Origin: Candidatus Gastranaerophilales bacterium
GTDB taxonomy: Bacteria; Cyanobacteriota; Vampirovibrionia; Gastranaerophilales; Gastranaerophilaceae
DNA: 64,000 nt
Reading direction: 5' to 3'
Assembly (NCBI GenBank): GCA_944323255.1
Contig: CALURU010000002.1
Location: 62,001-126,000, forward strand
Shown here: in pieces, positions 1 to 64,000 of the stretch
Layout: every line of letters starts with the position of its first letter
Numbering within the stretch: the stretch's first letter is position 1
Program-made: the position numbers and the translations under genes
Notes under the pieces: generated by a model
Seen by the model: the letters and a program-made list of their open reading frames with translations, nothing else
Databases searched by the model: none
Told to the model about the DNA's origin: nothing

Positions 1-1
1 T

Positions 2-187
2 GAACACGTAGACAGATTCAGCAAAATTGCTGATATGATTGAATCAGGAAATATTGATGAAGGCGTATTAACTGATATCGAAGCGATTGACAACTGTTTC
101 CCTGTAATCGATTACAGAGTTTACCAGTCAATTACCGAAGGTACAATTCCTCAGCAGGAAAAGAAACTTGCACCATTGTATCAATAA
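2..187 (+). CDS. C-terminal end of an unrecognised protein (5' end outside window)
   Basis: An open frame runs from the window edge through 61 codons to a TAA at 185-187, and a strong intrinsic terminator follows directly, so this is the real 3' end of a gene. The visible tail is acidic and ends in KKLAPLYQ. It contains the stretch CFPVIDYRVYQSITEG. I do not recognise the family from this fragment; no signal peptide, membrane helix or metal motif is visible. Codon use is ordinary for the window. Confidence 0.7.
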   Translation, partial: EHVDRFSKIADMIESGNIDEGVLTDIEAIDNCFPVIDYRVYQSITEGTIPQQEKKLAPLYQ

Positions 188-208
188 ATTTGGTTTAAAT
201 AACAGAGA

Positions 209-245
209 GGGCGGGGTTGATTTTATCAACCCCGCCCTTCTTTTT
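209..245 (+). terminator. Intrinsic terminator of the upstream partial gene
   Basis: Perfect 13-bp stem (209-221 pairs with 225-237) with a 3-base TTT loop, followed by a T-rich tail TTCTTTTT. It lies 21 bases after the stop codon of the plus-strand partial gene. Confidence 0.93.
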
Positions 246-255
246 ACAAAATAAA

Positions 256-290
256 AATCAGAGGGGCGCTCAAATAGCGCCTCTCTGATT
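256..290 (-). terminator. Intrinsic terminator of the alpha/beta hydrolase gene
   Basis: 15-bp stem (256-270 with 276-290, one mismatch) and a CAAAT loop. Read on the minus strand it is followed by a TTTTTAT tail. It sits just past the stop of the minus-strand hydrolase gene, back to back with the terminator of the left-hand gene. Confidence 0.88.
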
Positions 291-298
291 TAACTTGA

Positions 299-1324
299 TT
301 ATTTTAAATATTCTTTAAAAAATGCTTCTATCTTATCAAACGGAATCTTTTCAAGATTATCGTATAAATCGACGTGATTTGCGTCATCTATAATTAAAAG
401 TTCTTTGTTATCGCCTTTGAGTTTTTTAAAGGCATCTTCGCTAAAGTATCTGCTATGCGCCTTTTCTCCGTGCATAACCAGAACAGCGCTTTTTATTTCG
501 TCACTATATGACAATATCGGCATATTAATCAAAGAGAGGGTTGATGTCATGTTCCAATTTCCGTTTGAATTTATTGAACGTTTATGGAACCCTCTCGGAG
601 TTTTATAGTAGCCGTAGTAATCTTTCACAAACTGCGGTTCTTCACCCGTTAATTTTTCAGGCAGCCCCGGAGCCTTTGCATAAGTTCCGTTTTTAAAATC
701 TTCCGTTCTCTGCTTATTCAAATTTTGTTTAAGTTCATAACGGGCTTTTTCGTCCATGGAATCAAAATAACCGTTTGCGCTTACTCTTGTCATATCGTAC
801 ATTGTAGAAGTTACAGTTGCTTTTATTCTTGTATCGATTGCGGCAGCATTCAGACCGAATCCGCCGAACCCGCAAATACCAATAATACCAATTCTTTCTG
901 AATCAACATCTTTTCTGTTGCTTAAATAGTCAACAGCAGCACTGAAATCTTCCGTATTAATATCCGGGGAAGCAACATTTCTCGGCTCGCCGCCGCTTTC
1001 TCCAGTATAAGACGGGTCAAAAGCAAGAGTTACAAAGCCTCTCTCTGCAAGAGTCTGAGCATACAAACCGGAAGCCTGTTCTTTTACTGCGCCAAAAGGT
1101 CCGCTAACAGCTATTGCTGCCATTTTTTTATCTTTTTTTTCTTTTGGTGTATACAAATCTCCGACAAGCGTTATACCATATCTGTTTTTAAAACTTACTT
1201 TTTCAACATTTACTTTGTCGCTTTTCGGGAATATTTTATCCCAATCATTAGTTTTTGCAATACTCATAGATGTACCTCCAATCAATAATAAAAATGTCAT
1301 AAAACCTATTAATAGTGCTCTCAT
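299..1324 (-). CDS. Secreted alpha/beta hydrolase (dienelactone hydrolase-like)
   Basis: 341-aa protein with an N-terminal signal peptide (hydrophobic residues about 3-20), so probably exported. The fold is an alpha/beta hydrolase. The nucleophile elbow GICGFGG puts a Cys at about residue 151 where serine hydrolases carry Ser, as in dienelactone hydrolases. A candidate catalytic His is at about 317 in ANHVDLYD. The substrate cannot be told from sequence; members of this family act on esters, lactones or thioesters. The gene stands alone, with its own terminator downstream. An SD-like GGAG lies about 7 bases before the ATG. Confidence 0.82.
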   Translation of the reverse strand: MRALLIGFMTFLLLIGGTSMSIAKTNDWDKIFPKSDKVNVEKVSFKNRYGITLVGDLYTPKEKKDKKMAAIAVSGPFGAVKEQASGLYAQTLAERGFVTLAFDPSYTGESGGEPRNVASPDINTEDFSAAVDYLSNRKDVDSERIGIIGICGFGGFGLNAAAIDTRIKATVTSTMYDMTRVSANGYFDSMDEKARYELKQNLNKQRTEDFKNGTYAKAPGLPEKLTGEEPQFVKDYYGYYKTPRGFHKRSINSNGNWNMTSTLSLINMPILSYSDEIKSAVLVMHGEKAHSRYFSEDAFKKLKGDNKELLIIDDANHVDLYDNLEKIPFDKIEAFFKEYLK

Positions 1325-1445
1325 AATATCTCCTGTTTGATAATACTACATTTACCATTATTAACTATTTTATAAAAATAGCAAATACTTATAATAAATA
1401 ATGAAAAATACCTCATAAGCATTTTTACATAAAAAGCTTATTTAC

Positions 1446-1474
1446 TTGTAATTAAGGCATATCCGTGCTAGAAT
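1446..1474 (+). promoter_or_regulatory. Sigma-70 promoter of the SRP RNA
   Basis: TTGTAA at 1446-1451, 17-bp spacer, then an extended -10 (TGC before TAGAAT at 1469-1474). The RNA's first paired bases start about 8 bases downstream, the expected distance. Confidence 0.75.
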
Positions 1475-1480
1475 CAATAT

Positions 1481-1747
1481 TGCCGTACTCCACGGGGACT
1501 TAGCGGATCTCTCGACTCGAACGCTTTATGCGAGGTGCAGAGCCTGCTGTGAGGGTTACAGGTAAATTGCCTATGTTTATAGGATTGTTGATAGTTTAAA
1601 ATATGATGGCGCAAGATATCGAACCGTGTCAGGATGGAAACATAGCAGCACTAAGGTAAGCCTTGCGGGTGTTATAATTTTAAGAAGTAGGTTTTATAAG
1701 CAAAATCAGTTTGGCTGTAGTTCGATAGGCAGTGGTACGGTTTTTTT
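1481..1747 (+). ncRNA. ffs: Signal recognition particle RNA, large (Alu-containing) type
   Basis: About 265-nt RNA. The 5' part has the Alu-domain signature (GCCGTAC, then CACGGGGACTTAGCGG, then a second conserved stem ending TGTGAGGG). The 3' half has the helix-8 core GTGTCAGGATGGAAACATA followed by GCAGCACTAAGGTAAGCC, the Ffh-binding hairpin and asymmetric loop. The ends pair (CCGTAC at 1483-1488 with GTACGG at 1735-1740), and a run of seven T follows, giving a terminator. It works with Ffh and FtsY in co-translational membrane targeting. Boundaries are set by the terminal helix and the upstream promoter. Confidence 0.9.
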
Positions 1748-1968
1748 ATTTTTTACTTTTCTATCAAATAATAACACTTATTTTCTAAACTAAAGTTGTA
1801 GAAATTTCTAACTTATTGAGAATTTCATTTTTCAGGATCTCCGTTTAATATGATAATGTGAAGGACTAAAAGTCCTCGGAACAGCTATCACAATTGGTAT
1901 AGCCATTAGTTTGGCATATCTGTTGTTGTGTTCATGGAAGAAGTAAATAAGAAAAGGAGATCAAGAGA

Positions 1969-3090
1969 ATGGCTTCAATCACTATTAACACAAACCTTGC
2001 CTCTCTGACAGCCCAACGAAACCTGTCAGCGGCAACAAGCGGCATGAATACCGCAATGGAAAGATTATCAACCGGCTTTAGAATCAATTCCGGTGCAGAT
2101 GATGCAGCAGGTTCAGCAGTATCAACATTAATGGAAGCTCAAATTTCAGGTTATGATGTAGCAGAATCAAATACTACAATGGGCTTGTCATTATTAGACA
2201 CCGCAGAAGGTGTTCTTGATATTGTTGGAGATTACCTACAGCGTATAAGAGACTTGACCGAACAGGCAGCAAACGGGACTTATGGTACATCTTCAATGCA
2301 AGCTATAAGAACAGAAGTTCAACAAAGAATGTTAGAAATTAATCGTTTGTGTCAGGTTATTGATTTTAACGGTATAAAATTATTAGATGGAACATCTTCT
2401 GCGTATATAAACGGTACTGGTGTTAATTTGCAAGTTAGTAACAATTCAGGTATCGAAAACATTATTAATTTAGATAGTTCACTATTTGCTTCTGCGACAT
2501 GTACAGCACTGTTTGTCACAAACGAAACAGGCAGAACCGCAGATAACTGGTATTTGAGAGGACAAAGTGATCCGACGAACGGTGGTACACAGAATGCAGA
2601 AGGTGTTGATATAAATTATGAAACACCGGCACTTTTAGCGAGAATTACAGGAAAATCCATAGAGCTTAGTAACGGAACAAAATATGATTATTCTAAATTA
2701 GGTTATACTGCAATTCTTGAAACTCAATATGATCCTGAAAATGACGGTAGCGTAACTGACGGTATTTGCTCGAATATAACGGCATTATGTGATGCTGTAT
2801 ATACCGATGATTCTACTGCCCGTGAATTTTTACAATTCATCGATGAAGCAATTGAAAACGTTTCAGACAGAAGAACATTAATCGGTGCATATATGAACAG
2901 GGTTGAGTCAGCTGTTGATGCAATAAGTGTACAGAAGGAGAATATCGTATCAGCAAATTCTGCAATCAAAGATGCAGATATAGCAGAAGAATCTTCAAAT
3001 TACATAAAATATCAGATTCTCCAGCAATCAACCGCAACACTGCTTTCAACAGCAAACCAAACTCCGAGTATTGCGTTGAACTTAATATAA
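1969..3090 (+). CDS. fliC: Flagellin
   Basis: 373-aa flagellar filament protein, assembled outside the cell through the flagellar export apparatus. The N-terminal D0/D1 segment (residues 1-140) has the classic RIRDLTEQAANGTY block. The C-terminal D0/D1 segment ends QTPSIALNLI. A short variable domain lies between. Four cysteines are present (about residues 127, 178, 263 and 269), which is unusual for flagellins. The start ATG has a good SD (AAGGAG, 9 bases upstream). The leader of about 220 nt after the SRP RNA terminator has short inverted repeats but no clear sigma-28 box. A strong terminator follows. A paralogue lies on the other strand at 4941-5993. Confidence 0.96.
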   Translation: MASITINTNLASLTAQRNLSAATSGMNTAMERLSTGFRINSGADDAAGSAVSTLMEAQISGYDVAESNTTMGLSLLDTAEGVLDIVGDYLQRIRDLTEQAANGTYGTSSMQAIRTEVQQRMLEINRLCQVIDFNGIKLLDGTSSAYINGTGVNLQVSNNSGIENIINLDSSLFASATCTALFVTNETGRTADNWYLRGQSDPTNGGTQNAEGVDINYETPALLARITGKSIELSNGTKYDYSKLGYTAILETQYDPENDGSVTDGICSNITALCDAVYTDDSTAREFLQFIDEAIENVSDRRTLIGAYMNRVESAVDAISVQKENIVSANSAIKDADIAEESSNYIKYQILQQSTATLLSTANQTPSIALNLI

Positions 3091-3112
3091 TGAATTTCTT
3101 AAATAGTGATGA

Positions 3113-3137
3113 AGCCCCCGCAACAGCGGGGGCTTTT
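3113..3137 (+). terminator. Intrinsic terminator of flagellin gene 1
   Basis: GC-rich 8-bp stem (3114-3121 with 3126-3133) followed by TTTT; 23 bases past the flagellin stop. Confidence 0.88.
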
Positions 3138-3146
3138 CATTTCTTA

Positions 3147-3785
3147 TTATAAAACTTTTATATGGGTAAAAGGCCAAAACAAAAATACCGCACGTCCGAT
3201 GAAGCGTTCTTTCGGCAATGTTCCCCAGAACCTGCTGTCCATAGAGTTTCCCCTGTTATCACCCATCATGAAATACTGACCCTCAGGAATAATAAGCGGA
3301 CCGCAATACATATCCTCTTTACATTTATGGAAATCATACTCACTCATTATGTATTCTTCTTCAAGAGGTTTGTCATTAATAAATACTTTATAAGCACCGT
3401 TCGGCATTTGCTTAATTTCAAGTTTTTCACCCGGAAGCCCTATTACACGTTTAATATATGCAACATCTTTGCAGAAAAATCCCGTCAAGCGGCTAAATAC
3501 TGCCCACGGAGTCGTTTTTAATTTTACAAACGGGGGGTAAAAGATCATAATATCACCGCGTTTAGGAGTATTTTCAAAGTTATGAGTTTTTATAAGATTA
3601 GGAAATTTTGTCAGCTTTTCAACAACAATCCTGTCACCTTCAACAAGAGTAGGTTTCATTGAACCTGATGGTATCCATCTTAATTCAGCAATAAAAAAGC
3701 GGATTAAAATTACTGCAATTACAACAAAAACTATTGTATCTACAGTTTCCTTAAAATTAGCTTTCAGCTTCTGCCTGTCAATCAT
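3147..3785 (-). CDS. lepB: Signal peptidase I
   Basis: 212-aa type I signal peptidase, a membrane serine protease that removes signal peptides from exported proteins. There is one N-terminal membrane helix (about residues 15-33). The catalytic Ser is at about 42 in PSGSMKPTL and the general-base Lys at about 112 in YIKRVIGLPGE. The box-E motif GDNRGNSMDSRFWG lies near the C-terminus. Its start overlaps the stop of the upstream polyprenyl synthase gene by 4 bases (ATGA), so the two are translationally coupled. Confidence 0.95.
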   Translation of the reverse strand: MIDRQKLKANFKETVDTIVFVVIAVILIRFFIAELRWIPSGSMKPTLVEGDRIVVEKLTKFPNLIKTHNFENTPKRGDIMIFYPPFVKLKTTPWAVFSRLTGFFCKDVAYIKRVIGLPGEKLEIKQMPNGAYKVFINDKPLEEEYIMSEYDFHKCKEDMYCGPLIIPEGQYFMMGDNRGNSMDSRFWGTLPKERFIGRAVFLFWPFTHIKVL

Positions 3786-4585
3786 AAACTTTTTAATAAT
3801 TCCTCTAATCCCTTCTTATAAATATTATCGGGTAATTCTCCGATATCTCCTCTTAACCTGACAAAATAATTATCCATTAAATCCATAGTTTTTTCAATAC
3901 CCAAAATATCCTTGAGAGTATAAATTTTATTTTGCCTGTCAAGTTTTTCGGAATTTCCCGCCAAATCGTTTTTTAATTGAAATAAAATTCCGAATTTACT
4001 TGCAAATTCTCTTGCTTTGTTTATATTAACTTTTTCTAATAATGCGCAGCTTTCCATAACAGCTTCAAACAGCTTTGCCGTCTTACCTTCGCAGATATTT
4101 ATATATTCTTCAAAAGAAGGAAGAGCTCCTCTTAAAAAGAACTGGTCAATTTCTGCCCTGCACATTTCTTTTGTACATTTTAGAAAAATTTTTAAGATCT
4201 CCGTATTATTAACTTTAAGCAGCTGCTCCGTTGCTATTGAGAGCAGGTAATCGCCGGACAAAATCGAAACTTGCGGGGTATAAATCTCACAAAACGCAGG
4301 CTGCTCCCGCCTTATTTTTGCTCCGTCCAAGACGTCGTCATGAAGAAGAGAAGCATTGTGTATTACCTCTCCCGCAGTTACAACATTAATACTATCTTCC
4401 GACAGATTCCCACATCCGTTTGCTTTCAGATATAACGCCGTCAGAATAGTCCGTATACGTTTTGAACCGGAGGTTAAAAAACAGGACATAGCTTCTTTTA
4501 TCTGTTCAGATTCAAATCTGATATCAGAGATTTTTTTATTTACCCTGTCTAACTCTTCTTTAACCGAAAATACTGTTCCGTCCAT
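3782..4585 (-). CDS. Polyprenyl diphosphate synthase family protein (divergent second Asp motif)
   Basis: 267-aa trans-isoprenyl diphosphate synthase homologue; the family elongates isoprenoid chains for quinones or carrier lipids. The first aspartate-rich motif HDDVLDGAKIRR (residues 82-93) is intact. The second, normally FQxxDDxxD, is FQLKNDLAGN (about 203-211), so it has lost Asp residues. The protein is also shorter than the usual 320 or so residues. Chain length, or even activity, is therefore uncertain. It forms a coupled pair with lepB. The start is supported by a promoter whose -10 lies 7 bases before the ATG; no SD is present. Confidence 0.82.
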   Translation of the reverse strand: MDGTVFSVKEELDRVNKKISDIRFESEQIKEAMSCFLTSGSKRIRTILTALYLKANGCGNLSEDSINVVTAGEVIHNASLLHDDVLDGAKIRREQPAFCEIYTPQVSILSGDYLLSIATEQLLKVNNTEILKIFLKCTKEMCRAEIDQFFLRGALPSFEEYINICEGKTAKLFEAVMESCALLEKVNINKAREFASKFGILFQLKNDLAGNSEKLDRQNKIYTLKDILGIEKTMDLMDNYFVRLRGDIGELPDNIYKKGLEELLKSL

Positions 4586-4592
4586 AGTTTGA

Positions 4593-4621
4593 ATGATATC
4601 ACAAACGGTATGTGCCGTAAA
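4593..4621 (-). promoter_or_regulatory. Promoter of the polyprenyl synthase-lepB pair (leaderless)
   Basis: On the minus strand: TTTACG, 17-bp spacer, TATCAT at 4598-4593, then 7 bases to the ATG. Transcription would start at or next to the start codon. Confidence 0.6.
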
Positions 4622-4675
4622 TTAGTTTCTACGGCAATTTATATCGCAGTTTACACTAAAAAGCTGAAATTGTCA

Positions 4676-4735
4676 CCCTGAATTTGTTTCAGGGTCTTAT
4701 CACCGGAAAGATTCCGAAACAAGTTCGGAATGACA
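4676..4735. repeat. Intergenic double palindrome
   Basis: Two adjacent inverted repeats: CCCTGAA/TTCAGGG (4676-4682 with 4688-4694) and ATTCCGAA/TTCGGAAT (4711-4718 with 4724-4731), followed by TGACA. A related stretch ending AGAATGACA occurs near 61311-61346. The rest of the 4586-4940 gap holds only the promoter and the terminator listed beside it. Confidence 0.55.
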
Positions 4736-4808
4736 TTATAGCTATATTTCAAGCATATTTTGTGTAAAGTTGTATATGATTTAATAAGGTCAACCGGCTA
4801 AAAGTAAA

Positions 4809-4832
4809 AAGGGAAAACCGGAGTTTTCCCTT
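4809..4832 (-). terminator. Intrinsic terminator of flagellin gene 2
   Basis: 8-bp stem (4811-4818 with 4823-4830, loop CGGA), followed on the minus strand by TTTTTAC; about 110 bases past the flagellin stop. Confidence 0.75.
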
Positions 4833-4940
4833 CCTTAATACAATCCCTAATCAACACACTAGCAAGATAAATTTTCGTCAACCATATACACCTCTCTATC
4901 TGCACTATCAAGAATAATAACGAATCATTCAAGATTAGAA

Positions 4941-5993
4941 CTATATAAGGTTCAATGCGATACTTGGTGTCTGGTTAGCGGTTGAAAGAAGTGTTGCGGA
5001 AGCCTGCTGGAGAATTTGCGCCTGAATATAGCTTGAAGATTCTTCAGCAACATCAGCATCCTTGAGGGTTGATAATGATGAAGTCAGATTTTGAGACTGA
5101 ACATCAAGAGCGGACATTGCTGACTCAATTCTGTTTTGTGCAGCACCGATTCTTGTTACTCTGTCTGATATGATGTCAATTGCATTGTCAATAAAACCTA
5201 ACATTGCAGATGCACCATAGTCCAAGCCTTCGTCAGACAACATGTGATATACATCATCTCCTTCATAGTATAAACCTGCGCAAGCCGCAGCAAATTGTCT
5301 CAATTGATCCTCTGTCTTCAAATTTGTAATTGTCTCTGCACCTGCACCATCTAAAATATCCTGCAAGCTAAAAATATCTTCTTTAGGATCTCCCCTGCCA
5401 TCTCGATTTATTACAGTGGTTTCTGAAGTCAAAGAAAACAACCCGCTTATAGTTGCGCTTCTGAATAAATCTACAGACAGATTGATTACACTGTTTGCAT
5501 CAGAATATAAACCTACCTGCAAATTTATACCGTTACTTGTCATACCTGTCCCTGCCGGATTACCGTTTTCAATGTAAGACATCAATTTGATACCGTTGAA
5601 TTCAGAGTTTGCAGCTACACGGTTAATTTCATCTAATCTGGCATAAATTTCTGCCTGAATTGCTTTGAGTGAAGCAGAAGCATAAGTTCCGTTCGCTGCC
5701 TGCTCGGTCAAATCCCTGATTCGCTGCAAGTGGTCAGATAACAAGCTGTAACTCTGCTCTGCCGTTGTTAATAAATCAGAACCGATAGCAGCGTTATCTG
5801 CCGCAACATCTAGTGAACTTATTTGAGTCGTCCACTGTTCTGCAATTGAATACCCTGCAGCATCATCCTTAGAACTGTTAATTTTGTAACCCGTTGACAT
5901 TCTCTCTAATGCCTGATTGAGTTGGTTTGTTGCACTGGTTAAGCTCCTTTGTGCAATGAGTGACGAAATGTTTGTGTTGATTGTGAGTGCCAT
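4941..5993 (-). CDS. fliC: Flagellin (second copy)
   Basis: 350-aa flagellin, paralogous to the one at 1969-3090. The N-terminal MALTINTNISSLIAQRSL and the block RIRDLTEQAANGTY are conserved, as is the C-terminal QTPSIALNLI. The middle domain differs and contains a single Cys. The frame is open 34 codons further upstream. I place the start at the ATG ending at 5993 because an SD (AAAGGAGA) sits directly before it and family alignment begins there. The two flagellins point towards each other, with lepB and the polyprenyl synthase between them. The 5' leader is unusually structured (see 6051-6092). Confidence 0.95.
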   Translation of the reverse strand: MALTINTNISSLIAQRSLTSATNQLNQALERMSTGYKINSSKDDAAGYSIAEQWTTQISSLDVAADNAAIGSDLLTTAEQSYSLLSDHLQRIRDLTEQAANGTYASASLKAIQAEIYARLDEINRVAANSEFNGIKLMSYIENGNPAGTGMTSNGINLQVGLYSDANSVINLSVDLFRSATISGLFSLTSETTVINRDGRGDPKEDIFSLQDILDGAGAETITNLKTEDQLRQFAAACAGLYYEGDDVYHMLSDEGLDYGASAMLGFIDNAIDIISDRVTRIGAAQNRIESAMSALDVQSQNLTSSLSTLKDADVAEESSSYIQAQILQQASATLLSTANQTPSIALNLI

Positions 5994-6050
5994 AGTTGGG
6001 ATCTCCTTTCTCTTTTCTCTTCGATACGTACTTCTGTGGAACAAACAGGC

Positions 6051-6092
6051 TAAAAAGCGCAGTTTGCCACGAACTGCACAATCCATGTGCAG
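6051..6092 (-). promoter_or_regulatory. Candidate attenuator in the flagellin 2 leader
   Basis: Read on the minus strand, two hairpins compete. CTGCAC (6092-6087) can pair with GTGCAG (6079-6074). Alternatively GTGCAGTT (6079-6072) can pair with AACTGCGC (6064-6057), which is followed by TTTTT like an intrinsic terminator. Both use the GTGCAG segment, so only one can form. The start codon lies about 60 bases further on. Confidence 0.4.
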
Positions 6093-6605
6093 CACTCTAT
6101 GTTACTCTTTTTTTTGCTGAAATTATTTCCCTTCTCCTTTGCGGAAAAGGCAATACTATTCTCACCCCGCACCTGCAATTTAAGGAGCGGGCGGGTTATA
6201 ACCGCACCTAAAAAAGCACAGTTTTCCCCGTGACTGCTTCTAAGTATAGAAACAGCCTGACTAAGCCTTTTTTCTAAGGCTATTTTTTTAGAAATTTACT
6301 CTCTTTCTTTTTTATTGATATGTACCCTTGTGAATGTATACACCATCTAAAAAATTCAATTACCCTGTTAAAATAATTAAAACGATTACTACACATTTTT
6401 CATAAGCTTACCGACATCCATTGTCTGCTCCACTTATTCAAAACGTACATTCCATGTACTCCGAATATTTGCCGCAAAACGAACTCTGAAACAAATATTC
6501 ATTCTTTAGATTTGTGATATATACTTCTTACTCTAACATTATTGCAACACTATATAAAAAAAGTAAACTCTTTCTTGTCTTTTTTTTACAAATCTTAAAT
6601 AAAGT

Positions 6606-6633
6606 TAAAATTTGTTAACAAAAAAGGCAATTT
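6606..6633 (+). promoter_or_regulatory. Candidate promoter motif TAAA-N16-GGCAATTT
   Basis: TAAA at 6606-6609, 16 bases, then GGCAATTT from 6626. The same arrangement occurs at 30592-30619 upstream of the GGDEF/HD-GYP gene. It resembles a sigma-28 layout (TAAA-N15-GCCGATAA), but the -10 half is a weak match. Confidence 0.3.
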
Positions 6634-6675
6634 TTGGAAGCAAATACACTTTATATAATTAAGGAGTATAAACAC

Positions 6676-7188
6676 GTGGGCACAACAGTATCAAACAACA
6701 CACAACCAAAAGTATGGATTAACGGACAATACATGCCGGCAAACAAAGGAGTTGACGGCAACTGGTATGTTGAAGTTGACGGCAAACGTGTTAAAGTTGA
6801 CCCAAATGACTTATTCGGAATGAATCAGCACTGGGAAGAACTTGATAAAAGTTTTGAAGAAAGAAAAGAATTCCATGCAGGCTGGAAAGACCACTGGATG
6901 GCTTTGCAAGGAAAAGCAAGCGAGGCTTACAACGCAGCTATTGGAGCATATAAAGAAGCTTCCAAAAAATATAACGAAGTTACTCAGGGCTTAAACTTCT
7001 CTGAACTGGAAGGAAGCCAAAGAAAAGAAGCAAAGCAATACCGCTATGAAATGGCTGATGCAGGAGCACAAAAAAGAAGAGCTGTCTCTGACAGTATTTT
7101 CTATGGCAGACTCGCTGCAGATGAAGCTTATAATATGCAGGATTACTCAAACTTGCAGGCACTTGCATACAAAATTTCTCAAGCTTAG
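6676..7188 (+). CDS. Hypothetical charged protein, 170 aa
   Basis: Soluble, charged, mostly helical protein with no signal peptide or membrane helix; I do not recognise the family. The N-terminal third is beta-rich (VWINGQYMP, then WYVEVDGKRVKVD). The rest is predicted helical, rich in Lys/Glu/Ala. The frame extends 14 codons upstream to a TTG, but a clean SD (AAGGAG, 6661-6666) nine bases before the GTG at 6676 decides the start. It lies divergent to flagellin 2 and carries a sigma-28-like box upstream, which hints at motility-linked expression. This is inference only. Confidence 0.72.
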   Translation: MGTTVSNNTQPKVWINGQYMPANKGVDGNWYVEVDGKRVKVDPNDLFGMNQHWEELDKSFEERKEFHAGWKDHWMALQGKASEAYNAAIGAYKEASKKYNEVTQGLNFSELEGSQRKEAKQYRYEMADAGAQKRRAVSDSIFYGRLAADEAYNMQDYSNLQALAYKISQA

Positions 7189-7266
7189 TCTGAAAAATTA
7201 CCCGTGTGAAGAATACCTTTTTCATCAATAGGCTCCATACTTATGACTAAAAGGAGACTATTTGCG

Positions 7267-8277
7267 ATGAAGATGATTATGTTTGACTTCCGGGATTCAG
7301 AAAAAGAGTTTTTCGAAAAAAATGACTTAAAAGATTTTGACATAAAATTTGTCACCGAACCCTTGAATGAAAAAACGGAATTAACCGATGAAGAATTTGA
7401 AGGTACTGATATAATAAGCGTCTTTACAACTTCCGAGGTTTCAGAAAAAGTTTTGAAAAAGTTTAAGAATCTGCGAATCGTAACCACCCGCTCAAATGCG
7501 CATGACCATATTGACATTGATTACTGCACCGAACAAAAAATTGCCGTTTTTAATATAGAACAATACGGGCGCACTTCTGTTGCAGAATACTCTACAGCCT
7601 TAATACTTGCGCTGATAAGAAATTTACTGCCCGCATACTATGACATGAAAAATCATTCTATCAATCACAAAATATATGAAGGCAGAATTTTAAGTTCTTA
7701 TACTATAGGAATCATCGGCTGCGGTGCAATCGGGTCTGCAGTTGCAAAAATTGCCAGATTTTTCGGGATGAAAGTTCTCATTCATTCTTACATGAAAAAT
7801 CCCGAACTTAACGGAAGCTGCGAATTTGTTTCTCTTGATGAACTCCTTGCAAGCTCAGACATAATAAGTCTCCATCTTCCCTATAACGGAGACAATTACC
7901 ACATGCTATCTACAGAAGAATTCGATAAAATGAAAGACGGGGTTTATATAGTAAACACCGCAAGAGGCGAACTTTTAGACATAAAAGCCCTCTATGATAA
8001 CCTTGTGAAAGGTAAAGTCCTCGGTGCTGCGCTTGACGTACTTGAATGTGAATTTATAAGCACATACAAAGGCGAAATGGCCGCCATTATGGAAGAAACG
8101 GAGCAGCACTGCGTTGAAACGGCACTCATTACACAGAAGCTTTTTAACATGAAAAATGTAATAATAACACCCCACATTGCATACAACACAAAAGAATCAG
8201 TCGATTACATACTCACAGAAACTTTTAATCTAATAAGAGATTACCTGAAAGGCGTAAACACAAACCGCATCTGCTAG
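7267..8277 (+). CDS. D-2-hydroxyacid dehydrogenase (D-lactate dehydrogenase-like)
   Basis: 336-aa cytoplasmic NAD-dependent dehydrogenase of the D-isomer 2-hydroxyacid family. The Rossmann motif GIIGCGAIGSAVAKIARF is near the middle. The substrate-binding Arg lies in NTARGELLD, and the catalytic His in TPHIAYNT near the C-terminus. The length and the long C-terminal insertion before TPHIAYNT fit fermentative D-lactate dehydrogenase, which reduces pyruvate to D-lactate. The start ATG at 7267 has an SD (AAGGAG) 10 bases upstream; an earlier ATG at 7243 has none. No operon partner; repeats follow directly. Confidence 0.85.
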   Translation: MKMIMFDFRDSEKEFFEKNDLKDFDIKFVTEPLNEKTELTDEEFEGTDIISVFTTSEVSEKVLKKFKNLRIVTTRSNAHDHIDIDYCTEQKIAVFNIEQYGRTSVAEYSTALILALIRNLLPAYYDMKNHSINHKIYEGRILSSYTIGIIGCGAIGSAVAKIARFFGMKVLIHSYMKNPELNGSCEFVSLDELLASSDIISLHLPYNGDNYHMLSTEEFDKMKDGVYIVNTARGELLDIKALYDNLVKGKVLGAALDVLECEFISTYKGEMAAIMEETEQHCVETALITQKLFNMKNVIITPHIAYNTKESVDYILTETFNLIRDYLKGVNTNRIC

Positions 8278-8515
8278 GGGGGGTAAATGTATTGAGTTGA
8301 GAAGTGAAACTACAAGTCTGGCGTTATAGTGGGGGGGGGAAATGTATTGGGTTGAGAAGTGAAACTACAAGTCTGGCGTTATAGTGGGGGGGGTAAATGT
8401 ATTGGGTTGAGAAGTGAAACTACAAGTCTGGCGTTATAGTGGGGGGGGTAAATGTATTGGGTTGTTGATGGGACTACAGATTCGACGTTATTCAGCGGGG
8501 GGAAATGTATTGGGC
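8278..8515 (+). repeat. Tandem 55-bp repeats with G-runs
   Basis: Four and a half copies of a 55-bp unit. Each begins with 6 to 9 G, then TAAATGTATTGGGTTGAG, then an AACTACAAGTCTGGCGTTATAG-like body. Unit starts (AAATG) are at 8285, 8340, 8395, 8450 and 8503; the last is diverged. The same family recurs at 61120-61245 and 63025-63145. No spacers of variable sequence, so not CRISPR. Confidence 0.85.
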
Positions 8516-8880
8516 TAGTGACTAGTGAATAGTGAGTAGCGAATAGTGGTTAAAATAGTAAAAAAAATGTAGGTCAGGTTTTACCTGACAAAAACTTTTG
8601 TATAATACATAAATTTTACTAAAGTGACAGCGGCGAAGCCCGCCCGAACGTTTCTTAGCGAGGGTTAGAGTGCGGGTTTACCCGAAACATCAATTTTGTT
8701 TTATGCTCGTAAGAGTATTGAAAACAACAAAGTTTCTTCTTTTTTGCTTCGTTTTTTCTTCTTTCTTTTTTAAAGAAGAAAAATGAAGAAATTATAATTA
8801 TAAAAAAGCACCCATCCTAACCCGCTTGTTTGCCGGCGTTAAACGAGTCTTTGAATTTTCTTTTTTTTAACACCACTTTG
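8516..8880. other. Repeat-rich gap before ruvB
   Basis: Low-complexity AGTGAATAGTGAGTAG-type sequence (8513-8550), then the hairpin GTCAGGT/ACCTGAC with an A/T tail (8574-8596). That hairpin recurs inverted near 61460-61480. After it comes a GC-rich patch (8630-8690) related to the palindromic repeat family, then an AT-rich stretch full of TTCTTT. No gene seen. Confidence 0.5.
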
Positions 8881-8889
8881 TGCTAGAAT
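8881..8889 (+). promoter_or_regulatory. Extended -10 of ruvB (leaderless)
   Basis: TGC-TAGAAT ends 6 bases before the ruvB ATG; the identical TGCTAGAAT serves the SRP RNA promoter. No SD precedes the ATG, so the mRNA probably begins at the start codon. The -35 region is only a T-run. Confidence 0.6.
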
Positions 8890-8895
8890 TTATTT

Positions 8896-9966
8896 ATGGC
8901 AATTATATCAGACGACAGCGGGTTGGAAAGAAGGGTTAAAAAAAATCCTGTAATTAAGCCTGAAACAATCGAATACGATAATACATTTGAGAGCACCATA
9001 AGACCTAAGGATTTTGATAATTACATAGGACAGAGTGCTCTGAAAGAGACTTTAAAAATCATACTTGAAGCAGCAAAAAGACGTAACAAGCCCCTAGATC
9101 ACATGCTTTTCTACGGACCGCCCGGACTTGGAAAAACCACGATTGCAGGTGTTATTGCCGCTCAAATGGGAGTCGAAATAAAAATTACCTCTGCCCCCGC
9201 ACTGGAGCGTCCGAGAGATATTATCGGAATTTTAATGTCACTTAAAGGCGGAGAAATTTTATTTATAGATGAAATTCACAGATTAAATAAAGTAGCAGAG
9301 GAAATCCTCTATCCAGCAATGGAAGATTTTACCCTCGATATGACAACAGGAAAAACACAAACCGCTAAAACTCTAAGGATTCCTTTGCCTAAATTCACAC
9401 TAATAGGTGCAACAACAAAAGCCGGAGAACTTTCAAGCCCGCTGAGAGACCGTTTCGGAATGATTCACAGGCTTGAATTTTATACAATAGAAGAGCTTGC
9501 AAAAGTCGTACAAAGAACTGCAAAAATTCTGGAAATTGAAATTACTCCGGACGGAGCAAAAGCAATAGGTATGCGCTCACGCGGAACGCCAAGAATTGCA
9601 AACAGGCTGGTTAAAAGGGTTTCTGATTTTGCAATTGTTAAGTATGACGGAAAAATTGATGAAAAAGTTGCAAATGAATCGCTGGATATTCTTAAAATAG
9701 ATGAGTTCGGACTCGATAATACCGACAGAGCATTGTTAAATCTGATTATAGAAAAGTATGACGGCGGTCCTGTAGGAGTGGAAACTATTGCAGCGGCTTT
9801 AAGCGAGGATGTCAGAACTATTGAAGATGTCTGCGAGCCGTATCTTCTACAGGCAGGTTTGCTGCAAAGGACTCCGAGAGGCAGAAAAGTTTCCCCCGAA
9901 GGCTACAGGCATCTGGGTAAAAAAATGCCTTCTATGCAGACAAGGCTGTTTGAAGACGGAGAATAA
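8896..9966 (+). CDS. ruvB: Holliday junction branch-migration ATPase RuvB
   Basis: 356-aa AAA+ motor that, with RuvA, drives Holliday junction migration in recombinational repair. The N-terminal block is [18 protein letters not shown]. Walker A is GPPGLGKTT and Walker B is LFIDEIHRL, followed by [19 protein letters not shown] with sensor and arginine-finger residues. The C-terminal winged-helix domain ends with the RTPRGR DNA-binding segment. Length is normal, with a short N-terminal extension. ruvA and ruvC are not in the window. The start is supported by a promoter placed for leaderless transcription. Confidence 0.97.
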
Positions 9967-9995
9967 AATGTATTTTAAAAACAAATCAAAGAACT

Positions 9996-10069
9996 GTCAG
10001 ACGGATATTTGTTTCGAAACAATAGCGGAAGTCGAAGGCGGGAGCGTGTTTGAGAAACAAATATCTGAC
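9996..10069 (+). repeat. Long inverted repeat before the YibE/F gene
   Basis: GTCAG plus ATATTTGTTTC (9996-10000 and 10005-10015) is the inverse of GAAACAAATATCTGAC (10054-10069), with a 4-base insertion in the left arm and a GC-rich loop. The hairpin ends 21 bases before the ATG, so it could affect translation or stop ruvB transcripts. Confidence 0.6.
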
Positions 10070-10089
10070 GGAGTGTAAAAGGGTTATTT

Positions 10090-11205
10090 ATGAAAAAAAT
10101 ACTGACACTGACTTTTATAATTATTTCTTTGCTTATAACACCTGCATTTGCAGATGAAAGTGATGAAAGCAAAATTTTACCATCAGAAATCGGCGTTGTC
10201 GAAAACGTAGAATATGTTGATCTGAATGACAGCGTTACACAGACAAAACAATCTATTCAGGTTAAAATCATAACCGGTCAATTTAAAGGAGAAACTGTAA
10301 CTCTTGATAATATGCTGACCGGAAACCCTTATTATGATATCAAGCTTAAAAAGAATACAAAAGTAATTCTGCACGCAGAAGATAACGGAAACGGGGTTGA
10401 ATTTTCCATTGAAGACATTAAAAGAGCCGGAACTCTGGGCTGGTTATCCTTTATTTTTTGTGCTCTTTTATTGTATATTGGCAGAAAAAAAGGGCTTTTC
10501 AGTCTATTTTCAATAGGTCTGACCATCATTTTAATCACGCACGTCCTGTCCCCTCTGATTCTTATGGGAGTAAACCCGGTTCTTGCAACACTTTTAATAT
10601 GCTTAGCCTCAACTGCCGCCACAATGTATCTGGTCGGCGGGTTTAATGCTAAAAGTTCTTCCGCAGTAATCGGAGCTATTTTAAGCCTTTTATTTGCTGG
10701 AGCTTTATCCTATATAACAATGCTTACTGCTCACTTAACAGGATTTGCGGAAGAAAACTCAATGTTTCTATATACGGCTCATCCTGAATTAGATTTTATC
10801 AGCATAACAATTTCTACAATGATTGTAGCAACACTGGGAGCGGTTATGGATGTTGCAATGTCTATTGCAAGCACAATTAATGAAATATTTCTTATTGATA
10901 CGAAAAAGACCGTAAAAGATTTGTTCCTCTCCGGAATGAACGTAGGACGTGATATTATCGGAACAATGGCAAATACTCTTATTCTGGTCTACCTTGGCGG
11001 CTCTTTGCCTTTAATCTTGCTTGCTGAAAATATCGACTTGCAAAAATTTATTAACCTGAATCAGGTTGTAACAGAAACAGCTTCCGCTCTAATAGGAAGC
11101 ATTGCCATTGTAATTTGCGTACCTTTTACTGCAATAGCAGCATCACAGATGATAAAACATTTTGCTAAAAAAGAAGAGGAAGATTTCACTATCAATTGCA
11201 ATTAG
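10090..11205 (+). CDS. YibE/F family membrane protein
   Basis: 371-aa integral membrane protein of the YibE/F-like family (function not established). A signal peptide (residues 1-21, ending PAFA) precedes a soluble beta-rich domain of about 100 residues outside the membrane. Six to eight membrane helices follow. The signature segment, beginning about residue 240, contains STMIVATLGAVMDVAMSI and GRDIIGTMANTLI, typical of the family. SD AAAAGGG lies a few bases before the ATG. It follows ruvB after 123 bases occupied by a long inverted repeat. Confidence 0.88.
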   Translation: MKKILTLTFIIISLLITPAFADESDESKILPSEIGVVENVEYVDLNDSVTQTKQSIQVKIITGQFKGETVTLDNMLTGNPYYDIKLKKNTKVILHAEDNGNGVEFSIEDIKRAGTLGWLSFIFCALLLYIGRKKGLFSLFSIGLTIILITHVLSPLILMGVNPVLATLLICLASTAATMYLVGGFNAKSSSAVIGAILSLLFAGALSYITMLTAHLTGFAEENSMFLYTAHPELDFISITISTMIVATLGAVMDVAMSIASTINEIFLIDTKKTVKDLFLSGMNVGRDIIGTMANTLILVYLGGSLPLILLAENIDLQKFINLNQVVTETASALIGSIAIVICVPFTAIAASQMIKHFAKKEEEDFTINCN

Positions 11206-11224
11206 CCTTGAAATGTGTTACAAT
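11196..11224 (+). promoter_or_regulatory. Promoter of the 225-aa secreted protein
   Basis: TTGCAA (11196-11201), 17-bp spacer, TACAAT (11219-11224). The -35 overlaps the end of the YibE/F gene. The start codon is 25 bases downstream, behind a strong SD. Confidence 0.65.
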
Positions 11225-11248
11225 CGACCTGAATCGGAGGAGAGGATA

Positions 11249-11926
11249 ATGAGAAAATTAATAATATTAATGCTTGCTTTATGCATGACAACATTTAATG
11301 CGTATGCAGGGACTTTTAAGGCTGATGCCAGAACAAAAAGAATACCAGCAGGGACTGTTTTTCAGCTTGAATTTTTACAGCCGGTAAGTACATTCTCTGG
11401 TTGTGAAGGAGATTCTTTTGTTGCAATTTTAAAAAATGAGCTTTCTACAGATGCCAATGTAATTTTGCCGGTCGGATCTGTTGTAAGAGGAAGCGTAAGC
11501 AAAGTTAATACAGCAAAAAGATTCTCAAGAGGTGCAAAATTATATCTGGATTTTGATCACGTCGTTACTCCTAACGGTCGCCAGATTCCGCTTGATATGG
11601 CTGTTTGCCAATTTGATAACATTTACTATGACGGAAGTTTATATAAAAATTTAGGTTATGGCGAAGCATTACAAAAAAATTATGAAAGAGGTGTTGAAAT
11701 AACCAAAAATGCAACAAATTACGGATTAAGTGCAGGTGATTCCGCTCCGGGAATCCAGTATTTAACAACACCTATCTGTGCTGTTGGAGGCTTTATTGGC
11801 GGTGTCGGTTACTGGATTGGTGACAGTGTTGCTGACATGTTTAGAAAAGGACAGGACGTATATATTAACAAAGGTGATGTTATTAGTGTAAAACTTCTAA
11901 ATCCTATTGATATTCCAGTGTATTAA
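11249..11926 (+). CDS. Secreted protein of unknown function, VirB10/TrbI-like beta domain possible
   Basis: 225-aa exported protein: signal peptide MRKLIILMLALCMTTFNAYA, then a beta-rich domain. The segments IPAGTVFQLEFLQPV, NVILPVGSVVRGSVS and a final GDVISVKLLNPIDIPVY recall the C-terminal beta-barrel of VirB10/TrbI proteins (a threshold of polar barrel strands, a stable-pore sequence). That likeness is my inference and could be superficial. A glycine-rich hydrophobic stretch (AVGGFIGGVGYWIGD) lies near the C-terminus. The start is set by the SD GGAGGAGAGG just before the ATG at 11249; the frame is open further upstream. Confidence 0.75.
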   Translation: MRKLIILMLALCMTTFNAYAGTFKADARTKRIPAGTVFQLEFLQPVSTFSGCEGDSFVAILKNELSTDANVILPVGSVVRGSVSKVNTAKRFSRGAKLYLDFDHVVTPNGRQIPLDMAVCQFDNIYYDGSLYKNLGYGEALQKNYERGVEITKNATNYGLSAGDSAPGIQYLTTPICAVGGFIGGVGYWIGDSVADMFRKGQDVYINKGDVISVKLLNPIDIPVY

Positions 11927-11931
11927 TATCT

Positions 11932-13035
11932 CTAATACATTTTCCAAGCATTTCTCGGACATACGGCTGCGCAAATCCCGCAGCCGATGCATTTTTCAGG
12001 CTCTGAAACATACTTGGTAAAATCTTTATTTATTGCATTTTGCGGACAATTTTTCAGACATAAATCACAGGAAACACATAAATCTTTATCCCATTCTGGT
12101 TTTCTTAGTCTAGCCCTCCCCGTTTCAGCAAGTCCGAAAACTTCTCCGTTATCTTCTACCAGATCTCCGAATAAACCATCTTTGAACCATTCATTTTTTA
12201 TAAACTCTTTTACCGGCTGTTTTTTTTCTTTTAATTCTTTTGGAAGCGGAATTATTTTTGTCCAGCCGGAAAAATCGAGTAACTCTTCTTCCAATTCCGG
12301 TCTTTCAATTTCTTTTAAAAATTCCGGCATTCCGGATTTTAAGAAATCTTTATCCAATTTATCTAAAGATACCTGCTCAACGCATTCTGCAAGTCCTTCA
12401 ACTTTTCCTCTCACATAAACTACTCCGCCTACCATACCAACGCAGGAACGATTTCCGAGTACAGAAGACAAATTATCGCAATCATACCCGCAAATAACGG
12501 CAATTCCACCACCCATAAATTCAAAACTAAATGAACCGGTATTTTTAAGCACCCAAAATTGTGGCGGCTCAAAGCGTGGATCGTGTTTCATAAGCGCACC
12601 GGAGCGGGTTCCGACTCTTCCTCCTACATATATTTTCCCGCCTGCAGCGCAGTGAGCGGCTGTATCGCCGCCATCACCTTTTATAACAATTTCCGCACCG
12701 GAATTTAGCCAGCCAATATCTGCCGGAGCAGAACCTTCAACAACAATCTTTACCCCATCCATCGCCATTGCACCGACCCTCTGTCCCGGATTTGTTATAT
12801 GGAAATATAACTGCCCATCTTCATCCCTGTTTATGCCTGCACCAGAGGAAGAATCACCATTAACTTCCTTACATTCACCCCTGCTCCAAACAGCACCGCC
12901 AATATCATGCTGTCCGCAGGCTTCAATTTCAAACTCTGTATGCCCTTCTTCAATCTTCTTATAAATCGTCTGAAGCAGCTCCTGAGTCGACATTCTGTTA
13001 TTATTTTTTATGGTTTTAATTTTGCAAATTGTCAT
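11932..13035 (-). CDS. Glutamate synthase GXGXG-domain protein with ferredoxin domain
   Basis: 367-aa protein equal to the C-terminal GXGXG (GltB domain 3 / FmdC-like) beta-helix of glutamate synthase, residues about 20-240. It is fused to a C-terminal 2[4Fe-4S] ferredoxin with CDLCLKNCP and CIGCGICAAVCP. In split (archaeal-type) glutamate synthases this is one of three separate subunits that together make glutamate from 2-oxoglutarate and glutamine, with electrons from ferredoxin. The SD AAAGGAT is before the ATG. The other two subunits lie upstream at 13834-16556, but a HEPN-MNT pair separates them. Confidence 0.85.
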   Translation of the reverse strand: MTICKIKTIKNNNRMSTQELLQTIYKKIEEGHTEFEIEACGQHDIGGAVWSRGECKEVNGDSSSGAGINRDEDGQLYFHITNPGQRVGAMAMDGVKIVVEGSAPADIGWLNSGAEIVIKGDGGDTAAHCAAGGKIYVGGRVGTRSGALMKHDPRFEPPQFWVLKNTGSFSFEFMGGGIAVICGYDCDNLSSVLGNRSCVGMVGGVVYVRGKVEGLAECVEQVSLDKLDKDFLKSGMPEFLKEIERPELEEELLDFSGWTKIIPLPKELKEKKQPVKEFIKNEWFKDGLFGDLVEDNGEVFGLAETGRARLRKPEWDKDLCVSCDLCLKNCPQNAINKDFTKYVSEPEKCIGCGICAAVCPRNAWKMY

Positions 13036-13096
13036 TTTAAATCCTTTGTTTGTATGTTATAAGCATGGCTAAAATATATTGCCCAAATATTTTTGT

Positions 13097-13396
13097 TTAA
13101 TTAATTTTGTATAAATCTTTTTCAATAATTTTTAAAAACTTATCACTCAATGTTTTTATATCCACAATGTCAACTTTATAAGGAAAAGTCGAATCATGAA
13201 AAACTGCTTTTAGCCGTATTATTTTTTCTATAGGAATCACATACGCCCATTTTAATGCAATATCTACATCAGAATACTTTTGAGCCTTTCCTTGAACCCT
13301 TGAACCGTATATATATATATCAACATTCCCTAAAATATTTTCTATGGTCGTTTTTATGAAATCTTTATACCTATCTTCTAAATCAAGAGTTTTCAT
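13097..13396 (-). CDS. mntA: MNT-type nucleotidyltransferase antitoxin
   Basis: 99-aa minimal nucleotidyltransferase. The active-site signature is GSRVQGKA followed by SDVDIAL, with a third acidic residue in VDIVDI. In HEPN-MNT systems this protein inactivates the partner HEPN RNase by AMPylation. Its ATG overlaps the stop of the HEPN gene by one base, the standard arrangement. The pair sits inside the glutamate synthase operon and shares its orientation. Confidence 0.88.
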   Translation of the reverse strand: MKTLDLEDRYKDFIKTTIENILGNVDIYIYGSRVQGKAQKYSDVDIALKWAYVIPIEKIIRLKAVFHDSTFPYKVDIVDIKTLSDKFLKIIEKDLYKIN

Positions 13397-13809
13397 TACT
13401 TTATAATTTCCTTTAGTCTATTAAGCAGAAATATCATTTCTGTATAAAATTCCGGAATAATACCAACAACCCTTCTGGCAATATTTTCATCATAAGTATG
13501 AGAAGTCATATTTCTCATCTTTCGGAAATCCGTCCATTTTTCTAAATCAGATTCCAGCAAATTCTGTTGATTTGCGACTCTAATCATATCATTGAAAGAC
13601 ATTTGATTAATATCTTCCGTTATAAAAGCCCGTTCGGAAAAAAACTTTTTTAAGGTTGTAAGAGCCAAAGAATAAGTAAATTCAAATCTCTGAATTACAG
13701 CATCTCTTATCGCTTCATCATCTTTATTCTGATTATATCTTTCAAGAATTTCACCCAGTTTATTAACCGCTCTTTCAAATATTGATATATCCAATGTTCC
13801 ATTAATCAT
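13396..13809 (-). CDS. hepT: HEPN-domain toxin (HepT-like, nucleotidyltransferase substrate-binding family)
   Basis: 137-aa all-helical HEPN protein of the HI0074 family, the presumed RNase half of a HEPN-MNT toxin-antitoxin pair. The catalytic Rx4H motif is intact (RNMTSH, R99 to H104), followed by TYDE. I chose the ATG at 13809 over a GTG at 13827 because the SD AAGGG lies between the two. The gene begins about 25 bases after the stop of the FMN subunit of glutamate synthase. Confidence 0.88.
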   Translation of the reverse strand: MINGTLDISIFERAVNKLGEILERYNQNKDDEAIRDAVIQRFEFTYSLALTTLKKFFSERAFITEDINQMSFNDMIRVANQQNLLESDLEKWTDFRKMRNMTSHTYDENIARRVVGIIPEFYTEMIFLLNRLKEIIK

Positions 13810-13833
13810 ATTTAATGTACCCTTCACTCTTCA

Positions 13834-15462
13834 CTAACAAGCATACTGAATATCCAACCTGTTAGAAATATGTTTATCTACCGTAATTAAAGCATCTGAG
13901 CGTCCGACCGGAAGTGTTGAGCATCCTATCGGCGCCATAAGTTTTTTGAGCTCTATATCCGTTGCAAGAATGTAATTTACAAGATTCTGTGCAACCTTAT
14001 CAACATCAAGTCTTTTTACCAGACAATCCTGCTGAGCTGCAATTCCTGCAGGGCAAAGCCCTGTATTGCAAGCATTACATCTTCCTGTATCGCTTCCCAC
14101 ACATCCTGCAATTTCCATAAGCATTCTTCCTGTAAACACCCCGTTCGCACCGAGACAAATAAGTTTAAAAGCATCCGCAGCAAAACTTCCTGTCTGCCCC
14201 AGACCACCACCGGCAAATAGCGGAATTTCTCCCTGGCGTCCCTGATGTACTGCAGCAAGATAACAGTCCCTGAGTTTCGAAGTTATCGGGTGTCCTGTAT
14301 GATTCAAAGATATTTCGTGCGCTGCACCAGTACCGGCAGCAAGCCCGTCTAAGAAAAAGCCCCCGACAATATTATAAGGATCTCTTAAAAGATTATTATA
14401 AACAGAAACGCTCGTAGTCGATGCTGCAACTTTTATTGCAACAGGAACTTTAAATTTGAAAGCAGCATTCATTGATAAAAACATCTTCTGAACACTTTCT
14501 TCTATAGAATACAAGCCCTGATGTGTCGGCGGGGAAAGTAAATCTGCCTTTGGAACTCCCCTTATTTCCTGAACGTATTTTGCAACTTTACTTGCAAGCA
14601 AAAGCCCGCCGTCCCCGGGCTTCGCACCCTGTCCGATTTTAATCAGAATACCTGCAGGATCTTCCGTCATATCAGGCATAGCTTTTATAATTCTATTCCA
14701 GCCAAAATGCCCTGAAGCTATTTGGAGAATCATGTATTTAACATATCTGGATTTCAAAAGCTTGGTAGGGATTCCGCCTTCTCCCGTGCACATACGGATA
14801 GGAATTCCCATAACTTCATTCAAATAAGCGGTAGCAATCGCCATCGCTTCCCACATTCTCCAGGAAACTGCACCGATTGACATATCACCAAATATAATCG
14901 GATAAATCCATCTGTTCGGCGGAAGCTGGGTGGTTTCAACAATTTTTCCGTCTTTAACCTCAAAATTTAATTTATCAGCCTTTAAAACTCTTCCGAAAGG
15001 AGTTCTAAGCTCAAACGTATGTCGCTGCGCATCAAGGGATGGATCTGTCATCTGGGAAATTCTTCCGATTTTTATTTTATCGAGAGTTCTTCCTTCTGTA
15101 TTCAAATTGGATCGTCCGCCTTTTTTAAAAGAATCAGCTTTTATTGCTCTATAAGCTACAGAATATTTATCGTCCTTATTCCTGATAAGTCTTATTGCAC
15201 CATTTGGACAAACATTGGCGCACATTCCGCACCCACGGCAATAGTTTTCTAATGAAACATTTTGTTTTATTACAAGAACCTTTTCGGTTTTATTTTTTTC
15301 TGTAATAGAATTTGATTTTTTTCTTAATTCCACTGCCGGTTTAATTGCATTAAAAGAACACACAGCAGTACATTTGCCGCATTGAATACATTTGGATTCA
15401 TCATACACAAGAATCCAGGGCAAATCATTTTTATGAAGTTCATTTATTCCTACTGCTGCCAT
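13834..15462 (-). CDS. Glutamate synthase large-subunit FMN domain with ferredoxin domain
   Basis: 542-aa protein with the FMN-binding (alpha/beta)8 domain of glutamate synthase. The N-terminal 2[4Fe-4S] ferredoxin (CIQCGKCTAVC at about 25 and CRGCGMCANVCP at about 75) feeds electrons in. The synthase core has GQGAKPGDGG and SLNHTGHP, and the 3Fe-4S region CVGSDTGRCNACNTGLCP. This subunit makes glutamate from 2-oxoglutarate plus ammonia. Its start overlaps the end of the amidotransferase gene by 13 bases. Downstream the operon is interrupted by hepT-mntA before the GXGXG subunit. Confidence 0.92.
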   Translation of the reverse strand: MAAVGINELHKNDLPWILVYDESKCIQCGKCTAVCSFNAIKPAVELRKKSNSITEKNKTEKVLVIKQNVSLENYCRGCGMCANVCPNGAIRLIRNKDDKYSVAYRAIKADSFKKGGRSNLNTEGRTLDKIKIGRISQMTDPSLDAQRHTFELRTPFGRVLKADKLNFEVKDGKIVETTQLPPNRWIYPIIFGDMSIGAVSWRMWEAMAIATAYLNEVMGIPIRMCTGEGGIPTKLLKSRYVKYMILQIASGHFGWNRIIKAMPDMTEDPAGILIKIGQGAKPGDGGLLLASKVAKYVQEIRGVPKADLLSPPTHQGLYSIEESVQKMFLSMNAAFKFKVPVAIKVAASTTSVSVYNNLLRDPYNIVGGFFLDGLAAGTGAAHEISLNHTGHPITSKLRDCYLAAVHQGRQGEIPLFAGGGLGQTGSFAADAFKLICLGANGVFTGRMLMEIAGCVGSDTGRCNACNTGLCPAGIAAQQDCLVKRLDVDKVAQNLVNYILATDIELKKLMAPIGCSTLPVGRSDALITVDKHISNRLDIQYAC

Positions 15463-16556
15463 CTTTCCACCGTCAAATCATCTTTTACAATAATCGTTTC
15501 ATGCTCATTGGGATAGATATCATCTTCCCTATTTCTATCCGGCATCAAGTCATTTATCCCGACAACTTCAGAAGTCATTATGACTGTATCCTCTGTTTTT
15601 CCTATAACTACCGGGCGAAGTTTCTTTGAATCGCAAACACAAATAAGTTCTTTTGCCGGAGTCACACCTAAAAATGTATTCGGACCATTTACTTCAAGAT
15701 TAGCAAGTGAAGATTTTATCCTCAATAACACCTCACAATCCTCACGTTTAATAATCTCATCGTAACTTAATGGTGTTATTGTGTGCTTAAAATATCGCAG
15801 AGGCCATTTTAAAATTTTGTTTATATAGTGAAGTGTATACAAAAGGCACTGTGAATCCGACTCAAATCCCATATAACCTTTATACAGGCTCTCTTGATAT
15901 GATTTATTTTTCTCATAAAAAGTGTTTTCACCGTTTACCAGCCCTGTATATCCCTCCAGGAAAAACGGATGGGCAGCATATCTTACGATATCATAATTTG
16001 TATTCTGCCTGCATTGGGCAGTTATTATACTTGAAGTCAAGTCCTTATTTTCTTCCCACAGATTGAAATATATTCCTATATCTTTAGGGCTTCCTATTTC
16101 TTTCAGAGTCAAAGTATCAGGCCAGAAAGAGTAAATATATCCAGAATTATTCTCCTCAAGAACCTTTCTTAGCCTTATAGAAGTATCAATCAAAAGTTCT
16201 TCTTTTTCTTCTCTTGTAGCATGCTTATAGCTTTTTGGATATTGCAAAACTTCAAAAATATAGATAGGAAGAGCCTCTATTTTAAGCCCTCTTTTATTTT
16301 TTATATCCGGAGACCATTGCATTACACGGGTAAAACCAATATCCCGCAGGATATCTTCCGCAAGCCTTGCCCCCTCAATAGTTCCAGCCATTGATAATAG
16401 CGGAAGTTCTTTATAATTTTCAAACAAACCTCCCATATCCTGCATTACAAAAGCAAACCCGGAATCATCATGTCCCTCTTGTTGACTCCGCATTAATTCT
16501 AATGCTATTGACGGATGTAACTTCCGCTTCGATTTTATTGCCCCAATTCTGCACAT
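15450..16556 (-). CDS. Glutamate synthase amidotransferase subunit (class II GATase)
   Basis: 368-aa glutaminase subunit of a three-part glutamate synthase; it releases ammonia from glutamine for the FMN subunit. Class II amidotransferases use an N-terminal Cys as nucleophile, and here Cys is residue 2 (MCRIGAIKSK), exposed after Met removal. That fixes the start codon at 16556. The conserved GHDDSGFAF follows. A consensus-like promoter ends only 9 bases before this ATG and no SD is seen, so translation is likely leaderless. First gene of the operon. Confidence 0.9.
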   Translation of the reverse strand: MCRIGAIKSKRKLHPSIALELMRSQQEGHDDSGFAFVMQDMGGLFENYKELPLLSMAGTIEGARLAEDILRDIGFTRVMQWSPDIKNKRGLKIEALPIYIFEVLQYPKSYKHATREEKEELLIDTSIRLRKVLEENNSGYIYSFWPDTLTLKEIGSPKDIGIYFNLWEENKDLTSSIITAQCRQNTNYDIVRYAAHPFFLEGYTGLVNGENTFYEKNKSYQESLYKGYMGFESDSQCLLYTLHYINKILKWPLRYFKHTITPLSYDEIIKREDCEVLLRIKSSLANLEVNGPNTFLGVTPAKELICVCDSKKLRPVVIGKTEDTVIMTSEVVGINDLMPDRNREDDIYPNEHETIIVKDDLTVERWQQ

Positions 16557-16565
16557 ATCTATTTG

Positions 16566-16594
16566 ATTGTACTTGTTTTCAAATCTATCGTCAA
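16566..16594 (-). promoter_or_regulatory. Promoter of the glutamate synthase operon (near-leaderless)
   Basis: On the minus strand: TTGACG (16594-16589), 17-bp spacer, TACAAT (16571-16566), then 9 bases to the ATG. Close to the sigma-70 consensus. Confidence 0.75.
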
Positions 16595-16651
16595 GTTTAA
16601 ATTTATAAGTTGTTATATTTTAATTATATGTTATCATATAATAGGAGAGTT

Positions 16652-17308
16652 ATGAATATGCAACAAAATATATTAAGAGAATCTAATATAACAAAAATAT
16701 TTTTAATCTACATGAATAATGGTTCCAGAAAACGTGAAGATGTTACATTGCGTTTTATGGACAATAAAGAATGCTATTTTTCTTCAAAAACTTCTTTTCA
16801 AGCTTTTAATAAGCCTAAAAAGAAAACACCGGCAGAAATTAATGTCTTTACTCCGGATGGTGTATACAAAACTACTGTTACAATAGTAGACACATATGTT
16901 TCTCTGACCGAAATTTTATACCAGGTAAGCATTCCAAAAACCTGGGATTTTATTCAAATGAGAGCAAGTACAAGAAAGAGAATAGAACTTCCTATTGAAA
17001 TAAAGTTCAACGACGGATTCTATATTGAGGCAGTTTCTTACGACCTTTCACTGGGCGGGGTTTCATTCTATTGTAAAGAACCTGTATCAAGTATTTATAA
17101 AAAGATTACAGGAATCTTGACCTTAAAACTTCCTCAAAATACAATAATTGATTTTCCAGAAGGAGCAATGACTGTAGAAACAAAATTCGTACGGGAAAAA
17201 CCTGGAGCTGAAGGACATTATGGTCAGCAGCTGCTTATTTTCAAATTTTTAAATATACCGGCTGAAGAACAAATCGTATTAAAAAATTTCCTAATAAAAA
17301 TCGACTAG
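16652..17308 (+). CDS. PilZ-domain c-di-GMP receptor protein
   Basis: 218-aa cytoplasmic protein. The N-terminal half resembles the flagellar-brake (YcgR-like) domain. The C-terminal PilZ domain has the c-di-GMP binding signature: RxxxR in RASTRKRIELP and DxSxxG as DLSLGG. It probably links c-di-GMP, made and degraded by the proteins at 30667 and 41644, to flagellar motility. The start at 16652 is chosen for the SD AGGAG five bases upstream. Divergent from the glutamate synthase operon. Confidence 0.88.
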   Translation: MNMQQNILRESNITKIFLIYMNNGSRKREDVTLRFMDNKECYFSSKTSFQAFNKPKKKTPAEINVFTPDGVYKTTVTIVDTYVSLTEILYQVSIPKTWDFIQMRASTRKRIELPIEIKFNDGFYIEAVSYDLSLGGVSFYCKEPVSSIYKKITGILTLKLPQNTIIDFPEGAMTVETKFVREKPGAEGHYGQQLLIFKFLNIPAEEQIVLKNFLIKID

Positions 17309-17314
17309 CAAAAT

Positions 17315-17343
17315 TTGACTTTGTTAAAATTTGAACTAATAAT
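17315..17343 (+). promoter_or_regulatory. Promoter of the 83-aa protein gene
   Basis: TTGACT (17315-17320), 17-bp spacer, AATAAT (17338-17343); the start codon follows 24 bases later behind an SD-like GGTGAAGG. Confidence 0.55.
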
Positions 17344-17366
17344 ATACAATAGGTGAAGGCAATTAG

Positions 17367-17618
17367 ATGAAATTAATAAACAGACTCAAAATTTTTGAAC
17401 AGAAATACGTTTTTTTAAGGTGGGCTACAGGTGCCGAATACGGTAAAATAACATATGTCGGCGAGGATTATGTTGAATTCAACATAATTGATGTTGACAC
17501 AATGGAATACAGAGAGACAGTTATTATTAATTCAGCATTAATACTGGAAGCTATTTTCGGCGGTCCTGATATTGCAAGAATTGTTGCAGAAATCTCATCA
17601 ATGCTGTCTGATTCTTAA
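17367..17618 (+). CDS. Small conserved-looking protein, 83 aa
   Basis: Soluble 83-aa protein, not recognised. The first 50 residues alternate like a small beta-barrel (YGKITYVGEDYVEFNIID), with a helix before and after. Such a pattern is seen in Sm/SH3-like folds, but I see no diagnostic motif. SD-like GGTGAAGG lies 8 bases before the ATG, and it has its own promoter. It lies between the PilZ gene and comM. Confidence 0.7.
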   Translation: MKLINRLKIFEQKYVFLRWATGAEYGKITYVGEDYVEFNIIDVDTMEYRETVIINSALILEAIFGGPDIARIVAEISSMLSDS

Positions 17619-17658
17619 TACTTTATTTATCAAAATATATTATTTTCACATTTTGTAA

Positions 17659-17664
17659 TATAAT
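17659..17664 (+). promoter_or_regulatory. -10 box of comM (leaderless)
   Basis: Perfect TATAAT ends 6 bases before the comM ATG; no SD precedes the start. The -35 is weak. Confidence 0.55.
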
Positions 17665-17670
17665 ACTTAT

Positions 17671-19188
17671 ATGGTAACAAAAGCTATTACGGCAACTACA
17701 ATAGGGATAAATTCCTGCAAAATAGAAGTGGAAGTTGATGTCGCAAATTCTTTACCAGGCATGAGTATTGTCGGACTTCCGGACAGTGCTGTCAGTGAAG
17801 CCAGAGAAAGAGTGCATTCGGCTATCAAAAATTCAGGTTTTTCTTTTCCTTTAGGCAAAGTTATTGTTAATCTTGCGCCTGCAGATATAAGAAAAGAAGG
17901 AACAAATTTTGATTTACCTATAGCAGTCGGAATACTAAAAGAACAAGGTATAGATATTCCGGATGACAATTCTACAGCTTTTTTAGGAGAATTGTCACTG
18001 GATGGTTCTGTCAGAAAAGTTAACGGAATTTTACCTCTCGTAAGCGGTCTCAAGGATTCCGGGATTACAACAGTTTTTGTTCCAGCGGAAAATGCGAAAG
18101 AAGCTGCTCTTGTACAGAATATAAAAGTTTACGGAGTAAAACACTTAGTTGATGTAGTCAGCCATTTTTCTGAAACTCCGATACAACAGACAATAATTGA
18201 TATAAACAAATATCTAAAAGAAAATTCAGAAACAGACTATATTTATGATTTTAAAGATGTCAAAGGTCAGCAGAAAGCAAAAAAAGCTTTAGAAATAGCA
18301 GCTGCTGGCGGTCATAATGTACTTATGTCAGGCTCACCGGGTTCAGGTAAAACAATGATGGCAAAATGTCTTGCTTCAATTTTACCGCCGCTTCAGCTGA
18401 AAGAAGCATTTGAACTTACTAAAATATACAGTATTTGCGGACTTTTACCGCAAGATAAACCGCTTATGACGCAAAGACCATTCAGAGCAATTCATCATAC
18501 AGCTTCACCAAACGGGATAATAGGCGGGGGTTCAAACCCGAAACCGGGAGAGATTACACTTGCTCATAGAGGAGTATTGTTTTTAGACGAAATGATAGAA
18601 TTTCCACGTCAGGTATTGGAAGTTTTAAGGCAGCCGCTGGAGGATGGAGAAGTAGTAATTTCCAGAGCTAAAACCTCTATCAAATATCCTGCCCAATTTA
18701 TTCTTGTAGGGGCAATGAATCCGTGCCCTTGCGGATATTTAGGAGATAAAGAAAAACAGTGTACATGTGCTGAATATCAAATTCAGAGATATCGCTCAAA
18801 ACTTTCAGGTCCGCTTCTTGATAGAATCGATTTGATAATTAATGTACCAAGACTTACTACGGATGAACTTATTAACACAAAAACAGAAGCAGAGCCTTCT
18901 GCAAAAATTCGAGAACGAGTCATCAGAGCAAGAGAAATTCAAGCCGACAGATATGCAAAAGAAGGGATTTATACTAATGCCGAATTAAATGCAAAACAGA
19001 TTAAAGTTTTTTGCAAAACTGATGAAAAAACTTCTGATTTTCTAAAACTTGCTGCGCAAAAATTCCAACTTTCAGGAAGAAAATATTCAAGAATATTAAA
19101 ATTAGCAAGAACAATTGCAGATTTAAACAGCAAAGAAAATATAACCCTTGAGCATGTAACTCAAGCATTACAATATAGAGAAGGTTAA
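17671..19188 (+). CDS. comM: ComM/YifB family Mg-chelatase-like AAA+ protein
   Basis: 505-aa AAA+ protein of the ComM (YifB) family, a helicase that promotes branch migration during natural transformation. The N-terminal S5-like/LonC-like domain (residues 1-170) contains GLPDSAVSEARERV. The Mg-chelatase AAA domain has Walker A GSPGSGKTMM, Walker B LFLDEM, and the family segments RPFRAIHHTASP and GAMNPCPCGYLGD. The C-terminal helical domain contains GRKYSRILKLARTIADL. Full length. No other competence operon is adjacent; an HhH protein lies at 59173. Confidence 0.95.
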   Translation: MVTKAITATTIGINSCKIEVEVDVANSLPGMSIVGLPDSAVSEARERVHSAIKNSGFSFPLGKVIVNLAPADIRKEGTNFDLPIAVGILKEQGIDIPDDNSTAFLGELSLDGSVRKVNGILPLVSGLKDSGITTVFVPAENAKEAALVQNIKVYGVKHLVDVVSHFSETPIQQTIIDINKYLKENSETDYIYDFKDVKGQQKAKKALEIAAAGGHNVLMSGSPGSGKTMMAKCLASILPPLQLKEAFELTKIYSICGLLPQDKPLMTQRPFRAIHHTASPNGIIGGGSNPKPGEITLAHRGVLFLDEMIEFPRQVLEVLRQPLEDGEVVISRAKTSIKYPAQFILVGAMNPCPCGYLGDKEKQCTCAEYQIQRYRSKLSGPLLDRIDLIINVPRLTTDELINTKTEAEPSAKIRERVIRAREIQADRYAKEGIYTNAELNAKQIKVFCKTDEKTSDFLKLAAQKFQLSGRKYSRILKLARTIADLNSKENITLEHVTQALQYREG

Positions 19189-19228
19189 TCAAATTGTAAA
19201 CTTTGATTAAAATTTTTGTGTAAAGGTG

Positions 19229-19257
19229 TTCACAAATTCGTCCAAAATGTGTATTAT
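19229..19257 (+). promoter_or_regulatory. Promoter of the acyltransferase gene (leaderless)
   Basis: TTCACA (19229-19234), 17-bp spacer, TATTAT (19252-19257), then 7 bases to the ATG at 19265. An upstream in-frame ATG at 19226 lies before the promoter and is therefore unlikely to be used. Confidence 0.65.
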
Positions 19258-19264
19258 AGATAAT

Positions 19265-20086
19265 ATGTTTATAAACTTAGAGGATTTATATTCGGAAGTA
19301 CCGCCGACAAAGTTAAGGAACATTGATGAAAAGTTTCGCCCGGCGCAGACTTCACCATTTTGGTTGTGGGTAGCTGACAGATTTTTCTATGGGATGCTGG
19401 AAAACAGATTTTACGCATTTCGCTACAAAGGTGCTGAAAATTTTTATTTGAGAGATACAAATGTTCCAATAATTCTCTTTGCTCCGCATAGCAACTGGTG
19501 GGACGGTATTGTTGGATATAATATCTGTAACAGAATCTTTAAAAAAGAGATTCGTCTGATGGTAGAAGAGCTTAACCGTTTTCCTCTTCTTAGAAGAGGC
19601 GGAGCTTTTAATGTTAATAAAAAGTCTCCTCAGGCATCAATGGAAGCTATAAAATATTCTGTTAATGTACTGGGCGATTTAAATAACATTCTCTATTTAT
19701 TTCCGCAGGGAATTATAAAACCGCCTAACTACCGACCTATTGAACTTCAATCAGGTTTAACCTATATTGCGGAAAAAGCCGCTAAGAAATATGGTAAAGT
19801 TCATCTCATGCCGGTTGCTGTTAATTACATGTTCCTTCGGGACAACAGGCCGGAGGTTTTGGTTGAGATGGGTAGAGTTATTGAACTTACAAGCGATAAG
19901 CCTGACAGAAAAGAATACACACATTTCCTCGGAAAGACTCTGGAAGAGCTTTGTGATAAACAATTTAATGATATTAGCCATGGGCATTTTAGAGGGTATG
20001 AAACACTGTTCCAAAGAAAATTAAAATGGTACAGAAGAATTGAGCAAAGACTAAAAAAAATTGAAGTTAAAGGCTCGGGTGTTTAA
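19265..20086 (+). CDS. PlsC-like acyltransferase
   Basis: 273-aa membrane-associated acyltransferase of the PlsC (1-acyl-glycerol-3-phosphate acyltransferase) superfamily. The catalytic HX4D box is HSNWWD (residues 75-80). The substrate-binding block is FPQGIIKPPNYRP, where FPEG(T) is usual, so the acceptor may not be a standard lysophosphatidate. The start is placed at 19265 by the promoter; no SD is present. Its stop overlaps the convergent gene at 20083 by 4 bases. Confidence 0.82.
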   Translation: MFINLEDLYSEVPPTKLRNIDEKFRPAQTSPFWLWVADRFFYGMLENRFYAFRYKGAENFYLRDTNVPIILFAPHSNWWDGIVGYNICNRIFKKEIRLMVEELNRFPLLRRGGAFNVNKKSPQASMEAIKYSVNVLGDLNNILYLFPQGIIKPPNYRPIELQSGLTYIAEKAAKKYGKVHLMPVAVNYMFLRDNRPEVLVEMGRVIELTSDKPDRKEYTHFLGKTLEELCDKQFNDISHGHFRGYETLFQRKLKWYRRIEQRLKKIEVKGSGV

Positions 20087-20790
20087 ATTTTATAATCTAT
20101 ACCGTGTATTCTAAACAGATCATTAAATCTGTCTTTGTCATACACAATATCATCTTTGTTAAGCTTCATATCAAAACCAATTTTGAAGGGGAATAATTTT
20201 TGCTCCTCTGATTTCAGTACTTTAATTTTTTGTAAATATTCATCAGCTAATTTGGAAGTCAAACGGCATAAATTACGAAGCTCTGCACTCGTCTCTGCTA
20301 GCTTAACTCTACCTATTAAAAACTTTGCTTTTTGAGCAAGCTCCTCATATCTTGTATCTTGTGATATTGTATCAAGAGTCAAATCCATATGCATGAATTT
20401 TTTAATATCAGGTCGGAAGCCATATTTTGCGTGAAAATTTATTGCAGTTTCACGAGAATATAAGCCCATAGAATCCAAATGATTCTCAAACATTTCCATG
20501 ATGCTCACAAGCCTCATAAGTTCACCAATACGAAATTTCCCTCGAAACGGGAAATTCGTTGTAATATCAAAATCAAACATTCTCTTCTCTTCCGGATACA
20601 TCCCGAAACTGTCCGTACCTAAAATTGCACCACTTTTTGCTGATAATGTTGTCAGATAATAATCATCTTTCTGATGCGAAACTTTTGCGCAAATTTCACC
20701 CAATTCTTTTTTGTTTATGGACAAAGAACAAAGTTTCAAATTAGAAAAATTTTTCCATACAGGTTTTGATAAGAAATTTACGTTTGCCAT
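20083..20790 (-). CDS. Hypothetical protein with possible GNAT-like segment
   Basis: 235-aa soluble protein, not firmly recognised. Residues about 60-125 resemble a GNAT acetyltransferase: a basic segment (FRGKFRIGELMRLVS) followed by RETAINFHAKYGFRPD, similar to the A-x-x-FY-x-K-x-GF motif of that fold. The C-terminal third is helical and charged. It runs convergent to the acyltransferase, overlapping it by 4 bases. No SD is visible before the ATG. Confidence 0.65.
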   Translation of the reverse strand: MANVNFLSKPVWKNFSNLKLCSLSINKKELGEICAKVSHQKDDYYLTTLSAKSGAILGTDSFGMYPEEKRMFDFDITTNFPFRGKFRIGELMRLVSIMEMFENHLDSMGLYSRETAINFHAKYGFRPDIKKFMHMDLTLDTISQDTRYEELAQKAKFLIGRVKLAETSAELRNLCRLTSKLADEYLQKIKVLKSEEQKLFPFKIGFDMKLNKDDIVYDKDRFNDLFRIHGIDYKI

Positions 20791-20826
20791 ACGAAATAAA
20801 AACCGGTAAAAATTATTTTTGTTATA

Positions 20827-22413
20827 TTACAATTCTCTTAATCTGGCAGATACAGAACTTATCTCTTTTTCCCAGGAAATACAATCCTCTTGCTTAAATA
20901 TTTCCACACTTTTGTACCACGGGGTTTCTTTTGTATCCCTAAACCATCTCCAATCACTTGCATAAGGAAGCATTAGAAAAGTCCTTACACCAAGAGCTCC
21001 CGCAAGATGCGCAACAGAAGTATCAACTGTCACTACAACATCCATAGCCTTTAGAGCGGAAGCTGTGTCAGAGAAGCTCTTAAAATCTTTTGCAAGATTA
21101 ATCATCTGTGAATATCTTTCATTACCGTTCAGAGTATCATCTACCTGAAAAGAATATATTTGAATATTATCCAGATTAAGCATTTCTTCAAAAAATCTTA
21201 TATTAATCGTCCTGTTAATCATGGTTCTTATACCGGCACTTCCTGCTTCCCAGCAAAAACCAACCTTCGGCTTTGAACTTTCGATTTTTGCTGTTTCTAC
21301 TTTTAGATAACCTTCCGCAAACGGAATGTTATCAAAATCCATATTCAGAACGTATGCCAAATCAGTTATAAAAACTGTTTGTTTTTCAGGATTTAACTCT
21401 TCATGAGGAATAAAATCAACCCCTGCATAATTTTTTGAAAAAAGTTCTCTCAAGCTCTCACGACAGCCGACAGTAATTTTTTTATCTTTCAGAAACGGTA
21501 TGTATCTTACAAACATAATGTGGTCTCCATAACCTTGATCGCAGATTATGTTTATTTCATTTTCTAATTCATCTCCAGCCTTCCAAAAATTGTTTGATAA
21601 ATCTTTAAACTTGGATTTATCCCGCCTGAAAAATAAATCGTATCCTTCCTTGAATTTCTTTTGTGTCAGATAGCACATACCTAGAGAAGTTATGGTATTG
21701 ATATCATTTGGGAATCTCTCAAGCATTATTTTATAATGTTTTTCTGCCTCATCAAATTCCCCGAGTTTCTGACAGCTTACCGCAATATTATAATCAGCCT
21801 CTTTGTTCCCGAGCTCCGCAGCAATTTGGTAACACTCTTTTGCCTGTTTATCATTACAATAAATAAGTTCTTTCAAAAAGCCCAGATGAAACCAAAGAGA
21901 CGCTGCCTCCTGATTCTTCTTCAAAGCATCTACACAAAGCTTTTCAGCCTCAATCAGTTTTCCGGAATGCGTAAGTGATTTTACCTTATTTGCAATAGCT
22001 CTAACATCTTCCGGATAAAGCTCATACATTTTATCCGAATACTCTACAGCTTTTTTATAACTGTGAATTTCAAACAAACTCATAATAAGTTTATTATAAA
22101 TATCTGGATTTTCTCCCATAGTTACAGCTTTTTCAAGAGCATTTGCCGATTCCAGATAATCCCCTCTTTCAAACTCTGCAAACCCGAGAGCCGAAGCCGT
22201 ACCGAAGGTCTCATTATTTTCGCATGCTCTTTTTAAAACCTCACACGCTTTATCATAATCTCCGATATTTACATAAAAAAGCCCAAAAACGGATAGTAAA
22301 TTCCCATCATCAGGATTTTTTTTAAGTAAATTTTCGTAAATTTCTTTTGCTTCCTCTATCTTCCCGCTCTGAGTCAATGCTATAGCTTTTTGTACAAGCT
22401 CAATATCTATCAT
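20827..22413 (-). CDS. TPR protein with glycosyltransferase-like C-terminal domain
   Basis: 528-aa protein. Residues about 1-270 are tandem tetratricopeptide repeats (such as KNPDDGNLLSVFGLFYVNIG and NIAVSCQKLGEFDEAEKHY). The C-terminal half resembles GT-B glycosyltransferases (OGT/family 9-like): INIICDQGYGDHIMFVRY, then VDTSVAHLAGALGVRTFLML, the nucleotide-sugar site. It may add a sugar to proteins; with flagellins in the genome, filament glycosylation is a reasonable guess but not shown. The start at 22413 (ATGATAG) overlaps the stop of yggT by 4 bases; a longer start at 22440 would run deep into yggT. Confidence 0.85.
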   Translation of the reverse strand: MIDIELVQKAIALTQSGKIEEAKEIYENLLKKNPDDGNLLSVFGLFYVNIGDYDKACEVLKRACENNETFGTASALGFAEFERGDYLESANALEKAVTMGENPDIYNKLIMSLFEIHSYKKAVEYSDKMYELYPEDVRAIANKVKSLTHSGKLIEAEKLCVDALKKNQEAASLWFHLGFLKELIYCNDKQAKECYQIAAELGNKEADYNIAVSCQKLGEFDEAEKHYKIMLERFPNDINTITSLGMCYLTQKKFKEGYDLFFRRDKSKFKDLSNNFWKAGDELENEINIICDQGYGDHIMFVRYIPFLKDKKITVGCRESLRELFSKNYAGVDFIPHEELNPEKQTVFITDLAYVLNMDFDNIPFAEGYLKVETAKIESSKPKVGFCWEAGSAGIRTMINRTINIRFFEEMLNLDNIQIYSFQVDDTLNGNERYSQMINLAKDFKSFSDTASALKAMDVVVTVDTSVAHLAGALGVRTFLMLPYASDWRWFRDTKETPWYKSVEIFKQEDCISWEKEISSVSARLREL

Positions 22414-22673
22414 AAGCCAAGTCCCTGCAAAAATCCACAAACAACACCCTGAAGAACCATTAGCAAAATAATAGCAAGAATCGGAGAAATATCAAGCATT
22501 CCGATTGGAGGAATCACATTTCTGAATATATTCAAAAACGGATCCGTAATTGAGCGCAAGCCGTAGAATGGCTGCTGCTGCCAGTCTATACTCGGAATCC
22601 AGGTTAAAAAGATTCTTATAATTAATAACAAATAGTAAAAATAAAATAATTTAGCTACTATAAATGATATCAT
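22410..22673 (-). CDS. YggT family membrane protein
   Basis: 87-aa protein with two membrane helices flanking the signature FLTWIPSIDWQQQPFYGL and ITDPFLNIFRNVIPPIGMLD of the YggT family. In cyanobacteria and plastids the family (CCB3/YlmG) acts in membrane-protein or nucleoid organisation; its role here is unknown. SD AAGGAG before the ATG. Coupled to the TPR gene by a 4-base overlap. Confidence 0.9.
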   Translation of the reverse strand: MISFIVAKLFYFYYLLLIIRIFLTWIPSIDWQQQPFYGLRSITDPFLNIFRNVIPPIGMLDISPILAIILLMVLQGVVCGFLQGLGL

Positions 22674-22778
22674 TTTATCTCCTTGTCAAAGTTGAAGAGT
22701 TGATAAGTTGAGCAGTTGAATAGTTGTTATACTAATTTCTGTGAGTATAAGCAGATCTATTGAACTTTTCGGCTTTCC

Positions 22779-23579
22779 CTACAACTGTGAATTTTTTCTT
22801 GTCTGAGCACATTCACAATTATTATTTTCAGCAGGAATCTTTTCTATCATAGTAAATAAAAGCTTTTTCAAATTATCCAGATTATTATTAAATACCTGTA
22901 TAACTTCGTGGTGAGAAACTGGCGGAACATCACCGACAAGACCTGCATCATAATCTGTTATTAAAGAAATATTCAACGGACACATATCCATTTCCTTAAC
23001 GAGATAAGCTTCCGGGAATGCTGTCATATTAATAACTTCCCAACCCTGAGAGGTGAAAAATTTTGATTCAGCCTTTGTTGAGAATCTCGGACCGTTAATA
23101 ACAACAACCGTTCCCGTTTCATGAACCTTTATACCGAGCTCTTTTGCAGTATCAATTGCTAATTTTCTGAGTTCAGGGCAATATGTTTCAGCCGCAGACG
23201 GGTGAGTTACAATAGGACCTTCAAAGAAAGTAGTCTTTCTGCCGTCTGTCCAGTCTACAAACTGATCGCAAACAACAAAATGTCCCGGTTCAACATGCTT
23301 TTGGAGACTTCCCGCAGCACATGGAGAAATAACTCTTTTGCAGCCTACCTCTTTCATAGCCCAAACATTCGCTCTGTAGTTAATTAAATGAGGAAGTATG
23401 GTATGGCTTCTACCATGACGCGGCATAAATGCTACATTATGAGAGCCGATTTTTCCTATAAACAAACTGTCGGACGGCATACCGTAAGGTGTTTCTACTT
23501 TTACTTCTTTTATATCATCTAAAAACTTATAAAAACCTGAACCGCCAAATACGCCAATATCTGCTAATTTTTCCATCAT
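22779..23579 (-). CDS. mtnP: S-methyl-5'-thioadenosine phosphorylase
   Basis: 266-aa trimeric purine phosphorylase that splits methylthioadenosine into adenine and methylthioribose-1-phosphate in methionine salvage. Motifs: IGVFGGSGFY at the N-terminus (phosphate loop), PRHGRSHTILPHLINYRAN, VISPCAAGSLQ, and NMTAFPEAYLVKEMDMC with the Met that contacts the ribose. The C-terminus has a short Cys-rich tail. Two adjacent ATGs are possible; the SD AAGGGAT fits either. No salvage partner gene is adjacent. Confidence 0.93.
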   Translation of the reverse strand: MMEKLADIGVFGGSGFYKFLDDIKEVKVETPYGMPSDSLFIGKIGSHNVAFMPRHGRSHTILPHLINYRANVWAMKEVGCKRVISPCAAGSLQKHVEPGHFVVCDQFVDWTDGRKTTFFEGPIVTHPSAAETYCPELRKLAIDTAKELGIKVHETGTVVVINGPRFSTKAESKFFTSQGWEVINMTAFPEAYLVKEMDMCPLNISLITDYDAGLVGDVPPVSHHEVIQVFNNNLDNLKKLLFTMIEKIPAENNNCECAQTRKNSQL

Positions 23580-23691
23580 TTAATCCCTTTCATTATTATT
23601 TTTTCTATAGAAAAATTGTAACATAAATGGTTCGTTTATAAAATAAGCAGAGTACAAATTTCTGTAAAATTGGCGATACTAAGAACAAAAT

Positions 23692-23841
23692 CTATAGCAG
23701 CAAATAGTTATTTTGAGTATTTGTAATATATGTTTTTTTATAACTTTTAGGCACCTCTATGCAAATATACTCTGTCTTTTTTTTCAAACCACAGAGCCCG
23801 ATTACAGAGTCATGTTTAAAAAAATTCTTGATAAATTCCAT
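23692..23841 (-). CDS. Small protein, 49 aa
   Basis: A 49-codon frame with a good SD (GAAAGGA, 8 bases before the ATG) in an otherwise empty 440-base gap. The product starts MEFIKNFFKHDS, has a short hydrophobic VIGLCGL, a basic middle, and ends NTQNNYLLL. The hydrophobicity pattern and SD argue for a real gene; I do not know the family. The remaining gap up to 24021 holds only AT-rich sequence and the SD of the next gene. Confidence 0.5.
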   Translation of the reverse strand: MEFIKNFFKHDSVIGLCGLKKKTEYICIEVPKSYKKTYITNTQNNYLLL

Positions 23842-24021
23842 ATTTAAATCCTTTCTTAGTTGTGGTATAATGACACTACTTGTTTAATAAGGTTTTTGAA
23901 TATGTCAAGATAAGGAGTTAATTAAGTAAAATTGTTAGTGTTTGTCCTATAATATAGACTTAAACATTTAGTTTTTTGACAAATACGGGTAGAAAATAAA
24001 TTTGAAAGAAAGGTTAAAAAT

Positions 24022-24225
24022 ATGGCAAAAGTAACAAAAGAAATGGGAATTATGGATATCGTTCAACAACATCCGGAAGCAATTGCAGTTTTCCAAAAGT
24101 ATGGAATGGGATGCATAGGGTGTGCCGCAGCACATTTTGAAAACTTAGAAGCAGGGGCTAAAGTTCACGGCTTCAATCCTGATGAAATGGTTGCAGAAAT
24201 CAACTCAATTATTGGTGAAGAATAA
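24022..24225 (+). CDS. DUF1858 domain protein
   Basis: 67-aa protein that is essentially one DUF1858 domain: KEMGIMDIVQQHPEAIAVF, then a CIGC pair in YGMGCIGCAAAHFENLE. The family is found with hybrid-cluster proteins and as the N-terminal domain of ScdA-like iron-sulfur repair proteins, where the Cys pair is thought to be redox-active. SD AAAGG before the ATG. It precedes the NfeD-SPFH pair by 26 bases and may be co-transcribed. Confidence 0.88.
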   Translation: MAKVTKEMGIMDIVQQHPEAIAVFQKYGMGCIGCAAAHFENLEAGAKVHGFNPDEMVAEINSIIGEE

Positions 24226-24251
24226 ATTTTTGAATATAGGAGGGTTGCAGT

Positions 24252-24674
24252 ATGTTAGTCTGGCAGTTTTTGTGCATAGTAGGTGTAGCATTTGTTATAC
24301 TGGAAATATTTACACCAAGCATGTTCTTTCTGAATTTTGCACTTGCTGCATTTCTGACTGCTGCATTTTCTCTTATTATTTTGAATAAGTTTTATTTGGT
24401 TTTAATATTTTTTGTACTTTCATTTTTGTCGTTTGTATTTCTACGCCCGATACTGCTCAGAAAAAATTCCAAAGAAACAGAAACAGGCGTTGAAGGTAAA
24501 TACATCGGAAAAATTGCCAAAACTGCATCTAACATAACTTCTTCGGAAGGTGTAATTAACATTTACGGAGAACGCTGGGATGCAAGATGTGCAGAAGGAC
24601 TTACAATACCTGAAGGGACAGAAGTCAGAATAATAAAAAATGATGGTTTAATAATGTTTGTAGAGAATTTATAA
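24252..24674 (+). CDS. NfeD family membrane protein
   Basis: 140-aa short NfeD protein: two to three N-terminal membrane helices (residues 3-70), then an OB-fold domain containing GKIAKTASNITSSEGVINI and GERWDARCAEG, typical of NfeDb. It works with the adjacent SPFH/stomatin protein in membrane-domain organisation. SD AGGAGGG is before the ATG. The next gene follows after 15 bases. Confidence 0.9.
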   Translation: MLVWQFLCIVGVAFVILEIFTPSMFFLNFALAAFLTAAFSLIILNKFYLVLIFFVLSFLSFVFLRPILLRKNSKETETGVEGKYIGKIAKTASNITSSEGVINIYGERWDARCAEGLTIPEGTEVRIIKNDGLIMFVENL

Positions 24675-24689
24675 TTATAGGAGAGTTTT

Positions 24690-25664
24690 ATGTTTTTATT
24701 ATCAGTAATTTTAATTGTATTAGCTCTAATTTTTGTCGTAAAAGGCGTTATTATTGTGCAACAAGCAGAAGTCGTAATTGTAGAACGTCTGGGTAAATTT
24801 GACAGAGTATTACAATCCGGGTTTAATTTTATTATTCCTATAATAGAAGCTCCCCGTGCAATTGATTGGAAAGTTACTCAAAGAGGTTTTGACGGAAATA
24901 CGTATTCAATTATTCAAAAGAGAACAAAAATCGATTTGAGAGAAGCTGTTTATGATTTTCCAAGACAAAATGTAATTACTAAAGATAATGTTTCTATCAG
25001 CATAAATGCTCTTTTATATTTCCAGATTATTGATCCGAAATCAGCAGTTTATGAGATTCAAAACCTTCCTGATGCAATAGAGAAATTAACTCAAACAAAC
25101 TTGAGAAACCTCGTAGGTCAGCTTGATTTAGATGAGAGTTTGGTATCCCGTGATAAAATAAACCACGAACTTAGAGCAATTCTGGATGATGCTACTAACA
25201 AGTGGGGTGTAAAAGTTAACAGAGTTGAATTACAGGATATTATTCCGCCTGCCGATATTCAATCTGCAATGGAAAAACAAATGAAGGCAGAAAGAGACAG
25301 ACGTGCTGCAATTCTTGAAGCAGAAGGGTTGAAAAAGTCAGCTGTATTAAAAGCAGAAGGGGAAAAAGAAGCTGCAATTAACAGAGCAGAGGGTGAAAAA
25401 CAGGCAAATATATTAAGAGCAGAAGGTGTCGCACAGGCAAGAATTCTTGAAGCAGATGGTGAAAAAGAAGCTATTCAAAGAATTATAGCAGCGCTTGCAG
25501 ACAAAGGACAGCCGGATAAATACCTTATTGCTATGAAATATCTGGAAACAATGAAAAGCATAACAAGCGGTCAAGACAACAAGATTGTTTATATGCCATA
25601 TGAAGCAACCGGCATACTAAGCTCTGTTGACGGTATCAAGCAAATGTTCGGAGATAAAAAATAA
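24690..25664 (+). CDS. SPFH/band 7 (stomatin-like) protein
   Basis: 324-aa QmcA/stomatin-type protein: N-terminal membrane anchor (about 1-25), then the SPFH domain starting VVIVERLGKFDRVLQSGFN. A coiled coil follows with repeated AEGEKEAAI/AEGEKQANI units (residues 205-260) that drive oligomerisation. It forms the usual pair with NfeD. SD AGGAG lies 7 bases before the ATG. Full length. Confidence 0.94.
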   Translation: MFLLSVILIVLALIFVVKGVIIVQQAEVVIVERLGKFDRVLQSGFNFIIPIIEAPRAIDWKVTQRGFDGNTYSIIQKRTKIDLREAVYDFPRQNVITKDNVSISINALLYFQIIDPKSAVYEIQNLPDAIEKLTQTNLRNLVGQLDLDESLVSRDKINHELRAILDDATNKWGVKVNRVELQDIIPPADIQSAMEKQMKAERDRRAAILEAEGLKKSAVLKAEGEKEAAINRAEGEKQANILRAEGVAQARILEADGEKEAIQRIIAALADKGQPDKYLIAMKYLETMKSITSGQDNKIVYMPYEATGILSSVDGIKQMFGDKK

Positions 25665-25715
25665 TATTTTCCGGTTTTATGGTAATATATAAATAACAAA
25701 GAAAGGATATAGAAT

Positions 25716-26066
25716 ATGAAAAAAGGTTTATTGTTGTTATTACTTGCAGCTATAGCAATTCCTGCATTTGCTTACAACTATGATACAAAAGTTCCGGTTC
25801 CTGGAAAAACTCTTGCAGACGGCAAACTTCAAACAGAAATGCTATTTCCTGTTTATGCTTACGGTTTAAGAATAGCAGCTCCTGACTGTCAGGATTTTGC
25901 AATAACAAATACAGAAATCACAAAACCTAAAAATAATGGCGTTTGGGAAGAAATTTGGACATTAAAAGCTTGCACAAGAACAGCAAGAATTCCTATTAAA
26001 TTTTCTACAACCGAAGAAGGAACAGATTTTGCTATTGATCCTATGGGCGTAAAGGTTGCAAAATAG
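25716..26066 (+). CDS. Small secreted protein, 116 aa
   Basis: Signal peptide (residues 1-19, ending AIPAFA), leaving a mature protein of about 97 residues with two Cys (DCQDF and KACTRT) that could form a disulfide. Family not recognised; the mature part is mixed beta-strand and loop, with WEEIWTLKA in the middle. SD AAAGGATA before the ATG. It lies 50 bases after the SPFH gene and may be in the same transcript. Confidence 0.72.
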   Translation: MKKGLLLLLLAAIAIPAFAYNYDTKVPVPGKTLADGKLQTEMLFPVYAYGLRIAAPDCQDFAITNTEITKPKNNGVWEEIWTLKACTRTARIPIKFSTTEEGTDFAIDPMGVKVAK

Positions 26067-26072
26067 TAGATT

Positions 26073-26396
26073 ATGATTAAACCTGTAAATCCAAAAGTAA
26101 ATCAGCTGACACAACTTCGCAATAATGTTTTTTATTCTGTAATTGAAGGTAATTACAAGAAATATAAAACTGCGGCAAAAGAATGTGCAAAGTATACTTT
26201 TGAAAATTATGAACTTGCTAAAGAGACAAAAGCTCCGCAAATAAAAGCACCTTTGTTTTCTAAAATCGGGTTGAACATGATGAAAATTTGGTTTTTAAAC
26301 CTTTTCAGAAAAAAGACACCTGAAGAGAAAGCGCTTAGAAAAATGCACAAAGAAGAATCTTTACGGGCTTATGCAGATAAATTTATAGGGAAATAG
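26073..26396 (+). CDS. Hypothetical basic protein, 107 aa
   Basis: Helical, strongly basic protein (many Lys), with a short hydrophobic segment (IGLNMMKIWFLNLF) in the C-terminal half that could touch the membrane. It starts 6 bases after the secreted-protein gene without a clear SD, suggesting translational coupling. Not recognised. Confidence 0.62.
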   Translation: MIKPVNPKVNQLTQLRNNVFYSVIEGNYKKYKTAAKECAKYTFENYELAKETKAPQIKAPLFSKIGLNMMKIWFLNLFRKKTPEEKALRKMHKEESLRAYADKFIGK

Positions 26397-26403
26397 AGTG
26401 ATA

Positions 26404-26429
26404 GAAAGATGCAGAGATTTGCATCTTTC
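26404..26429 (+). promoter_or_regulatory. Perfect hairpin between the 107-aa gene and the phosphohexomutase gene
   Basis: GAAAGATGCA (26404-26413) pairs perfectly with TGCATCTTTC (26420-26429), loop of 6 bases. It ends 16 bases before the TTG start. It may act as a weak terminator or control mutase translation. Confidence 0.5.
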
Positions 26430-26445
26430 TTGTAAGGCGGTTATT

Positions 26446-27816
26446 TTGAATATTACATTTGGTACTGACGGCTGGAGAGCAATACTTAATCAAGATTTTA
26501 CAGAAAAAAATGTTGAGAGAGTAACGACTGCTATAGGCAAATATATAGCAGATAATTTCGGATTCGATAAGCCTGTTCTTATTGGGTATGATCCAAGAAA
26601 CAAGGCAGAGGAGTTATCATTATTTTGTGCTGAAATATTAAAAAACAAAGGGTTTAACGTTTTTTATTCTTCAAGAATAATTCCGACTCCGGTGTTAGCG
26701 TACAGTGCTTTGGTTAGAAATGCCTGTGCAATTATGTTTACAGCATCACACAATCCGCCTGAGTATCTTGGTATGAAATTTATACCGGATTATGCCGGTC
26801 CTGCAACCGCTGAAATAACTGACGAGATTGTAGGTAATATTGACAAACCTTTTGACGGAAGTGGAAACTGTGGAAGTCTGCACAAGATAGATTTTGCACC
26901 TAGGTATTACGAGCATATAGAAAAGCTTATAGATTTTGATAAAGTTAGAAACGTTAAAGAAAATATAATTTTTGACGGGCTTTATTCTGCATCAATCGGT
27001 TATTTTGACAGGATATTGAGCGATAATAAAATTAAATTTGATTCGCTTCACATGTTCCATGATTCCGGATTCGGAGGCGGTATGCCTGATCCTAAGCCGA
27101 GGTTTTTGAAGGATTTAATCTTAAAGGTTAAAGCTGACAATTGTGCTATTGGACTAGCGAATGACGGCGATGCCGACAGATTCGGTGTAATAAATGAAGA
27201 TGGAGAGTATGTTTCACCGAACGAAATTATTGCGATTTTGCTTAAATATTTGCTTAAAAAAGGATATGAAGGAAGTGTCGTAAAAACTGTAGGCTCAAGC
27301 CTTTTAATCGATAATGTCGCAAAAAAACTCGGGGTTAATGTCGTTGAAACTGCTGTAGGCTTTAAGCATGTAGGCGAAGCTATGCGTAAAAATAAAGTTA
27401 TAATAGGCGGTGAAGAATCCGGCGGCTTGAGCATACAAGGACATATTCCGGAAAAGGACGGTTTACTTGCCAATTTGCTTATATTAGAAGCAATGGGAGC
27501 TTACGGAAAATCACTAAAAGAACTGCAAGAAGATATTTACACACTTGCCGGCTGCAGGTTCTATACAGATAGAATAGATTTGAAACTTGACAGTAAAGAA
27601 GAAATTAAACAAATTTTAGAGAATGTAAAAAACTTAAAAAAAATAGCGTCTTATAAAGTAACTGCCGTTGATACAAAAGACGGAGTTAAGCTGATGCTTG
27701 GCGAAAATACAAAAATTTTAGTCCGTCCGAGCGGAACAGAACCGCTTTTAAGAATTTATTTTGAAACTAACTGCCAAGAAAAACTCGAGGAGTTAAAGAG
27801 ATTTTCCATTGTGTAA
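26446..27816 (+). CDS. Phosphoglucomutase/phosphomannomutase family protein
   Basis: 456-aa alpha-D-phosphohexomutase, which interconverts hexose-1- and hexose-6-phosphates. N-terminal FGTDGWRAILNQ and the phosphoserine loop TASHNPPEYLGMKF (Ser about 101). The metal loop is NDGDADRFG, the sugar loop GGEESGG, and the phosphate-binding loop RPSGTEPLLRIYFE. I place the start at TTG 26446, because family members begin a few residues before FGTDGWR and the upstream frame runs through a hairpin. A GTG at 26398 is the alternative. Exact sugar specificity is not clear. Confidence 0.9.
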   Translation: MNITFGTDGWRAILNQDFTEKNVERVTTAIGKYIADNFGFDKPVLIGYDPRNKAEELSLFCAEILKNKGFNVFYSSRIIPTPVLAYSALVRNACAIMFTASHNPPEYLGMKFIPDYAGPATAEITDEIVGNIDKPFDGSGNCGSLHKIDFAPRYYEHIEKLIDFDKVRNVKENIIFDGLYSASIGYFDRILSDNKIKFDSLHMFHDSGFGGGMPDPKPRFLKDLILKVKADNCAIGLANDGDADRFGVINEDGEYVSPNEIIAILLKYLLKKGYEGSVVKTVGSSLLIDNVAKKLGVNVVETAVGFKHVGEAMRKNKVIIGGEESGGLSIQGHIPEKDGLLANLLILEAMGAYGKSLKELQEDIYTLAGCRFYTDRIDLKLDSKEEIKQILENVKNLKKIASYKVTAVDTKDGVKLMLGENTKILVRPSGTEPLLRIYFETNCQEKLEELKRFSIV

Positions 27817-27822
27817 TACAAA

Positions 27823-28190
27823 AAGGCGGGCTTGTTATTTGAAAACCGTTTTGTAGTTTTCACGAAACAAACCGCCTTATGTCTACTATTATAAAACTTT
27901 ATATAAGTGCGATTTTGTTACCTGCTAGGCTCGCAGGTGGGTGAGTGCCTAAATTAATCCGTTTCCTGCTGGCGATTTTGTATCGGCGGGTATACTTCAG
28001 TAATTATAGAGCTTACTCTCCCTATTTATAAAAATGTAGGAACAAAATAAACACCTATATAAAGTAATATCATTATGTCATATTTCTTTTTATATTTCAA
28101 GAGTTTTAAAGCTCACAAAAATAGCCAGCTTACCGATAGACATGATTTGTTTTTTCATAAAAAATTGGTTATTAATGAAAGAGGTTTATT
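27823..28190. other. Structured intergenic region
   Basis: Starts with a long hairpin: AAGGCGG (27823-27829) pairs with CCGCCTT (27872-27878), and TGAAAAC/GTTTTCA is nested inside. It probably ends the mutase transcript. Then come two GC-rich hairpins, each next to the direct repeat GCGATTTTGT (about 27909-27940 and 27962-27990). The rest up to 28190 is AT-rich. No known RNA family recognised. Confidence 0.45.
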
Positions 28191-28391
28191 ATGAAAAATT
28201 TTACAAAAATTGAATTAGAGATACTTAATCTTATTGCAAAAGGATTAATATTAGACGACATTATTTCAGAGCTGGAAATTTCAAGACACACTGCTAAATC
28301 TAATATTGAATCAATTTATAAAAAATTGAATGTAAAAAATCGTGTTCAAGCAGTGGTTAAGGCAATTTCTCAAGATATAATAGAAGTTTAA
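28191..28391 (+). CDS. Stand-alone LuxR-type HTH regulator
   Basis: 66-aa protein that is only a LuxR/GerE DNA-binding domain: FTKIELEILNLIAKGLILDD, then the recognition-helix region ISRHTAKSNIESIYKKLNV and KNRVQAVVKA. It has no receiver domain, so its activity must be set by expression, dimerisation or a partner. SD AAAGAGG before the ATG. It lies upstream of folP, which has its own promoter overlapping the end of this gene. Confidence 0.9.
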   Translation: MKNFTKIELEILNLIAKGLILDDIISELEISRHTAKSNIESIYKKLNVKNRVQAVVKAISQDIIEV

Positions 28392-28415
28392 ATTGCATTA
28401 AAATTGTGTTAAACT
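28387..28415 (+). promoter_or_regulatory. Promoter of folP (leaderless)
   Basis: TTTAAA (28387-28392), 17-bp spacer, TAAACT (28410-28415), then 6 bases to the ATG with no SD. Confidence 0.5.
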
Positions 28416-28421
28416 CTTTGT

Positions 28422-29543
28422 ATGCAAAATTTTACATTGAGAGAAGTTAAATATGAGCAGATAAAAGAAGAGCTTTGTACTATAGGATTTGACTCTTCAT
28501 ATCTGAATAAAGCTGCGAATAAGTTCCGGTATAAAAATATTAAAATATATAACTTAAAACCGGCACAGGCAAATATATTGAAACAAACCGCTTTAATATT
28601 TGGAGCGGATTGTGCCGTCAATAGAAACGTAATAACGGGAAGTATCGAAAAATCGGATGCAATACTTTGCGGCAGCTTCTCTCAACTAGAGAAAATTGCA
28701 GCTAAACTAAAAGGGCAGCCGTTTAAGCTCGGAATTTTGGCTGATGAAATAACAGAATTTTTAAAACAAAATAAGCACTGCACAAAACTTGCAGGAATAT
28801 TAAATGTTACACCGGATTCATTTTCTGATGGAGGTTTGTATTTTGATTCGGATGCTGCCATTAAGAAACTTGAAGAACTAATAATTGATGGCGCAGACAT
28901 GGTTGATATTGGTGCAGAAAGCACCCGTCCGGGAGCAGAAGAGACTAGTCCTCAAGAACAAATAAAAAGGCTGGATAAAGTTTTTAAATTTATCAGCAAA
29001 TCAAATCTGAAAGTATTAATAAGCGTTGATACCAGAAGTTCGGAAGTCGCAGACTTTGTCCTTAGCAATGGCGCAAATATAATCAACGATGTTTCAGGTT
29101 TCGAATATGATTCAAAAATGCCTGAAGTTATAGCAAAATATAATGCAGGGGTAATTATTCAGCATTCCAAAGCATCTCCTGCTGAAACTCCAAATTATGA
29201 GAATATTATCGATGAAATTTTTCTGGCACTTAAACAAAAAATTGAAACAGCACAAAATACCGGGATCAAAGACATTATCATAGATCCTGGAATAGGCTTC
29301 GGGAAATCAAGAGAAAATAATCTAAAATTACTTGATAGTATACAAGCTTTTTATTCTCTAAACTGTCCAGTTATGGTTGGATTATCAAGGAAAAGGATTC
29401 TGGGAATAAATGAAGATGATAATAATTTAAAAGACATTTTTACTCTTGCATATTCTTACCCTCTAATTAAAGCGGGAGTTGATTTTTTAAGGGTACACAA
29501 TGTAAAGCTGCATAAAGATTTTTTAAATTCTTTACCCACGTAG
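28422..29543 (+). CDS. folP: Dihydropteroate synthase with N-terminal extension
   Basis: 373-aa folate-pathway enzyme joining p-aminobenzoate to dihydropterin pyrophosphate. The catalytic TIM barrel starts at about residue 127: GILNVTPDSFSDGG, then DIGAESTRPGA, then VDTRSSEVA, DPGIGFGKS and the final RVHNV. About 126 residues precede the barrel, longer than E. coli FolP; this extension is seen in some other bacteria and has no clear domain. The start is supported by a leaderless-type promoter. Confidence 0.93.
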   Translation: MQNFTLREVKYEQIKEELCTIGFDSSYLNKAANKFRYKNIKIYNLKPAQANILKQTALIFGADCAVNRNVITGSIEKSDAILCGSFSQLEKIAAKLKGQPFKLGILADEITEFLKQNKHCTKLAGILNVTPDSFSDGGLYFDSDAAIKKLEELIIDGADMVDIGAESTRPGAEETSPQEQIKRLDKVFKFISKSNLKVLISVDTRSSEVADFVLSNGANIINDVSGFEYDSKMPEVIAKYNAGVIIQHSKASPAETPNYENIIDEIFLALKQKIETAQNTGIKDIIIDPGIGFGKSRENNLKLLDSIQAFYSLNCPVMVGLSRKRILGINEDDNNLKDIFTLAYSYPLIKAGVDFLRVHNVKLHKDFLNSLPT

Positions 29544-29607
29544 GCAATTTATATTCAAAATAAAATAATGTAATATTTTATATACAGACTAGATGAGAAT
29601 ATAAATT

Positions 29608-30510
29608 ATGAGTATTATAAAAGATTTAATAAACATAAGTCTTATGATTATGTTACTATTTGTGTTGTACAAGACAAATAACGGCTCTGTCGCAATTGTT
29701 TGTGCCACCTTAGTTATGCTTTTATATTGCTTGAAATATATAAGATTGAACAATATGATTCAGCAGGCAATAGATAAAGAAGCACTAAAGCAACAGCAAT
29801 TTTTTACAGAAGTACTTGCACACGATCTAAAGACCCCGACTCTAGCACAACTACGGGGCTTAGAACTTATACAAAATGAAATTGTAGGAACTATAAGCAA
29901 AGAGCAGCAGGAACTCGTTGAACAAATAAAAGAGTCCTGTAAATATGTGCTTGATATGATTTCACAAATTATAAGAATTTATAATATAGAACACGGCTTA
30001 CAAAAAATTGTATATGAAAAAGTTAATATGGAAGAAATTCTTTTAAAAAGTTTTGAAAATGTAGATTCAGCAGCAAAAGAAAAAGGTGTAGAATTTGTCT
30101 ACTTAGCCTCCGGTATTGATACCGTATTAGAAGCCGTTCAAAAAGATATTAAAATTGTTATTACTAATATGCTGATGAATGCAATAGTTTATTCCAATGC
30201 AGGAGAGAAAATCTTTATAAAATTTGAAAAGATATCTAATTCTCTAAAATTTGAAATCATAACCAAAGGACTTATACTTTCTGAAACAGAATGCAAAAAC
30301 ATGTTTAACTCTATCTACTCGAATATGCCCAAATATGCGATAATCGGTCACGGCATTAATCTTTATTTATGCAAAATTATAGCAGACTGCTACAAGGGTA
30401 AAATTTATGCCGAAACAGACGGAGAAATATACAACAAATTCACTCTGGAACTTCCTTCAACACAATATAGCGGAATTTATACTTCAACTTCTCTGCTTGC
30501 ATCTTATTAA
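29608..30510 (+). CDS. Membrane histidine kinase (divergent)
   Basis: 300-aa sensor kinase: two N-terminal membrane helices (about 5-20 and 26-45), almost no external loop, then a HisKA domain with the phospho-acceptor His at about 72 in EVLAHDLKTPT. The ATPase domain has an N-box-like NMLMNAIVYS. The G1 box is degenerate and only GHGINLYLCKIIADCYKGKI is recognisable as G2. Catalysis may be weak. No response regulator is adjacent; the nearest signalling partner is the GGDEF/HD-GYP protein downstream. Confidence 0.82.
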   Translation: MSIIKDLINISLMIMLLFVLYKTNNGSVAIVCATLVMLLYCLKYIRLNNMIQQAIDKEALKQQQFFTEVLAHDLKTPTLAQLRGLELIQNEIVGTISKEQQELVEQIKESCKYVLDMISQIIRIYNIEHGLQKIVYEKVNMEEILLKSFENVDSAAKEKGVEFVYLASGIDTVLEAVQKDIKIVITNMLMNAIVYSNAGEKIFIKFEKISNSLKFEIITKGLILSETECKNMFNSIYSNMPKYAIIGHGINLYLCKIIADCYKGKIYAETDGEIYNKFTLELPSTQYSGIYTSTSLLASY

Positions 30511-30591
30511 CAATTGTAAATATAATTTCATTTTAGACTGGAAAAAGTTAGAAAAAATGTTAAGATATGAATTGAAGGGATAATGTTCTTG

Positions 30592-30619
30592 TAAAGAAAT
30601 TTTAATAAAAAGGCAATTT
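30592..30619 (+). promoter_or_regulatory. Candidate promoter motif TAAA-N16-GGCAATTT
   Basis: TAAA (30592-30595), 16 bases, GGCAATTT (30612-30619), the same layout as at 6606-6633. The start codon lies 48 bases further on. Confidence 0.3.
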
Positions 30620-30666
30620 TTATTATTTAAGCGTTTTAGTAAGTTTACATAGTTTTAGGTGGAAGT

Positions 30667-32508
30667 GTGAATAAAGAAAAAAATACAGTAGATAAAATCA
30701 CAAGTCTTTCAGAGAAAGCCCCGGTATCGTCACCATTTTTGCAAGAAAATCTGGTATCGAAAGTCAACGCACTTACGCTTAATCCACGTTTGAATTCTTT
30801 AAGCAACCCGCAAAACAAGAATTTTAATAATGAAAAAGGACTTACGCTTAACTACAAGCCTGTCGTAGATGAGCTTATAAAACTTGCCGGAATATCTTCT
30901 CTAAACGAGCTTTATACAAAAATTTATGCAATTATCTGCCAAAATATCGAATCAGCTTTCATTGCATTTGGTTTTTTCAAGGAGAAGTCTAACTGCATAA
31001 ATCTAAAATTAAAAGACAAACACGGAAACTTTTATTCAACAAAAATATTTTTAAAAGATACAGATAATCCGATTATACAGGCTTTTCATAACAAAATCAC
31101 TGTATTTAAGGATGACGTAAACTTTTTAAACCTCGCATACTTCAGAAACAATGCTGTTGTAATTTTACCGCTTATTTCTGCGAATAACAGATGCATTGGT
31201 GTGTTAATTATCGAAGATAAATGCGCCAGACAAAATATTACTATTTATAATTTAATAGCAAACATAGCAGCACTTTATACAGATAACATTGATTTGCAGG
31301 AAAAAAGCGAAGGTTTTGTTAATACGGATAATCTTACGCTTTTATACAACCACAGAGGTTTTCAGGAAATTTTATCCAATGAAATTTCAAGAGCAGAAAC
31401 CAACAAGCAAAAACTATCTATAGTAATGATGGACGTATGCAATATTACAAAAATCAACAGAGAACTCGGGCATGCAAAAGGAGACGAAGTCATTAAACTT
31501 GTTGCGGAAAAAGTGCGTCAAAATATGCGGGAAGGCGACATTGCCGGACGATATGGCGGAGATGAAATCGCCATTATACTGCCAAATACACCTATAGCAC
31601 AGGCAAAGTATGTCGCAGAATATCTTACCTACTCACTATCCTGCTGTTTTATTGACGATGTAGGACCGGTAAAAGTTTCTGTAGGTATCGCAACTTATCC
31701 TGACTGTTCAGAAGATAAGGAAAAACTTTTAATCCTTGCAGAACAAGCTATGTATATTTCTCAAGCAAAAGGATATAAAGATGGCATGTCCGCAATTATA
31801 AGCTCGGATGACTTTAATTTCTGGGATGATGCGGCATTAAAGTCTTATGCGGAAGTTATAGGAAAACGCCATGCACAACTAGGAATAAACTTTGAAGAAG
31901 AATTAATTTCAAAATTTAACGCAGATCATGCTTTATCAGGCACAAGGATCTCAGAAATTGCGACCTCGCTTGCCGGCGCAATTGACGCAAAAGACCCTTA
32001 TACCAAAGGTCATTCAACTTCCGTATCAAAATTCTCCGAAGCACTAGCAAGGGCGATTAATCTTCCGGAAGAAGAAGTCGAGCGCATAAAACTCGGTGCA
32101 CTCCTTCACGATGTCGGAAAAATAGGCATTCCGGAAAATGTTCTCAAAAAAGAAGGGCCACTCTCTGATGAAGAATGGGCAATAATGAAGCAGCACCCTA
32201 CAATAGGAACAGAAAAAGTTCTTATGCCGAACCCTTCATTGAGAGATTTGATTCCGATTGTAAAATATCACCACGAACGAATTGACGGTAAAGGCTATCC
32301 GGAAGGTTTAGCAAACGGAGATATTCCTCTTGCAGCTAAAATCGTAGCAATAGCCGATACCTACCACGCTTTAATCAGCGACAGACCTTATAGAAAAGGT
32401 ATGAATATAGAAAAAGCTATTTCTATCCTTGAAGAAGGTGCAGGAACTCAATGGGATGAAGATCTGGTAAGAACGTTTATTCAAATAGCGCCGTCTCTTG
32501 GAGTGTAA
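30667..32508 (+). CDS. GAF-GGDEF-HD-GYP c-di-GMP signalling protein
   Basis: 613-aa cytoplasmic protein. A GAF-like sensor (about residues 70-215) is followed by a diguanylate cyclase domain with RYGGDEIAIIL. The active-site loop GGDEI differs from GG(D/E)EF only in the last residue. An HD-GYP phosphodiesterase follows: HD in LLHDVGKIGIPENVL, HHERIDGKGYPEGL with the GYP motif, and IVAIADTYHAL. It may both make and break c-di-GMP depending on the GAF ligand. Start GTG at 30667, SD TAGGTGGA just before. Confidence 0.93.
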   Translation: MNKEKNTVDKITSLSEKAPVSSPFLQENLVSKVNALTLNPRLNSLSNPQNKNFNNEKGLTLNYKPVVDELIKLAGISSLNELYTKIYAIICQNIESAFIAFGFFKEKSNCINLKLKDKHGNFYSTKIFLKDTDNPIIQAFHNKITVFKDDVNFLNLAYFRNNAVVILPLISANNRCIGVLIIEDKCARQNITIYNLIANIAALYTDNIDLQEKSEGFVNTDNLTLLYNHRGFQEILSNEISRAETNKQKLSIVMMDVCNITKINRELGHAKGDEVIKLVAEKVRQNMREGDIAGRYGGDEIAIILPNTPIAQAKYVAEYLTYSLSCCFIDDVGPVKVSVGIATYPDCSEDKEKLLILAEQAMYISQAKGYKDGMSAIISSDDFNFWDDAALKSYAEVIGKRHAQLGINFEEELISKFNADHALSGTRISEIATSLAGAIDAKDPYTKGHSTSVSKFSEALARAINLPEEEVERIKLGALLHDVGKIGIPENVLKKEGPLSDEEWAIMKQHPTIGTEKVLMPNPSLRDLIPIVKYHHERIDGKGYPEGLANGDIPLAAKIVAIADTYHALISDRPYRKGMNIEKAISILEEGAGTQWDEDLVRTFIQIAPSLGV

Positions 32509-32513
32509 ATTGA

Positions 32514-32990
32514 CTAGCTCTTCTTTGCATATTTAAGGAATATCTGCTCTTTTGTCTGCATTAATTCTTCTACAATAAGCCACTTACCTGAAGGTTGTTT
32601 TTCAAGAACCATATAAGTCTTTAATTTATAAGACTCACCTGAAGGCTGTCTTAAAGAAGACACCTTGTATTTATTATCAGAAATTTTTGAAGCATCTATG
32701 TTCGTATAACTATTAGTATAATGCCTTAATTTCGCACCTGCCTGACCAAGTTTCATCTGTGTAATATAGGTTGAGGTATTAGTTTCCACATCTACTGTAG
32801 TTCCGTCTGGCTTTACAACCTGTCTTATAATCCTTGCTTTTGGCGAATACATATCAGCTATTGTCGGGCTGTAACTATTTGCAGCTTTTACATAATTGTT
32901 AAAAAACTGCACAGCCTCTTCTTTATTATCCGCAAAAACAGACAGCGATACCCCTGCAAATACTATTATTAATGATAATATTTTCTTCAT
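32514..32990 (-). CDS. Secreted protein, NTF2-like
   Basis: 158-aa exported protein with a signal peptide (residues 1-20, ending SVFA). The mature part has the helix-then-curved-sheet pattern of NTF2-like proteins (EEAVQFFNNYVKAANSY, then IADMYSPKARI, and a final GKWLIVEELMQTKEQ), with no catalytic residues obvious. SD AGAGGT before the ATG. It runs convergent to the GGDEF gene, 5 bases apart. Confidence 0.72.
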   Translation of the reverse strand: MKKILSLIIVFAGVSLSVFADNKEEAVQFFNNYVKAANSYSPTIADMYSPKARIIRQVVKPDGTTVDVETNTSTYITQMKLGQAGAKLRHYTNSYTNIDASKISDNKYKVSSLRQPSGESYKLKTYMVLEKQPSGKWLIVEELMQTKEQIFLKYAKKS

Positions 32991-33036
32991 TTTTACCTCT
33001 TCTAGTGTAACGAATTTTATCTAAAATTTGTTCTAA

Positions 33037-34305
33037 TTAATCCAGATCTGGAAGATCACCTTTGACTTCAGCAACTTCATCACAATCTAGATGGAAAGCT
33101 TTATGCAAGCCTTCTACAGCAGCCTTTGCCTGATCTTCTGCAACAATACAACTAATTTTTATTTCACTGGTTGAAATCATCTTTATATTTATACCCGAAT
33201 CTGCCAAAGTTTTGAACATCTTGGCAGCTATACCCGGTCTGTCAATCATGCCGGCGCCAACAATTGAAATTTTTGCTATCTTATCATCTACAAAGATATT
33301 GCTAAATTCCAATTCTTCCTTTACTCTGTCCATAATTTCAAGAGTTTTTTCTTTATCCCCTTTATCTATTGTAAAAGCTATATCGTTTGTATTTAAAGCC
33401 TTTCTGGCATATGACTGAATAATCATATCAACTGAAATATTTTCTTTTGCAAGTCCATTGAATAGAACTGCAGCCGTTCCCGGATTGTCTTTTACGTCAC
33501 AGACAACAACTCTTAATTGTGATAAATCCGATGCAACACCGGTTACAGGTCTATGTAATTCCATTTCGTCTACTCCTACTATTAAAGTTCCTAAATTATC
33601 CAGCTTAAAAGTACTTCTAACTCTTAGCGGAACACTGTATTGTTTCGCCGTTTCAACAGCCCTCGGATGAAGCACATTTGCTCCGACTCTTGCAAGTTCC
33701 AGCATTTCTTCATAAGAAATTACATCCAATCTTGAAGCGTGCGGTACAATTCTTGGATCTGTAGTATAAACTCCTTCAACATCCGTATAAATATCACACC
33801 TTTCGGCATCAAGAGCTCCCGCAAGAGCTACTGCAGAAGTATCAGATCCGCCTCTTCCGAGTGTTGTAATTTCCAAATCATCAGTAACACCCTGAAAACC
33901 GGCAACAACTACTACTTCACCTTTTGCAAGGTGGCTTTTTATTTTATCTGTTTTTATATTAATAATTCTCGCTTTTGAATGCACCTTTTCTGTCATAATA
34001 CCAACCTGAATTGCATTCATACTGACTGCAGGACAGCCCTGTGCCTGAAGAGCCATTGCAAGCAGAGCAATAGAGACTCCTTCACCGGTAGAAAGAAGCA
34101 TGTCCATCTCTCTTGAAGACGGAGTTTCAGAAATTTCTTTAGCCATTTTTACAAGATAATCAGTTGTATGCCCCATGGCAGAAACAACTACCACCACATC
34201 ATGTCCAAGATTACGCTCTCTTATTACGGCTTTTGCAACATTTTTGATTTTATCCGTGTCAGCAACGGAAGTTCCTCCGAATTTCTGAACAATTAAATTT
34301 CTCAT
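33037..34305 (-). CDS. lysC: Aspartate kinase
   Basis: 422-aa aspartokinase, the first step to lysine, threonine and methionine. The N-terminal kinase motif is VQKFGGTSVAD; GRGGSDTSAVALAGAL and DVEGVYTTDPRIV follow. Two C-terminal ACT domains (about 265-330 and 345-410) allow feedback control by amino acids. This is the monofunctional, Bacillus/cyanobacterial-type length. No lysine riboswitch is seen in the short leader. Divergent from the 923-aa protein gene with overlapping promoters. Confidence 0.95.
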   Translation of the reverse strand: MRNLIVQKFGGTSVADTDKIKNVAKAVIRERNLGHDVVVVVSAMGHTTDYLVKMAKEISETPSSREMDMLLSTGEGVSIALLAMALQAQGCPAVSMNAIQVGIMTEKVHSKARIINIKTDKIKSHLAKGEVVVVAGFQGVTDDLEITTLGRGGSDTSAVALAGALDAERCDIYTDVEGVYTTDPRIVPHASRLDVISYEEMLELARVGANVLHPRAVETAKQYSVPLRVRSTFKLDNLGTLIVGVDEMELHRPVTGVASDLSQLRVVVCDVKDNPGTAAVLFNGLAKENISVDMIIQSYARKALNTNDIAFTIDKGDKEKTLEIMDRVKEELEFSNIFVDDKIAKISIVGAGMIDRPGIAAKMFKTLADSGINIKMISTSEIKISCIVAEDQAKAAVEGLHKAFHLDCDEVAEVKGDLPDLD

Positions 34306-34332
34306 TATTTTCTACCTGCTATATTCATCTTC

Positions 34333-34383
34333 ATTATATAAACAAATAAATAGTTTGACAACAATGGAATTTTGTTATTTATT
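34333..34383. promoter_or_regulatory. Divergent promoters with overlapping -35 boxes (lysC and the 923-aa protein)
   Basis: Minus strand: TTGTCA (34361-34356), 17-bp spacer, TATAAT (34338-34333) for lysC. Plus strand: TTGACA (34355-34360), 17-bp spacer, TTTATT (34378-34383) for the large protein. The two -35 hexamers share five base pairs. A second plus-strand -10 (TATAAT, 34401-34406) also exists. Confidence 0.65.
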
Positions 34384-34487
34384 AAGTTTTGTAAAAAATA
34401 TATAATATTTTAGCAAAAATAGTTTTTAGCAGTTTTTGAGCTAGTACACAACTATCAAAAATAATGGTGAAAAGGAGCATAGATTTT

Positions 34488-37259
34488 ATGAACATCAACT
34501 CAAATGAACTTTTGTTACTCAACAAAAAAATCAAATTTGCAGGTGAAGCAGGCAAACCTGCAGCAGACGTAACAGTACCTGCGCCGGAAACTAATACCCC
34601 GCAAACAGGCTTAAACGCTCTTATGTTTCAGGGATTAAACAACGTAGTTAGCGACCCTCAACTCGCAGGCGAGTTAAAAATTATGAGCGAAGCTAACACT
34701 GAAAAAACTGAAGATAAGGCTGCAAATGAATATATTGCTCCTTACAAATCAAATTTAGCTTTTCAGGGAAAAGCTTCAAAATTTAAAAGTATTGCACTTG
34801 CTGCCTTAATGGGATTGGCAACTCTCGGTGCAACATCAACATTAACTTCTTGTGATGACAAGGAATACATAGGAATTCCAGGTTCAAACACAAACAACGT
34901 AACCATAAATATTGACTTTGATAAAATTACAGCAATGTTTCAGCAAATGCAGGAAATGTGGCAGCAAATGCTTGAACAACAACAAATTACAAATGAACAG
35001 CTTCAACAAAATAATGAATTCATGAAGCAGCTTCTTCAAATGTACCAGGAAGGTATGGCTGATGCTAATGAATTTTATGAACAAATGTACAATTTCATTA
35101 TGTCATCTACCGCAAACCAGGAAATTATTATAGGTTTGCTTGAACAAAATGGTATGAGCCAGGAAGAAGCTAATAATTTATTAAGAGAACTAATCGCAGA
35201 AGTACAAGCAGGAAACCTCTCTGCTGCAGAAGCTATGGATAAGATAATGGATCTGCTTGGAGATATTAAAGGTCTATTATCACAGGCAATTTCCGACTTT
35301 AACAAGTTCTATGAAGAAATGCTTGCAAAACAGGATGAATTAATTGAAACAAATAAACAAGGTTTTGATGAACTTATTAATCAAGGTAATATAACAAATG
35401 CAACTCTTGAAGATATGAAGGCACAGAATGACAGCTTGATAGTATTAAGCAATAAACAAATAGAAGCCCAAAATAAAATTAAGGATGCAATTGTACAAGC
35501 AAATCTTGACAGTAATGCAAACTTTGATAAAGTTGTTGAAACATTGAACGTTAATAAAAATGAATTAATAGAAGCTTTGGAAAAATTAGGTTATAGTCAG
35601 GAAGAAATTATCAAAATGACAGCTTCTCAAATTATTAATGCTATTGATAATAACACAGCTGTTACAGAAGGTACAAATAATTTATTAACTATAATTACAG
35701 AACAGTTAACAGATATTTTACCTAAACTGCTTGAACAGGGGAAAATAACAAATGAGCAGTTAAATGATTTGAAACAACAAATGCAGGATTTGATGAATGA
35801 AGTTCAAAACGGAAATATCTCTGCTGATGAATTCTACAATAAAGCATTTGAATATATGGCTGGTTCAGCAGCAAATCAGCAGGTGATCATTGCGCAGCTT
35901 GTTGAAAACGGTAAGACACAACAGGAAGCAAATAATCTTATTAAGCAGTTAATCAGTGATGTTCAATCCGGCAATAAGACTGCAGAAGCTGCATTTAATG
36001 AAATAAAAGAACTTCTTGGTAATATTGATGAAACATTAGGCGAAATTAGTCAGGTTCTCAAAGACTTGCTAAGTGACTTTGATTCATTCTACAACGATTA
36101 TAAAAACGACAAAGACAAAGAATTTCATTTATTGGATCAATTGATTCAAAATGGTAAACTCCAAACATCCATTTTGCAATCTATGAACAATACAATCAAT
36201 AGTATGTCTGAAAATATAACCGGTATCAAAACCAATACAGATAAATTATTAGAAATTGCTCAAGATGATACTAAGTTCAATGAATTGATAGAAGCTATTA
36301 AAAACATTCAAGCCGGCGGAAGCGCTGATATTGATTATCAGAGATTGGAAGATATGTTTAAGATGATGGGATTGACGATTACAGATGCTATTAACATGTC
36401 ATCTTCTCAATTAGAACAAGCAATCAAAGATTTCCAGAATACATATGTAAATGTTGAACAAAAACAAATTGAAGAACTTCAGACTATTCAAAGTAAAATA
36501 GATGATTTGCAAATGTTCTTATCTAATAATGATAATAATCAGGAAATTATTGATGCAATTAACAATATAACAGTTGCAATCGGTAATGGAAATGAAGATG
36601 TTACTAATGAATTGAAGAATTTAACCGAACAGTTGAATAAATTACAGCAGGCAATAGATGCAATCTATAAGGCTATCGGAGATCAGGCCGCTATCACTAA
36701 TACTTATTTTGCAAAATGGGATGGCAAGTTTGACAGTATGCTCGGTTCTCTTGTAAATCTTGAAGGTGCAGCTAATGATATCAAGTCTCAACTAAGTACA
36801 ATCATTGCTAACCAAAAAACTACACAGGTATATCTTGATAATCTTCTTGAAGCTATCGCAGAATTAAAAGAAGAAATCATCAAGCTACAGGATTCTACTG
36901 ACGGTGAGGGTTCTTCAATTACTCTTGAACAATTAGAAGAATTGTGGAAACAACATGACGAAGCTAACTTCAACAAATACAAAGAATTGATTGAAAACTT
37001 AGACCTGAATGTTGATATTGATACTTCTACAATTGAAGATCTATTAACTTCAATCGATAATAAGATGGAATATATCAATGACAATTCTGAAATTTTGACT
37101 CAAATCCTTAACAAATTAAACAGCATTGACTGGTCAAATCCAGACTACACTGACAAATTAGACAAAATTATTGAAATTCTAGAGAACTTCAAATGCAACT
37201 GTGATTGCGGTGGCAATAATGAAGGTATCCTAGGTGATTTGGATGATGTATTAGGATAA
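34488..37259 (+). CDS. Very large helical protein with an internal lipobox-like signal, 923 aa
   Basis: Not a recognised family. The first 100 residues are low in structure and carry FxG motifs (KFAGEAG, MFQGL, AFQGKA). Then comes FKSIALAALMGLATLGATST and LTSC, which looks exactly like a lipoprotein signal and lipobox but sits at about residues 98-122 instead of the N-terminus. The remaining 800 residues are helical coiled coil, rich in Gln/Asn/Glu, with an internal duplication (units around EANNLLRELIAEVQAGN and EANNLIKQLISDVQSGN). The C-terminus has CNCDCGG. SD AAAAGGAG decides the ATG at 34488. Confidence 0.78.
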   Translation: MNINSNELLLLNKKIKFAGEAGKPAADVTVPAPETNTPQTGLNALMFQGLNNVVSDPQLAGELKIMSEANTEKTEDKAANEYIAPYKSNLAFQGKASKFKSIALAALMGLATLGATSTLTSCDDKEYIGIPGSNTNNVTINIDFDKITAMFQQMQEMWQQMLEQQQITNEQLQQNNEFMKQLLQMYQEGMADANEFYEQMYNFIMSSTANQEIIIGLLEQNGMSQEEANNLLRELIAEVQAGNLSAAEAMDKIMDLLGDIKGLLSQAISDFNKFYEEMLAKQDELIETNKQGFDELINQGNITNATLEDMKAQNDSLIVLSNKQIEAQNKIKDAIVQANLDSNANFDKVVETLNVNKNELIEALEKLGYSQEEIIKMTASQIINAIDNNTAVTEGTNNLLTIITEQLTDILPKLLEQGKITNEQLNDLKQQMQDLMNEVQNGNISADEFYNKAFEYMAGSAANQQVIIAQLVENGKTQQEANNLIKQLISDVQSGNKTAEAAFNEIKELLGNIDETLGEISQVLKDLLSDFDSFYNDYKNDKDKEFHLLDQLIQNGKLQTSILQSMNNTINSMSENITGIKTNTDKLLEIAQDDTKFNELIEAIKNIQAGGSADIDYQRLEDMFKMMGLTITDAINMSSSQLEQAIKDFQNTYVNVEQKQIEELQTIQSKIDDLQMFLSNNDNNQEIIDAINNITVAIGNGNEDVTNELKNLTEQLNKLQQAIDAIYKAIGDQAAITNTYFAKWDGKFDSMLGSLVNLEGAANDIKSQLSTIIANQKTTQVYLDNLLEAIAELKEEIIKLQDSTDGEGSSITLEQLEELWKQHDEANFNKYKELIENLDLNVDIDTSTIEDLLTSIDNKMEYINDNSEILTQILNKLNSIDWSNPDYTDKLDKIIEILENFKCNCDCGGNNEGILGDLDDVLG

Positions 37260-37283
37260 TGAATCAATACAAATAAAAAGAAA

Positions 37284-37310
37284 GGGACGGATTAAAATCC
37301 GTCCCTTTTT
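37284..37310. terminator. Bidirectional terminator between two convergent large genes
   Basis: Perfect 9-bp stem (37284-37292 with 37297-37305), loop TAAA. Tail TTTTT on the plus strand and TTTCTTTTT on the minus strand. Confidence 0.9.
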
Positions 37311-37334
37311 ATATTTTAAACAACCATGGGCTTC

Positions 37335-40001
37335 TTATTCTTCTTTCCATTTTTCAACTTTAGCATTCGGATACTTAGCTTTGAAATCTGCAACAGCCTG
37401 ATCTCTTGCCTGCATTGAATCATATTCCTGAACGGCACCGCCATCAAATCTTGCATAATATCTTGCAGGCTGACCATCTCTTACTTTGATTTTATCAGCT
37501 GCGTGACCTGTCGGATCAACTACTTCTCCGTCATTTGAACTTGCTTCTGCCTTTAAAGATTTTGAAGCATCTCTTGTGCATTCAGCTAACTCAACCGGAA
37601 CTTTTACACCTGTTCCAGGAATATTATTTCCTTCATTATCCTTCTTAAGCGCCGGAAGGTATGTAGCCTGAAGAGCACTCTTATATGCTTCATAATCAAG
37701 TCCTTCGACATTTTTCATATGGCTTAGACCCTTTTTAGATAATGCAAGTAATTTTTCCAGATTTTCTTTGCTGTAATCTCCATTGTTGATGCCTTGAGCA
37801 ATTTTTATCATTCTTATTGCATCATTGAGACCATATCTTTCTATTAAACAGTCATACTGACCTGCAATCTTTGTCCAGGATGTTGTACGACCATCAATTA
37901 CCGGAACATCTTTATATTCTGCTGCTATTGCATTTTTATCTTTGGTTGAATAATTATGCTCATCTTCAACAGGGGTGTCGCCATCGTCACCATCATCACC
38001 ATCATCATCGCCATGAACTTCGTCATCACGTTTCAAGCCTTCAAGAAGTCCTATCAACTCTTCTCTGTTTAATACACTGCCGCTGCCTGCTCCATAAATA
38101 CCTTTTTCCGGATAACCATGGTCAAGGTAATTTTTATAAGCTTCACAATCCCAGCTTCCGTCTTTTTCATTAACGAATGTTGATGCAATTAACAACAATG
38201 CTTTTTTGTATTGAGGTTTTATTGCTTTTTGTTCAGCTTCGCTGTCTAGGAATTTTGCATATTCTTCAAGTGTTACGCATTTGAACTGAGTAGAAGTAAT
38301 TGGTTTTTCCGGTTCATCTTTCAGACCTGCAATAAGTCCTGCCGCTGCCGTTATTGCAGCTGATTTTAATGCTGTCTTCAATATTTGTTTTGAACCTTTC
38401 CAGAATAACGGTACAAGATTTTCTTGATCAATAATGATCTGAATACCGCCTTCAATTAAGTTCAAAATTGCACCTTCGACCTGCCCTAATTGTGATATCA
38501 AATCATCTAACTGAGAACCTGTAGCCATAATATTTAATTCTACGTGGTTTGTATTGCTTAAATTTGTATCATAGTAGTATCGTGTATTTGTTGCTGCTGC
38601 ACTTGCGCCTGAAAGACCACCGACCAGAGCACCAACCGTTGCACCTAAGATTGCTTTGCCCCAGTCCTTGCCTTCAACATCATAACCGCACATTTTTACA
38701 AGCATCTGAGCTTCTTTTTCACTAAGCTTTTTCAATTCAGTTGCTGCAGCCAATGCACTGGTTGTTTTTGTCTTTTCTGCAAGTGGTTTATAATCTTTTG
38801 AAGTTCTATCAAGTTTGTAGTTAGAACCTACGTAAATTCCGATTAGTTCTGAAAGCGGAGAAACATCATACTTACCGTTTCCAAGGTCAACAATTAATCC
38901 GCTGCTTACAAGTGCTTCAAATAACTGGGTTTTCTTTTTGAAGAATAAGAAAGTTTTCTTCTTATCCACTGCATCGTGAACTTCTTCACTGGTCAAACCC
39001 TCTTCTCTGATATCATATACAAGATTTTTTCTTGCCTGATTTTTTCTTGCAATTTTCATATCCGAATCTTGACCGGAAATCCATTCTTTGAAGTTATTTT
39101 CACCACCAAGAGCTTTTTTGGTATATTTGTTATAATCATTATTATCTTCTAATGTAGCTTTTGCATCCTGTTTTACACCTTTAGAAGATGTTGAATCTGA
39201 TTCATAAACAGCTTCTCTTACGGTTCGTCTTGCATCCGGCATAATATGAGAAGTTTCAAAATCACTCATCTTGCTCTTAAAGTGAGTTATCTTATAGAAG
39301 AATGAACCTCTTTTCTTCAAATAATCGTGATAATAAGAACCTTTATCTTTATATTCAGCTTTAAGCTGATCGAAAGCTGCTTCTTCGTCCATACCAGCAT
39401 TAACAAGAGTTTCGTATGCTTGTTTCAGTTCGTTTAATTCTTTTGTTGCTTGATTGTATTCAGCATTCTTAACAAGAGCTTTTAATACATCTTTTGCATA
39501 ATCATCTTTTCTGCCAATATATAATTTTTCTTTTACTTTATCATATAATTTTTCGACATCATCTTTGGAATTGTAACCGACTTCATTAATAGCATTTAAA
39601 ATATACTTAACTTGACCTTGCAGATCTTGATACATTGGATCATTCACATTTACACCAAGTCTTTCAGCAAGCTTTTTAACTAACTTTTCAGGAGTTGTTG
39701 CAAATTCTTCTTCTAGAATGGTTGTTACATATTTTTCCATTCTTTTTACCTGATCTTTTGTATAAGCTTTGGTCTGCGGATTTGTAACAGTCTTTTTATT
39801 ACCAGTCTTAATTTCTGAACCAAAGATTTCTTTGTAATCAGCTTCTGTAACCTGTCCACTCTGAACTGCAGCTTTTGCATAGTTTTCAAAAACTGTTTTT
39901 TCAGAAGCGCTGTCGATAACATTATTATTGTTACCACTCTCATCTGCAATTTCTGCTAAGGTTTTTAAAGTCCCGGTTAAATTAGCAATTTCAATTCCCA
40001 T
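37335..40001 (-). CDS. Very large hypothetical protein with glycine-zipper segments, 888 aa
   Basis: Not recognised. No signal peptide. Residues 1-470 are charged and helical. A glycine/alanine-rich hydrophobic stretch (GKAILGATVGALVGGLSGAS) and a second (ALKSAAITAAAGLIAGL) could insert into a membrane, as seen in pore-forming or effector proteins. An Asp/Gly run (DDDGDDGDDGDTP) separates a C-terminal region ending in VEKWKEE. SD AAAAAGGAG lies 6 bases before the ATG. It faces the 923-aa protein across a shared terminator. Confidence 0.75.
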   Translation of the reverse strand: MGIEIANLTGTLKTLAEIADESGNNNNVIDSASEKTVFENYAKAAVQSGQVTEADYKEIFGSEIKTGNKKTVTNPQTKAYTKDQVKRMEKYVTTILEEEFATTPEKLVKKLAERLGVNVNDPMYQDLQGQVKYILNAINEVGYNSKDDVEKLYDKVKEKLYIGRKDDYAKDVLKALVKNAEYNQATKELNELKQAYETLVNAGMDEEAAFDQLKAEYKDKGSYYHDYLKKRGSFFYKITHFKSKMSDFETSHIMPDARRTVREAVYESDSTSSKGVKQDAKATLEDNNDYNKYTKKALGGENNFKEWISGQDSDMKIARKNQARKNLVYDIREEGLTSEEVHDAVDKKKTFLFFKKKTQLFEALVSSGLIVDLGNGKYDVSPLSELIGIYVGSNYKLDRTSKDYKPLAEKTKTTSALAAATELKKLSEKEAQMLVKMCGYDVEGKDWGKAILGATVGALVGGLSGASAAATNTRYYYDTNLSNTNHVELNIMATGSQLDDLISQLGQVEGAILNLIEGGIQIIIDQENLVPLFWKGSKQILKTALKSAAITAAAGLIAGLKDEPEKPITSTQFKCVTLEEYAKFLDSEAEQKAIKPQYKKALLLIASTFVNEKDGSWDCEAYKNYLDHGYPEKGIYGAGSGSVLNREELIGLLEGLKRDDEVHGDDDGDDGDDGDTPVEDEHNYSTKDKNAIAAEYKDVPVIDGRTTSWTKIAGQYDCLIERYGLNDAIRMIKIAQGINNGDYSKENLEKLLALSKKGLSHMKNVEGLDYEAYKSALQATYLPALKKDNEGNNIPGTGVKVPVELAECTRDASKSLKAEASSNDGEVVDPTGHAADKIKVRDGQPARYYARFDGGAVQEYDSMQARDQAVADFKAKYPNAKVEKWKEE

Positions 40002-40086
40002 AATATGCTCCTTTTTCCTCGTATTTCTTTCTTTAAATATATAAAGTATTTTTCCTTACAAGAATTGCGCAAAAAATCTAAATTGC

Positions 40087-41526
40087 TTAATATTTCTTAA
40101 CAAAATCTTCTAACATTTCAATAGAGCGTTTTGCAAGAAGTTCCGCCTTGAGCTTTTTATTTTTTCTCTCGTGTTTGGGTAATTCTATTGGTGTAACGAT
40201 TGCCCAGTTTGAATTTGTCGGCTGGAGGGGTAAATATCTGATTGAATTATCACGTGAAGAAACATGTTTAAGATGAGCAATATCAGTAATATAAAACGAC
40301 AACGCACCAAGCATTGTTTCCCGTGGTAAAGTAATCAGGTCTTGCTCCGAATCTCCTCTCCGGGGAGCGGAGCGGAAGGCGAAGAGGGCAGAATTTCTTT
40401 GTGAGCTCTGCGAACTTAGAAATTCGGGAGAGGTCTGAATTCTCCTTGCCATATTTATACCTGCAAGCATACCTGTTGCAATCGATTCTGTGTATCCTTC
40501 AGTACCTGTTATTTGCCCTGCAAAGAACAAACCTTTTCGCCTTTTTGTCTCAAGCGTAGGGTTGAGTATCTGCGGACTGTTTATGAATGTATTTCTGTGC
40601 ATAACGCCGTATCTTATGATATTTGCGTATTCAAGCCCAGGAATCGAATGTATTAATTCTTTTTGCGCTCCCCATTTTAAGTTTGTTTGAAACCCTACAA
40701 GGTTAAACAGAGTCTTTGCTGAGTTATCTTGACGAAGCTGAACCACTGCATAGTTTTCAATTCCGGTTCGTTTATCTATAAGCCCTACCGGCTTCATCGG
40801 ACCAAACCTTAAAGTATCAATTCCTCTTGATGCAAGGACTTCTACCGGCAGGCAGGATTCGAAGTATTTTGAATTTTTATCTACCTGGTGCTGCTCAATT
40901 CTTGGCGCATTAATTAATATATTATAGAACTTTTCGTATTCTTCCTTATTCATAGGACAATTTATGTATGAGGCTTCTCCTTTATCATACCTTGAAGCCC
41001 AGAAAGCTTTGTCAAAGTTAATTGAATCAACTTCTACAATAGGTGCAATTGCGTCAAAGAAATGAAGATGTTCAGTTTGCGTAAATTCTTTTATTGCTTC
41101 AGCAAATTTATCACTTGTAAGAGGACCTGAGGCGATAATTACATTACCATCCGGAATTTCTGTTATCTCTTCACGGATTAATTCAATATTTGGATCTTCT
41201 TCAATTCTTTTTGTAACAGCTTTGGAAAAGTCTTCTCTTGCAATAGCAAGAGCATTTCCTGCAGGAACAGCATTTTCATAAGCAATTTTGATTAGCTCAC
41301 CACCTAGGATTTCCATCTCTTTTTTAAGAAGTCCACTGGCATTCGTTATATCGAAAGAGCCGAGGCTGTTTGAGCAGACAAATTCCGCACAATCAGAAGT
41401 AACATGAGCGCCCGTAGTTTTATCAGGCCGCATTTCATATAACTTTACTCTTATACCTCTTTTTGCTAGCTGCAAAGCTGCTTCTGAACCGGCTAAGCCG
41501 GCACCGATTACTTTTACTTCCTGCAT
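40087..41526 (-). CDS. trmFO: tRNA (uracil-5-)-methyltransferase TrmFO with a repeat-derived insertion
   Basis: 479-aa folate/FAD-dependent enzyme that makes m5U54 in tRNA. FAD motif VIGAGLAGSEAALQLAKRG at the N-terminus, then ETNASGLLK-like SGLLKKEMEILG, then GQITGTEGYTESIATG and PRETMLGAL, all typical. The protein is about 30 residues longer than relatives because residues about 365-395, between ARRIQ and DLITLPRET, are encoded by an intergenic-type palindromic repeat (40342-40434) inserted in frame. The rest of the C-terminal domain is intact, so the enzyme may still work. SD-like GGGAA before the ATG. Confidence 0.93.
   Translation of the reverse strand: MQEVKVIGAGLAGSEAALQLAKRGIRVKLYEMRPDKTTGAHVTSDCAEFVCSNSLGSFDITNASGLLKKEMEILGGELIKIAYENAVPAGNALAIAREDFSKAVTKRIEEDPNIELIREEITEIPDGNVIIASGPLTSDKFAEAIKEFTQTEHLHFFDAIAPIVEVDSINFDKAFWASRYDKGEASYINCPMNKEEYEKFYNILINAPRIEQHQVDKNSKYFESCLPVEVLASRGIDTLRFGPMKPVGLIDKRTGIENYAVVQLRQDNSAKTLFNLVGFQTNLKWGAQKELIHSIPGLEYANIIRYGVMHRNTFINSPQILNPTLETKRRKGLFFAGQITGTEGYTESIATGMLAGINMARRIQTSPEFLSSQSSQRNSALFAFRSAPRRGDSEQDLITLPRETMLGALSFYITDIAHLKHVSSRDNSIRYLPLQPTNSNWAIVTPIELPKHERKNKKLKAELLAKRSIEMLEDFVKKY
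40342..40434. repeat. Palindromic repeat inserted in trmFO
   Basis: The stretch contains GAATTTCT (40391-40398) and AGAAATTC (40418-40425) as inverted arms around TTGTGAGCTCTGCGAACTT, with GC-rich CTCTCCGGGGAG to one side. The same arms and similar middle occur in non-coding DNA at 61391-61428 and, diverged, at 43721-43759. About 93 bases, a multiple of three, so the frame stays open. Confidence 0.75.
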
Positions 41527-41608
41527 TGAATTCCCTTTTTACGATATTTATCTAAATTTATATAAAGATATTATATAGAGAATAAAATAATATGTGAAGA
41601 GTAAATAG

Positions 41609-41642
41609 AGTTAATGTCGGCTTTACTAAGCCGACATTAACT
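41609..41642 (-). terminator. Hairpin after the CHASE2-GGDEF gene
   Basis: Perfect 15-bp stem (41609-41623 with 41628-41642), 4-base loop, right after the stop codon. The T-tract that follows on the minus strand is weak (CTATTTACT), so it may be a stabiliser as much as a terminator. Confidence 0.7.
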
Positions 41643-41643
41643 T

Positions 41644-43470
41644 TCAATATCTTCCAACTTGATTTCTGCCATGTTCCTTTGCATAATACAGCCCCTTATC
41701 CGCCCATTCAATTAAATCCTGCGGGGTTTGTGCATTATCCGGAAATGTTGCAACACCAAGACTTATCGTTACATTTACTTTGTCAACAGGAGTCAAATGA
41801 AATGGAGTATCCGCAACAGCCTTACATATTCTGTTAGCATTGAATAAAGCATCTTCTGCAGAAGTGTTTGGCAATATAATCGTCATCTCTTCACCGCCGT
41901 ATCTGCAAACATAATCCGTAGCACGGGAGTTATTTTTAAGAATTTTTGCAACCTGTCTTAATACTGCATCTCCTGCCTGATGACCGTATGTGTCATTAAA
42001 TTTTTTGAAGAAATCAATATCTATTATAATTAATGAAAATGCCTGATTGTATCTTCTTGCAATATCTATTTGTTTTCTTAAAGTATCCTGAAAATATCTG
42101 TGATTATAAAGTTCTGTCAAACCATCAATTGTAGCAAGCTTGTATTGGTATTCAAAATCACGTGCCTTCATCAGATATTTTGCAAGAAAAGAAAGTGCAA
42201 AAGCCGCCATTATTGATATAATCGGCAGCACTACAGGAATCCAGAGATTATATAATTCCATTGCATAATATGAAATAAACAAGTACGCAATTCCAAAAAG
42301 CGTTGTTGACAAGAATGCAAATAAAGTTGAAGTTGAAAGCATAACAATTCCGCCTACTATCGCAACAACACAAGCCAGAATAATAATATCAGTTACAATT
42401 CCTGTTTTATGAATAAAATTATTATCCAACATATTATTAAAGAAAGTTGCATGCACTTCTACACCCGGATAAACACCTTCCTGTACAGGGACACTTTTTG
42501 TATCGTGCAAACTCATTGCTGTAGTACCTACGATAATAATTTTATCTTTAAAGTCAAAATTGGTTATACCTTTTGAATTAGGGTTTTCCATATCACGTAT
42601 TACTTTGTACATAGGAATAATTGTATGCGTTCCGCTCGGTCCATACCAGTTTAATATAGCATCCCCGTCCTTTGTAAGCGGAATTTTGGTATCAAATGCC
42701 TGTAAATTAGAATTTGAATCTATAGTAAAATTCTTTTCGTTGTTTTGAGCCAGATAGTCAGCACCTGCTTTGAATGTAAGATAAGGATAGTATTTACCTT
42801 TGTATAACATAAGCGGTGCAATATACCTTATAATACCATCATTATTTCTCATAACATTTGTCATACCGATTTTCACTTTTCCATCAATTAACCCTTCTAA
42901 AATCGGACGGCAGTTTATAAATTCATATTTTGATTTAATATTTACATCAGAATTATTATTTATATTAAGAGCAAGCCTGTCCGGCAAATCAATAGGAATT
43001 CTCACATCGCTTGGCTGATTATCTAAATTCATTGCAGTATAAACATTTGAATATTTATTCATAGTATCAATAAGATATTTATCTGCTAGCTCTGTTTCAC
43101 GTAATGATTTAATAAACATTAAATCAAATATAATTGACTGCGGTCTTTTCTGTTCTAAATAATTAATCAAATCGCCATATATTTTTCTTGGAATAGGCCA
43201 TTCACCATATCTTTCCCAGAGAGTTTCTAAACTTGCATCATCTACAGCTACTATTACAATATCCTTATTTGGAAGCGGGCGTTTGTGTATCACCTGCAAA
43301 GACTGCCTGTAATCAAAAGTTCTGTTTTCAGCCACTTCAAAAAAAGATACAATAACATTTTTTAAAGTTTTATTGTTTTGTAAAAGAACAAAACCAATAA
43401 GTAAAGCAGCTAAGACAAGCAGTAAATATGTACCGTAGATGAACCATTTTGTTTTTATTAAATTTTTCAT
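41644..43470 (-). CDS. CHASE2-GGDEF diguanylate cyclase
   Basis: 608-aa membrane protein. N-terminal membrane helix (about 12-30), then an extracytoplasmic CHASE2 sensor domain (about 45-330, with DIVIVAVDDASLETLW and SIIFDLMF). Three further membrane helices (about 345-425) follow, then a C-terminal GGDEF domain with CRYGGEEMTIILPN and DGLTELYNHRYFQD. The active loop is GGEEM, with Met in place of Phe. It is expected to make c-di-GMP in response to an outside signal. SD GGGAGAGA before the ATG. Confidence 0.93.
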   Translation of the reverse strand: MKNLIKTKWFIYGTYLLLVLAALLIGFVLLQNNKTLKNVIVSFFEVAENRTFDYRQSLQVIHKRPLPNKDIVIVAVDDASLETLWERYGEWPIPRKIYGDLINYLEQKRPQSIIFDLMFIKSLRETELADKYLIDTMNKYSNVYTAMNLDNQPSDVRIPIDLPDRLALNINNNSDVNIKSKYEFINCRPILEGLIDGKVKIGMTNVMRNNDGIIRYIAPLMLYKGKYYPYLTFKAGADYLAQNNEKNFTIDSNSNLQAFDTKIPLTKDGDAILNWYGPSGTHTIIPMYKVIRDMENPNSKGITNFDFKDKIIIVGTTAMSLHDTKSVPVQEGVYPGVEVHATFFNNMLDNNFIHKTGIVTDIIILACVVAIVGGIVMLSTSTLFAFLSTTLFGIAYLFISYYAMELYNLWIPVVLPIISIMAAFALSFLAKYLMKARDFEYQYKLATIDGLTELYNHRYFQDTLRKQIDIARRYNQAFSLIIIDIDFFKKFNDTYGHQAGDAVLRQVAKILKNNSRATDYVCRYGGEEMTIILPNTSAEDALFNANRICKAVADTPFHLTPVDKVNVTISLGVATFPDNAQTPQDLIEWADKGLYYAKEHGRNQVGRY

Positions 43471-43490
43471 TTCTCTCTCCCGAAAATAAA

Positions 43491-43652
43491 TTATATTCTA
43501 GTATAATTAATATTTCTTTTCTTTGCAAGAAATTTTTCTGCTGACAGATTCTTTTCTATCAAGCTATTATTGGCTTTTAAGGCTTCCGTAGATTGTCCTA
43601 AAGCCAGAGGATTAAGCAAATATTTTAGCAAGCATTCTTCATGTAAATTCAT
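43491..43652 (-). CDS. Small protein, 53 aa
   Basis: A 53-codon frame with an SD (AAAAAGGAAA, 6 to 8 bases before the ATG), just upstream of the CHASE2-GGDEF gene. The product starts MNLHEECLLKYLLNP, is helical and basic, and ends NINYTRI. No family recognised. The gap to the downstream gene is 20 bases, so co-transcription is likely. Confidence 0.42.
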   Translation of the reverse strand: MNLHEECLLKYLLNPLALGQSTEALKANNSLIEKNLSAEKFLAKKRNINYTRI

Positions 43653-43680
43653 AATTTTTTCCTTTTTGATAATAACTGTT

Positions 43681-43765
43681 CTCCTCTCCGCACATCTACA
43701 GCGAAATTAGAAGAGAGGAAGGATTTCTTCGTGAATTTTTACAAACTTAGAAATCCGGGTAAACA
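43681..43765. repeat. Copy of the palindromic repeat family (diverged)
   Basis: CTCCTCTCCGC at the left, then GGATTTCT and AGAAATCC as inverted arms around TCGTGAATTTTTACAAACT, then GGGTAAAC. Same layout as in trmFO and at 61368-61440. The remainder of the gap to fliE is AT-rich. Confidence 0.55.
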
Positions 43766-43880
43766 TATAGACATCCCCAAAGGGATTATGTACTTTTATT
43801 AATAAATAACGGTATTTATTGACATTTCTTTAATAATTATTAAAACGATAGTACAAATGGAGTATTTTAGAATAATTTTT

Positions 43881-43907
43881 TAAATTATTTATCAAAATAT
43901 CCGATAA
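43881..43907 (+). promoter_or_regulatory. Sigma-28 (FliA)-type promoter of fliE-fliF
   Basis: TAAA (43881-43884), exactly 15 bases, TCCGATAA (43900-43907); the enteric sigma-28 consensus is TAAA-N15-GCCGATAA. The fliE start is 23 bases downstream, with SD AGAGGTG between. Confidence 0.72.
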
Positions 43908-43929
43908 CAATAATAAAGAGGTGAAGAAT

Positions 43930-44268
43930 ATGTTTAACGGTTTTTATCCGAGATACGAATTAGAAGCAAGAATACAGCATACAAAGCTTGATAGCTGGGG
44001 CAATATACCTTCTGCAAGAATGAATCGTGTAGAAGAGCCTGCAACTGCTGATTTTAAGAGCGTAATGTCCGGTCTTGTAGAAAATTTAAACACCTCTATG
44101 GAAGCCCCGGACAATTTACTTAAAGATGCAATGATGGGTTCGGAAAACGTTGATATCCATGACGTTATGGTCGCTATGTCTAAGGCTGAAATTGCTGTTA
44201 CAGTTGCAACAACAGCAACAGGCAAGGTCATACAGGCGTATGATAAAATAATGCAAATACAAATTTAG
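43930..44268 (+). CDS. fliE: Flagellar hook-basal body protein FliE
   Basis: Small rod/MS-ring junction protein (112 aa from this ATG). The C-terminal signature is DVMVAMSKAEIAVTVATTAT and GKVIQAYDKIMQIQI, matching the FliE family. The N-terminal 40 residues are unrelated to other FliE proteins. Two ATGs three codons apart (43921 gives MKN; 43930 gives MFN) are possible; with SD AGAGGTG at 43917-43923, the ATG at 43930 has the better spacing. The sigma-28-type promoter upstream suggests flagellar-cascade control. fliF follows after 51 bases. Confidence 0.88.
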   Translation: MFNGFYPRYELEARIQHTKLDSWGNIPSARMNRVEEPATADFKSVMSGLVENLNTSMEAPDNLLKDAMMGSENVDIHDVMVAMSKAEIAVTVATTATGKVIQAYDKIMQIQI

Positions 44269-44319
44269 GCTTCTCATATTTTATAGATATGTGTATAATA
44301 TTTATTATAGGGCAGGAAT

Positions 44320-45987
44320 ATGGATTTTAAAAAGTTACTGGAGAATAAAATTCTTTTAGCATCAATAGCAGGAGGTATCGTCCTGCTTCTGGTAGTGTTT
44401 ATTATATGCGGAACAATTGCTGCTTCTAAAAAATCCGGCGAACCTGTTGATGTTAGCAAAGAACCTTTAAAAGAAGACGTCGACTTATTAACGACTGACA
44501 ATTTAGGTAAAGCTCTTGAGATTCAAGCGCTTCTTGCCAGAAATAATATTGTTGCCGCACGTGCGGTTGATGGTACAAAATCTGTATTGCGCCTTAAAAA
44601 AGGTGATTGTACTCCGGGAATGAGAAAATGTACAACCGAGCAGAGAGACAGGGCTATTATGGTAATTGTAGAGAGCGGTCTGTACGACCAGAATGTCGGC
44701 TTGGAGATTTTTGATAAAGGAGATTTTACTTCTACAAAAGAAGATAAACGAATAAGACTCGTAAGAGCCATGAATGGAGAATTAGCCCGCTTAATAAGAA
44801 GAATTGACGGAGTTGAAAATGCTTCAGTATTTATTTCAATTCCGGAACAAACAATGTTTTCTTCTATGCAAAAACCGGTAACAGCAACTGTTCAATTACA
44901 AGTGGCAGTTGGTGAAACTTTAAGCATGAGTACAATTAAAGCTGTTTCAAATCTGCTCTTGGGAAGTGTATCCGGCTTAACCTCTGAAAACATTTCAATT
45001 ACAGATACAAATGGTCATGTATATAACAGCCTTATTGATGCGCAATCTGAAATGCTTGCAAGATTGCAGGAAAATGATAAATACATGCAGGAAAAAGTTC
45101 AGGCGCAATTAAACAGACTTATCGGACAGGGTAAGTATGTTGCAACAGTGAGCACTTTCTTAAAACAGGCTCCTGTCGAGAAATTCACAATAGAATATGA
45201 TCCAAACAAAAAAGCGTCTGTAACAGAACAAACTTTCTCAGAAGGTTTGGGCGATCAGACAATGGATACAAATAAAAATACTAATGCTGTAAGCGTTTAC
45301 CTTCCAAATGGGCTGCCGGCTGGAAGTTCTGACTCTTCTCAAAACAGAAGTTATTCAAGAACAGCACGAGAAACACAATACGGTGTAACAAAAGTTCAGA
45401 CAAATGAATACATGTCACCGGGAACACTGGAAGAAATTTCTATTGCGGTAACTCTTGAAAAAGATGCACTACCTGTAGAATTAACTCTTGAAGAGTTGAA
45501 AGAACTGGTTGCACATGCTGCAAGCCCTAAGGCTGATCCGGAAAACGTAACAATTGCATTTGCAGATTCTCTGGATCCGTTTATGGCAGGAGATAAGAAT
45601 GTTAAAGCTCCGATTAAGGCAGAACACGGCAACCCTTGGTGGCTCGCAATAGCACTTCTTGCCTTCGGATTGTTCTTTGGTCATAAAGCTCTTACCCAGA
45701 AAATTAATGCTGCTAAAGCTGCACAGGAAGAAGAGCTTATGCGCCTTAGAGAAATGAACGAAGCACAGGAAAAACAAATCAAAGATTTAAGCGTTAATGC
45801 TGCAGATTTAATTCAGAAACAGTCACAATTACAGCAAGGTTTACTTGAACAGCAGAACAGACCTGTATCAATTCCTACATCCGGTGCTGAAATTCGTGAA
45901 GCATTAAGAGAATTGAAACGTGAATTTGACGGTGTCGACGATGCAGAAGCAGGAGAAAAGATCCGCAGCTGGATTGAACAAGGCTAG
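44320..45987 (+). CDS. fliF: Flagellar MS-ring protein FliF
   Basis: 555-aa MS-ring protein that forms the base of the flagellum in the inner membrane. N-terminal membrane helix (about 10-33), ring-building YscJ/FliF domain (LARLIRRIDGVENASVFISI, then ATVQLQVAVGETLS), variable middle, second membrane helix (about 437-455, NPWWLAIALLAFGLFFG), and a cytoplasmic tail. SD GGCAGGAA before the ATG. The usual downstream genes (fliG, fliH, fliI) are absent here: the transcript ends and a HEPN-MNT pair follows. Confidence 0.92.
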   Translation: MDFKKLLENKILLASIAGGIVLLLVVFIICGTIAASKKSGEPVDVSKEPLKEDVDLLTTDNLGKALEIQALLARNNIVAARAVDGTKSVLRLKKGDCTPGMRKCTTEQRDRAIMVIVESGLYDQNVGLEIFDKGDFTSTKEDKRIRLVRAMNGELARLIRRIDGVENASVFISIPEQTMFSSMQKPVTATVQLQVAVGETLSMSTIKAVSNLLLGSVSGLTSENISITDTNGHVYNSLIDAQSEMLARLQENDKYMQEKVQAQLNRLIGQGKYVATVSTFLKQAPVEKFTIEYDPNKKASVTEQTFSEGLGDQTMDTNKNTNAVSVYLPNGLPAGSSDSSQNRSYSRTARETQYGVTKVQTNEYMSPGTLEEISIAVTLEKDALPVELTLEELKELVAHAASPKADPENVTIAFADSLDPFMAGDKNVKAPIKAEHGNPWWLAIALLAFGLFFGHKALTQKINAAKAAQEEELMRLREMNEAQEKQIKDLSVNAADLIQKQSQLQQGLLEQQNRPVSIPTSGAEIREALRELKREFDGVDDAEAGEKIRSWIEQG

Positions 45988-46189
45988 GTACTTGTATAAG
46001 ACATACTTAAATATTGGTTCACTCGTTTTTTAAACAAAGGTTTTTTAGTTCCATTATTCACTATTTACACACATATAACCGCTGATTTTTGACATGTATA
46101 CTCCTCTAACCTGAATTAAGCCCATTTAATAATTAACATGCTTACCAATTTATGCTATCATAATAATGAAAAGAAAGTCGGAGTTAACC

Positions 46190-46582
46190 ATGTCAAGATT
46201 ATCCGAAAGAATTGAGAATTTTAACAGAGCATTTGAAATATATAAAGATGCTGTAGAAGAATTTGATATAAACAAAATTTTAACTCATATGGCACTTGTG
46301 CAAACATTTGAGGTTTGTTTTGAGCTTGCCTGGAAGTGTTTAAAAGATTATATGGCTGAAAATGGAATAGTTGTAAATTACCCCAAAGAAGTTATAAAAG
46401 AAGCTTTTAATAAAGAGACTATAAAAAATGGTCAATTATGGATTGATATGCTTAAAGTAAGAAATTCGACATCGTATGAATACAATATGGATAAGGTTAA
46501 CAAATACTTATCTGATATGCGCACCGTCTTTTATGACGAGCTTACAAGATTTCATTCCTGGTTAGGAGAGATTAATGAGTAA
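46190..46582 (+). CDS. hepT: HEPN-domain protein (HepT-like) lacking the catalytic His
   Basis: 130-aa helical HEPN protein of the HI0074 family, first gene of a HEPN-MNT pair. The Rx4H RNase motif reads RNSTSY (R91 to Y96), with Tyr where His is expected, followed by EYN. The homologue at 13396-13809 keeps His. This copy may have lost RNase activity or use a different chemistry. The start at 46190 fits the SD CGGAG; the upstream ATG at 46166 lies in the predicted transcription start region after TATCAT (46156-46161). Confidence 0.85.
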   Translation: MSRLSERIENFNRAFEIYKDAVEEFDINKILTHMALVQTFEVCFELAWKCLKDYMAENGIVVNYPKEVIKEAFNKETIKNGQLWIDMLKVRNSTSYEYNMDKVNKYLSDMRTVFYDELTRFHSWLGEINE

Positions 46583-46886
46583 TGAATTTGGACTTCCGGA
46601 ACGAACAATGAACGAGCTTTTGGATTATTTTAAGTCCAAACCAGAAATTGAAAAAGTTGTTATATACGGTTCTCGAGCTAAAGGTACATACAAAACCGGC
46701 TCCGATATTGATTTTGCAATCTGGTCTGATAAAGAAACTTTATCGGGTATTGCATTGGATCTTGACGAGCTACCAACACCTTACATGTTCGATGTTACAA
46801 ATTACAAAACTCTTACACATGAAGGAATGAAAAACAGCATTGATAGGGACGGAAAAATATTTTATTTGAGAAATAATCTCTCTTAA
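46575..46886 (+). CDS. mntA: MNT-type nucleotidyltransferase antitoxin
   Basis: 103-aa minimal nucleotidyltransferase: VVIYGSRAKGTYKTGSDIDFAIW contains the GSRAKG loop and the two metal-binding Asp, with a third in MFDVTNY. It overlaps the HEPN gene by 8 bases, the standard order. It would AMPylate the HEPN partner, but that partner lacks its catalytic His. Confidence 0.88.
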   Translation: MSNEFGLPERTMNELLDYFKSKPEIEKVVIYGSRAKGTYKTGSDIDFAIWSDKETLSGIALDLDELPTPYMFDVTNYKTLTHEGMKNSIDRDGKIFYLRNNLS

Positions 46887-46942
46887 AATTTTATTTGTGT
46901 TTCTGATATAATAGAGACATCGGGTATATTAAAGGAGAAATT

Positions 46943-48406
46943 ATGCTGGAATTATTAAAGAAAAGTGCTATGGAACAATCAAGGGCACTTAAAGATAAAG
47001 AGGTTTCTGCTGTTGAGTTAACTAAAGCATCTCTGGAGAGAATTAAATCTATAGATGAAAAAATCGGCGCATTTAATTCTTTAACAGAAGATATTGCTAT
47101 CAAAACAGCAAAAGAAGTTGATGATAAAATTGCAAAAGGTGAAGAATTACCGCTCTTAGCAGGTGTTCCGCTTGCTCTCAAAGATAATATGAATCTTATC
47201 GGTTCAAAAACAACGGCTTCAAGTAAGATTCTTGAAAACTTTGTTTCACCATATAATGCAACAGCGACACAAAAACTTTTGGATAATTTGATTCCGATTG
47301 TTGGAAAAGCAAATTTGGATGAATTCGCAATGGGATCTTCTAATGAGAATTCGGCATTCAAAAAAGTTCACAACCCTTGGAATTTAAAAAAAGTTCCGGG
47401 CGGTTCATCAGGCGGATCTGCTGCATCTGTAGCATCTTGCGAGGCAACAATTGCTCTCGGCTCCGATACTGGCGGAAGTATTCGTTTGCCGGCAAGCTTT
47501 TGCGGTATTGTTGGTATGAAACCGACTTACGGAAAAGTTTCAAGATATGGTTTAATTGCGTTTGCATCATCTCTTGACCAGATTGGACCTTTTGCCAGAA
47601 CTGTTGAAGATGCAGCGGCACTTTTGGAAGTTATTTCAGGATATGACAAGCACGATTCTACTTCGCTTAAACTTCCTGTAGAAAACTACAGAAGCAGCCT
47701 TAATAATGACATTAAGGGTATGAAAATCGGTGTTGTAAAAGAACTCACTTCAGAAGGGCTTGCAGAAGATGTTCAAAAAGCTATCCAGAATGCTATTGAG
47801 ACATATAAATCTTTAGGAGCTGAAGTTGTTGAAGTTTCACTTCCAAATCTTAAACACTCAATCGGTATTTATTATATTTTAGCAACAGCAGAATGCAGCT
47901 CAAACCTTGCCCGCTTTGATGGCGTTAAGTATGGTCATAGAACTACAGATGCGAAGAATCTTCTGGAGATGTATTGCAAAACACGTGCTGAAGGTTTCGG
48001 TCCTGAAGTTAAACGCCGTATAATGCTTGGAACTTACGCTCTTTCTTCAGGATATTATGATGCATATTATAAAAAAGCTCTCCAGATGAGAAGAGTTGTT
48101 ACGGAAGATTTTATAAAAGCTTTTGAAAAAGTTGATGCTTTAATTGCTCCTACTTGTCCTAACACTGCATTTGATCTTGGGGCAAAAACTGAAGATCCGC
48201 TAGCAATGTATTTGACAGATATTGCAACAATCTCCGCAAACTTAGCAGGGCTTCCGGCTATCTCTATACCGGCTGGCTTTGACAGAGATGGTATGCCAAT
48301 TGGGCTTCAAATTATGACGCCGCAGCTTACTGAAGCTAAATTGTTTAATCTTTCATATAAGTTTGAACAGGCACATGATTATTATAAACAACTTGCAAAT
48401 ATATAA
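46943..48406 (+). CDS. gatA: Aspartyl/glutamyl-tRNA amidotransferase subunit A
   Basis: 487-aa amidase subunit of GatCAB, which converts misacylated Glu-tRNA(Gln) or Asp-tRNA(Asn). The Ser-cisSer-Lys triad is visible: Lys in PLALKDNM, and the serines in GGSSGGSAASVAS and GSDTGGSIRLPASFCG. Full length. SD GGAG lies before the ATG, and a TATAAT -10 about 40 bases upstream. gatB and gatC are not in this window. Confidence 0.96.
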   Translation: MLELLKKSAMEQSRALKDKEVSAVELTKASLERIKSIDEKIGAFNSLTEDIAIKTAKEVDDKIAKGEELPLLAGVPLALKDNMNLIGSKTTASSKILENFVSPYNATATQKLLDNLIPIVGKANLDEFAMGSSNENSAFKKVHNPWNLKKVPGGSSGGSAASVASCEATIALGSDTGGSIRLPASFCGIVGMKPTYGKVSRYGLIAFASSLDQIGPFARTVEDAAALLEVISGYDKHDSTSLKLPVENYRSSLNNDIKGMKIGVVKELTSEGLAEDVQKAIQNAIETYKSLGAEVVEVSLPNLKHSIGIYYILATAECSSNLARFDGVKYGHRTTDAKNLLEMYCKTRAEGFGPEVKRRIMLGTYALSSGYYDAYYKKALQMRRVVTEDFIKAFEKVDALIAPTCPNTAFDLGAKTEDPLAMYLTDIATISANLAGLPAISIPAGFDRDGMPIGLQIMTPQLTEAKLFNLSYKFEQAHDYYKQLANI

Positions 48407-48420
48407 GTAATGAAGTAAAA

Positions 48421-48459
48421 ACAAATGCGGCGGGTTTTCAACCCGCCGCATTTGTTTTT
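48421..48459. terminator. Bidirectional terminator between gatA and the convergent membrane protein
   Basis: Perfect 16-bp stem (48421-48436 with 48440-48455), TTC loop. TTTT follows on the plus strand, and TTTTTAC follows on the minus strand. Confidence 0.92.
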
Positions 48460-48472
48460 AACTTTGATTAAA

Positions 48473-49183
48473 CTAATTAGTCTTTCCTGCTCTGTAGCCG
48501 CAATAAGCATAAATAAAGGGTAATGCTCTTTCCAGATGCAATTTTCCTACAAACGGGAATTTTGCAAGAACAAGTACACCAAGAGCATCGTCTATGTTTA
48601 CGAGACAGTCAAGCAATGTAAGTTTTCTATCCGGCACTTTATCAAGCGGGTCGCATATTACATTTGAAATAGAAGCGGCACCATACATTCCGACTAAAAG
48701 TCCGCCTAGCATAGCAAGAATTTTACCTGGAATGTTGTTATAATTTTTGCTGCTTTCACAAAGTTTTAAGCCCCCCCCAACAACCCAGGCAGGAACAGAT
48801 GCATTCATAAACTGGAAAACACCTTCTTTTACTTTGTTCTTGTTGGTATCTTTATCTTCGCCTAACATACCGGCTGCAACTCCTCCTGCAACGGAAGTTG
48901 CAGACATAACAACCATTTCTGATAATCCATAGTGGATTTTAAAAGGGTTTTTAACCTTTTGCTTTTTCATCATGTATGCCATCGGTAAAATGCAGCCAGC
49001 AATAGCTCCAATACCGGCTTTTATTCTGTCTTGCGTTGTGACACTTCTAACGTGCGTTTTATTCCTTTTAGAAATAAAAGCATCGACAACAGAACTGCTT
49101 TTTGCAACATATCGTTCACTAAATTCGGGATAAGTATCTATCTTTTCCAGCGTAGGGTATTTATAGTTTATGCTATTTATCAT
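48473..49183 (-). CDS. Hypothetical membrane protein, 236 aa
   Basis: Not recognised. The N-terminal 50 residues are soluble, followed by four or more hydrophobic segments rich in Gly/Ala (such as IGAIAGCILPMAYMM, MVVMSATSVAGGVAAGMLG, ILAMLGGLLVGMYGAAS). The layout recalls the glycine-zipper protein at 49314 across the divergent promoter region, and the two may belong together. No enzyme motif. A terminator shared with gatA follows. Confidence 0.7.
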   Translation of the reverse strand: MINSINYKYPTLEKIDTYPEFSERYVAKSSSVVDAFISKRNKTHVRSVTTQDRIKAGIGAIAGCILPMAYMMKKQKVKNPFKIHYGLSEMVVMSATSVAGGVAAGMLGEDKDTNKNKVKEGVFQFMNASVPAWVVGGGLKLCESSKNYNNIPGKILAMLGGLLVGMYGAASISNVICDPLDKVPDRKLTLLDCLVNIDDALGVLVLAKFPFVGKLHLERALPFIYAYCGYRAGKTN

Positions 49184-49313
49184 ATATACACATTCCTGAG
49201 CTGATTATATCGTAAGAATATCAATTTCGCAAGGTTAAGATTTGTAAATTTATTTTTTTAATAAAGCAATCTGCAATATTTACCGGTTTTACATTAAGAA
49301 AGGAGTACGGTGT

Positions 49314-49694
49314 ATGAGTATTGATGTAAAGGTTTTAAACAAATTCGATAATAATGTTCTTGTAGAAATTAATTCTGAAAAAAATAGTAAGCCAAAATTC
49401 TACAAAGTTCCGGAGCAAAACCTGGATAATTTTATTAACGGATATAAAAAGAACGATAAAAAAACATCAATTGTAGCTAATACTGCTTTTGTAACTTCCG
49501 TTTTTGCCGGTGTAATAGCCGCCAGTCTTGCTACAAAAAAGTTAAAAAGTAAAGTTGCAAAATGGCTCATTGGCTCTGCCGGAGGTGTTGCCGGTGCTGT
49601 ACTTTCTATTTTAGGAACAAGTGAGTATATTGATAAAAGCAAAAATAAATTACTTAAAGCACATAATGTGCAGGAAATAAATTACCATGCTTAA
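49314..49694 (+). CDS. Hypothetical membrane protein with glycine zipper, 126 aa
   Basis: N-terminal 55 residues soluble and beta-like (VLNKFDNNVLVEIN), then a hydrophobic hairpin TAFVTSVFAGVIAASLA and WLIGSAGGVAGAVLSILG, with glycine spacing suited to helix packing. SD AAAGGAG before the ATG. Divergent from the 236-aa membrane protein. Function unknown. Confidence 0.7.
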   Translation: MSIDVKVLNKFDNNVLVEINSEKNSKPKFYKVPEQNLDNFINGYKKNDKKTSIVANTAFVTSVFAGVIAASLATKKLKSKVAKWLIGSAGGVAGAVLSILGTSEYIDKSKNKLLKAHNVQEINYHA

Positions 49695-49753
49695 ATGTAT
49701 TAATTAAGTGTCGGAGTTATAATACTAATACAAAAATACTAATATTTACCCCT

Positions 49754-50665
49754 TTACCCCTGAACACCCTGAGCGCCGGATACAATTTCTACAAGTTCTT
49801 GGGTAATTGCAGCCTGACGGGCTTTGTTATAATCAATAGTTAATGTATTAATCATTTCTTCTGCGTTATTAGAAGCTGCAGACATTGCTGTCATTCTGGC
49901 GGCAAGTTCGCTTGCATTGGCTTCTAGAAGCGCTTGATATATAGAATTTGAAATATACATCGGAACTAATTGCTGTAATACTGCATGAATAGAAGGTTCA
50001 AATTCCATTACGGCATCAAGTTCATGTGATTCAGCTTTTTCGACTTTTACAGGTAAGATTTCCCAAGACTGAACACTATATGACATCATATTATTAAAAC
50101 GTGTGGTAATAATGTCTATTCTGTCAATTGTTCCTGATACAAAATCCTCAGCAATATCTTCCGCTATAATATTTGCACCGGTAGCTGTAGGATTATTTGC
50201 AATACTTATATAGCTTTGTTTTAATTCAAAATTTCCGCTCTTGTGCTTAAATGCAGAAACAGCTTTCTGACCTACCGGATAAATAACTGTATGTATTCCA
50301 TTATCATTATTTTCTTTAATCCTTTTTAAGGCAGCTTTAATTATGTTAGCATTATACGCTCCGGCCAAGCCTTTATTTGAAGTTATAACAAGCAAACCTT
50401 CCGATTTTACTTCTCTTTCTCTCAATAGTTCAGGGTAGTTATCCAACGCTCTCGGAACTTTTAAACCAACAACAGTATATTCACCCGCAGCAGTAAGCAT
50501 TTTTCTGAACATTTGCATTAATTCCTCTGCAAACGGTCGTGCAGCTTTTACGGTAGATTCAGCCTTTTTTACTTTTGCTGCTGCAACCATCTTCATTGCT
50601 TTGGTTATTTTTTTTGTATTTTGAACACTCGAAATTCTGCTTTTTATATCTTTTAAATTTGGCAT
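49754..50665 (-). CDS. atpG: ATP synthase gamma subunit
   Basis: 303-aa central stalk subunit of F1 that couples rotation to ATP synthesis. N-terminal DIKSRISSVQNTKKITKAM and C-terminal MINTLTIDYNKARQAAITQEL are the two long coiled-coil helices of the family. It lacks the cyanobacterial/chloroplast regulatory Cys insertion. Last gene of the operon. It is separated from atpA by a zinc-ribbon membrane protein gene. The GGGGTAAAT motif occurs just past its stop. Confidence 0.94.
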   Translation of the reverse strand: MPNLKDIKSRISSVQNTKKITKAMKMVAAAKVKKAESTVKAARPFAEELMQMFRKMLTAAGEYTVVGLKVPRALDNYPELLREREVKSEGLLVITSNKGLAGAYNANIIKAALKRIKENNDNGIHTVIYPVGQKAVSAFKHKSGNFELKQSYISIANNPTATGANIIAEDIAEDFVSGTIDRIDIITTRFNNMMSYSVQSWEILPVKVEKAESHELDAVMEFEPSIHAVLQQLVPMYISNSIYQALLEANASELAARMTAMSAASNNAEEMINTLTIDYNKARQAAITQELVEIVSGAQGVQG

Positions 50666-50675
50666 TACATCACCT

Positions 50676-51029
50676 TTATCTTAACTTCAAATCAAGCCCT
50701 TTCTTGATTAAAAGCAATGCTAATAATACTATTAAAATTGACTCAAGGAACGGACAAGGTATCATAAAGAACATAAATGATTTAACCATTATGTACAGCA
50801 TAAGAAGCGCACCGAGCAGTAAAAATGCTAACCTGTTAAACTTCCAAGCTCCTTCAGAATTATCCTTAAAATAAGTTACATAATCTACATCAGCAACATG
50901 TTTACAACTCTCTGAACCTTTGCAAATGAAAGCCTTTTTGTATTCTTCTGCACATTCCAAGCACAGTGCTTTTCCGCAAGATTTACATACTGCAAATGCA
51001 TCTCTGTCATGGTGGTTAAAACATTTCAT
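50676..51029 (-). CDS. B-box-like zinc-binding membrane protein inserted in the atp operon
   Basis: 117-aa protein: an N-terminal Cys/His cluster resembling a B-box zinc finger (CFNHHDRDAFAVCKSCGKAL, then CLEC, then CKGSESCKH), followed by two membrane helices (about 65-85 and 88-112). It sits between atpA and atpG with 15- and 10-base gaps, so it is co-transcribed with ATP synthase. It is not a subunit of F1Fo in any system I know. A role in assembly or regulation is possible but unproven. Confidence 0.8.
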   Translation of the reverse strand: MKCFNHHDRDAFAVCKSCGKALCLECAEEYKKAFICKGSESCKHVADVDYVTYFKDNSEGAWKFNRLAFLLLGALLMLYIMVKSFMFFMIPCPFLESILIVLLALLLIKKGLDLKLR

Positions 51030-51044
51030 TAGTTCGATATCTCC

Positions 51045-52556
51045 TTATAAATTCTTTCCATAAGCTTCCAAATTTTGTTTTAGTGAAGCAATATCTTCAT
51101 CAGATAACTTATCTCCGCCATTTAGCTTTGCGCTTAACTCCGGCATATTAGCTTCAAAGTACTCAAACCAGCCGCTCTTGTAATCATTGATTTTTGCATT
51201 ATCAATTTCATCAAGATACCCTTCATTAGCTGCAAACAGAATTGTAACCTGCTGCGCAACAGTAAGTGGGTTATATTGAGGCTGTTTTAATACTTCTGTT
51301 AACTTTTGTCCCCTAAGAAGCTGTTTCTTTGTTGCCGCATCCAAATCGGAAGCAAATTGTGCAAAGGCTTCCAACTCTCGGAACTGTGCTAAATCCAAAC
51401 GCAGCTTACCAGCAACTTGCTTAATACCCTTTGTTTGAGCAGCACCACCTACACGGGATACTGAAATACCTGCGTTAATTGCAGGTCTTACACCTGAGTT
51501 AAACAATGCTGATTCTAAGAAAATCTGACCGTCTGTAATAGAAATTACGTTTGTCGGAATATAAGCTGAAACGTCACCGGCTTGGGTTTCAATAATAGGA
51601 AGTGCTGTAATACTTCCGCCGCCAAGCTCATCATTAAGTTTAACAGCTCTTTCCAACAATCTTGAGTGAAGATAGAATACATCACCAGGATAAGCTTCAC
51701 GTCCCGGCGGTCTTTTAAGAAGCAAACTCATTGCACGATAAGCCTGAGCGTGTTTTGTTAAATCATCATATACAATCAGAACGTGTTTTCCTTGTTCCAT
51801 AAATTCTTCTGCAATAGCAACGCCAGCAAATGGTGCAATATACTGCAGAGGAGCTGGTTCGTTAGCAGTTGCGGAAACAATGATTGAATAATCCATTGCA
51901 CCATGCTTTTCAAGAGTTTTAGCAAGTTGTGCAACAGTAGATGCCTTTTGACCTACTGCTACATATATGCAAATTACATCCCCGCCTTTCTGGTTTATGA
52001 TTGTATCAATCGCAATAGCAGTTTTACCTGTTTGTCTATCACCAATAATTAATTCTCTTTGCCCTCTTCCAATTGGTGTTAAAGCATCAATTGCAGTTAA
52101 ACCTGTTTGAAGCGGCTGATGTACTGATTTTCTGGCAACAATACCAGGAGCAACTCTTTCAATCGGACGGGTTTTATTTGTAACAATTTCACCCTTTCCG
52201 TCAATAGGGCGTCCTGTTGGATTTACTATCCTCCCGATAAGAGCATCACCTACAGGTACTGATGCAATTCTTCCGGTTGTTTTTACTGTCATACCCTCTT
52301 TAATATGAGTATATTCGCCAAGAATTACAACACCCACATTATCCTCTTCAAGGTTTAATGTAATACCTAGTGTGCCTTTACCGTCTTCAAATTCTACAAG
52401 CTCGTTTGACATTACGTTACGTAAGCCGTATATTCTCGCAATACCGTCACCAACTTCTAGAACGCTGCCAATATTAGAAATCTCAGCTTTTGCTTCATAA
52501 TTACGTATGTTCTCTTTTAATATTGAACTTATTTCATCAGGATTAATTACTGCCAT
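51045..52556 (-). CDS. atpA: ATP synthase alpha subunit
   Basis: 503-aa F1 catalytic-core subunit. Walker A is [32 protein letters not shown] precedes it and [20 protein letters not shown] follows, all conserved. It follows the delta gene after 50 bases, as in cyanobacteria. Length and ends are normal. Confidence 0.98.
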
Positions 52557-52606
52557 ATTTTACCCTTTCTGTTATTTAAGCTTGTAGTTTATCTACTTTG
52601 CTGATT

Positions 52607-53173
52607 TTATCCCTTTATTATATGTTTACCTATATTTTCTAGTCTGTGTTTAATACTGTTATCTACAATCGTTTCGTTAATGTTAAACACCAATCCGCCA
52701 ATTATGTCAGAATCTATATACCAGCTTGGAAGTATATCTTTATGAAGTTTTTCTGCCAGTCTGTTGCGGATATAATCTTTCTTTTCATCACTTAATTCTA
52801 TTGCTGAAGTTATGCTAACTCTCAAGATATTTTTTAAACCTTCCAGTTCTTTTTGGAATTCCTTTGTAATAGCTTCAAGATAGCCCAATCTGCCTTTTGC
52901 ATTCAAGACTGTCAAAAAATTAAATACAATTGGCATTACCCTTGTCTGAAATATTTTTGTTAATACAACTTGCTTTTCTTCGTGAGAAACAACTGGATTA
53001 ACAAGCATTTCTGCCAGCTCTTTTGAGGCTGAAATATTTTCATTTATTTCTTTAAGGTTAGAAAGGATTTCTTCTTTAGAAATACCGCTGTCTTCTTCGG
53101 CTAAATCCATAAGAGCTTTAGCCCACCTTTTTGCTATAATTTCTGAATCTTTTAATTGTACACTGGCAACCAT
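52607..53173 (-). CDS. atpH: ATP synthase delta subunit
   Basis: 188-aa peripheral stalk subunit (OSCP homologue). N-terminal IAKRWAKALMDLAEE and the C-terminal WYIDSDIIGGLVFNINETIVDNS-type segment are typical. Its start overlaps the stop of the b subunit gene by one base. Confidence 0.93.
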   Translation of the reverse strand: MVASVQLKDSEIIAKRWAKALMDLAEEDSGISKEEILSNLKEINENISASKELAEMLVNPVVSHEEKQVVLTKIFQTRVMPIVFNFLTVLNAKGRLGYLEAITKEFQKELEGLKNILRVSITSAIELSDEKKDYIRNRLAEKLHKDILPSWYIDSDIIGGLVFNINETIVDNSIKHRLENIGKHIIKG

Positions 53174-53682
53174 TATACCGCCACTCCATTTATAGCTTCT
53201 ACACTTTCATCAATAAGTTTGTTATGTAAATCATAATTGTTTCTTAACTCATTGATAATATGATCTTTTGCGACTTCAATAGATGCAATTGATGCCCTTT
53301 TTAATATGTCATTTTTCAAAAGTCCGACCTTTGCCTCTACTGCTTTTTCAGAATTTTCTTTTATATTACCTGCCGCAGTCTCTGCATCTGCAAGAATTTT
53401 TTCGCCTACCATCTTAGCATTAGCTTCTGCTTTTTTTATGATTAGGTCAATTTCATCTTCAATATGAGCGACAGATTCTTCTATTTTTTTCAACTCTTCT
53501 TCTGAATCTGCTTTTGCAGTTTTTGAATTTTCAATATTATCCACAACAGACACTCTTGCAGTTTCCAATTTTCCTGCAACATTAATCTTGTTGCAAACCC
53601 AGATGATTATTGCAAGAAAAATTGCAAAGTTAAAAAGATTTGTCCGTCCTATATAATTAAAAATTTCACCTATACTGCACAT
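53173..53682 (-). CDS. atpF: ATP synthase b subunit
   Basis: 169-aa peripheral stalk subunit: N-terminal membrane helix (about 15-32, LFNFAIFLAIIIWVC), then a long charged helix. Second of two different b-type subunits in the operon, as in cyanobacteria and other phototroph lineages with a b/b' heterodimer. Overlaps the delta gene by one base. Confidence 0.9.
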   Translation of the reverse strand: MCSIGEIFNYIGRTNLFNFAIFLAIIIWVCNKINVAGKLETARVSVVDNIENSKTAKADSEEELKKIEESVAHIEDEIDLIIKKAEANAKMVGEKILADAETAAGNIKENSEKAVEAKVGLLKNDILKRASIASIEVAKDHIINELRNNYDLHNKLIDESVEAINGVAV

Positions 53683-53694
53683 ATTTATAACCTT

Positions 53695-54165
53695 CTATTG
53701 ATAGAGAATTTTATTTACTTCATCATTATTAAAGCCTTGAACTTCACTTCTATATCCAATAACTTTTTCAACAATATCATTAGCCAAATCTGTCATTCTG
53801 CTCTTCAAGCCTTCCTTAGTTTCGTTAGAAAGATTAATAAGCCCTTCATATGCTCTGTTAAACTCTCCTTCTGCACTTGCTTGAGCTTGTTTTACAATAT
53901 CATCCTTTTGTGACTTGTATGCGTCAACAGATTTTGAATATTTGCTCTTCGCATCATTTCTGGCTCCTTTTAATTTTTCTTCCTTTTGAGCAGAAATCGC
54001 ATCAACTTTTTTATGATTTTCATCTGCAGCTTGTAGATTCTCATCAACAAAAGCCCGCCTTTGAGCAACGATTCTCAACATTGGTTCATAGAGAATTTTA
54101 TTCATCAAAAAGACAAATATTATAAATGATATTATTGTTACTAAAAAAGTTGCGTTAAATTCCAT
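53695..54165 (-). CDS. atpF: ATP synthase b' subunit
   Basis: 156-aa second b-type stalk subunit: membrane helix at the N-terminus (FLVTIISFIIFVFLMNKILY), then PMLRIVAQRRAFVDENL and a long coiled coil, typical of b'. I start at the ATG at 54165 rather than 54192 because MEFNATF matches the family and the SD AAAGG lies 9 bases before it. That SD is supplied by the last unit of the 100-bp tandem array. Confidence 0.9.
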   Translation of the reverse strand: MEFNATFLVTIISFIIFVFLMNKILYEPMLRIVAQRRAFVDENLQAADENHKKVDAISAQKEEKLKGARNDAKSKYSKSVDAYKSQKDDIVKQAQASAEGEFNRAYEGLINLSNETKEGLKSRMTDLANDIVEKVIGYRSEVQGFNNDEVNKILYQ

Positions 54166-54170
54166 TTTTT

Positions 54171-54570
54171 TTAACCTTTGTGCGGGTGACATCCCGCTGA
54201 ACTACTAACCTGTTTTGTACCAACCGGTCACCCTTTTGATCAAACTACTGACTTATTTGCACCTGTTAATTTAACCTTTGTACGGGTGACATCCCGCTGC
54301 ACTACTAACCTCTTTTGTATCTACCGGTCTCCCTTTTGATCAAACTACTGACTTATTTGCACCTGTTAATTTAACCTTTGTACGGGTGACATCCCGCTGC
54401 ACTACTAACCTCTTTTGTATCTACCGGTCTCCCTTTTGATCAAACTACTGACTTATTTGCACCTGTTAATTTAACCTTTGTACGGGTGACATCCCGCTGT
54501 ACTACTAACCTGTTTTGTACCTGCCGGTCACCCTTTTGATCAAACTACTGACATACTTGTACAGGTTCTT
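54171..54570. repeat. Four tandem 100-bp repeats between the c and b' subunit genes
   Basis: Units at 54171-54270, 54271-54370, 54371-54470 and 54471-54570. Units 2 and 3 are identical; 1 and 4 differ at several positions. Each carries GGGTGACATCCCG, an inner CGGG/CCCG hairpin, and a TTTGATCAAA palindrome. GGGTGAC can pair with GTCACCC in units 1 and 4. On the mRNA strand each unit ends CAAAGGTTAA, the SD context of the b' gene. A degenerate fifth hairpin (GGGAG/CTCCC) follows at 54580-54620. Confidence 0.95.
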
Positions 54571-54631
54571 TTACCTTTTGGGAGGGAGATATCAGGCTTA
54601 TAGCTTACCAATCTCCCACTTGAAACTTTCA

Positions 54632-54712
54632 AGATTTACCCCTGAAAATTTACCCCGAGGATTTACCCCTGAAAATTTACCCCGAGGATTTACCCCTGAG
54701 GATTTACCCCCT
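54632..54712. repeat. Short tandem array of GGGGTAAAT (minus strand)
   Basis: Six copies of ATTTACCCC (plus strand) at 13-14 base spacing, alternating TGAAA and GAG linkers in a 27-bp higher-order unit. It reaches the stop region of the c subunit gene. On the transcribed strand this is a series of G4 runs with 9- to 10-base loops. Confidence 0.88.
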
Positions 54713-54956
54713 AGCCCATCATACCTGATAATTTCATACCGATAACTAAAGCGTAAATTGCACAAGCTTCCGCAAGAGCTGCACCAACAAGGAAGAAACC
54801 TACTGCTTTACCTGCGATTTCTGGCTGTCTTGAAATCGCATCCATCAAACCTTTTGTTGCAACACCAATACCAAGACCGGCACCGATTGCACCAAAACCC
54901 ATGGCAATACCTGCACCTAATTGTGCTAAATCAGAAATTGTTTTTACGTCTTCCAT
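54711..54956 (-). CDS. atpE: ATP synthase c subunit
   Basis: 81-aa ring subunit with two membrane helices: glycine-rich GAGIAMGFGAIGAGLGIG, polar loop SRQPE, then FFLVGAALAEACAIYALVIG containing the ion-binding Glu. The residue after Glu is Ala, not Ser/Thr, and the first helix lacks the Na+-type Gln, so proton coupling is likely (inference). Start at 54956, where SD AGAAGGAGA is well placed; a longer frame to 55010 lacks an SD. Confidence 0.94.
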   Translation of the reverse strand: MEDVKTISDLAQLGAGIAMGFGAIGAGLGIGVATKGLMDAISRQPEIAGKAVGFFLVGAALAEACAIYALVIGMKLSGMMG

Positions 54957-55050
54957 CTTATTTCTCCTTCTTTTAATTACCAAACTTTTTGTTTCTATTT
55001 TTCTATGCACCTATTGAACAAAATACCAACAGGTTCATCTTCTATGTTTA

Positions 55051-55746
55051 TCAATGCTCTTCATTTACTGCTGTTGCAATATAAACTGTTGTTAGCATTG
55101 TGAATACCAGTGCCTGTACGCAGGCTACTAAAATTTCAAAAAACATTATCGGAAGAGGTAGACCCCAAGCGCATAATCCTAGCAATGCTGTAATAAGGAT
55201 TTCTCCAGCCAGAATATTTCCAAAAAGTCGTAATGCAAGCGTTAATGGTCTTGTGAATAACTCCAATATTTCAACAAGCATTGAAATTATTCCGACAAAT
55301 GAAAATTCATGTAATAAAAATTTTCCTTTTTTCTTAATTAATCCTGCTGTTACGTAGTATACAAGTACTATTATTGCAAGCCCTGCAGTTAAATTTATGT
55401 CATTTGTAGGAGAAGCAAGTTCTCCATGTTTAAGTTGTAACATCTTGAATGGTAATTGACCCATAAGATTTGCAGTTACTATAAACAAAAATAATGATGC
55501 AATAAGCGGAAAATGCTTTTTCCCCTCTTTTGGCATCATACCTGTAACCAAATCTGAAAAATATCCTAAAATATTTTCAAACACTAACTGAAGTTTGGTT
55601 GGAAATATTGTAAGTTTACGGGTTGCAATAAAAGAAACAATTAACAGGAAAAGCATTGCAGCCCACATTGTAATCAAAGTATCCATATTGAATGCCATAG
55701 AATGCCCGGCTATTACTTTATTTACAATCCAATGTCCTTCACTCAT
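55051..55746 (-). CDS. atpB: ATP synthase a subunit
   Basis: 231-aa integral membrane subunit forming the ion half-channels. The essential Arg lies in FTRPLTLALRLFGNILAGEIL. Five or six membrane helices. N-terminal GHSMAFNMDTL. First gene of the operon; the atpI gene that precedes it in many cyanobacteria is missing. SD AGAGG before the ATG. Confidence 0.95.
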   Translation of the reverse strand: MSEGHWIVNKVIAGHSMAFNMDTLITMWAAMLFLLIVSFIATRKLTIFPTKLQLVFENILGYFSDLVTGMMPKEGKKHFPLIASLFLFIVTANLMGQLPFKMLQLKHGELASPTNDINLTAGLAIIVLVYYVTAGLIKKKGKFLLHEFSFVGIISMLVEILELFTRPLTLALRLFGNILAGEILITALLGLCAWGLPLPIMFFEILVACVQALVFTMLTTVYIATAVNEEH

Positions 55747-55828
55747 TGAATAACCTCTCTTCTGTTAAATAGAAACCCCATTTCCCTTTTTGTGAATGAA
55801 TACTTTCTTTCACCTCTTTATGCATTGA

Positions 55829-55857
55829 ATGTTAGCACAAAAAAAAATGTTATGCAA
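55829..55857 (-). promoter_or_regulatory. Promoter of the ATP synthase operon
   Basis: On the minus strand: TTGCAT (55857-55852), 17-bp spacer, TAACAT (55834-55829). About 75-base leader to atpB. It separates the operon from the DUF2997 gene upstream. Confidence 0.65.
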
Positions 55858-55865
55858 CGAATTTT

Positions 55866-56075
55866 TTAATCCAATCTTATTTCTGCATTTTCACAATTGA
55901 TAATTTGTGTTTCTGTTTCGTAGTATTCATCTTTTAATTCTGTTTTGGAAATTTTTACCTCGGTAAGTTTTTGCAACAGCTTGATATAATCAAGGCATTC
56001 CTTGCCTTTTACTCCTACTGTTTCCATTTCTATTTCACCGTTTGGACGCAGTCTTATTTTTAACTTTTTTGTCAT
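55866..56075 (-). CDS. DUF2997 family protein
   Basis: 69-aa protein of the DUF2997 family: RLRPNGEIEMETVGVKGKEC, then DEYYETETQI. In cyanobacteria such genes sit beside ycf35. Function unknown. The start is 3 bases after the stop of the DUF1257-like gene, so the two are coupled. Last gene of the radical SAM/AAA+ set. Confidence 0.85.
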   Translation of the reverse strand: MTKKLKIRLRPNGEIEMETVGVKGKECLDYIKLLQKLTEVKISKTELKDEYYETETQIINCENAEIRLD

Positions 56076-56078
56076 TTT

Positions 56079-56603
56079 TTACTCCAAATTAATTGTTAAC
56101 ACGATCGTATTATCATCGCAAACTTCTTCATTTTCTATTTGCAAGTTATTTTCTTTGAGTCTTGCTACTATGTTATTATAACTTTCTTCCTGAACATTTA
56201 CCGAATATTCATTATTTAATGCATTTAAAGTTGGTCCAATATCGTCTGAATCAAGGGCTTTAATTATAACATAATAAGGTTTATTAGCATTTGTGCGTTC
56301 AAAATTTAATTCGTAATGACCGGAATAGCATTTAATTTGTCCGTACTCATTTTCACTAAGCCCTCTTACTCCATGCTCGGTTAAAGTTTTTATCAATAAA
56401 TATTTATCCATAAATGGTGTTTCAAGGGTTTTTTCTATGAAATGCTTTTCAGATATTATCTGAATATTATCGCAAGCAATTTCCGGTTTTTCTTTAATTT
56501 CATTCTCTACAGACATCTCGTTTGCAGCAGCAATACCAACCTTTACAATATTCCCTGCTACCCATGCCAGTGCAATTGGAAGTGCTAGTACTGTACAAGA
56601 CAT
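56079..56603 (-). CDS. Ycf35-like (DUF1257) protein with N-terminal hydrophobic segment
   Basis: 174-aa protein. The C-terminal 100 residues match the pattern of DUF1257/Ycf35 (LIKTLTEHGVRGL, YSGHYELNFER, SYNNIVARLKENNLQIENEE). Unlike the usual 120-residue Ycf35, it has an extra N-terminal part with a possible membrane helix (CTVLALPIALAWVAGNIVKV). Position beside DUF2997 and a Ycf46-like AAA+ protein supports the call. Ycf35 function is not established. Confidence 0.68.
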   Translation of the reverse strand: MSCTVLALPIALAWVAGNIVKVGIAAANEMSVENEIKEKPEIACDNIQIISEKHFIEKTLETPFMDKYLLIKTLTEHGVRGLSENEYGQIKCYSGHYELNFERTNANKPYYVIIKALDSDDIGPTLNALNNEYSVNVQEESYNNIVARLKENNLQIENEEVCDDNTIVLTINLE

Positions 56604-56618
56604 AATTTTTTCTCCTTA

Positions 56619-58232
56619 TTAAAAATCTAACGTTCTTCCGCCTCTTGAAGCAGCAATATTTTCTTCGTTATCTTCACGTTTATAGTGCTTCATATCAGAA
56701 ATTTTTGTTGCTGAAACCGCTCTAACATTTGCCCATGCTCTAAGAGCAAGAATTTGTTCTCTCTGCGTCATTGAAAGCGGAACCGTATTTGCGATATTTT
56801 TTTCAAGATCTTCAAATCTTAACGGTCTGTTTTCAAAAAACGCATCACAAAGAGATGATACAACAACCTGTTCTATTTCTGACCCGATAAAACCTTCTGT
56901 CATTTTAGCAAGCAAGGTGCAAATATTCTTTACTCCGGCAATTTCACTTGCGACTTCTTTGTCCTTGAGGCGTTTTTCCAGATGCAGTTTGAAAATTTCT
57001 TTTCTTTCAGCAAGTGTTGGAAGATCTACAAAAAATATTTCATCAAAACGTCCTTTTCTCAAAAGTTCAGGCGGAAGATTATTTATATTATTTGCTGTAG
57101 CGATAACAAAAACAGGTGCTTCTTTTTCCTGCATCCACGTTAAAAACTGACCGAATATTCTTGAAGAAACTCCGCTGTCACCATTAGATCCGACTCCGCT
57201 TAAACCTTTTTCGATTTCATCTATCCAGAGAATTGAAGGAGCAACAGCTTCAGCTGTCGCAAGTGCTCTTCGCATATTTTCTTCCGAGCTTCCGACAAGA
57301 CCGGAGAAAACTTTTCCGAAGTCCAGTTTCAAAAGCGGAAGCTGCCAGATTTTACTCATTGCTTTTGCTGTTAAACTCTTACCGCAGCCCGGAACTCCGG
57401 TTACTAAAACACCTTTTGGTGCCGGAATGCAATATTTCTTTGCACTCTCCGACCAGGAATTATTTCTCTTTAAAAGCCAGTTTTTTAAATTATCCAAACC
57501 GCCTATATCTTTAAGAGAATAATCTGATTGGATAAATTCCAGAATACCGGATTTTTTTATTACCTGAACTTTTTCTTGCAAAATAACCGGCAAATCCTTT
57601 ATATCAATTTTACCGTCATTAACCATAGCAAGAGCAAATGCACTTTCTGCTTCCTGTAAAGTAAGTCCTAAAGCTCCCTTGCACAATTTATCTTTGTCTT
57701 CGTCAGACAGATTGGCTTCTATTCCGGAATTCTGTTTTAACATGTTATCAAACTTCGCCCTTATTTCTTTCAAGTTAGGGAGCGGAAAATCAAAAATTGT
57801 AATCTCTTTTTGCAGAGCTTCCGGTATAAGAAGTTCTGGTGAAATAAAAAATATAGTTTTTCTAAAAGTTCCAAGTTTTAAATCAGGAATAATATCTCTG
57901 ATTTTCCTTATTACATTATAGTCAGGAGCTCTGTTTTTAGGTCCGAAATTTACGTAAAAATCATATAAAATAAATACTGCATCTTTGTCGTATCTTCTAA
58001 TATATTCTAACATTTTACAAGGACAGGTTGTGTCAGCAATGGTTTTATTTGTTGTGTCATTGTGAAGTCCGTTTGTCTGAGTCCAGCTGAAAACCTCTCT
58101 CTCATATTTTACTTGCTTTACATCAGTTACAACAGACTTAATGTACTTTGTGACTCTGTCTTCTTCAAAAGTTGAAATATAAATAAGAGGAAATCTTGCT
58201 CTTATTAAGTTTGATAATTTGTATGCACACAT
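56619..58232 (-). CDS. Ycf46-like AAA+ ATPase
   Basis: 537-aa AAA+ protein. The N-terminal 230 residues match the Ycf46 pattern (RARFPLIYISTFEEDRV, then AVFILYDFY). The AAA core has Walker A GVPGCGKS (279-286), Walker B SILWIDEIE (333-341), sensor-1 ATANNINNLP and Arg finger RKGRFDEIFFVDLP. It is a likely remodelling motor, perhaps for the adjacent radical SAM protein or a membrane target; this is inferred from linkage only. 15-base gap to the DUF1257-like gene. Confidence 0.9.
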   Translation of the reverse strand: MCAYKLSNLIRARFPLIYISTFEEDRVTKYIKSVVTDVKQVKYEREVFSWTQTNGLHNDTTNKTIADTTCPCKMLEYIRRYDKDAVFILYDFYVNFGPKNRAPDYNVIRKIRDIIPDLKLGTFRKTIFFISPELLIPEALQKEITIFDFPLPNLKEIRAKFDNMLKQNSGIEANLSDEDKDKLCKGALGLTLQEAESAFALAMVNDGKIDIKDLPVILQEKVQVIKKSGILEFIQSDYSLKDIGGLDNLKNWLLKRNNSWSESAKKYCIPAPKGVLVTGVPGCGKSLTAKAMSKIWQLPLLKLDFGKVFSGLVGSSEENMRRALATAEAVAPSILWIDEIEKGLSGVGSNGDSGVSSRIFGQFLTWMQEKEAPVFVIATANNINNLPPELLRKGRFDEIFFVDLPTLAERKEIFKLHLEKRLKDKEVASEIAGVKNICTLLAKMTEGFIGSEIEQVVVSSLCDAFFENRPLRFEDLEKNIANTVPLSMTQREQILALRAWANVRAVSATKISDMKHYKREDNEENIAASRGGRTLDF

Positions 58233-58260
58233 AGAATAATCCTTTTTTTTATTATTTATA

Positions 58261-58854
58261 TCATTTATTAAGAGTTGCTAAATCAATCTTTTGCAGTATC
58301 TCATCAAAATTTCCCATTCCGTTCATAAAAATAACACCGTTTTTTGAGATATTTACTTCCACTTTATTTTTATATTTCTCAAAAATTTCTTCATTATACC
58401 TGTTTGTCAAAAAATGGTACCTTTGATTGGAAGAGCCGCACCAGGGACGGGAGTAATCAACAAGTTCAAGCTTAAATTCCCCATCGATTAATAGATCAAT
58501 ATTATCGAGAAGAAGCCGATTTTTCTCTTCTTGTCTAAGTTCTTCCAATAAAAATCCACTAAAACATAAAACGCTCAACCCAAGCTTTTGAACCTCTTTC
58601 GCAATGAACCCAAGAGCTTCTGCCTGCTCAAAGGGCTCGCCGCCCAAGAATGTCACACCCTCAATATTTTTTTGTGACTTAATATCCTCAATAATATCTT
58701 CTACATCAATTAAAATTCCACCGGTATGTGACCAGGTGTGGACTGCCTGACAGCCTTTGCAATGTCTCGAACACCCTTGAGTCCAAATACAATAACGAAC
58801 TCCGGGCCCCTCAACTTTTGTTGTCTTTAAAATATTAAATACCCTTAATTTCAA
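58261..58854 (-). CDS. Radical SAM activase-like protein (NrdG-like)
   Basis: 197-aa radical SAM enzyme of the short glycyl-radical-activase type. The 4Fe-4S motif CxxxCxxC is C28, C32, C35 in GCSRHCKGC; the SAM-binding GG pair is in FLGGEPFEQAEAL. It resembles the activase of anaerobic ribonucleotide reductase, but no nrdD lies nearby, and linkage to Ycf46/Ycf35-like genes points to another substrate. Start is a TTG at 58854 with a weak SD, 8 bases after a 43-aa gene. Confidence 0.9.
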   Translation of the reverse strand: MKLRVFNILKTTKVEGPGVRYCIWTQGCSRHCKGCQAVHTWSHTGGILIDVEDIIEDIKSQKNIEGVTFLGGEPFEQAEALGFIAKEVQKLGLSVLCFSGFLLEELRQEEKNRLLLDNIDLLIDGEFKLELVDYSRPWCGSSNQRYHFLTNRYNEEIFEKYKNKVEVNISKNGVIFMNGMGNFDEILQKIDLATLNK

Positions 58855-58862
58855 TACAAACC

Positions 58863-58994
58863 CTACTTTTTTAAACCCGAAAAGAAATTTTCTTTTATAA
58901 ACTTATACAAATAAAATAATGATGCAAAAATTATTATACTCCAGAATAAACAAATTGAAATATTATTATCCAAATACCTGAAAGGCGAAAACAT
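58863..58994 (-). CDS. Small membrane protein, 43 aa
   Basis: Frame of 43 codons between the 58-aa gene and the radical SAM gene. Product: short N-terminus, one membrane helix (about 13-30, ICLFWSIIIFASLFYLY), basic tail ending SGLKK. SD AGGA lies 7 bases before the ATG, inside the end of the preceding gene; the stop of that gene is one base away. Position and overlap argue strongly for a real gene. Confidence 0.68.
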   Translation of the reverse strand: MFSPFRYLDNNISICLFWSIIIFASLFYLYKFIKENFFSGLKK

Positions 58995-58995
58995 G

Positions 58996-59172
58996 TTATT
59001 TCCTCATAAAAAATCTTATAATTTTTCTAATTGCATACTCCTCCGGGCAAGAAGCATCAGTCACATCTTTATCTTCATCATTAAACCTTGAATTTATCCA
59101 GGAAAAAAACATCCACCACCCAAAAACTCCTACTATTATTGTTGCAATAAGCTCAAAAAAAGAAAAATCCAT
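58996..59172 (-). CDS. Small membrane protein, 58 aa
   Basis: 58 codons, with the ATG directly next to the stop of the HhH protein gene (no gap). One N-terminal membrane helix (about 5-25, ELIATIIVGVFGWWMFFSW), then a charged segment NDEDKD, CPEEYA and a basic C-terminus ending FFMRK. No family recognised. Together with the 43-aa gene it fills what looks like a 318-base gap. Confidence 0.7.
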   Translation of the reverse strand: MDFSFFELIATIIVGVFGWWMFFSWINSRFNDEDKDVTDASCPEEYAIRKIIRFFMRK

Positions 59173-59934
59173 TTAAAAATCTATTCTCCTTTCTGTAGAA
59201 TGTTTTTCAGCTTCCTGTTCAGGTTTTTGTCCTGTATAAATAATTTTTCTTAACTGTTGCTGCATATGCGTTTGAATATTTAAGTCTGCAAAAAATTCTT
59301 CCACACTATTAAATCCGCCAACTTCATTACGCCTTTTTATCGCCTTTTTCGCCATTATAATGCTAACACCGGGAAGGGCTGTTAAATCTTCCTCTGTACA
59401 GTTATTAACATCTACACGATTCAGGTGAGCAGCAGGTGCAGTTGGTATTCTTTCTTCTACAGGTTTTTCAAATAATTTTTCTTCTATAATCAAGCTAAAA
59501 CGCCTGCAATCCTCAAGAAGACCATCATATGATTTATTATAATTAAAGGCTTTGCAAAACATATTCCAAACTTCTTCCCAATCGTGAACATTGGATTTTA
59601 AAACTTTAAAACATCTAAAAGCTCCGCCTTTTGTTTTTTCAAACCCCTCTATAGTCATTCCGTCCATACCAAGGGTTAAATAGCAATAAGAATTAGAAAG
59701 TTTTAAATCACGCCAAATGTCTTTATAAGGAGCAAGAAAAACTTTTGCCTTCTTTAGTGCAGTTTCTCTCCTGGAAGTTCGTCCATTCTCGACAGTTTTA
59801 TGCGGAAGATAAAACTTGAAAAACAAAAATGCCGCAAATAGCATAAGCATTGTTATTGCGGTTGGAATAGGGGCTATGCTTAAAAGCATAAAGCAGCATG
59901 CAAATAATAAACCTATTATACGATATTGAATCAA
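59173..59934 (-). CDS. Membrane protein with ComEA-like helix-hairpin-helix domain
   Basis: 253-aa protein: two N-terminal membrane helices (about 5-42), a middle domain of unknown type (WRDLKLSNSYCYLTLGMDGM), and a C-terminal HhH domain (about 175-230). That domain has VDVNNCTEEDLTALPGVSI and KRRNEVGGFNSVEEFF, close to the ComEA DNA-binding hairpin. It is probably membrane-anchored with the HhH part on the cytoplasmic or outer face. A link to DNA uptake is possible given comM at 17671, but the operon context points elsewhere. Confidence 0.78.
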   Translation of the reverse strand: MIQYRIIGLLFACCFMLLSIAPIPTAITMLMLFAAFLFFKFYLPHKTVENGRTSRRETALKKAKVFLAPYKDIWRDLKLSNSYCYLTLGMDGMTIEGFEKTKGGAFRCFKVLKSNVHDWEEVWNMFCKAFNYNKSYDGLLEDCRRFSLIIEEKLFEKPVEERIPTAPAAHLNRVDVNNCTEEDLTALPGVSIIMAKKAIKRRNEVGGFNSVEEFFADLNIQTHMQQQLRKIIYTGQKPEQEAEKHSTERRIDF

Positions 59935-59947
59935 TACAGACTCTCCT

Positions 59948-61075
59948 TTAACATATTGTAAATACTTTTCTGTAGTACAAACCGGCTCCTGCTATAGATA
60001 ATATTATATCCGGCATGAAAGCTGCTAGTACAGGAGGTAAAGAACCTGCTTCTCCAAAAGAAATAGAGAGAGCCCTTACAAGATAATACGCAAAGATTAT
60101 TAAAATGCTAAACAGGAAACCTCTGTTATATCTTACTCTCGGCGGAGTAATCGCAAGTGGTACACCTATTAAAACCAGTACAACCGTTGTTATAGGTAAT
60201 GCAATTTTATCAAATAAGCTGATTTCCAATTCCTGTCTATCTTCTATATCAGGTTTTGAAAGTACTTTACACAACTGTATAAAGTTATGCTGGTTTGCAA
60301 GATTTTTATCTAATTCTTTTGATAAATCCATGCCAAATTTTACATCTGTATTTTCAAAGAGAGTTGTGTCGAGAGTTTTACCACTGTCGGTTACCGTATA
60401 AATTGCGCCCTTTTGAAAGCTCCAGCCCCCGGGAGTTGTAGCACCTTCTCTTGCTTGAAGAATTTGAATAGTTCCATCTTTGGAAGCATCTAAAACGGTT
60501 ATATTGTGTAAAACTCCGTCTGTAGAATCTCCGACATAAAACAGTCTTTTTAAAAGACCATTTTCTTTGGTTTCTTTAAATGTAAAGTTTTGCTTTCCTT
60601 CTGGTACATTTTTCTGGCTGAAAGCAACTCCGGCAAGTTTTGTAGACAGTCTAGTAGAAAAAGGAACAACCGTTTCATTGATAACAAAGCTTACGCAGGA
60701 CATAACAATCGCAAAAATAAAAATAGGTTTTGCAATACGGTTAAGCCCGATGCCGCAGGCACGCATTACCGTGATTTCAGAATTCAAACTCAAGCCGTTA
60801 AGCGTCATAACCGTTGCAAGCAATACACCCATCGGAATTGTCATTACAAAAACCTCCGGCAAGTGAAGAATAATCATCAATATTGCATACTTAAACGGGA
60901 TTCCGTACATTGAAATCTGTTTGATTAAAGTGATAAAAGTATCTGACGCAAATATGATAGAAGTAAATACAAGCACACCCATTAAAAACATCTCAATTAC
61001 CTGCTTGAGGATGTATTTATCCAGATGTGTCATATTTTGTAATTTATAAATTAGATTCTTAATTAACTTTTTCAT
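59948..61075 (-). CDS. LptF/LptG family permease
   Basis: 375-aa permease of the YjgP/YjgQ family, which forms the membrane part of the lipopolysaccharide export complex with LptB. N-terminal LDKYILKQVIEMFLMGVLVF and MTIPMGVLLATVMTLNGLS, then a periplasmic beta-jellyroll, then C-terminal helices. Family proteins in cyanobacteria occur as a single LptF/G. The start could be the ATG at 61075, preceded by TATAAT about 20 bases upstream, or an inner one 14 codons later. First gene of the operon that runs to 55866. Confidence 0.88.
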   Translation of the reverse strand: MKKLIKNLIYKLQNMTHLDKYILKQVIEMFLMGVLVFTSIIFASDTFITLIKQISMYGIPFKYAILMIILHLPEVFVMTIPMGVLLATVMTLNGLSLNSEITVMRACGIGLNRIAKPIFIFAIVMSCVSFVINETVVPFSTRLSTKLAGVAFSQKNVPEGKQNFTFKETKENGLLKRLFYVGDSTDGVLHNITVLDASKDGTIQILQAREGATTPGGWSFQKGAIYTVTDSGKTLDTTLFENTDVKFGMDLSKELDKNLANQHNFIQLCKVLSKPDIEDRQELEISLFDKIALPITTVVLVLIGVPLAITPPRVRYNRGFLFSILIIFAYYLVRALSISFGEAGSLPPVLAAFMPDIILSIAGAGLYYRKVFTIC

Positions 61076-61119
61076 AAGCTCTTTTAATATATTATATCAA
61101 AAAGGTTTTACAGGGCAAA

Positions 61120-61245
61120 GGGGGGGGTAAATGTATTGAGTTGATAAGTGGAGCTACAAGTTTAGCGTTCTTGTATGCGGGGTAAATGTATTGAGTTGGT
61201 AAGTGGAGCTACAAGTTTAGCATCTTTAGTGCGGGGGCATTAAAA
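61120..61245 (+). repeat. Two copies of the G-run repeat family
   Basis: GGGGGGGGTAAATGTATTGAG followed by TTGATAAGTGGAGCTACAAG, then a second unit about 60 bases later. Related to the 55-bp array at 8278-8515. Confidence 0.75.
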
Positions 61246-61532
61246 ATATTGTGCGTTAATCTGAGTCCGACAACAATATAGGGGCGAAGAATCTCTATAA
61301 CTTTTCCAAAACGAGATTCTTCGGACTCACGTCCTCAGAATGACAGCACGTTTAGAAGTCTTGCTAACCCTCACCCCTTGAGGGAGAGGGTAGAATTTCT
61401 TAGCGAACTGTGTGAGCTTAGAAATTCGGGTGTGGGGTTTAATCTTAGAAAGAGTTATTGTCAGGTAAAACCTGACCTACATATTCTTTTTATTGTTGGG
61501 CATACTTGTCCAAGACTAAACCAACTAGATAT
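61246..61532. repeat. Mosaic of intergenic repeats
   Basis: GATTCTTCGGACTCACGTCC and AGAATGACA (61311-61346). Then a palindromic-family copy with GAATTTCT (61393-61400) and AGAAATTC (61419-61426). Then GTCAGGTAAAACCTGACCTACAT (61458-61480), the inverse of the hairpin at 8570-8590. No gene seen. Confidence 0.65.
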
Positions 61533-61736
61533 TTAACTTTCCCAGCGGATATTCCGTTTTATTACCTTTGCAGGAGTCCCTGCTATAATGGTATTTTGCT
61601 CTTCAAATTTATGTGTTACAAATGAATTTGCTCCAACGACACAGCCATCAGGAATAACAGCCCCTTTGTGTACAGAAGCATTTCTTCCTATCCAGACATG
61701 CTTGCCAAGTTTTAGAATACATAAAAATTTCTATAA
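61533..61736 (-). pseudogene. Remnant of a hexapeptide-repeat acetyltransferase
   Basis: On the minus strand an open frame without a start codon encodes about 65 residues with left-handed beta-helix repeats: GKHVWIGRNASVHKGAVIPD, then GCVVGANSFVT, then IIAGTPAKVIKRN, the usual C-terminal end of LbH acetyltransferases. The 5' part is missing; the frame hits a stop just where a palindromic repeat (61730-61785) begins. It is a decayed gene cut by rearrangement or repeat insertion. Confidence 0.75.
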
Positions 61737-61785
61737 CTTAGAAATTCTCTCGCCCCTTTGGGGAGAGAGTTAGAGAGAGGGGCTG
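61730..61785. repeat. Repeat element at the broken end of the acetyltransferase remnant
   Basis: ACTTAGAAATTCTCTCGCCC and CTTTGGGGAGAGAG with inner CTCTCGCCCC/GGGGAGAG pairing. Shares the AGAAATTC arm with the family inserted in trmFO. Confidence 0.6.
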
Positions 61786-61799
61786 ATTTTTATTATTTC

Positions 61800-62960
61800 T
61801 TATTCTTTCTCTGTCTCTTTCAAGTACCTTACAAAATAAGATGAAACAGCAGGAATTATGCTTAGAACAACTAGTACATTTATAATACCAAATTTCTGTG
61901 CAATGCCGCCTAAAACGGACATACAAAGAGCAATCACCCCGACACAAAAACCATTAATAAATCCTGCCACAATACTTTTATACTCAGGTAAAATCTTTTG
62001 TGCCCAGACCATGGTCACAGGCTGTGCAAGCATTGTAGTAAATCCGATTATGAAAAATACTCCAAGCGCAGCAATAGGATATGTTTTGTGAATTAGCCCA
62101 AACAGTATCATCATTGGGAATGTTGCCCACATTGAAAAATAAATTACAGGCTTAGAGCCGAAAATCCGCTCTGCGTGAGGGCTCAAAAATGACCCGAGTG
62201 CGCCTGCAAATACAAACAAGAATAGTGCAAAACCTATATAAAACGGAGAACAGCCCATAGACTTCCACAAAAACGGAAGCAAAATGCATGAACTGTTTGT
62301 AATAAGAGATTTCATCATTGCGACAAGCATCAGATAATTCATCTGCCTGTTGCCCAGAATTTCTCTAAATGATTTTATAAAATCCTTATGTCTCGGCTTT
62401 TTTTCAATCTTAGATAATTTAGGTACAAAAAAGAACATTAAAGCAGCAAGAGTTAATCCGAAAATTGAAGTATAAGAAATCATATCAAGCCCGAGTACCT
62501 GGGTAATTAAAGCTGCAAGCAGAGGTCCGAAGGCAAACCCCAGAGAGCCCATACTCATAAAAACGCCCATTGTTGTCGGACATTCTTTCCCCGCAAAATA
62601 GTTTACAAACCCCATCGCCTGCGGGTGGAAAAAGCTTCCGCCGATACTTCCGAGTATCATAAACAGTAATAAAACAGGTATACTAGGAGCTGCCGGAGTT
62701 AGCGGAATAAATAATGATGCCAGTATCAGTCCCCAGAAAATAAAAAATCTTTTCAGGATATTGTCAGCAAAGAATCCAAAAATAGGCTGCATCATAGAAG
62801 AACAAATATGAGAAATACTTATGACAATAGTTGCTATTGCCATTGAAAATCCGAGTTTTGCGGCAATAAACGGCATAATCGGGTTCAAAAAACCGCTGTA
62901 GACATCCGCAAATAAATGCGCAAGCGATAACCATAAAATTGCACTCTTTGTATTTTTCAT
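61800..62960 (-). CDS. MFS transporter, fosmidomycin-resistance-like
   Basis: 386-aa major-facilitator transporter with 12 predicted membrane helices. SLAHLFADVYSGFLNPIMPF at the start and GGSFFHPQAMGFVNYFAG are typical of the Fsr family. The start at 62960 has SD GGAAGGATA; a longer frame to 63020 has no SD and begins with a Cys-rich non-family stretch. Substrate cannot be told. Repeats flank the gene on both sides. Confidence 0.88.
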   Translation of the reverse strand: MKNTKSAILWLSLAHLFADVYSGFLNPIMPFIAAKLGFSMAIATIVISISHICSSMMQPIFGFFADNILKRFFIFWGLILASLFIPLTPAAPSIPVLLLFMILGSIGGSFFHPQAMGFVNYFAGKECPTTMGVFMSMGSLGFAFGPLLAALITQVLGLDMISYTSIFGLTLAALMFFFVPKLSKIEKKPRHKDFIKSFREILGNRQMNYLMLVAMMKSLITNSSCILLPFLWKSMGCSPFYIGFALFLFVFAGALGSFLSPHAERIFGSKPVIYFSMWATFPMMILFGLIHKTYPIAALGVFFIIGFTTMLAQPVTMVWAQKILPEYKSIVAGFINGFCVGVIALCMSVLGGIAQKFGIINVLVVLSIIPAVSSYFVRYLKETEKE

Positions 62961-62989
62961 TTTTATCCTTCCCAGTCTGTAACAACATA

Positions 62990-63365
62990 CATTATATCCA
63001 CACGGGTAAAAAATTAGCAAATCTGGGGGGTAAATGTATTTGAGTTGATAAGTGGAGCTACAAGTTTGGCGTTCTTGTATGGGGGGGAAATGTATTGAGT
63101 TGGTAAGTGGAGCTATAAGTTTGGTGTGAGGAGTAGGGGAAATGTATTGAGTTAGTGAATAGTGAATAGAGTTGTTAACAAGAATGTAAATCAGGCAAAA
63201 CCCGACCTACATTCTTTAATCTTCGCCTCACTCCTCACCCTTCACCCTTCACATACTATAATACCCAATACATTTACCCCGTGATGGCACTAAACCTGCA
63301 ACATTCTATTCACTATTCACTATTCCCTGCTCACTATTCACTAATATTTATTTACCCCCTCCCCG
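62990..63365. repeat. Repeat-rich gap with G-run units and low-complexity sequence
   Basis: Two to three units of the GGGGTAAATGTATTGAG family (63025-63145). Then AGTGAATAGTGAATAG-type sequence, and CAGGCAAAACCCGACCTACATT (63194-63215). An inverted copy (CCCAATACATTTACCCC, about 63267-63283) follows, then CACTATTCACTATTC low complexity to 63345. No gene seen. Confidence 0.75.
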
Positions 63366-63370
63366 CCAAA

Positions 63371-63399
63371 TTGATAAATGATTAACATAGTGTTATAAT
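63371..63399 (+). promoter_or_regulatory. Promoter of the winged-helix gene (leaderless)
   Basis: TTGATA (63371-63376), 17-bp spacer, perfect TATAAT (63394-63399), then 6 bases to the ATG with no usable SD. The clearest example in the window of a promoter abutting its start codon. Confidence 0.75.
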
Positions 63400-63405
63400 G
63401 GGTGC

Positions 63406-63720
63406 ATGAGTTCGGAAGCTGAAGATAAAAACTTAAAGATGGTAGGGCTGGAACTCATGTTCCTTACCCCGGAAAAGTACAGCCACGAAGACGGTATTAC
63501 TGCTGTTGAACTGGCCAAGTTAGTTGACCTGCCTTTAGAAGAAGTTAAGAAAAAACTCCAGATCCTCAAAGATAAAAACATTGTACGTGTAAAAGGAATT
63601 AATCCTAAATACTGGAAATTTGACGAATACAACTTTCAGCGCCTTGATGACGATGATGATATATTCCACCTTTTATGCAATTTTGAAGATGTAGACTTTG
63701 ACAGATATTTTTCTTATTGA
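63406..63720 (+). CDS. Small winged-helix-like protein, 104 aa
   Basis: Soluble acidic protein with a winged-helix DNA-binding pattern in residues 8-68: GITAVELAKLVDLPLEEVKK (helix-turn-helix), then LQILKDKNIVRVKGINPKYW (wing). The acidic C-terminus contains DDDDD and ends FDRYFSY. The family cannot be named. Leaderless-type promoter. It overlaps the convergent DUF6485 gene by 7 bases. Confidence 0.75.
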   Translation: MSSEAEDKNLKMVGLELMFLTPEKYSHEDGITAVELAKLVDLPLEEVKKKLQILKDKNIVRVKGINPKYWKFDEYNFQRLDDDDDIFHLLCNFEDVDFDRYFSY

Positions 63721-63920
63721 TTACCTTTATTTTGCCAGACCTCTATAAAATATTCAATAGAGCGGTCGTGTTTAAGCTCAGCCCATTTAGGGAAAAAGCA
63801 GCCCGGAATTTCTCCCACTTCTCTGTGATGTCTTACGCATTCGCAGCAAATTCCACGATTAGCGCACTTTGTAGCCGAACAGGTACACTCTAATATATTC
63901 TCATCTCTCTTGCATTCCAT
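63714..63920 (-). CDS. DUF6485 family Cys-rich protein
   Basis: 68-aa small protein with the signature ECTCSATKCANRGICCECVR and ELPGCFFP-like EIPGCFFPKW, matching DUF6485; the seven clustered Cys suggest zinc or iron-sulfur binding. Found mostly in anaerobes; function unknown. SD AAGGGG lies at the end of the upstream gene, 4 bases from its stop, suggesting coupling. Confidence 0.85.
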   Translation of the reverse strand: MECKRDENILECTCSATKCANRGICCECVRHHREVGEIPGCFFPKWAELKHDRSIEYFIEVWQNKGNQ

Positions 63921-63922
63921 AA

Positions 63923-64000
63923 TTATTCCCCTTGTTTTAATACCAAACCCTCACTAGCAGCTGTAGTTTTCGCACAAAAGCCCAAACACACCTGCTCCAA
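63923..64000 (-). CDS. C-terminal end of an unknown protein (5' end outside window)
   Basis: 25 codons ending in TAA at 63923: CLGFCAKTTAASEGLVLKQG near the end. The SD of the DUF6485 gene overlaps this stop region, so the two are probably in one transcript. Too short to identify. Confidence 0.55.
   Translation of the reverse strand: MEQVCLGFCAKTTAASEGLVLKQGE

Follow-up and report, generated by a model that had tools for sequence, protein, structure and literature searches.

The locus lies near the end of the window, a 64,000-nucleotide stretch of a Candidatus Gastranaerophilales contig, and consists of eight open reading frames (ORFs), all on the minus strand. In order of transcription these encode an LptF/LptG-like permease (59948..61075), an HhH membrane protein of 253 aa with a TTG start (59173..59934), two single-helix proteins of 58 aa (58996..59172) and 43 aa (58863..58994), a radical SAM enzyme of 197 aa, also with a TTG start (58261..58854), a Ycf46-like AAA+ ATPase of 537 aa (56619..58232), a divergent DUF1257/Ycf35-like protein of 174 aa, referred to here as W (56079..56603), and a DUF2997 protein of 69 aa (55866..56075). 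The gaps between them are 13, 0, 1, 8, 28, 15 and 3 bases, which bears out the compact eight-gene run with gaps of 0–28 bases described in the original prediction. A gene assigned by eye as atpB-like lies downstream of the run, and scans for promoters and terminators gave matches at chance level only.

The conserved unit is formed by five of these eight genes, those for the AAA+ ATPase, W, DUF2997, the radical SAM enzyme and the HhH membrane protein. Their grouping is not a chance one: the order AAA – W – DUF2997 is kept in nearly all of 26 sister loci (loci having DUF2997 in the gene order of the window), most of which have the HhH and radical SAM genes ahead of it. The original prediction had proposed an undescribed system in which an activase-like radical SAM enzyme, lacking its usual reductase, stands beside an AAA+ motor and small accessory proteins, and this conserved recurrence supports it; the linkage of the radical SAM, AAA+, DUF1257-like and DUF2997 genes extends beyond this genome to the 26 same-order loci and to at least six other phyla. 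These four partners had been named correctly, the HhH gene was overlooked as part of the core, and the permease and both tiny membrane proteins, which had been counted in, do not belong to the system.

The 58-aa and 43-aa proteins are found in 4/26 and 3/26 sister loci respectively, and are thus rejected as core parts and regarded as lineage-specific passengers. The substitutions in the 58-aa gene, rich in third-position changes (12/8/29 over the three codon positions), suggest that it is coding; the coding status of the 43-aa gene (8/1/8) is less clear. The permease falls within the LptF_LptG superfamily (PF03739, E 4e-68) and scores below the curated LptF/LptG equivalog cut-offs (182.6 versus 240 and 168.1 versus 230 bits). 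The permease gene, like atpB, often lies close to the same-order loci. It is a local syntenic neighbour, not seen beside the cassettes of other phyla and absent from Gram-positive ones.

The cassettes span seven or more bacterial phyla, a genome scan having added Actinomycetota, Bacillota, Bacteroidota, Planctomycetota, Armatimonadota and Fusobacteriota to the Gastranaerophilales of the window, and lie on both chromosomes and plasmids, with phages carrying the cassette in part. In other phyla the same genes occur in varied order, and in some loci DUF2997 or W was undetected by profiles. The Actinobacterial plasmid loci run AAA – W – DUF2997 – HhH or membrane protein – radical SAM, and their AAA+ proteins are 48–49% identical, whilst partial or divergent versions occur on Paenibacillus and Bacillus plasmids, on IncC plasmids and in phages. 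In the window's genus the cassette often occupies one syntenic site beside the atp genes. A defence-island test of 84 flanking proteins found the flanks of chromosomal cassettes to be mostly housekeeping, with scattered matches to defence models. The presence of the tailed HhH protein and of DUF2997 is concordant in 20/22 congener genomes, and in two genomes (G009 and G012) the HhH–radical SAM pair is on a separate contig from AAA – W – DUF2997 with both parts present, pointing to a functional tie that is not merely positional.

The best family match of the radical SAM enzyme is to NrdG/Fer4_12 (Fer4_12/radical SAM E 3e-34), and its CxxxCxxC cluster-binding motif, read directly from the translation, is CSRHCKGC (58750..58773). 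NrdG, although also a small Fer4_12 protein of the radical SAM type that has CxxxCxxC, is a different protein. Against the NrdG model (TIGR02491) the window's enzyme scores 118.9 bits, below the cut-off of 126.1, and genus-wide the other cassette enzymes score 107–123 bits versus 169–186 bits for true NrdG, which is encoded in every congener searched, with or without the cassette. In a tree, cassette enzymes from six phyla form their own clade (99/97), separate from the NrdG clade (98/93), with a few plasmid and viral enzymes placed elsewhere on long branches. The cassette enzyme also has about 40 extra C-terminal residues relative to NrdG. Owing to the score, the separate clade and the coexistence with canonical NrdG, the identification as NrdG is rejected. 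The original prediction had allowed that an nrdD partner might turn out to be the target of the enzyme; this route is weakened, as the NrdD of the window's genome has a separate canonical NrdG, both encoded elsewhere in that genome.

The AAA+ protein (AAA E 4e-29) is 49% identical to its Actinobacterial plasmid homologues. It consists of an N-terminal domain (some 230 aa), which has no Pfam match above cut-off, and a single AAA domain with Walker A and B (GVPGCGKS and ILWIDEIEK); the Ycf46-like label rests on this architecture and on full-length alignment of homologues. Among solved structures the closest sequence relatives of the AAA domain are the p97/Cdc48 unfoldases (E 1e-49), although the alignment covers only the second (AAA) half of the cassette protein and the adaptors are unrelated. 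The AAA core also scores weakly against the defence ATPases IetA and TRIP13. IetAS/SgiAT, in which a subtilisin-like protease is the partner of a SpoVK/Ycf46/Vps4-class AAA+ protein, has a related C-terminal AAA domain and is likewise found on plasmids and islands (PMC10954446), whereas the cassette lacks the subtilisin partner and has a radical SAM enzyme, W, DUF2997 and tailed membrane partners. Membership of IetAS was rejected, with 57.9 bits against the IetA cut-off of 510 and no protease among the eight genes.

W has no Pfam DUF1257 match in a family scan. Compared profile to profile, its family matches Ycf35/DUF1257 with an hhalign probability of 97% (E 3e-11), so that the 'DUF1257-like' label originally given to the protein proved right. 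A hydrophobic N-terminal segment (56544..56594 in the window) is found in 62/72 cassette W proteins versus 2/53 canonical Ycf35 proteins (p 2.6e-22, a value overstated by kinship, as are p-values here generally, the sequences being related and non-independent). This extension, rare in Ycf35, indicates that W is probably a divergent, membrane-anchored subfamily of DUF1257/Ycf35. The AF2 model of W contains a confident alpha/beta domain (residues 55–174), for which the matches of a fold search, adaptin appendage, KA1 and BamC, were all of a generic alpha/beta kind, with Z below 8, and comparison with viral structures gave no convincing match. The DUF2997 protein matches PF11211 with 43.3 bits (cut-off 24.1, E 3.3e-11), and in an alignment of 51 homologues Cys27 of its GxxGxxC motif (55995..56015) is invariant, the family having invariant glycines as well; a structure search with its poorly predicted model gave no useful match. 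Apparent W–DUF2997 fusions in loci L099 and L104 seemed to stem from read-through of the frame in high-GC ORFs and hence provide no evidence of a complex.

The HhH protein (HHH_3 E 3.8e-11) is made up of N-terminal hydrophobic segments, a middle domain, a ComEA-like HhH and a C-terminal tail. It was considered as the competence protein ComEA and rejected, since it scores 26.3 bits versus the curated comEA cut-off of 152 and the match is confined to the HhH segment.

The AAA+ and HhH proteins are unrelated in sequence and yet share a C-terminal tail, an observation missed by the original prediction. The AAA+ protein ends in RGGRTLDF (56622..56645) and the HhH protein in STERRIDF (RRIDF at 59176..59190), both of the form R-x-[ILV]-[DE]-[FLIVYW], i.e. 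R-x-Φ-[DE]-Φ-COOH. For counts over the cassettes with a radical SAM gene the tail class was defined as R-x-[ILVMF]-[DE]-[FLIMVWY], optionally followed by one or two more residues; it is present in 59/76 AAA+ and 67/69 HhH proteins, in 0/208 radical SAM, W and DUF2997 proteins, and in 12/1114 background ORFs. As the pattern was chosen after viewing the Gastranaerophilales and plasmid loci, the count from the other loci, outside the window's order, is the cleaner one, and there the tail is carried by 24/26 AAA+ and 26/27 HhH proteins and by 3/191 other ORFs of the same loci. The R and D are nearly fixed, with D at −2 in 99% of tailed HhH and 89% of tailed AAA+ proteins (E in the remainder), and the linker that precedes the tail is variable. 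Two DNA patterns covering D-F or D-L endings (R-x-[FILMV]-D-[FL]-stop) were searched against the window's genome, where only two ORFs of appreciable length match, the AAA+ and HhH genes; all remaining matches lie in open stretches that do not exceed 59 codons, and several of these stretches lack a start codon. The tail is missing from HHH_3 proteins encoded away from the cassette (Tex-like, about 700 aa), and some radical SAM loci, mainly viral, lack its strict form.

Tailed partners accompany the radical SAM gene, being present in 58/76 loci that have it versus 2/37 that lack it, and the HhH or other tailed partner gene adjoins the radical SAM gene in 55/66 loci. The bodies of these partners differ and the tail is kept: they contain TM segments, TPR (L135 and L021), GYF_2 (L103 and L107) or six HHH_3 repeats (L144), and L135 also encodes a tailed membrane protein with an Mrr-type nuclease domain. 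One locus (L132) has seven HhH-labelled ORFs, 7/7 of them tailed. TM segments are predicted in 77/87 tailed partners, and together with the hydrophobic N-terminus of W this supports the membrane location that had been raised as a possibility, which is now probable.

These features are consistent with the five genes encoding one membrane-tethered protein-remodelling machine, whose clients would dock by the shared tail and be modified by the radical SAM enzyme, a proposal to which we give about an even chance. The AAA+ ATPase would be the motor, membrane-anchored W and DUF2997 its constant adaptors, and the HhH-type membrane proteins its clients or receptors. The clients, and the motor too, would be docked through the tail on one shared hub, for which the W/DUF2997 pair is the likeliest candidate, since these two constantly accompany the AAA+ protein and 18/37 loci with DUF1257/DUF2997 but without a radical SAM gene retain the AAA+ tail. 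The AAA+ tail also occurs in 27/85 AAA+-only loci, so that the adaptors are best described as a candidate tail reader. The radical SAM enzyme may act on the tailed HhH client, as their genes are adjacent and co-occur, or on an adaptor, after which the motor would remodel, assemble or extract the modified client. More tentatively, and in our view possible rather than probable, the cassette may represent a pan-bacterial form of protein tagging, in which an encoded tail on the AAA+ motor and on changing membrane proteins marks clients for both the dedicated radical SAM enzyme and the motor. If so, it would amount to a new principle of recognising clients and to a radical SAM protein modification of a new class, one operating in aerobes too.

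The tail could instead be the substrate itself: the radical SAM enzyme would modify the conserved R or D, or the last residue, of the HhH and AAA+ proteins, and the system would then read the tail so altered. C-terminal modification by radical SAM enzymes has a precedent in mycofactocin, and the tracking of the radical SAM gene by tailed partners, as well as the near-fixed D of the HhH tails, would fit such a role. However, the AAA+ tail does persist in loci without the radical SAM gene, and a Paenibacillus polymyxa plasmid has the radical SAM gene with proteins ending without D (RRISH, RVIHF and RVIRL), leaving this reading quite unlikely. We consider it very improbable that the enzyme is a glycyl-radical activase, whether of NrdD or of a GrcA-like small protein of the cassette (W or DUF2997), even though its family match and the invariant DUF2997 glycines agree with such a function; canonical NrdG is present in each searched congener, the cassette enzymes form a clade apart, and no glycyl-radical enzyme was recognised in the cassette operons. 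Gordonia, Arthrobacter, Microbacterium, Rhodococcus and Tenacibaculum, all cassette-bearing genera, live aerobically, where a glycyl radical would be short-lived and is therefore unlikely.

Two further explanations concern the physiological role. In an anti-phage or anti-plasmid conflict system, the membrane HhH proteins would sense foreign DNA or keep hold of it, and tailed effectors of variable kind, the Mrr nuclease among them, would be triggered by the AAA+ machine. Versions on plasmids and in phages, the variety of tailed partners, including the membrane Mrr nuclease, and the weak scores against IetA and TRIP13 point this way, whereas the mostly housekeeping flanks with their scattered defence-model matches, the syntenic site by the atp genes in the window's genus, and the lack of PADLOC matches for the other parts, save weak pVip matches of the radical SAM enzyme, argue against it and make it a minor possibility. 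A redox or iron-stress protein-maturation module, in which the AAA+ protein would act under iron or oxidative stress with DUF2997, through its Cys27, and with a 4Fe-4S partner (the radical SAM enzyme here, Fed7 in cyanobacteria), is unlikely as well. It draws on the invariance of Cys27 and on cyanobacterial and plastid precedents: cyanobacterial cluster g comprises DUF2997, ycf35/DUF1257 and fed7, the last of which is induced when iron is low (PMC4284462), iron and oxidative stress both elicit a response of the ycf46 operon (PMC7496141), and in red algal plastids ycf35 and ycf46 follow a marine/freshwater retention pattern together with the heme oxygenase gene pbsA (PMC5940233). The likeness of the cyanobacterial parts to those of the cassette is, however, one of family, their orthology being putative, and the module leaves the tail and the HhH proteins unexplained.

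Cyanobacterial cluster g together with Ycf46 nevertheless comes close to the cassette, as DUF1257 and DUF2997 genes accompany a 4Fe-4S protein and a Ycf46-type AAA+ protein is found in the same organisms; as described, it differs in having neither a radical SAM nor an HhH-tail protein, and canonical Ycf35 lacks the hydrophobic N-terminus (PMC4284462, PMC7496141). No prior description of the cassette or the tail was found in the available text of the literature searched, a body that excluded subscription papers and most preprints. The families are known; their arrangement with a radical SAM enzyme, an AAA+ protein and tailed membrane proteins, and the common tail, appear to be undescribed. Cyanobacteria widely encode DUF1257/Ycf35, DUF2997 and Ycf46, and many algal plastids have Ycf35 and Ycf46 as well, all without settled functions; in the cassette these families join a radical SAM enzyme and tailed membrane proteins, across many phyla that include cultivable, manipulable genera. 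The tail offers a concrete handle, predicting members of the system, a binding site and a mutation. If the proposed remodelling machine is real, it would add a new scheme of client recognition by AAA+ proteins and a new kind of protein modification by radical SAM enzymes.

Of the divergent versions, the IncC plasmid block (AAA – hypothetical protein of 130 aa – DUF2997 – membrane protein of 377 aa) differs in that the radical SAM gene is not beside it, the AAA+ protein is just 31% identical and its ends do not fit the strict tail, although they are related to it (GRKLAIED and GKRKIILD). Treponema pTRESU01 has its radical SAM and AAA+ genes inside a contractile-injection region, a setting seen for no other cassette.

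At locus L132, seven HhH-labelled open reading frames lie near the genes for the radical SAM enzyme (rSAM), the AAA+ protein, the DUF1257-like protein W and DUF2997, and all seven carry the C-terminal tail (R-x-[ILV]-[DE]-[FLIVYW]) common to the AAA+ and HhH proteins of the cassette, which is a sign of diversification among the clients, the tailed partner proteins proposed to dock through this ending. In the divergent second cassette of a congener (L021, G011 C3) the tail is present on two TPR proteins, which end in SGRTIDF and GKRKLDI.

Large viral contigs from IMG/VR (L183-L187, L178, L179 and L197) encode AAA+, DUF2997 and rSAM proteins together with small proteins. The recurrent ending here differs from the cassette tail: it reads ..IRVGE on the gene preceding AAA+ and, in some of these contigs, ..RRRIMN on the AAA+ protein, and it possibly constitutes a divergent tail code.

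A relative without rSAM is present on IncC resistance plasmids, here pGD31-NDM (L086, 4974-8312). Its components are AAA+, a protein of 130 aa, DUF2997 and a membrane protein of 377 aa, and it shows tail-like ends. Many Enterobacterales plasmid records contain matches to this AAA+ protein. In Treponema succinifaciens pTRESU01 (L080/L087), rSAM and AAA+ genes of the cassette family sit inside a contractile injection region, flanked by VgrG/Pvc8-like and baseplate V genes.

Within the window, approximately two copies of a 55-bp unit (61124-61236) lie directly upstream of the LptF-like gene (59948..61075, minus strand), and the stretch at ~61535-61730 (minus strand) looks, judged by eye, like the broken terminal part of a hexapeptide-repeat acyltransferase gene. 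Near the ATP synthase genes, 3.9 copies of a 100-bp unit, 95% alike, are arranged in tandem (54170-54559), and a second, short tandem array is located at 54633-54710.
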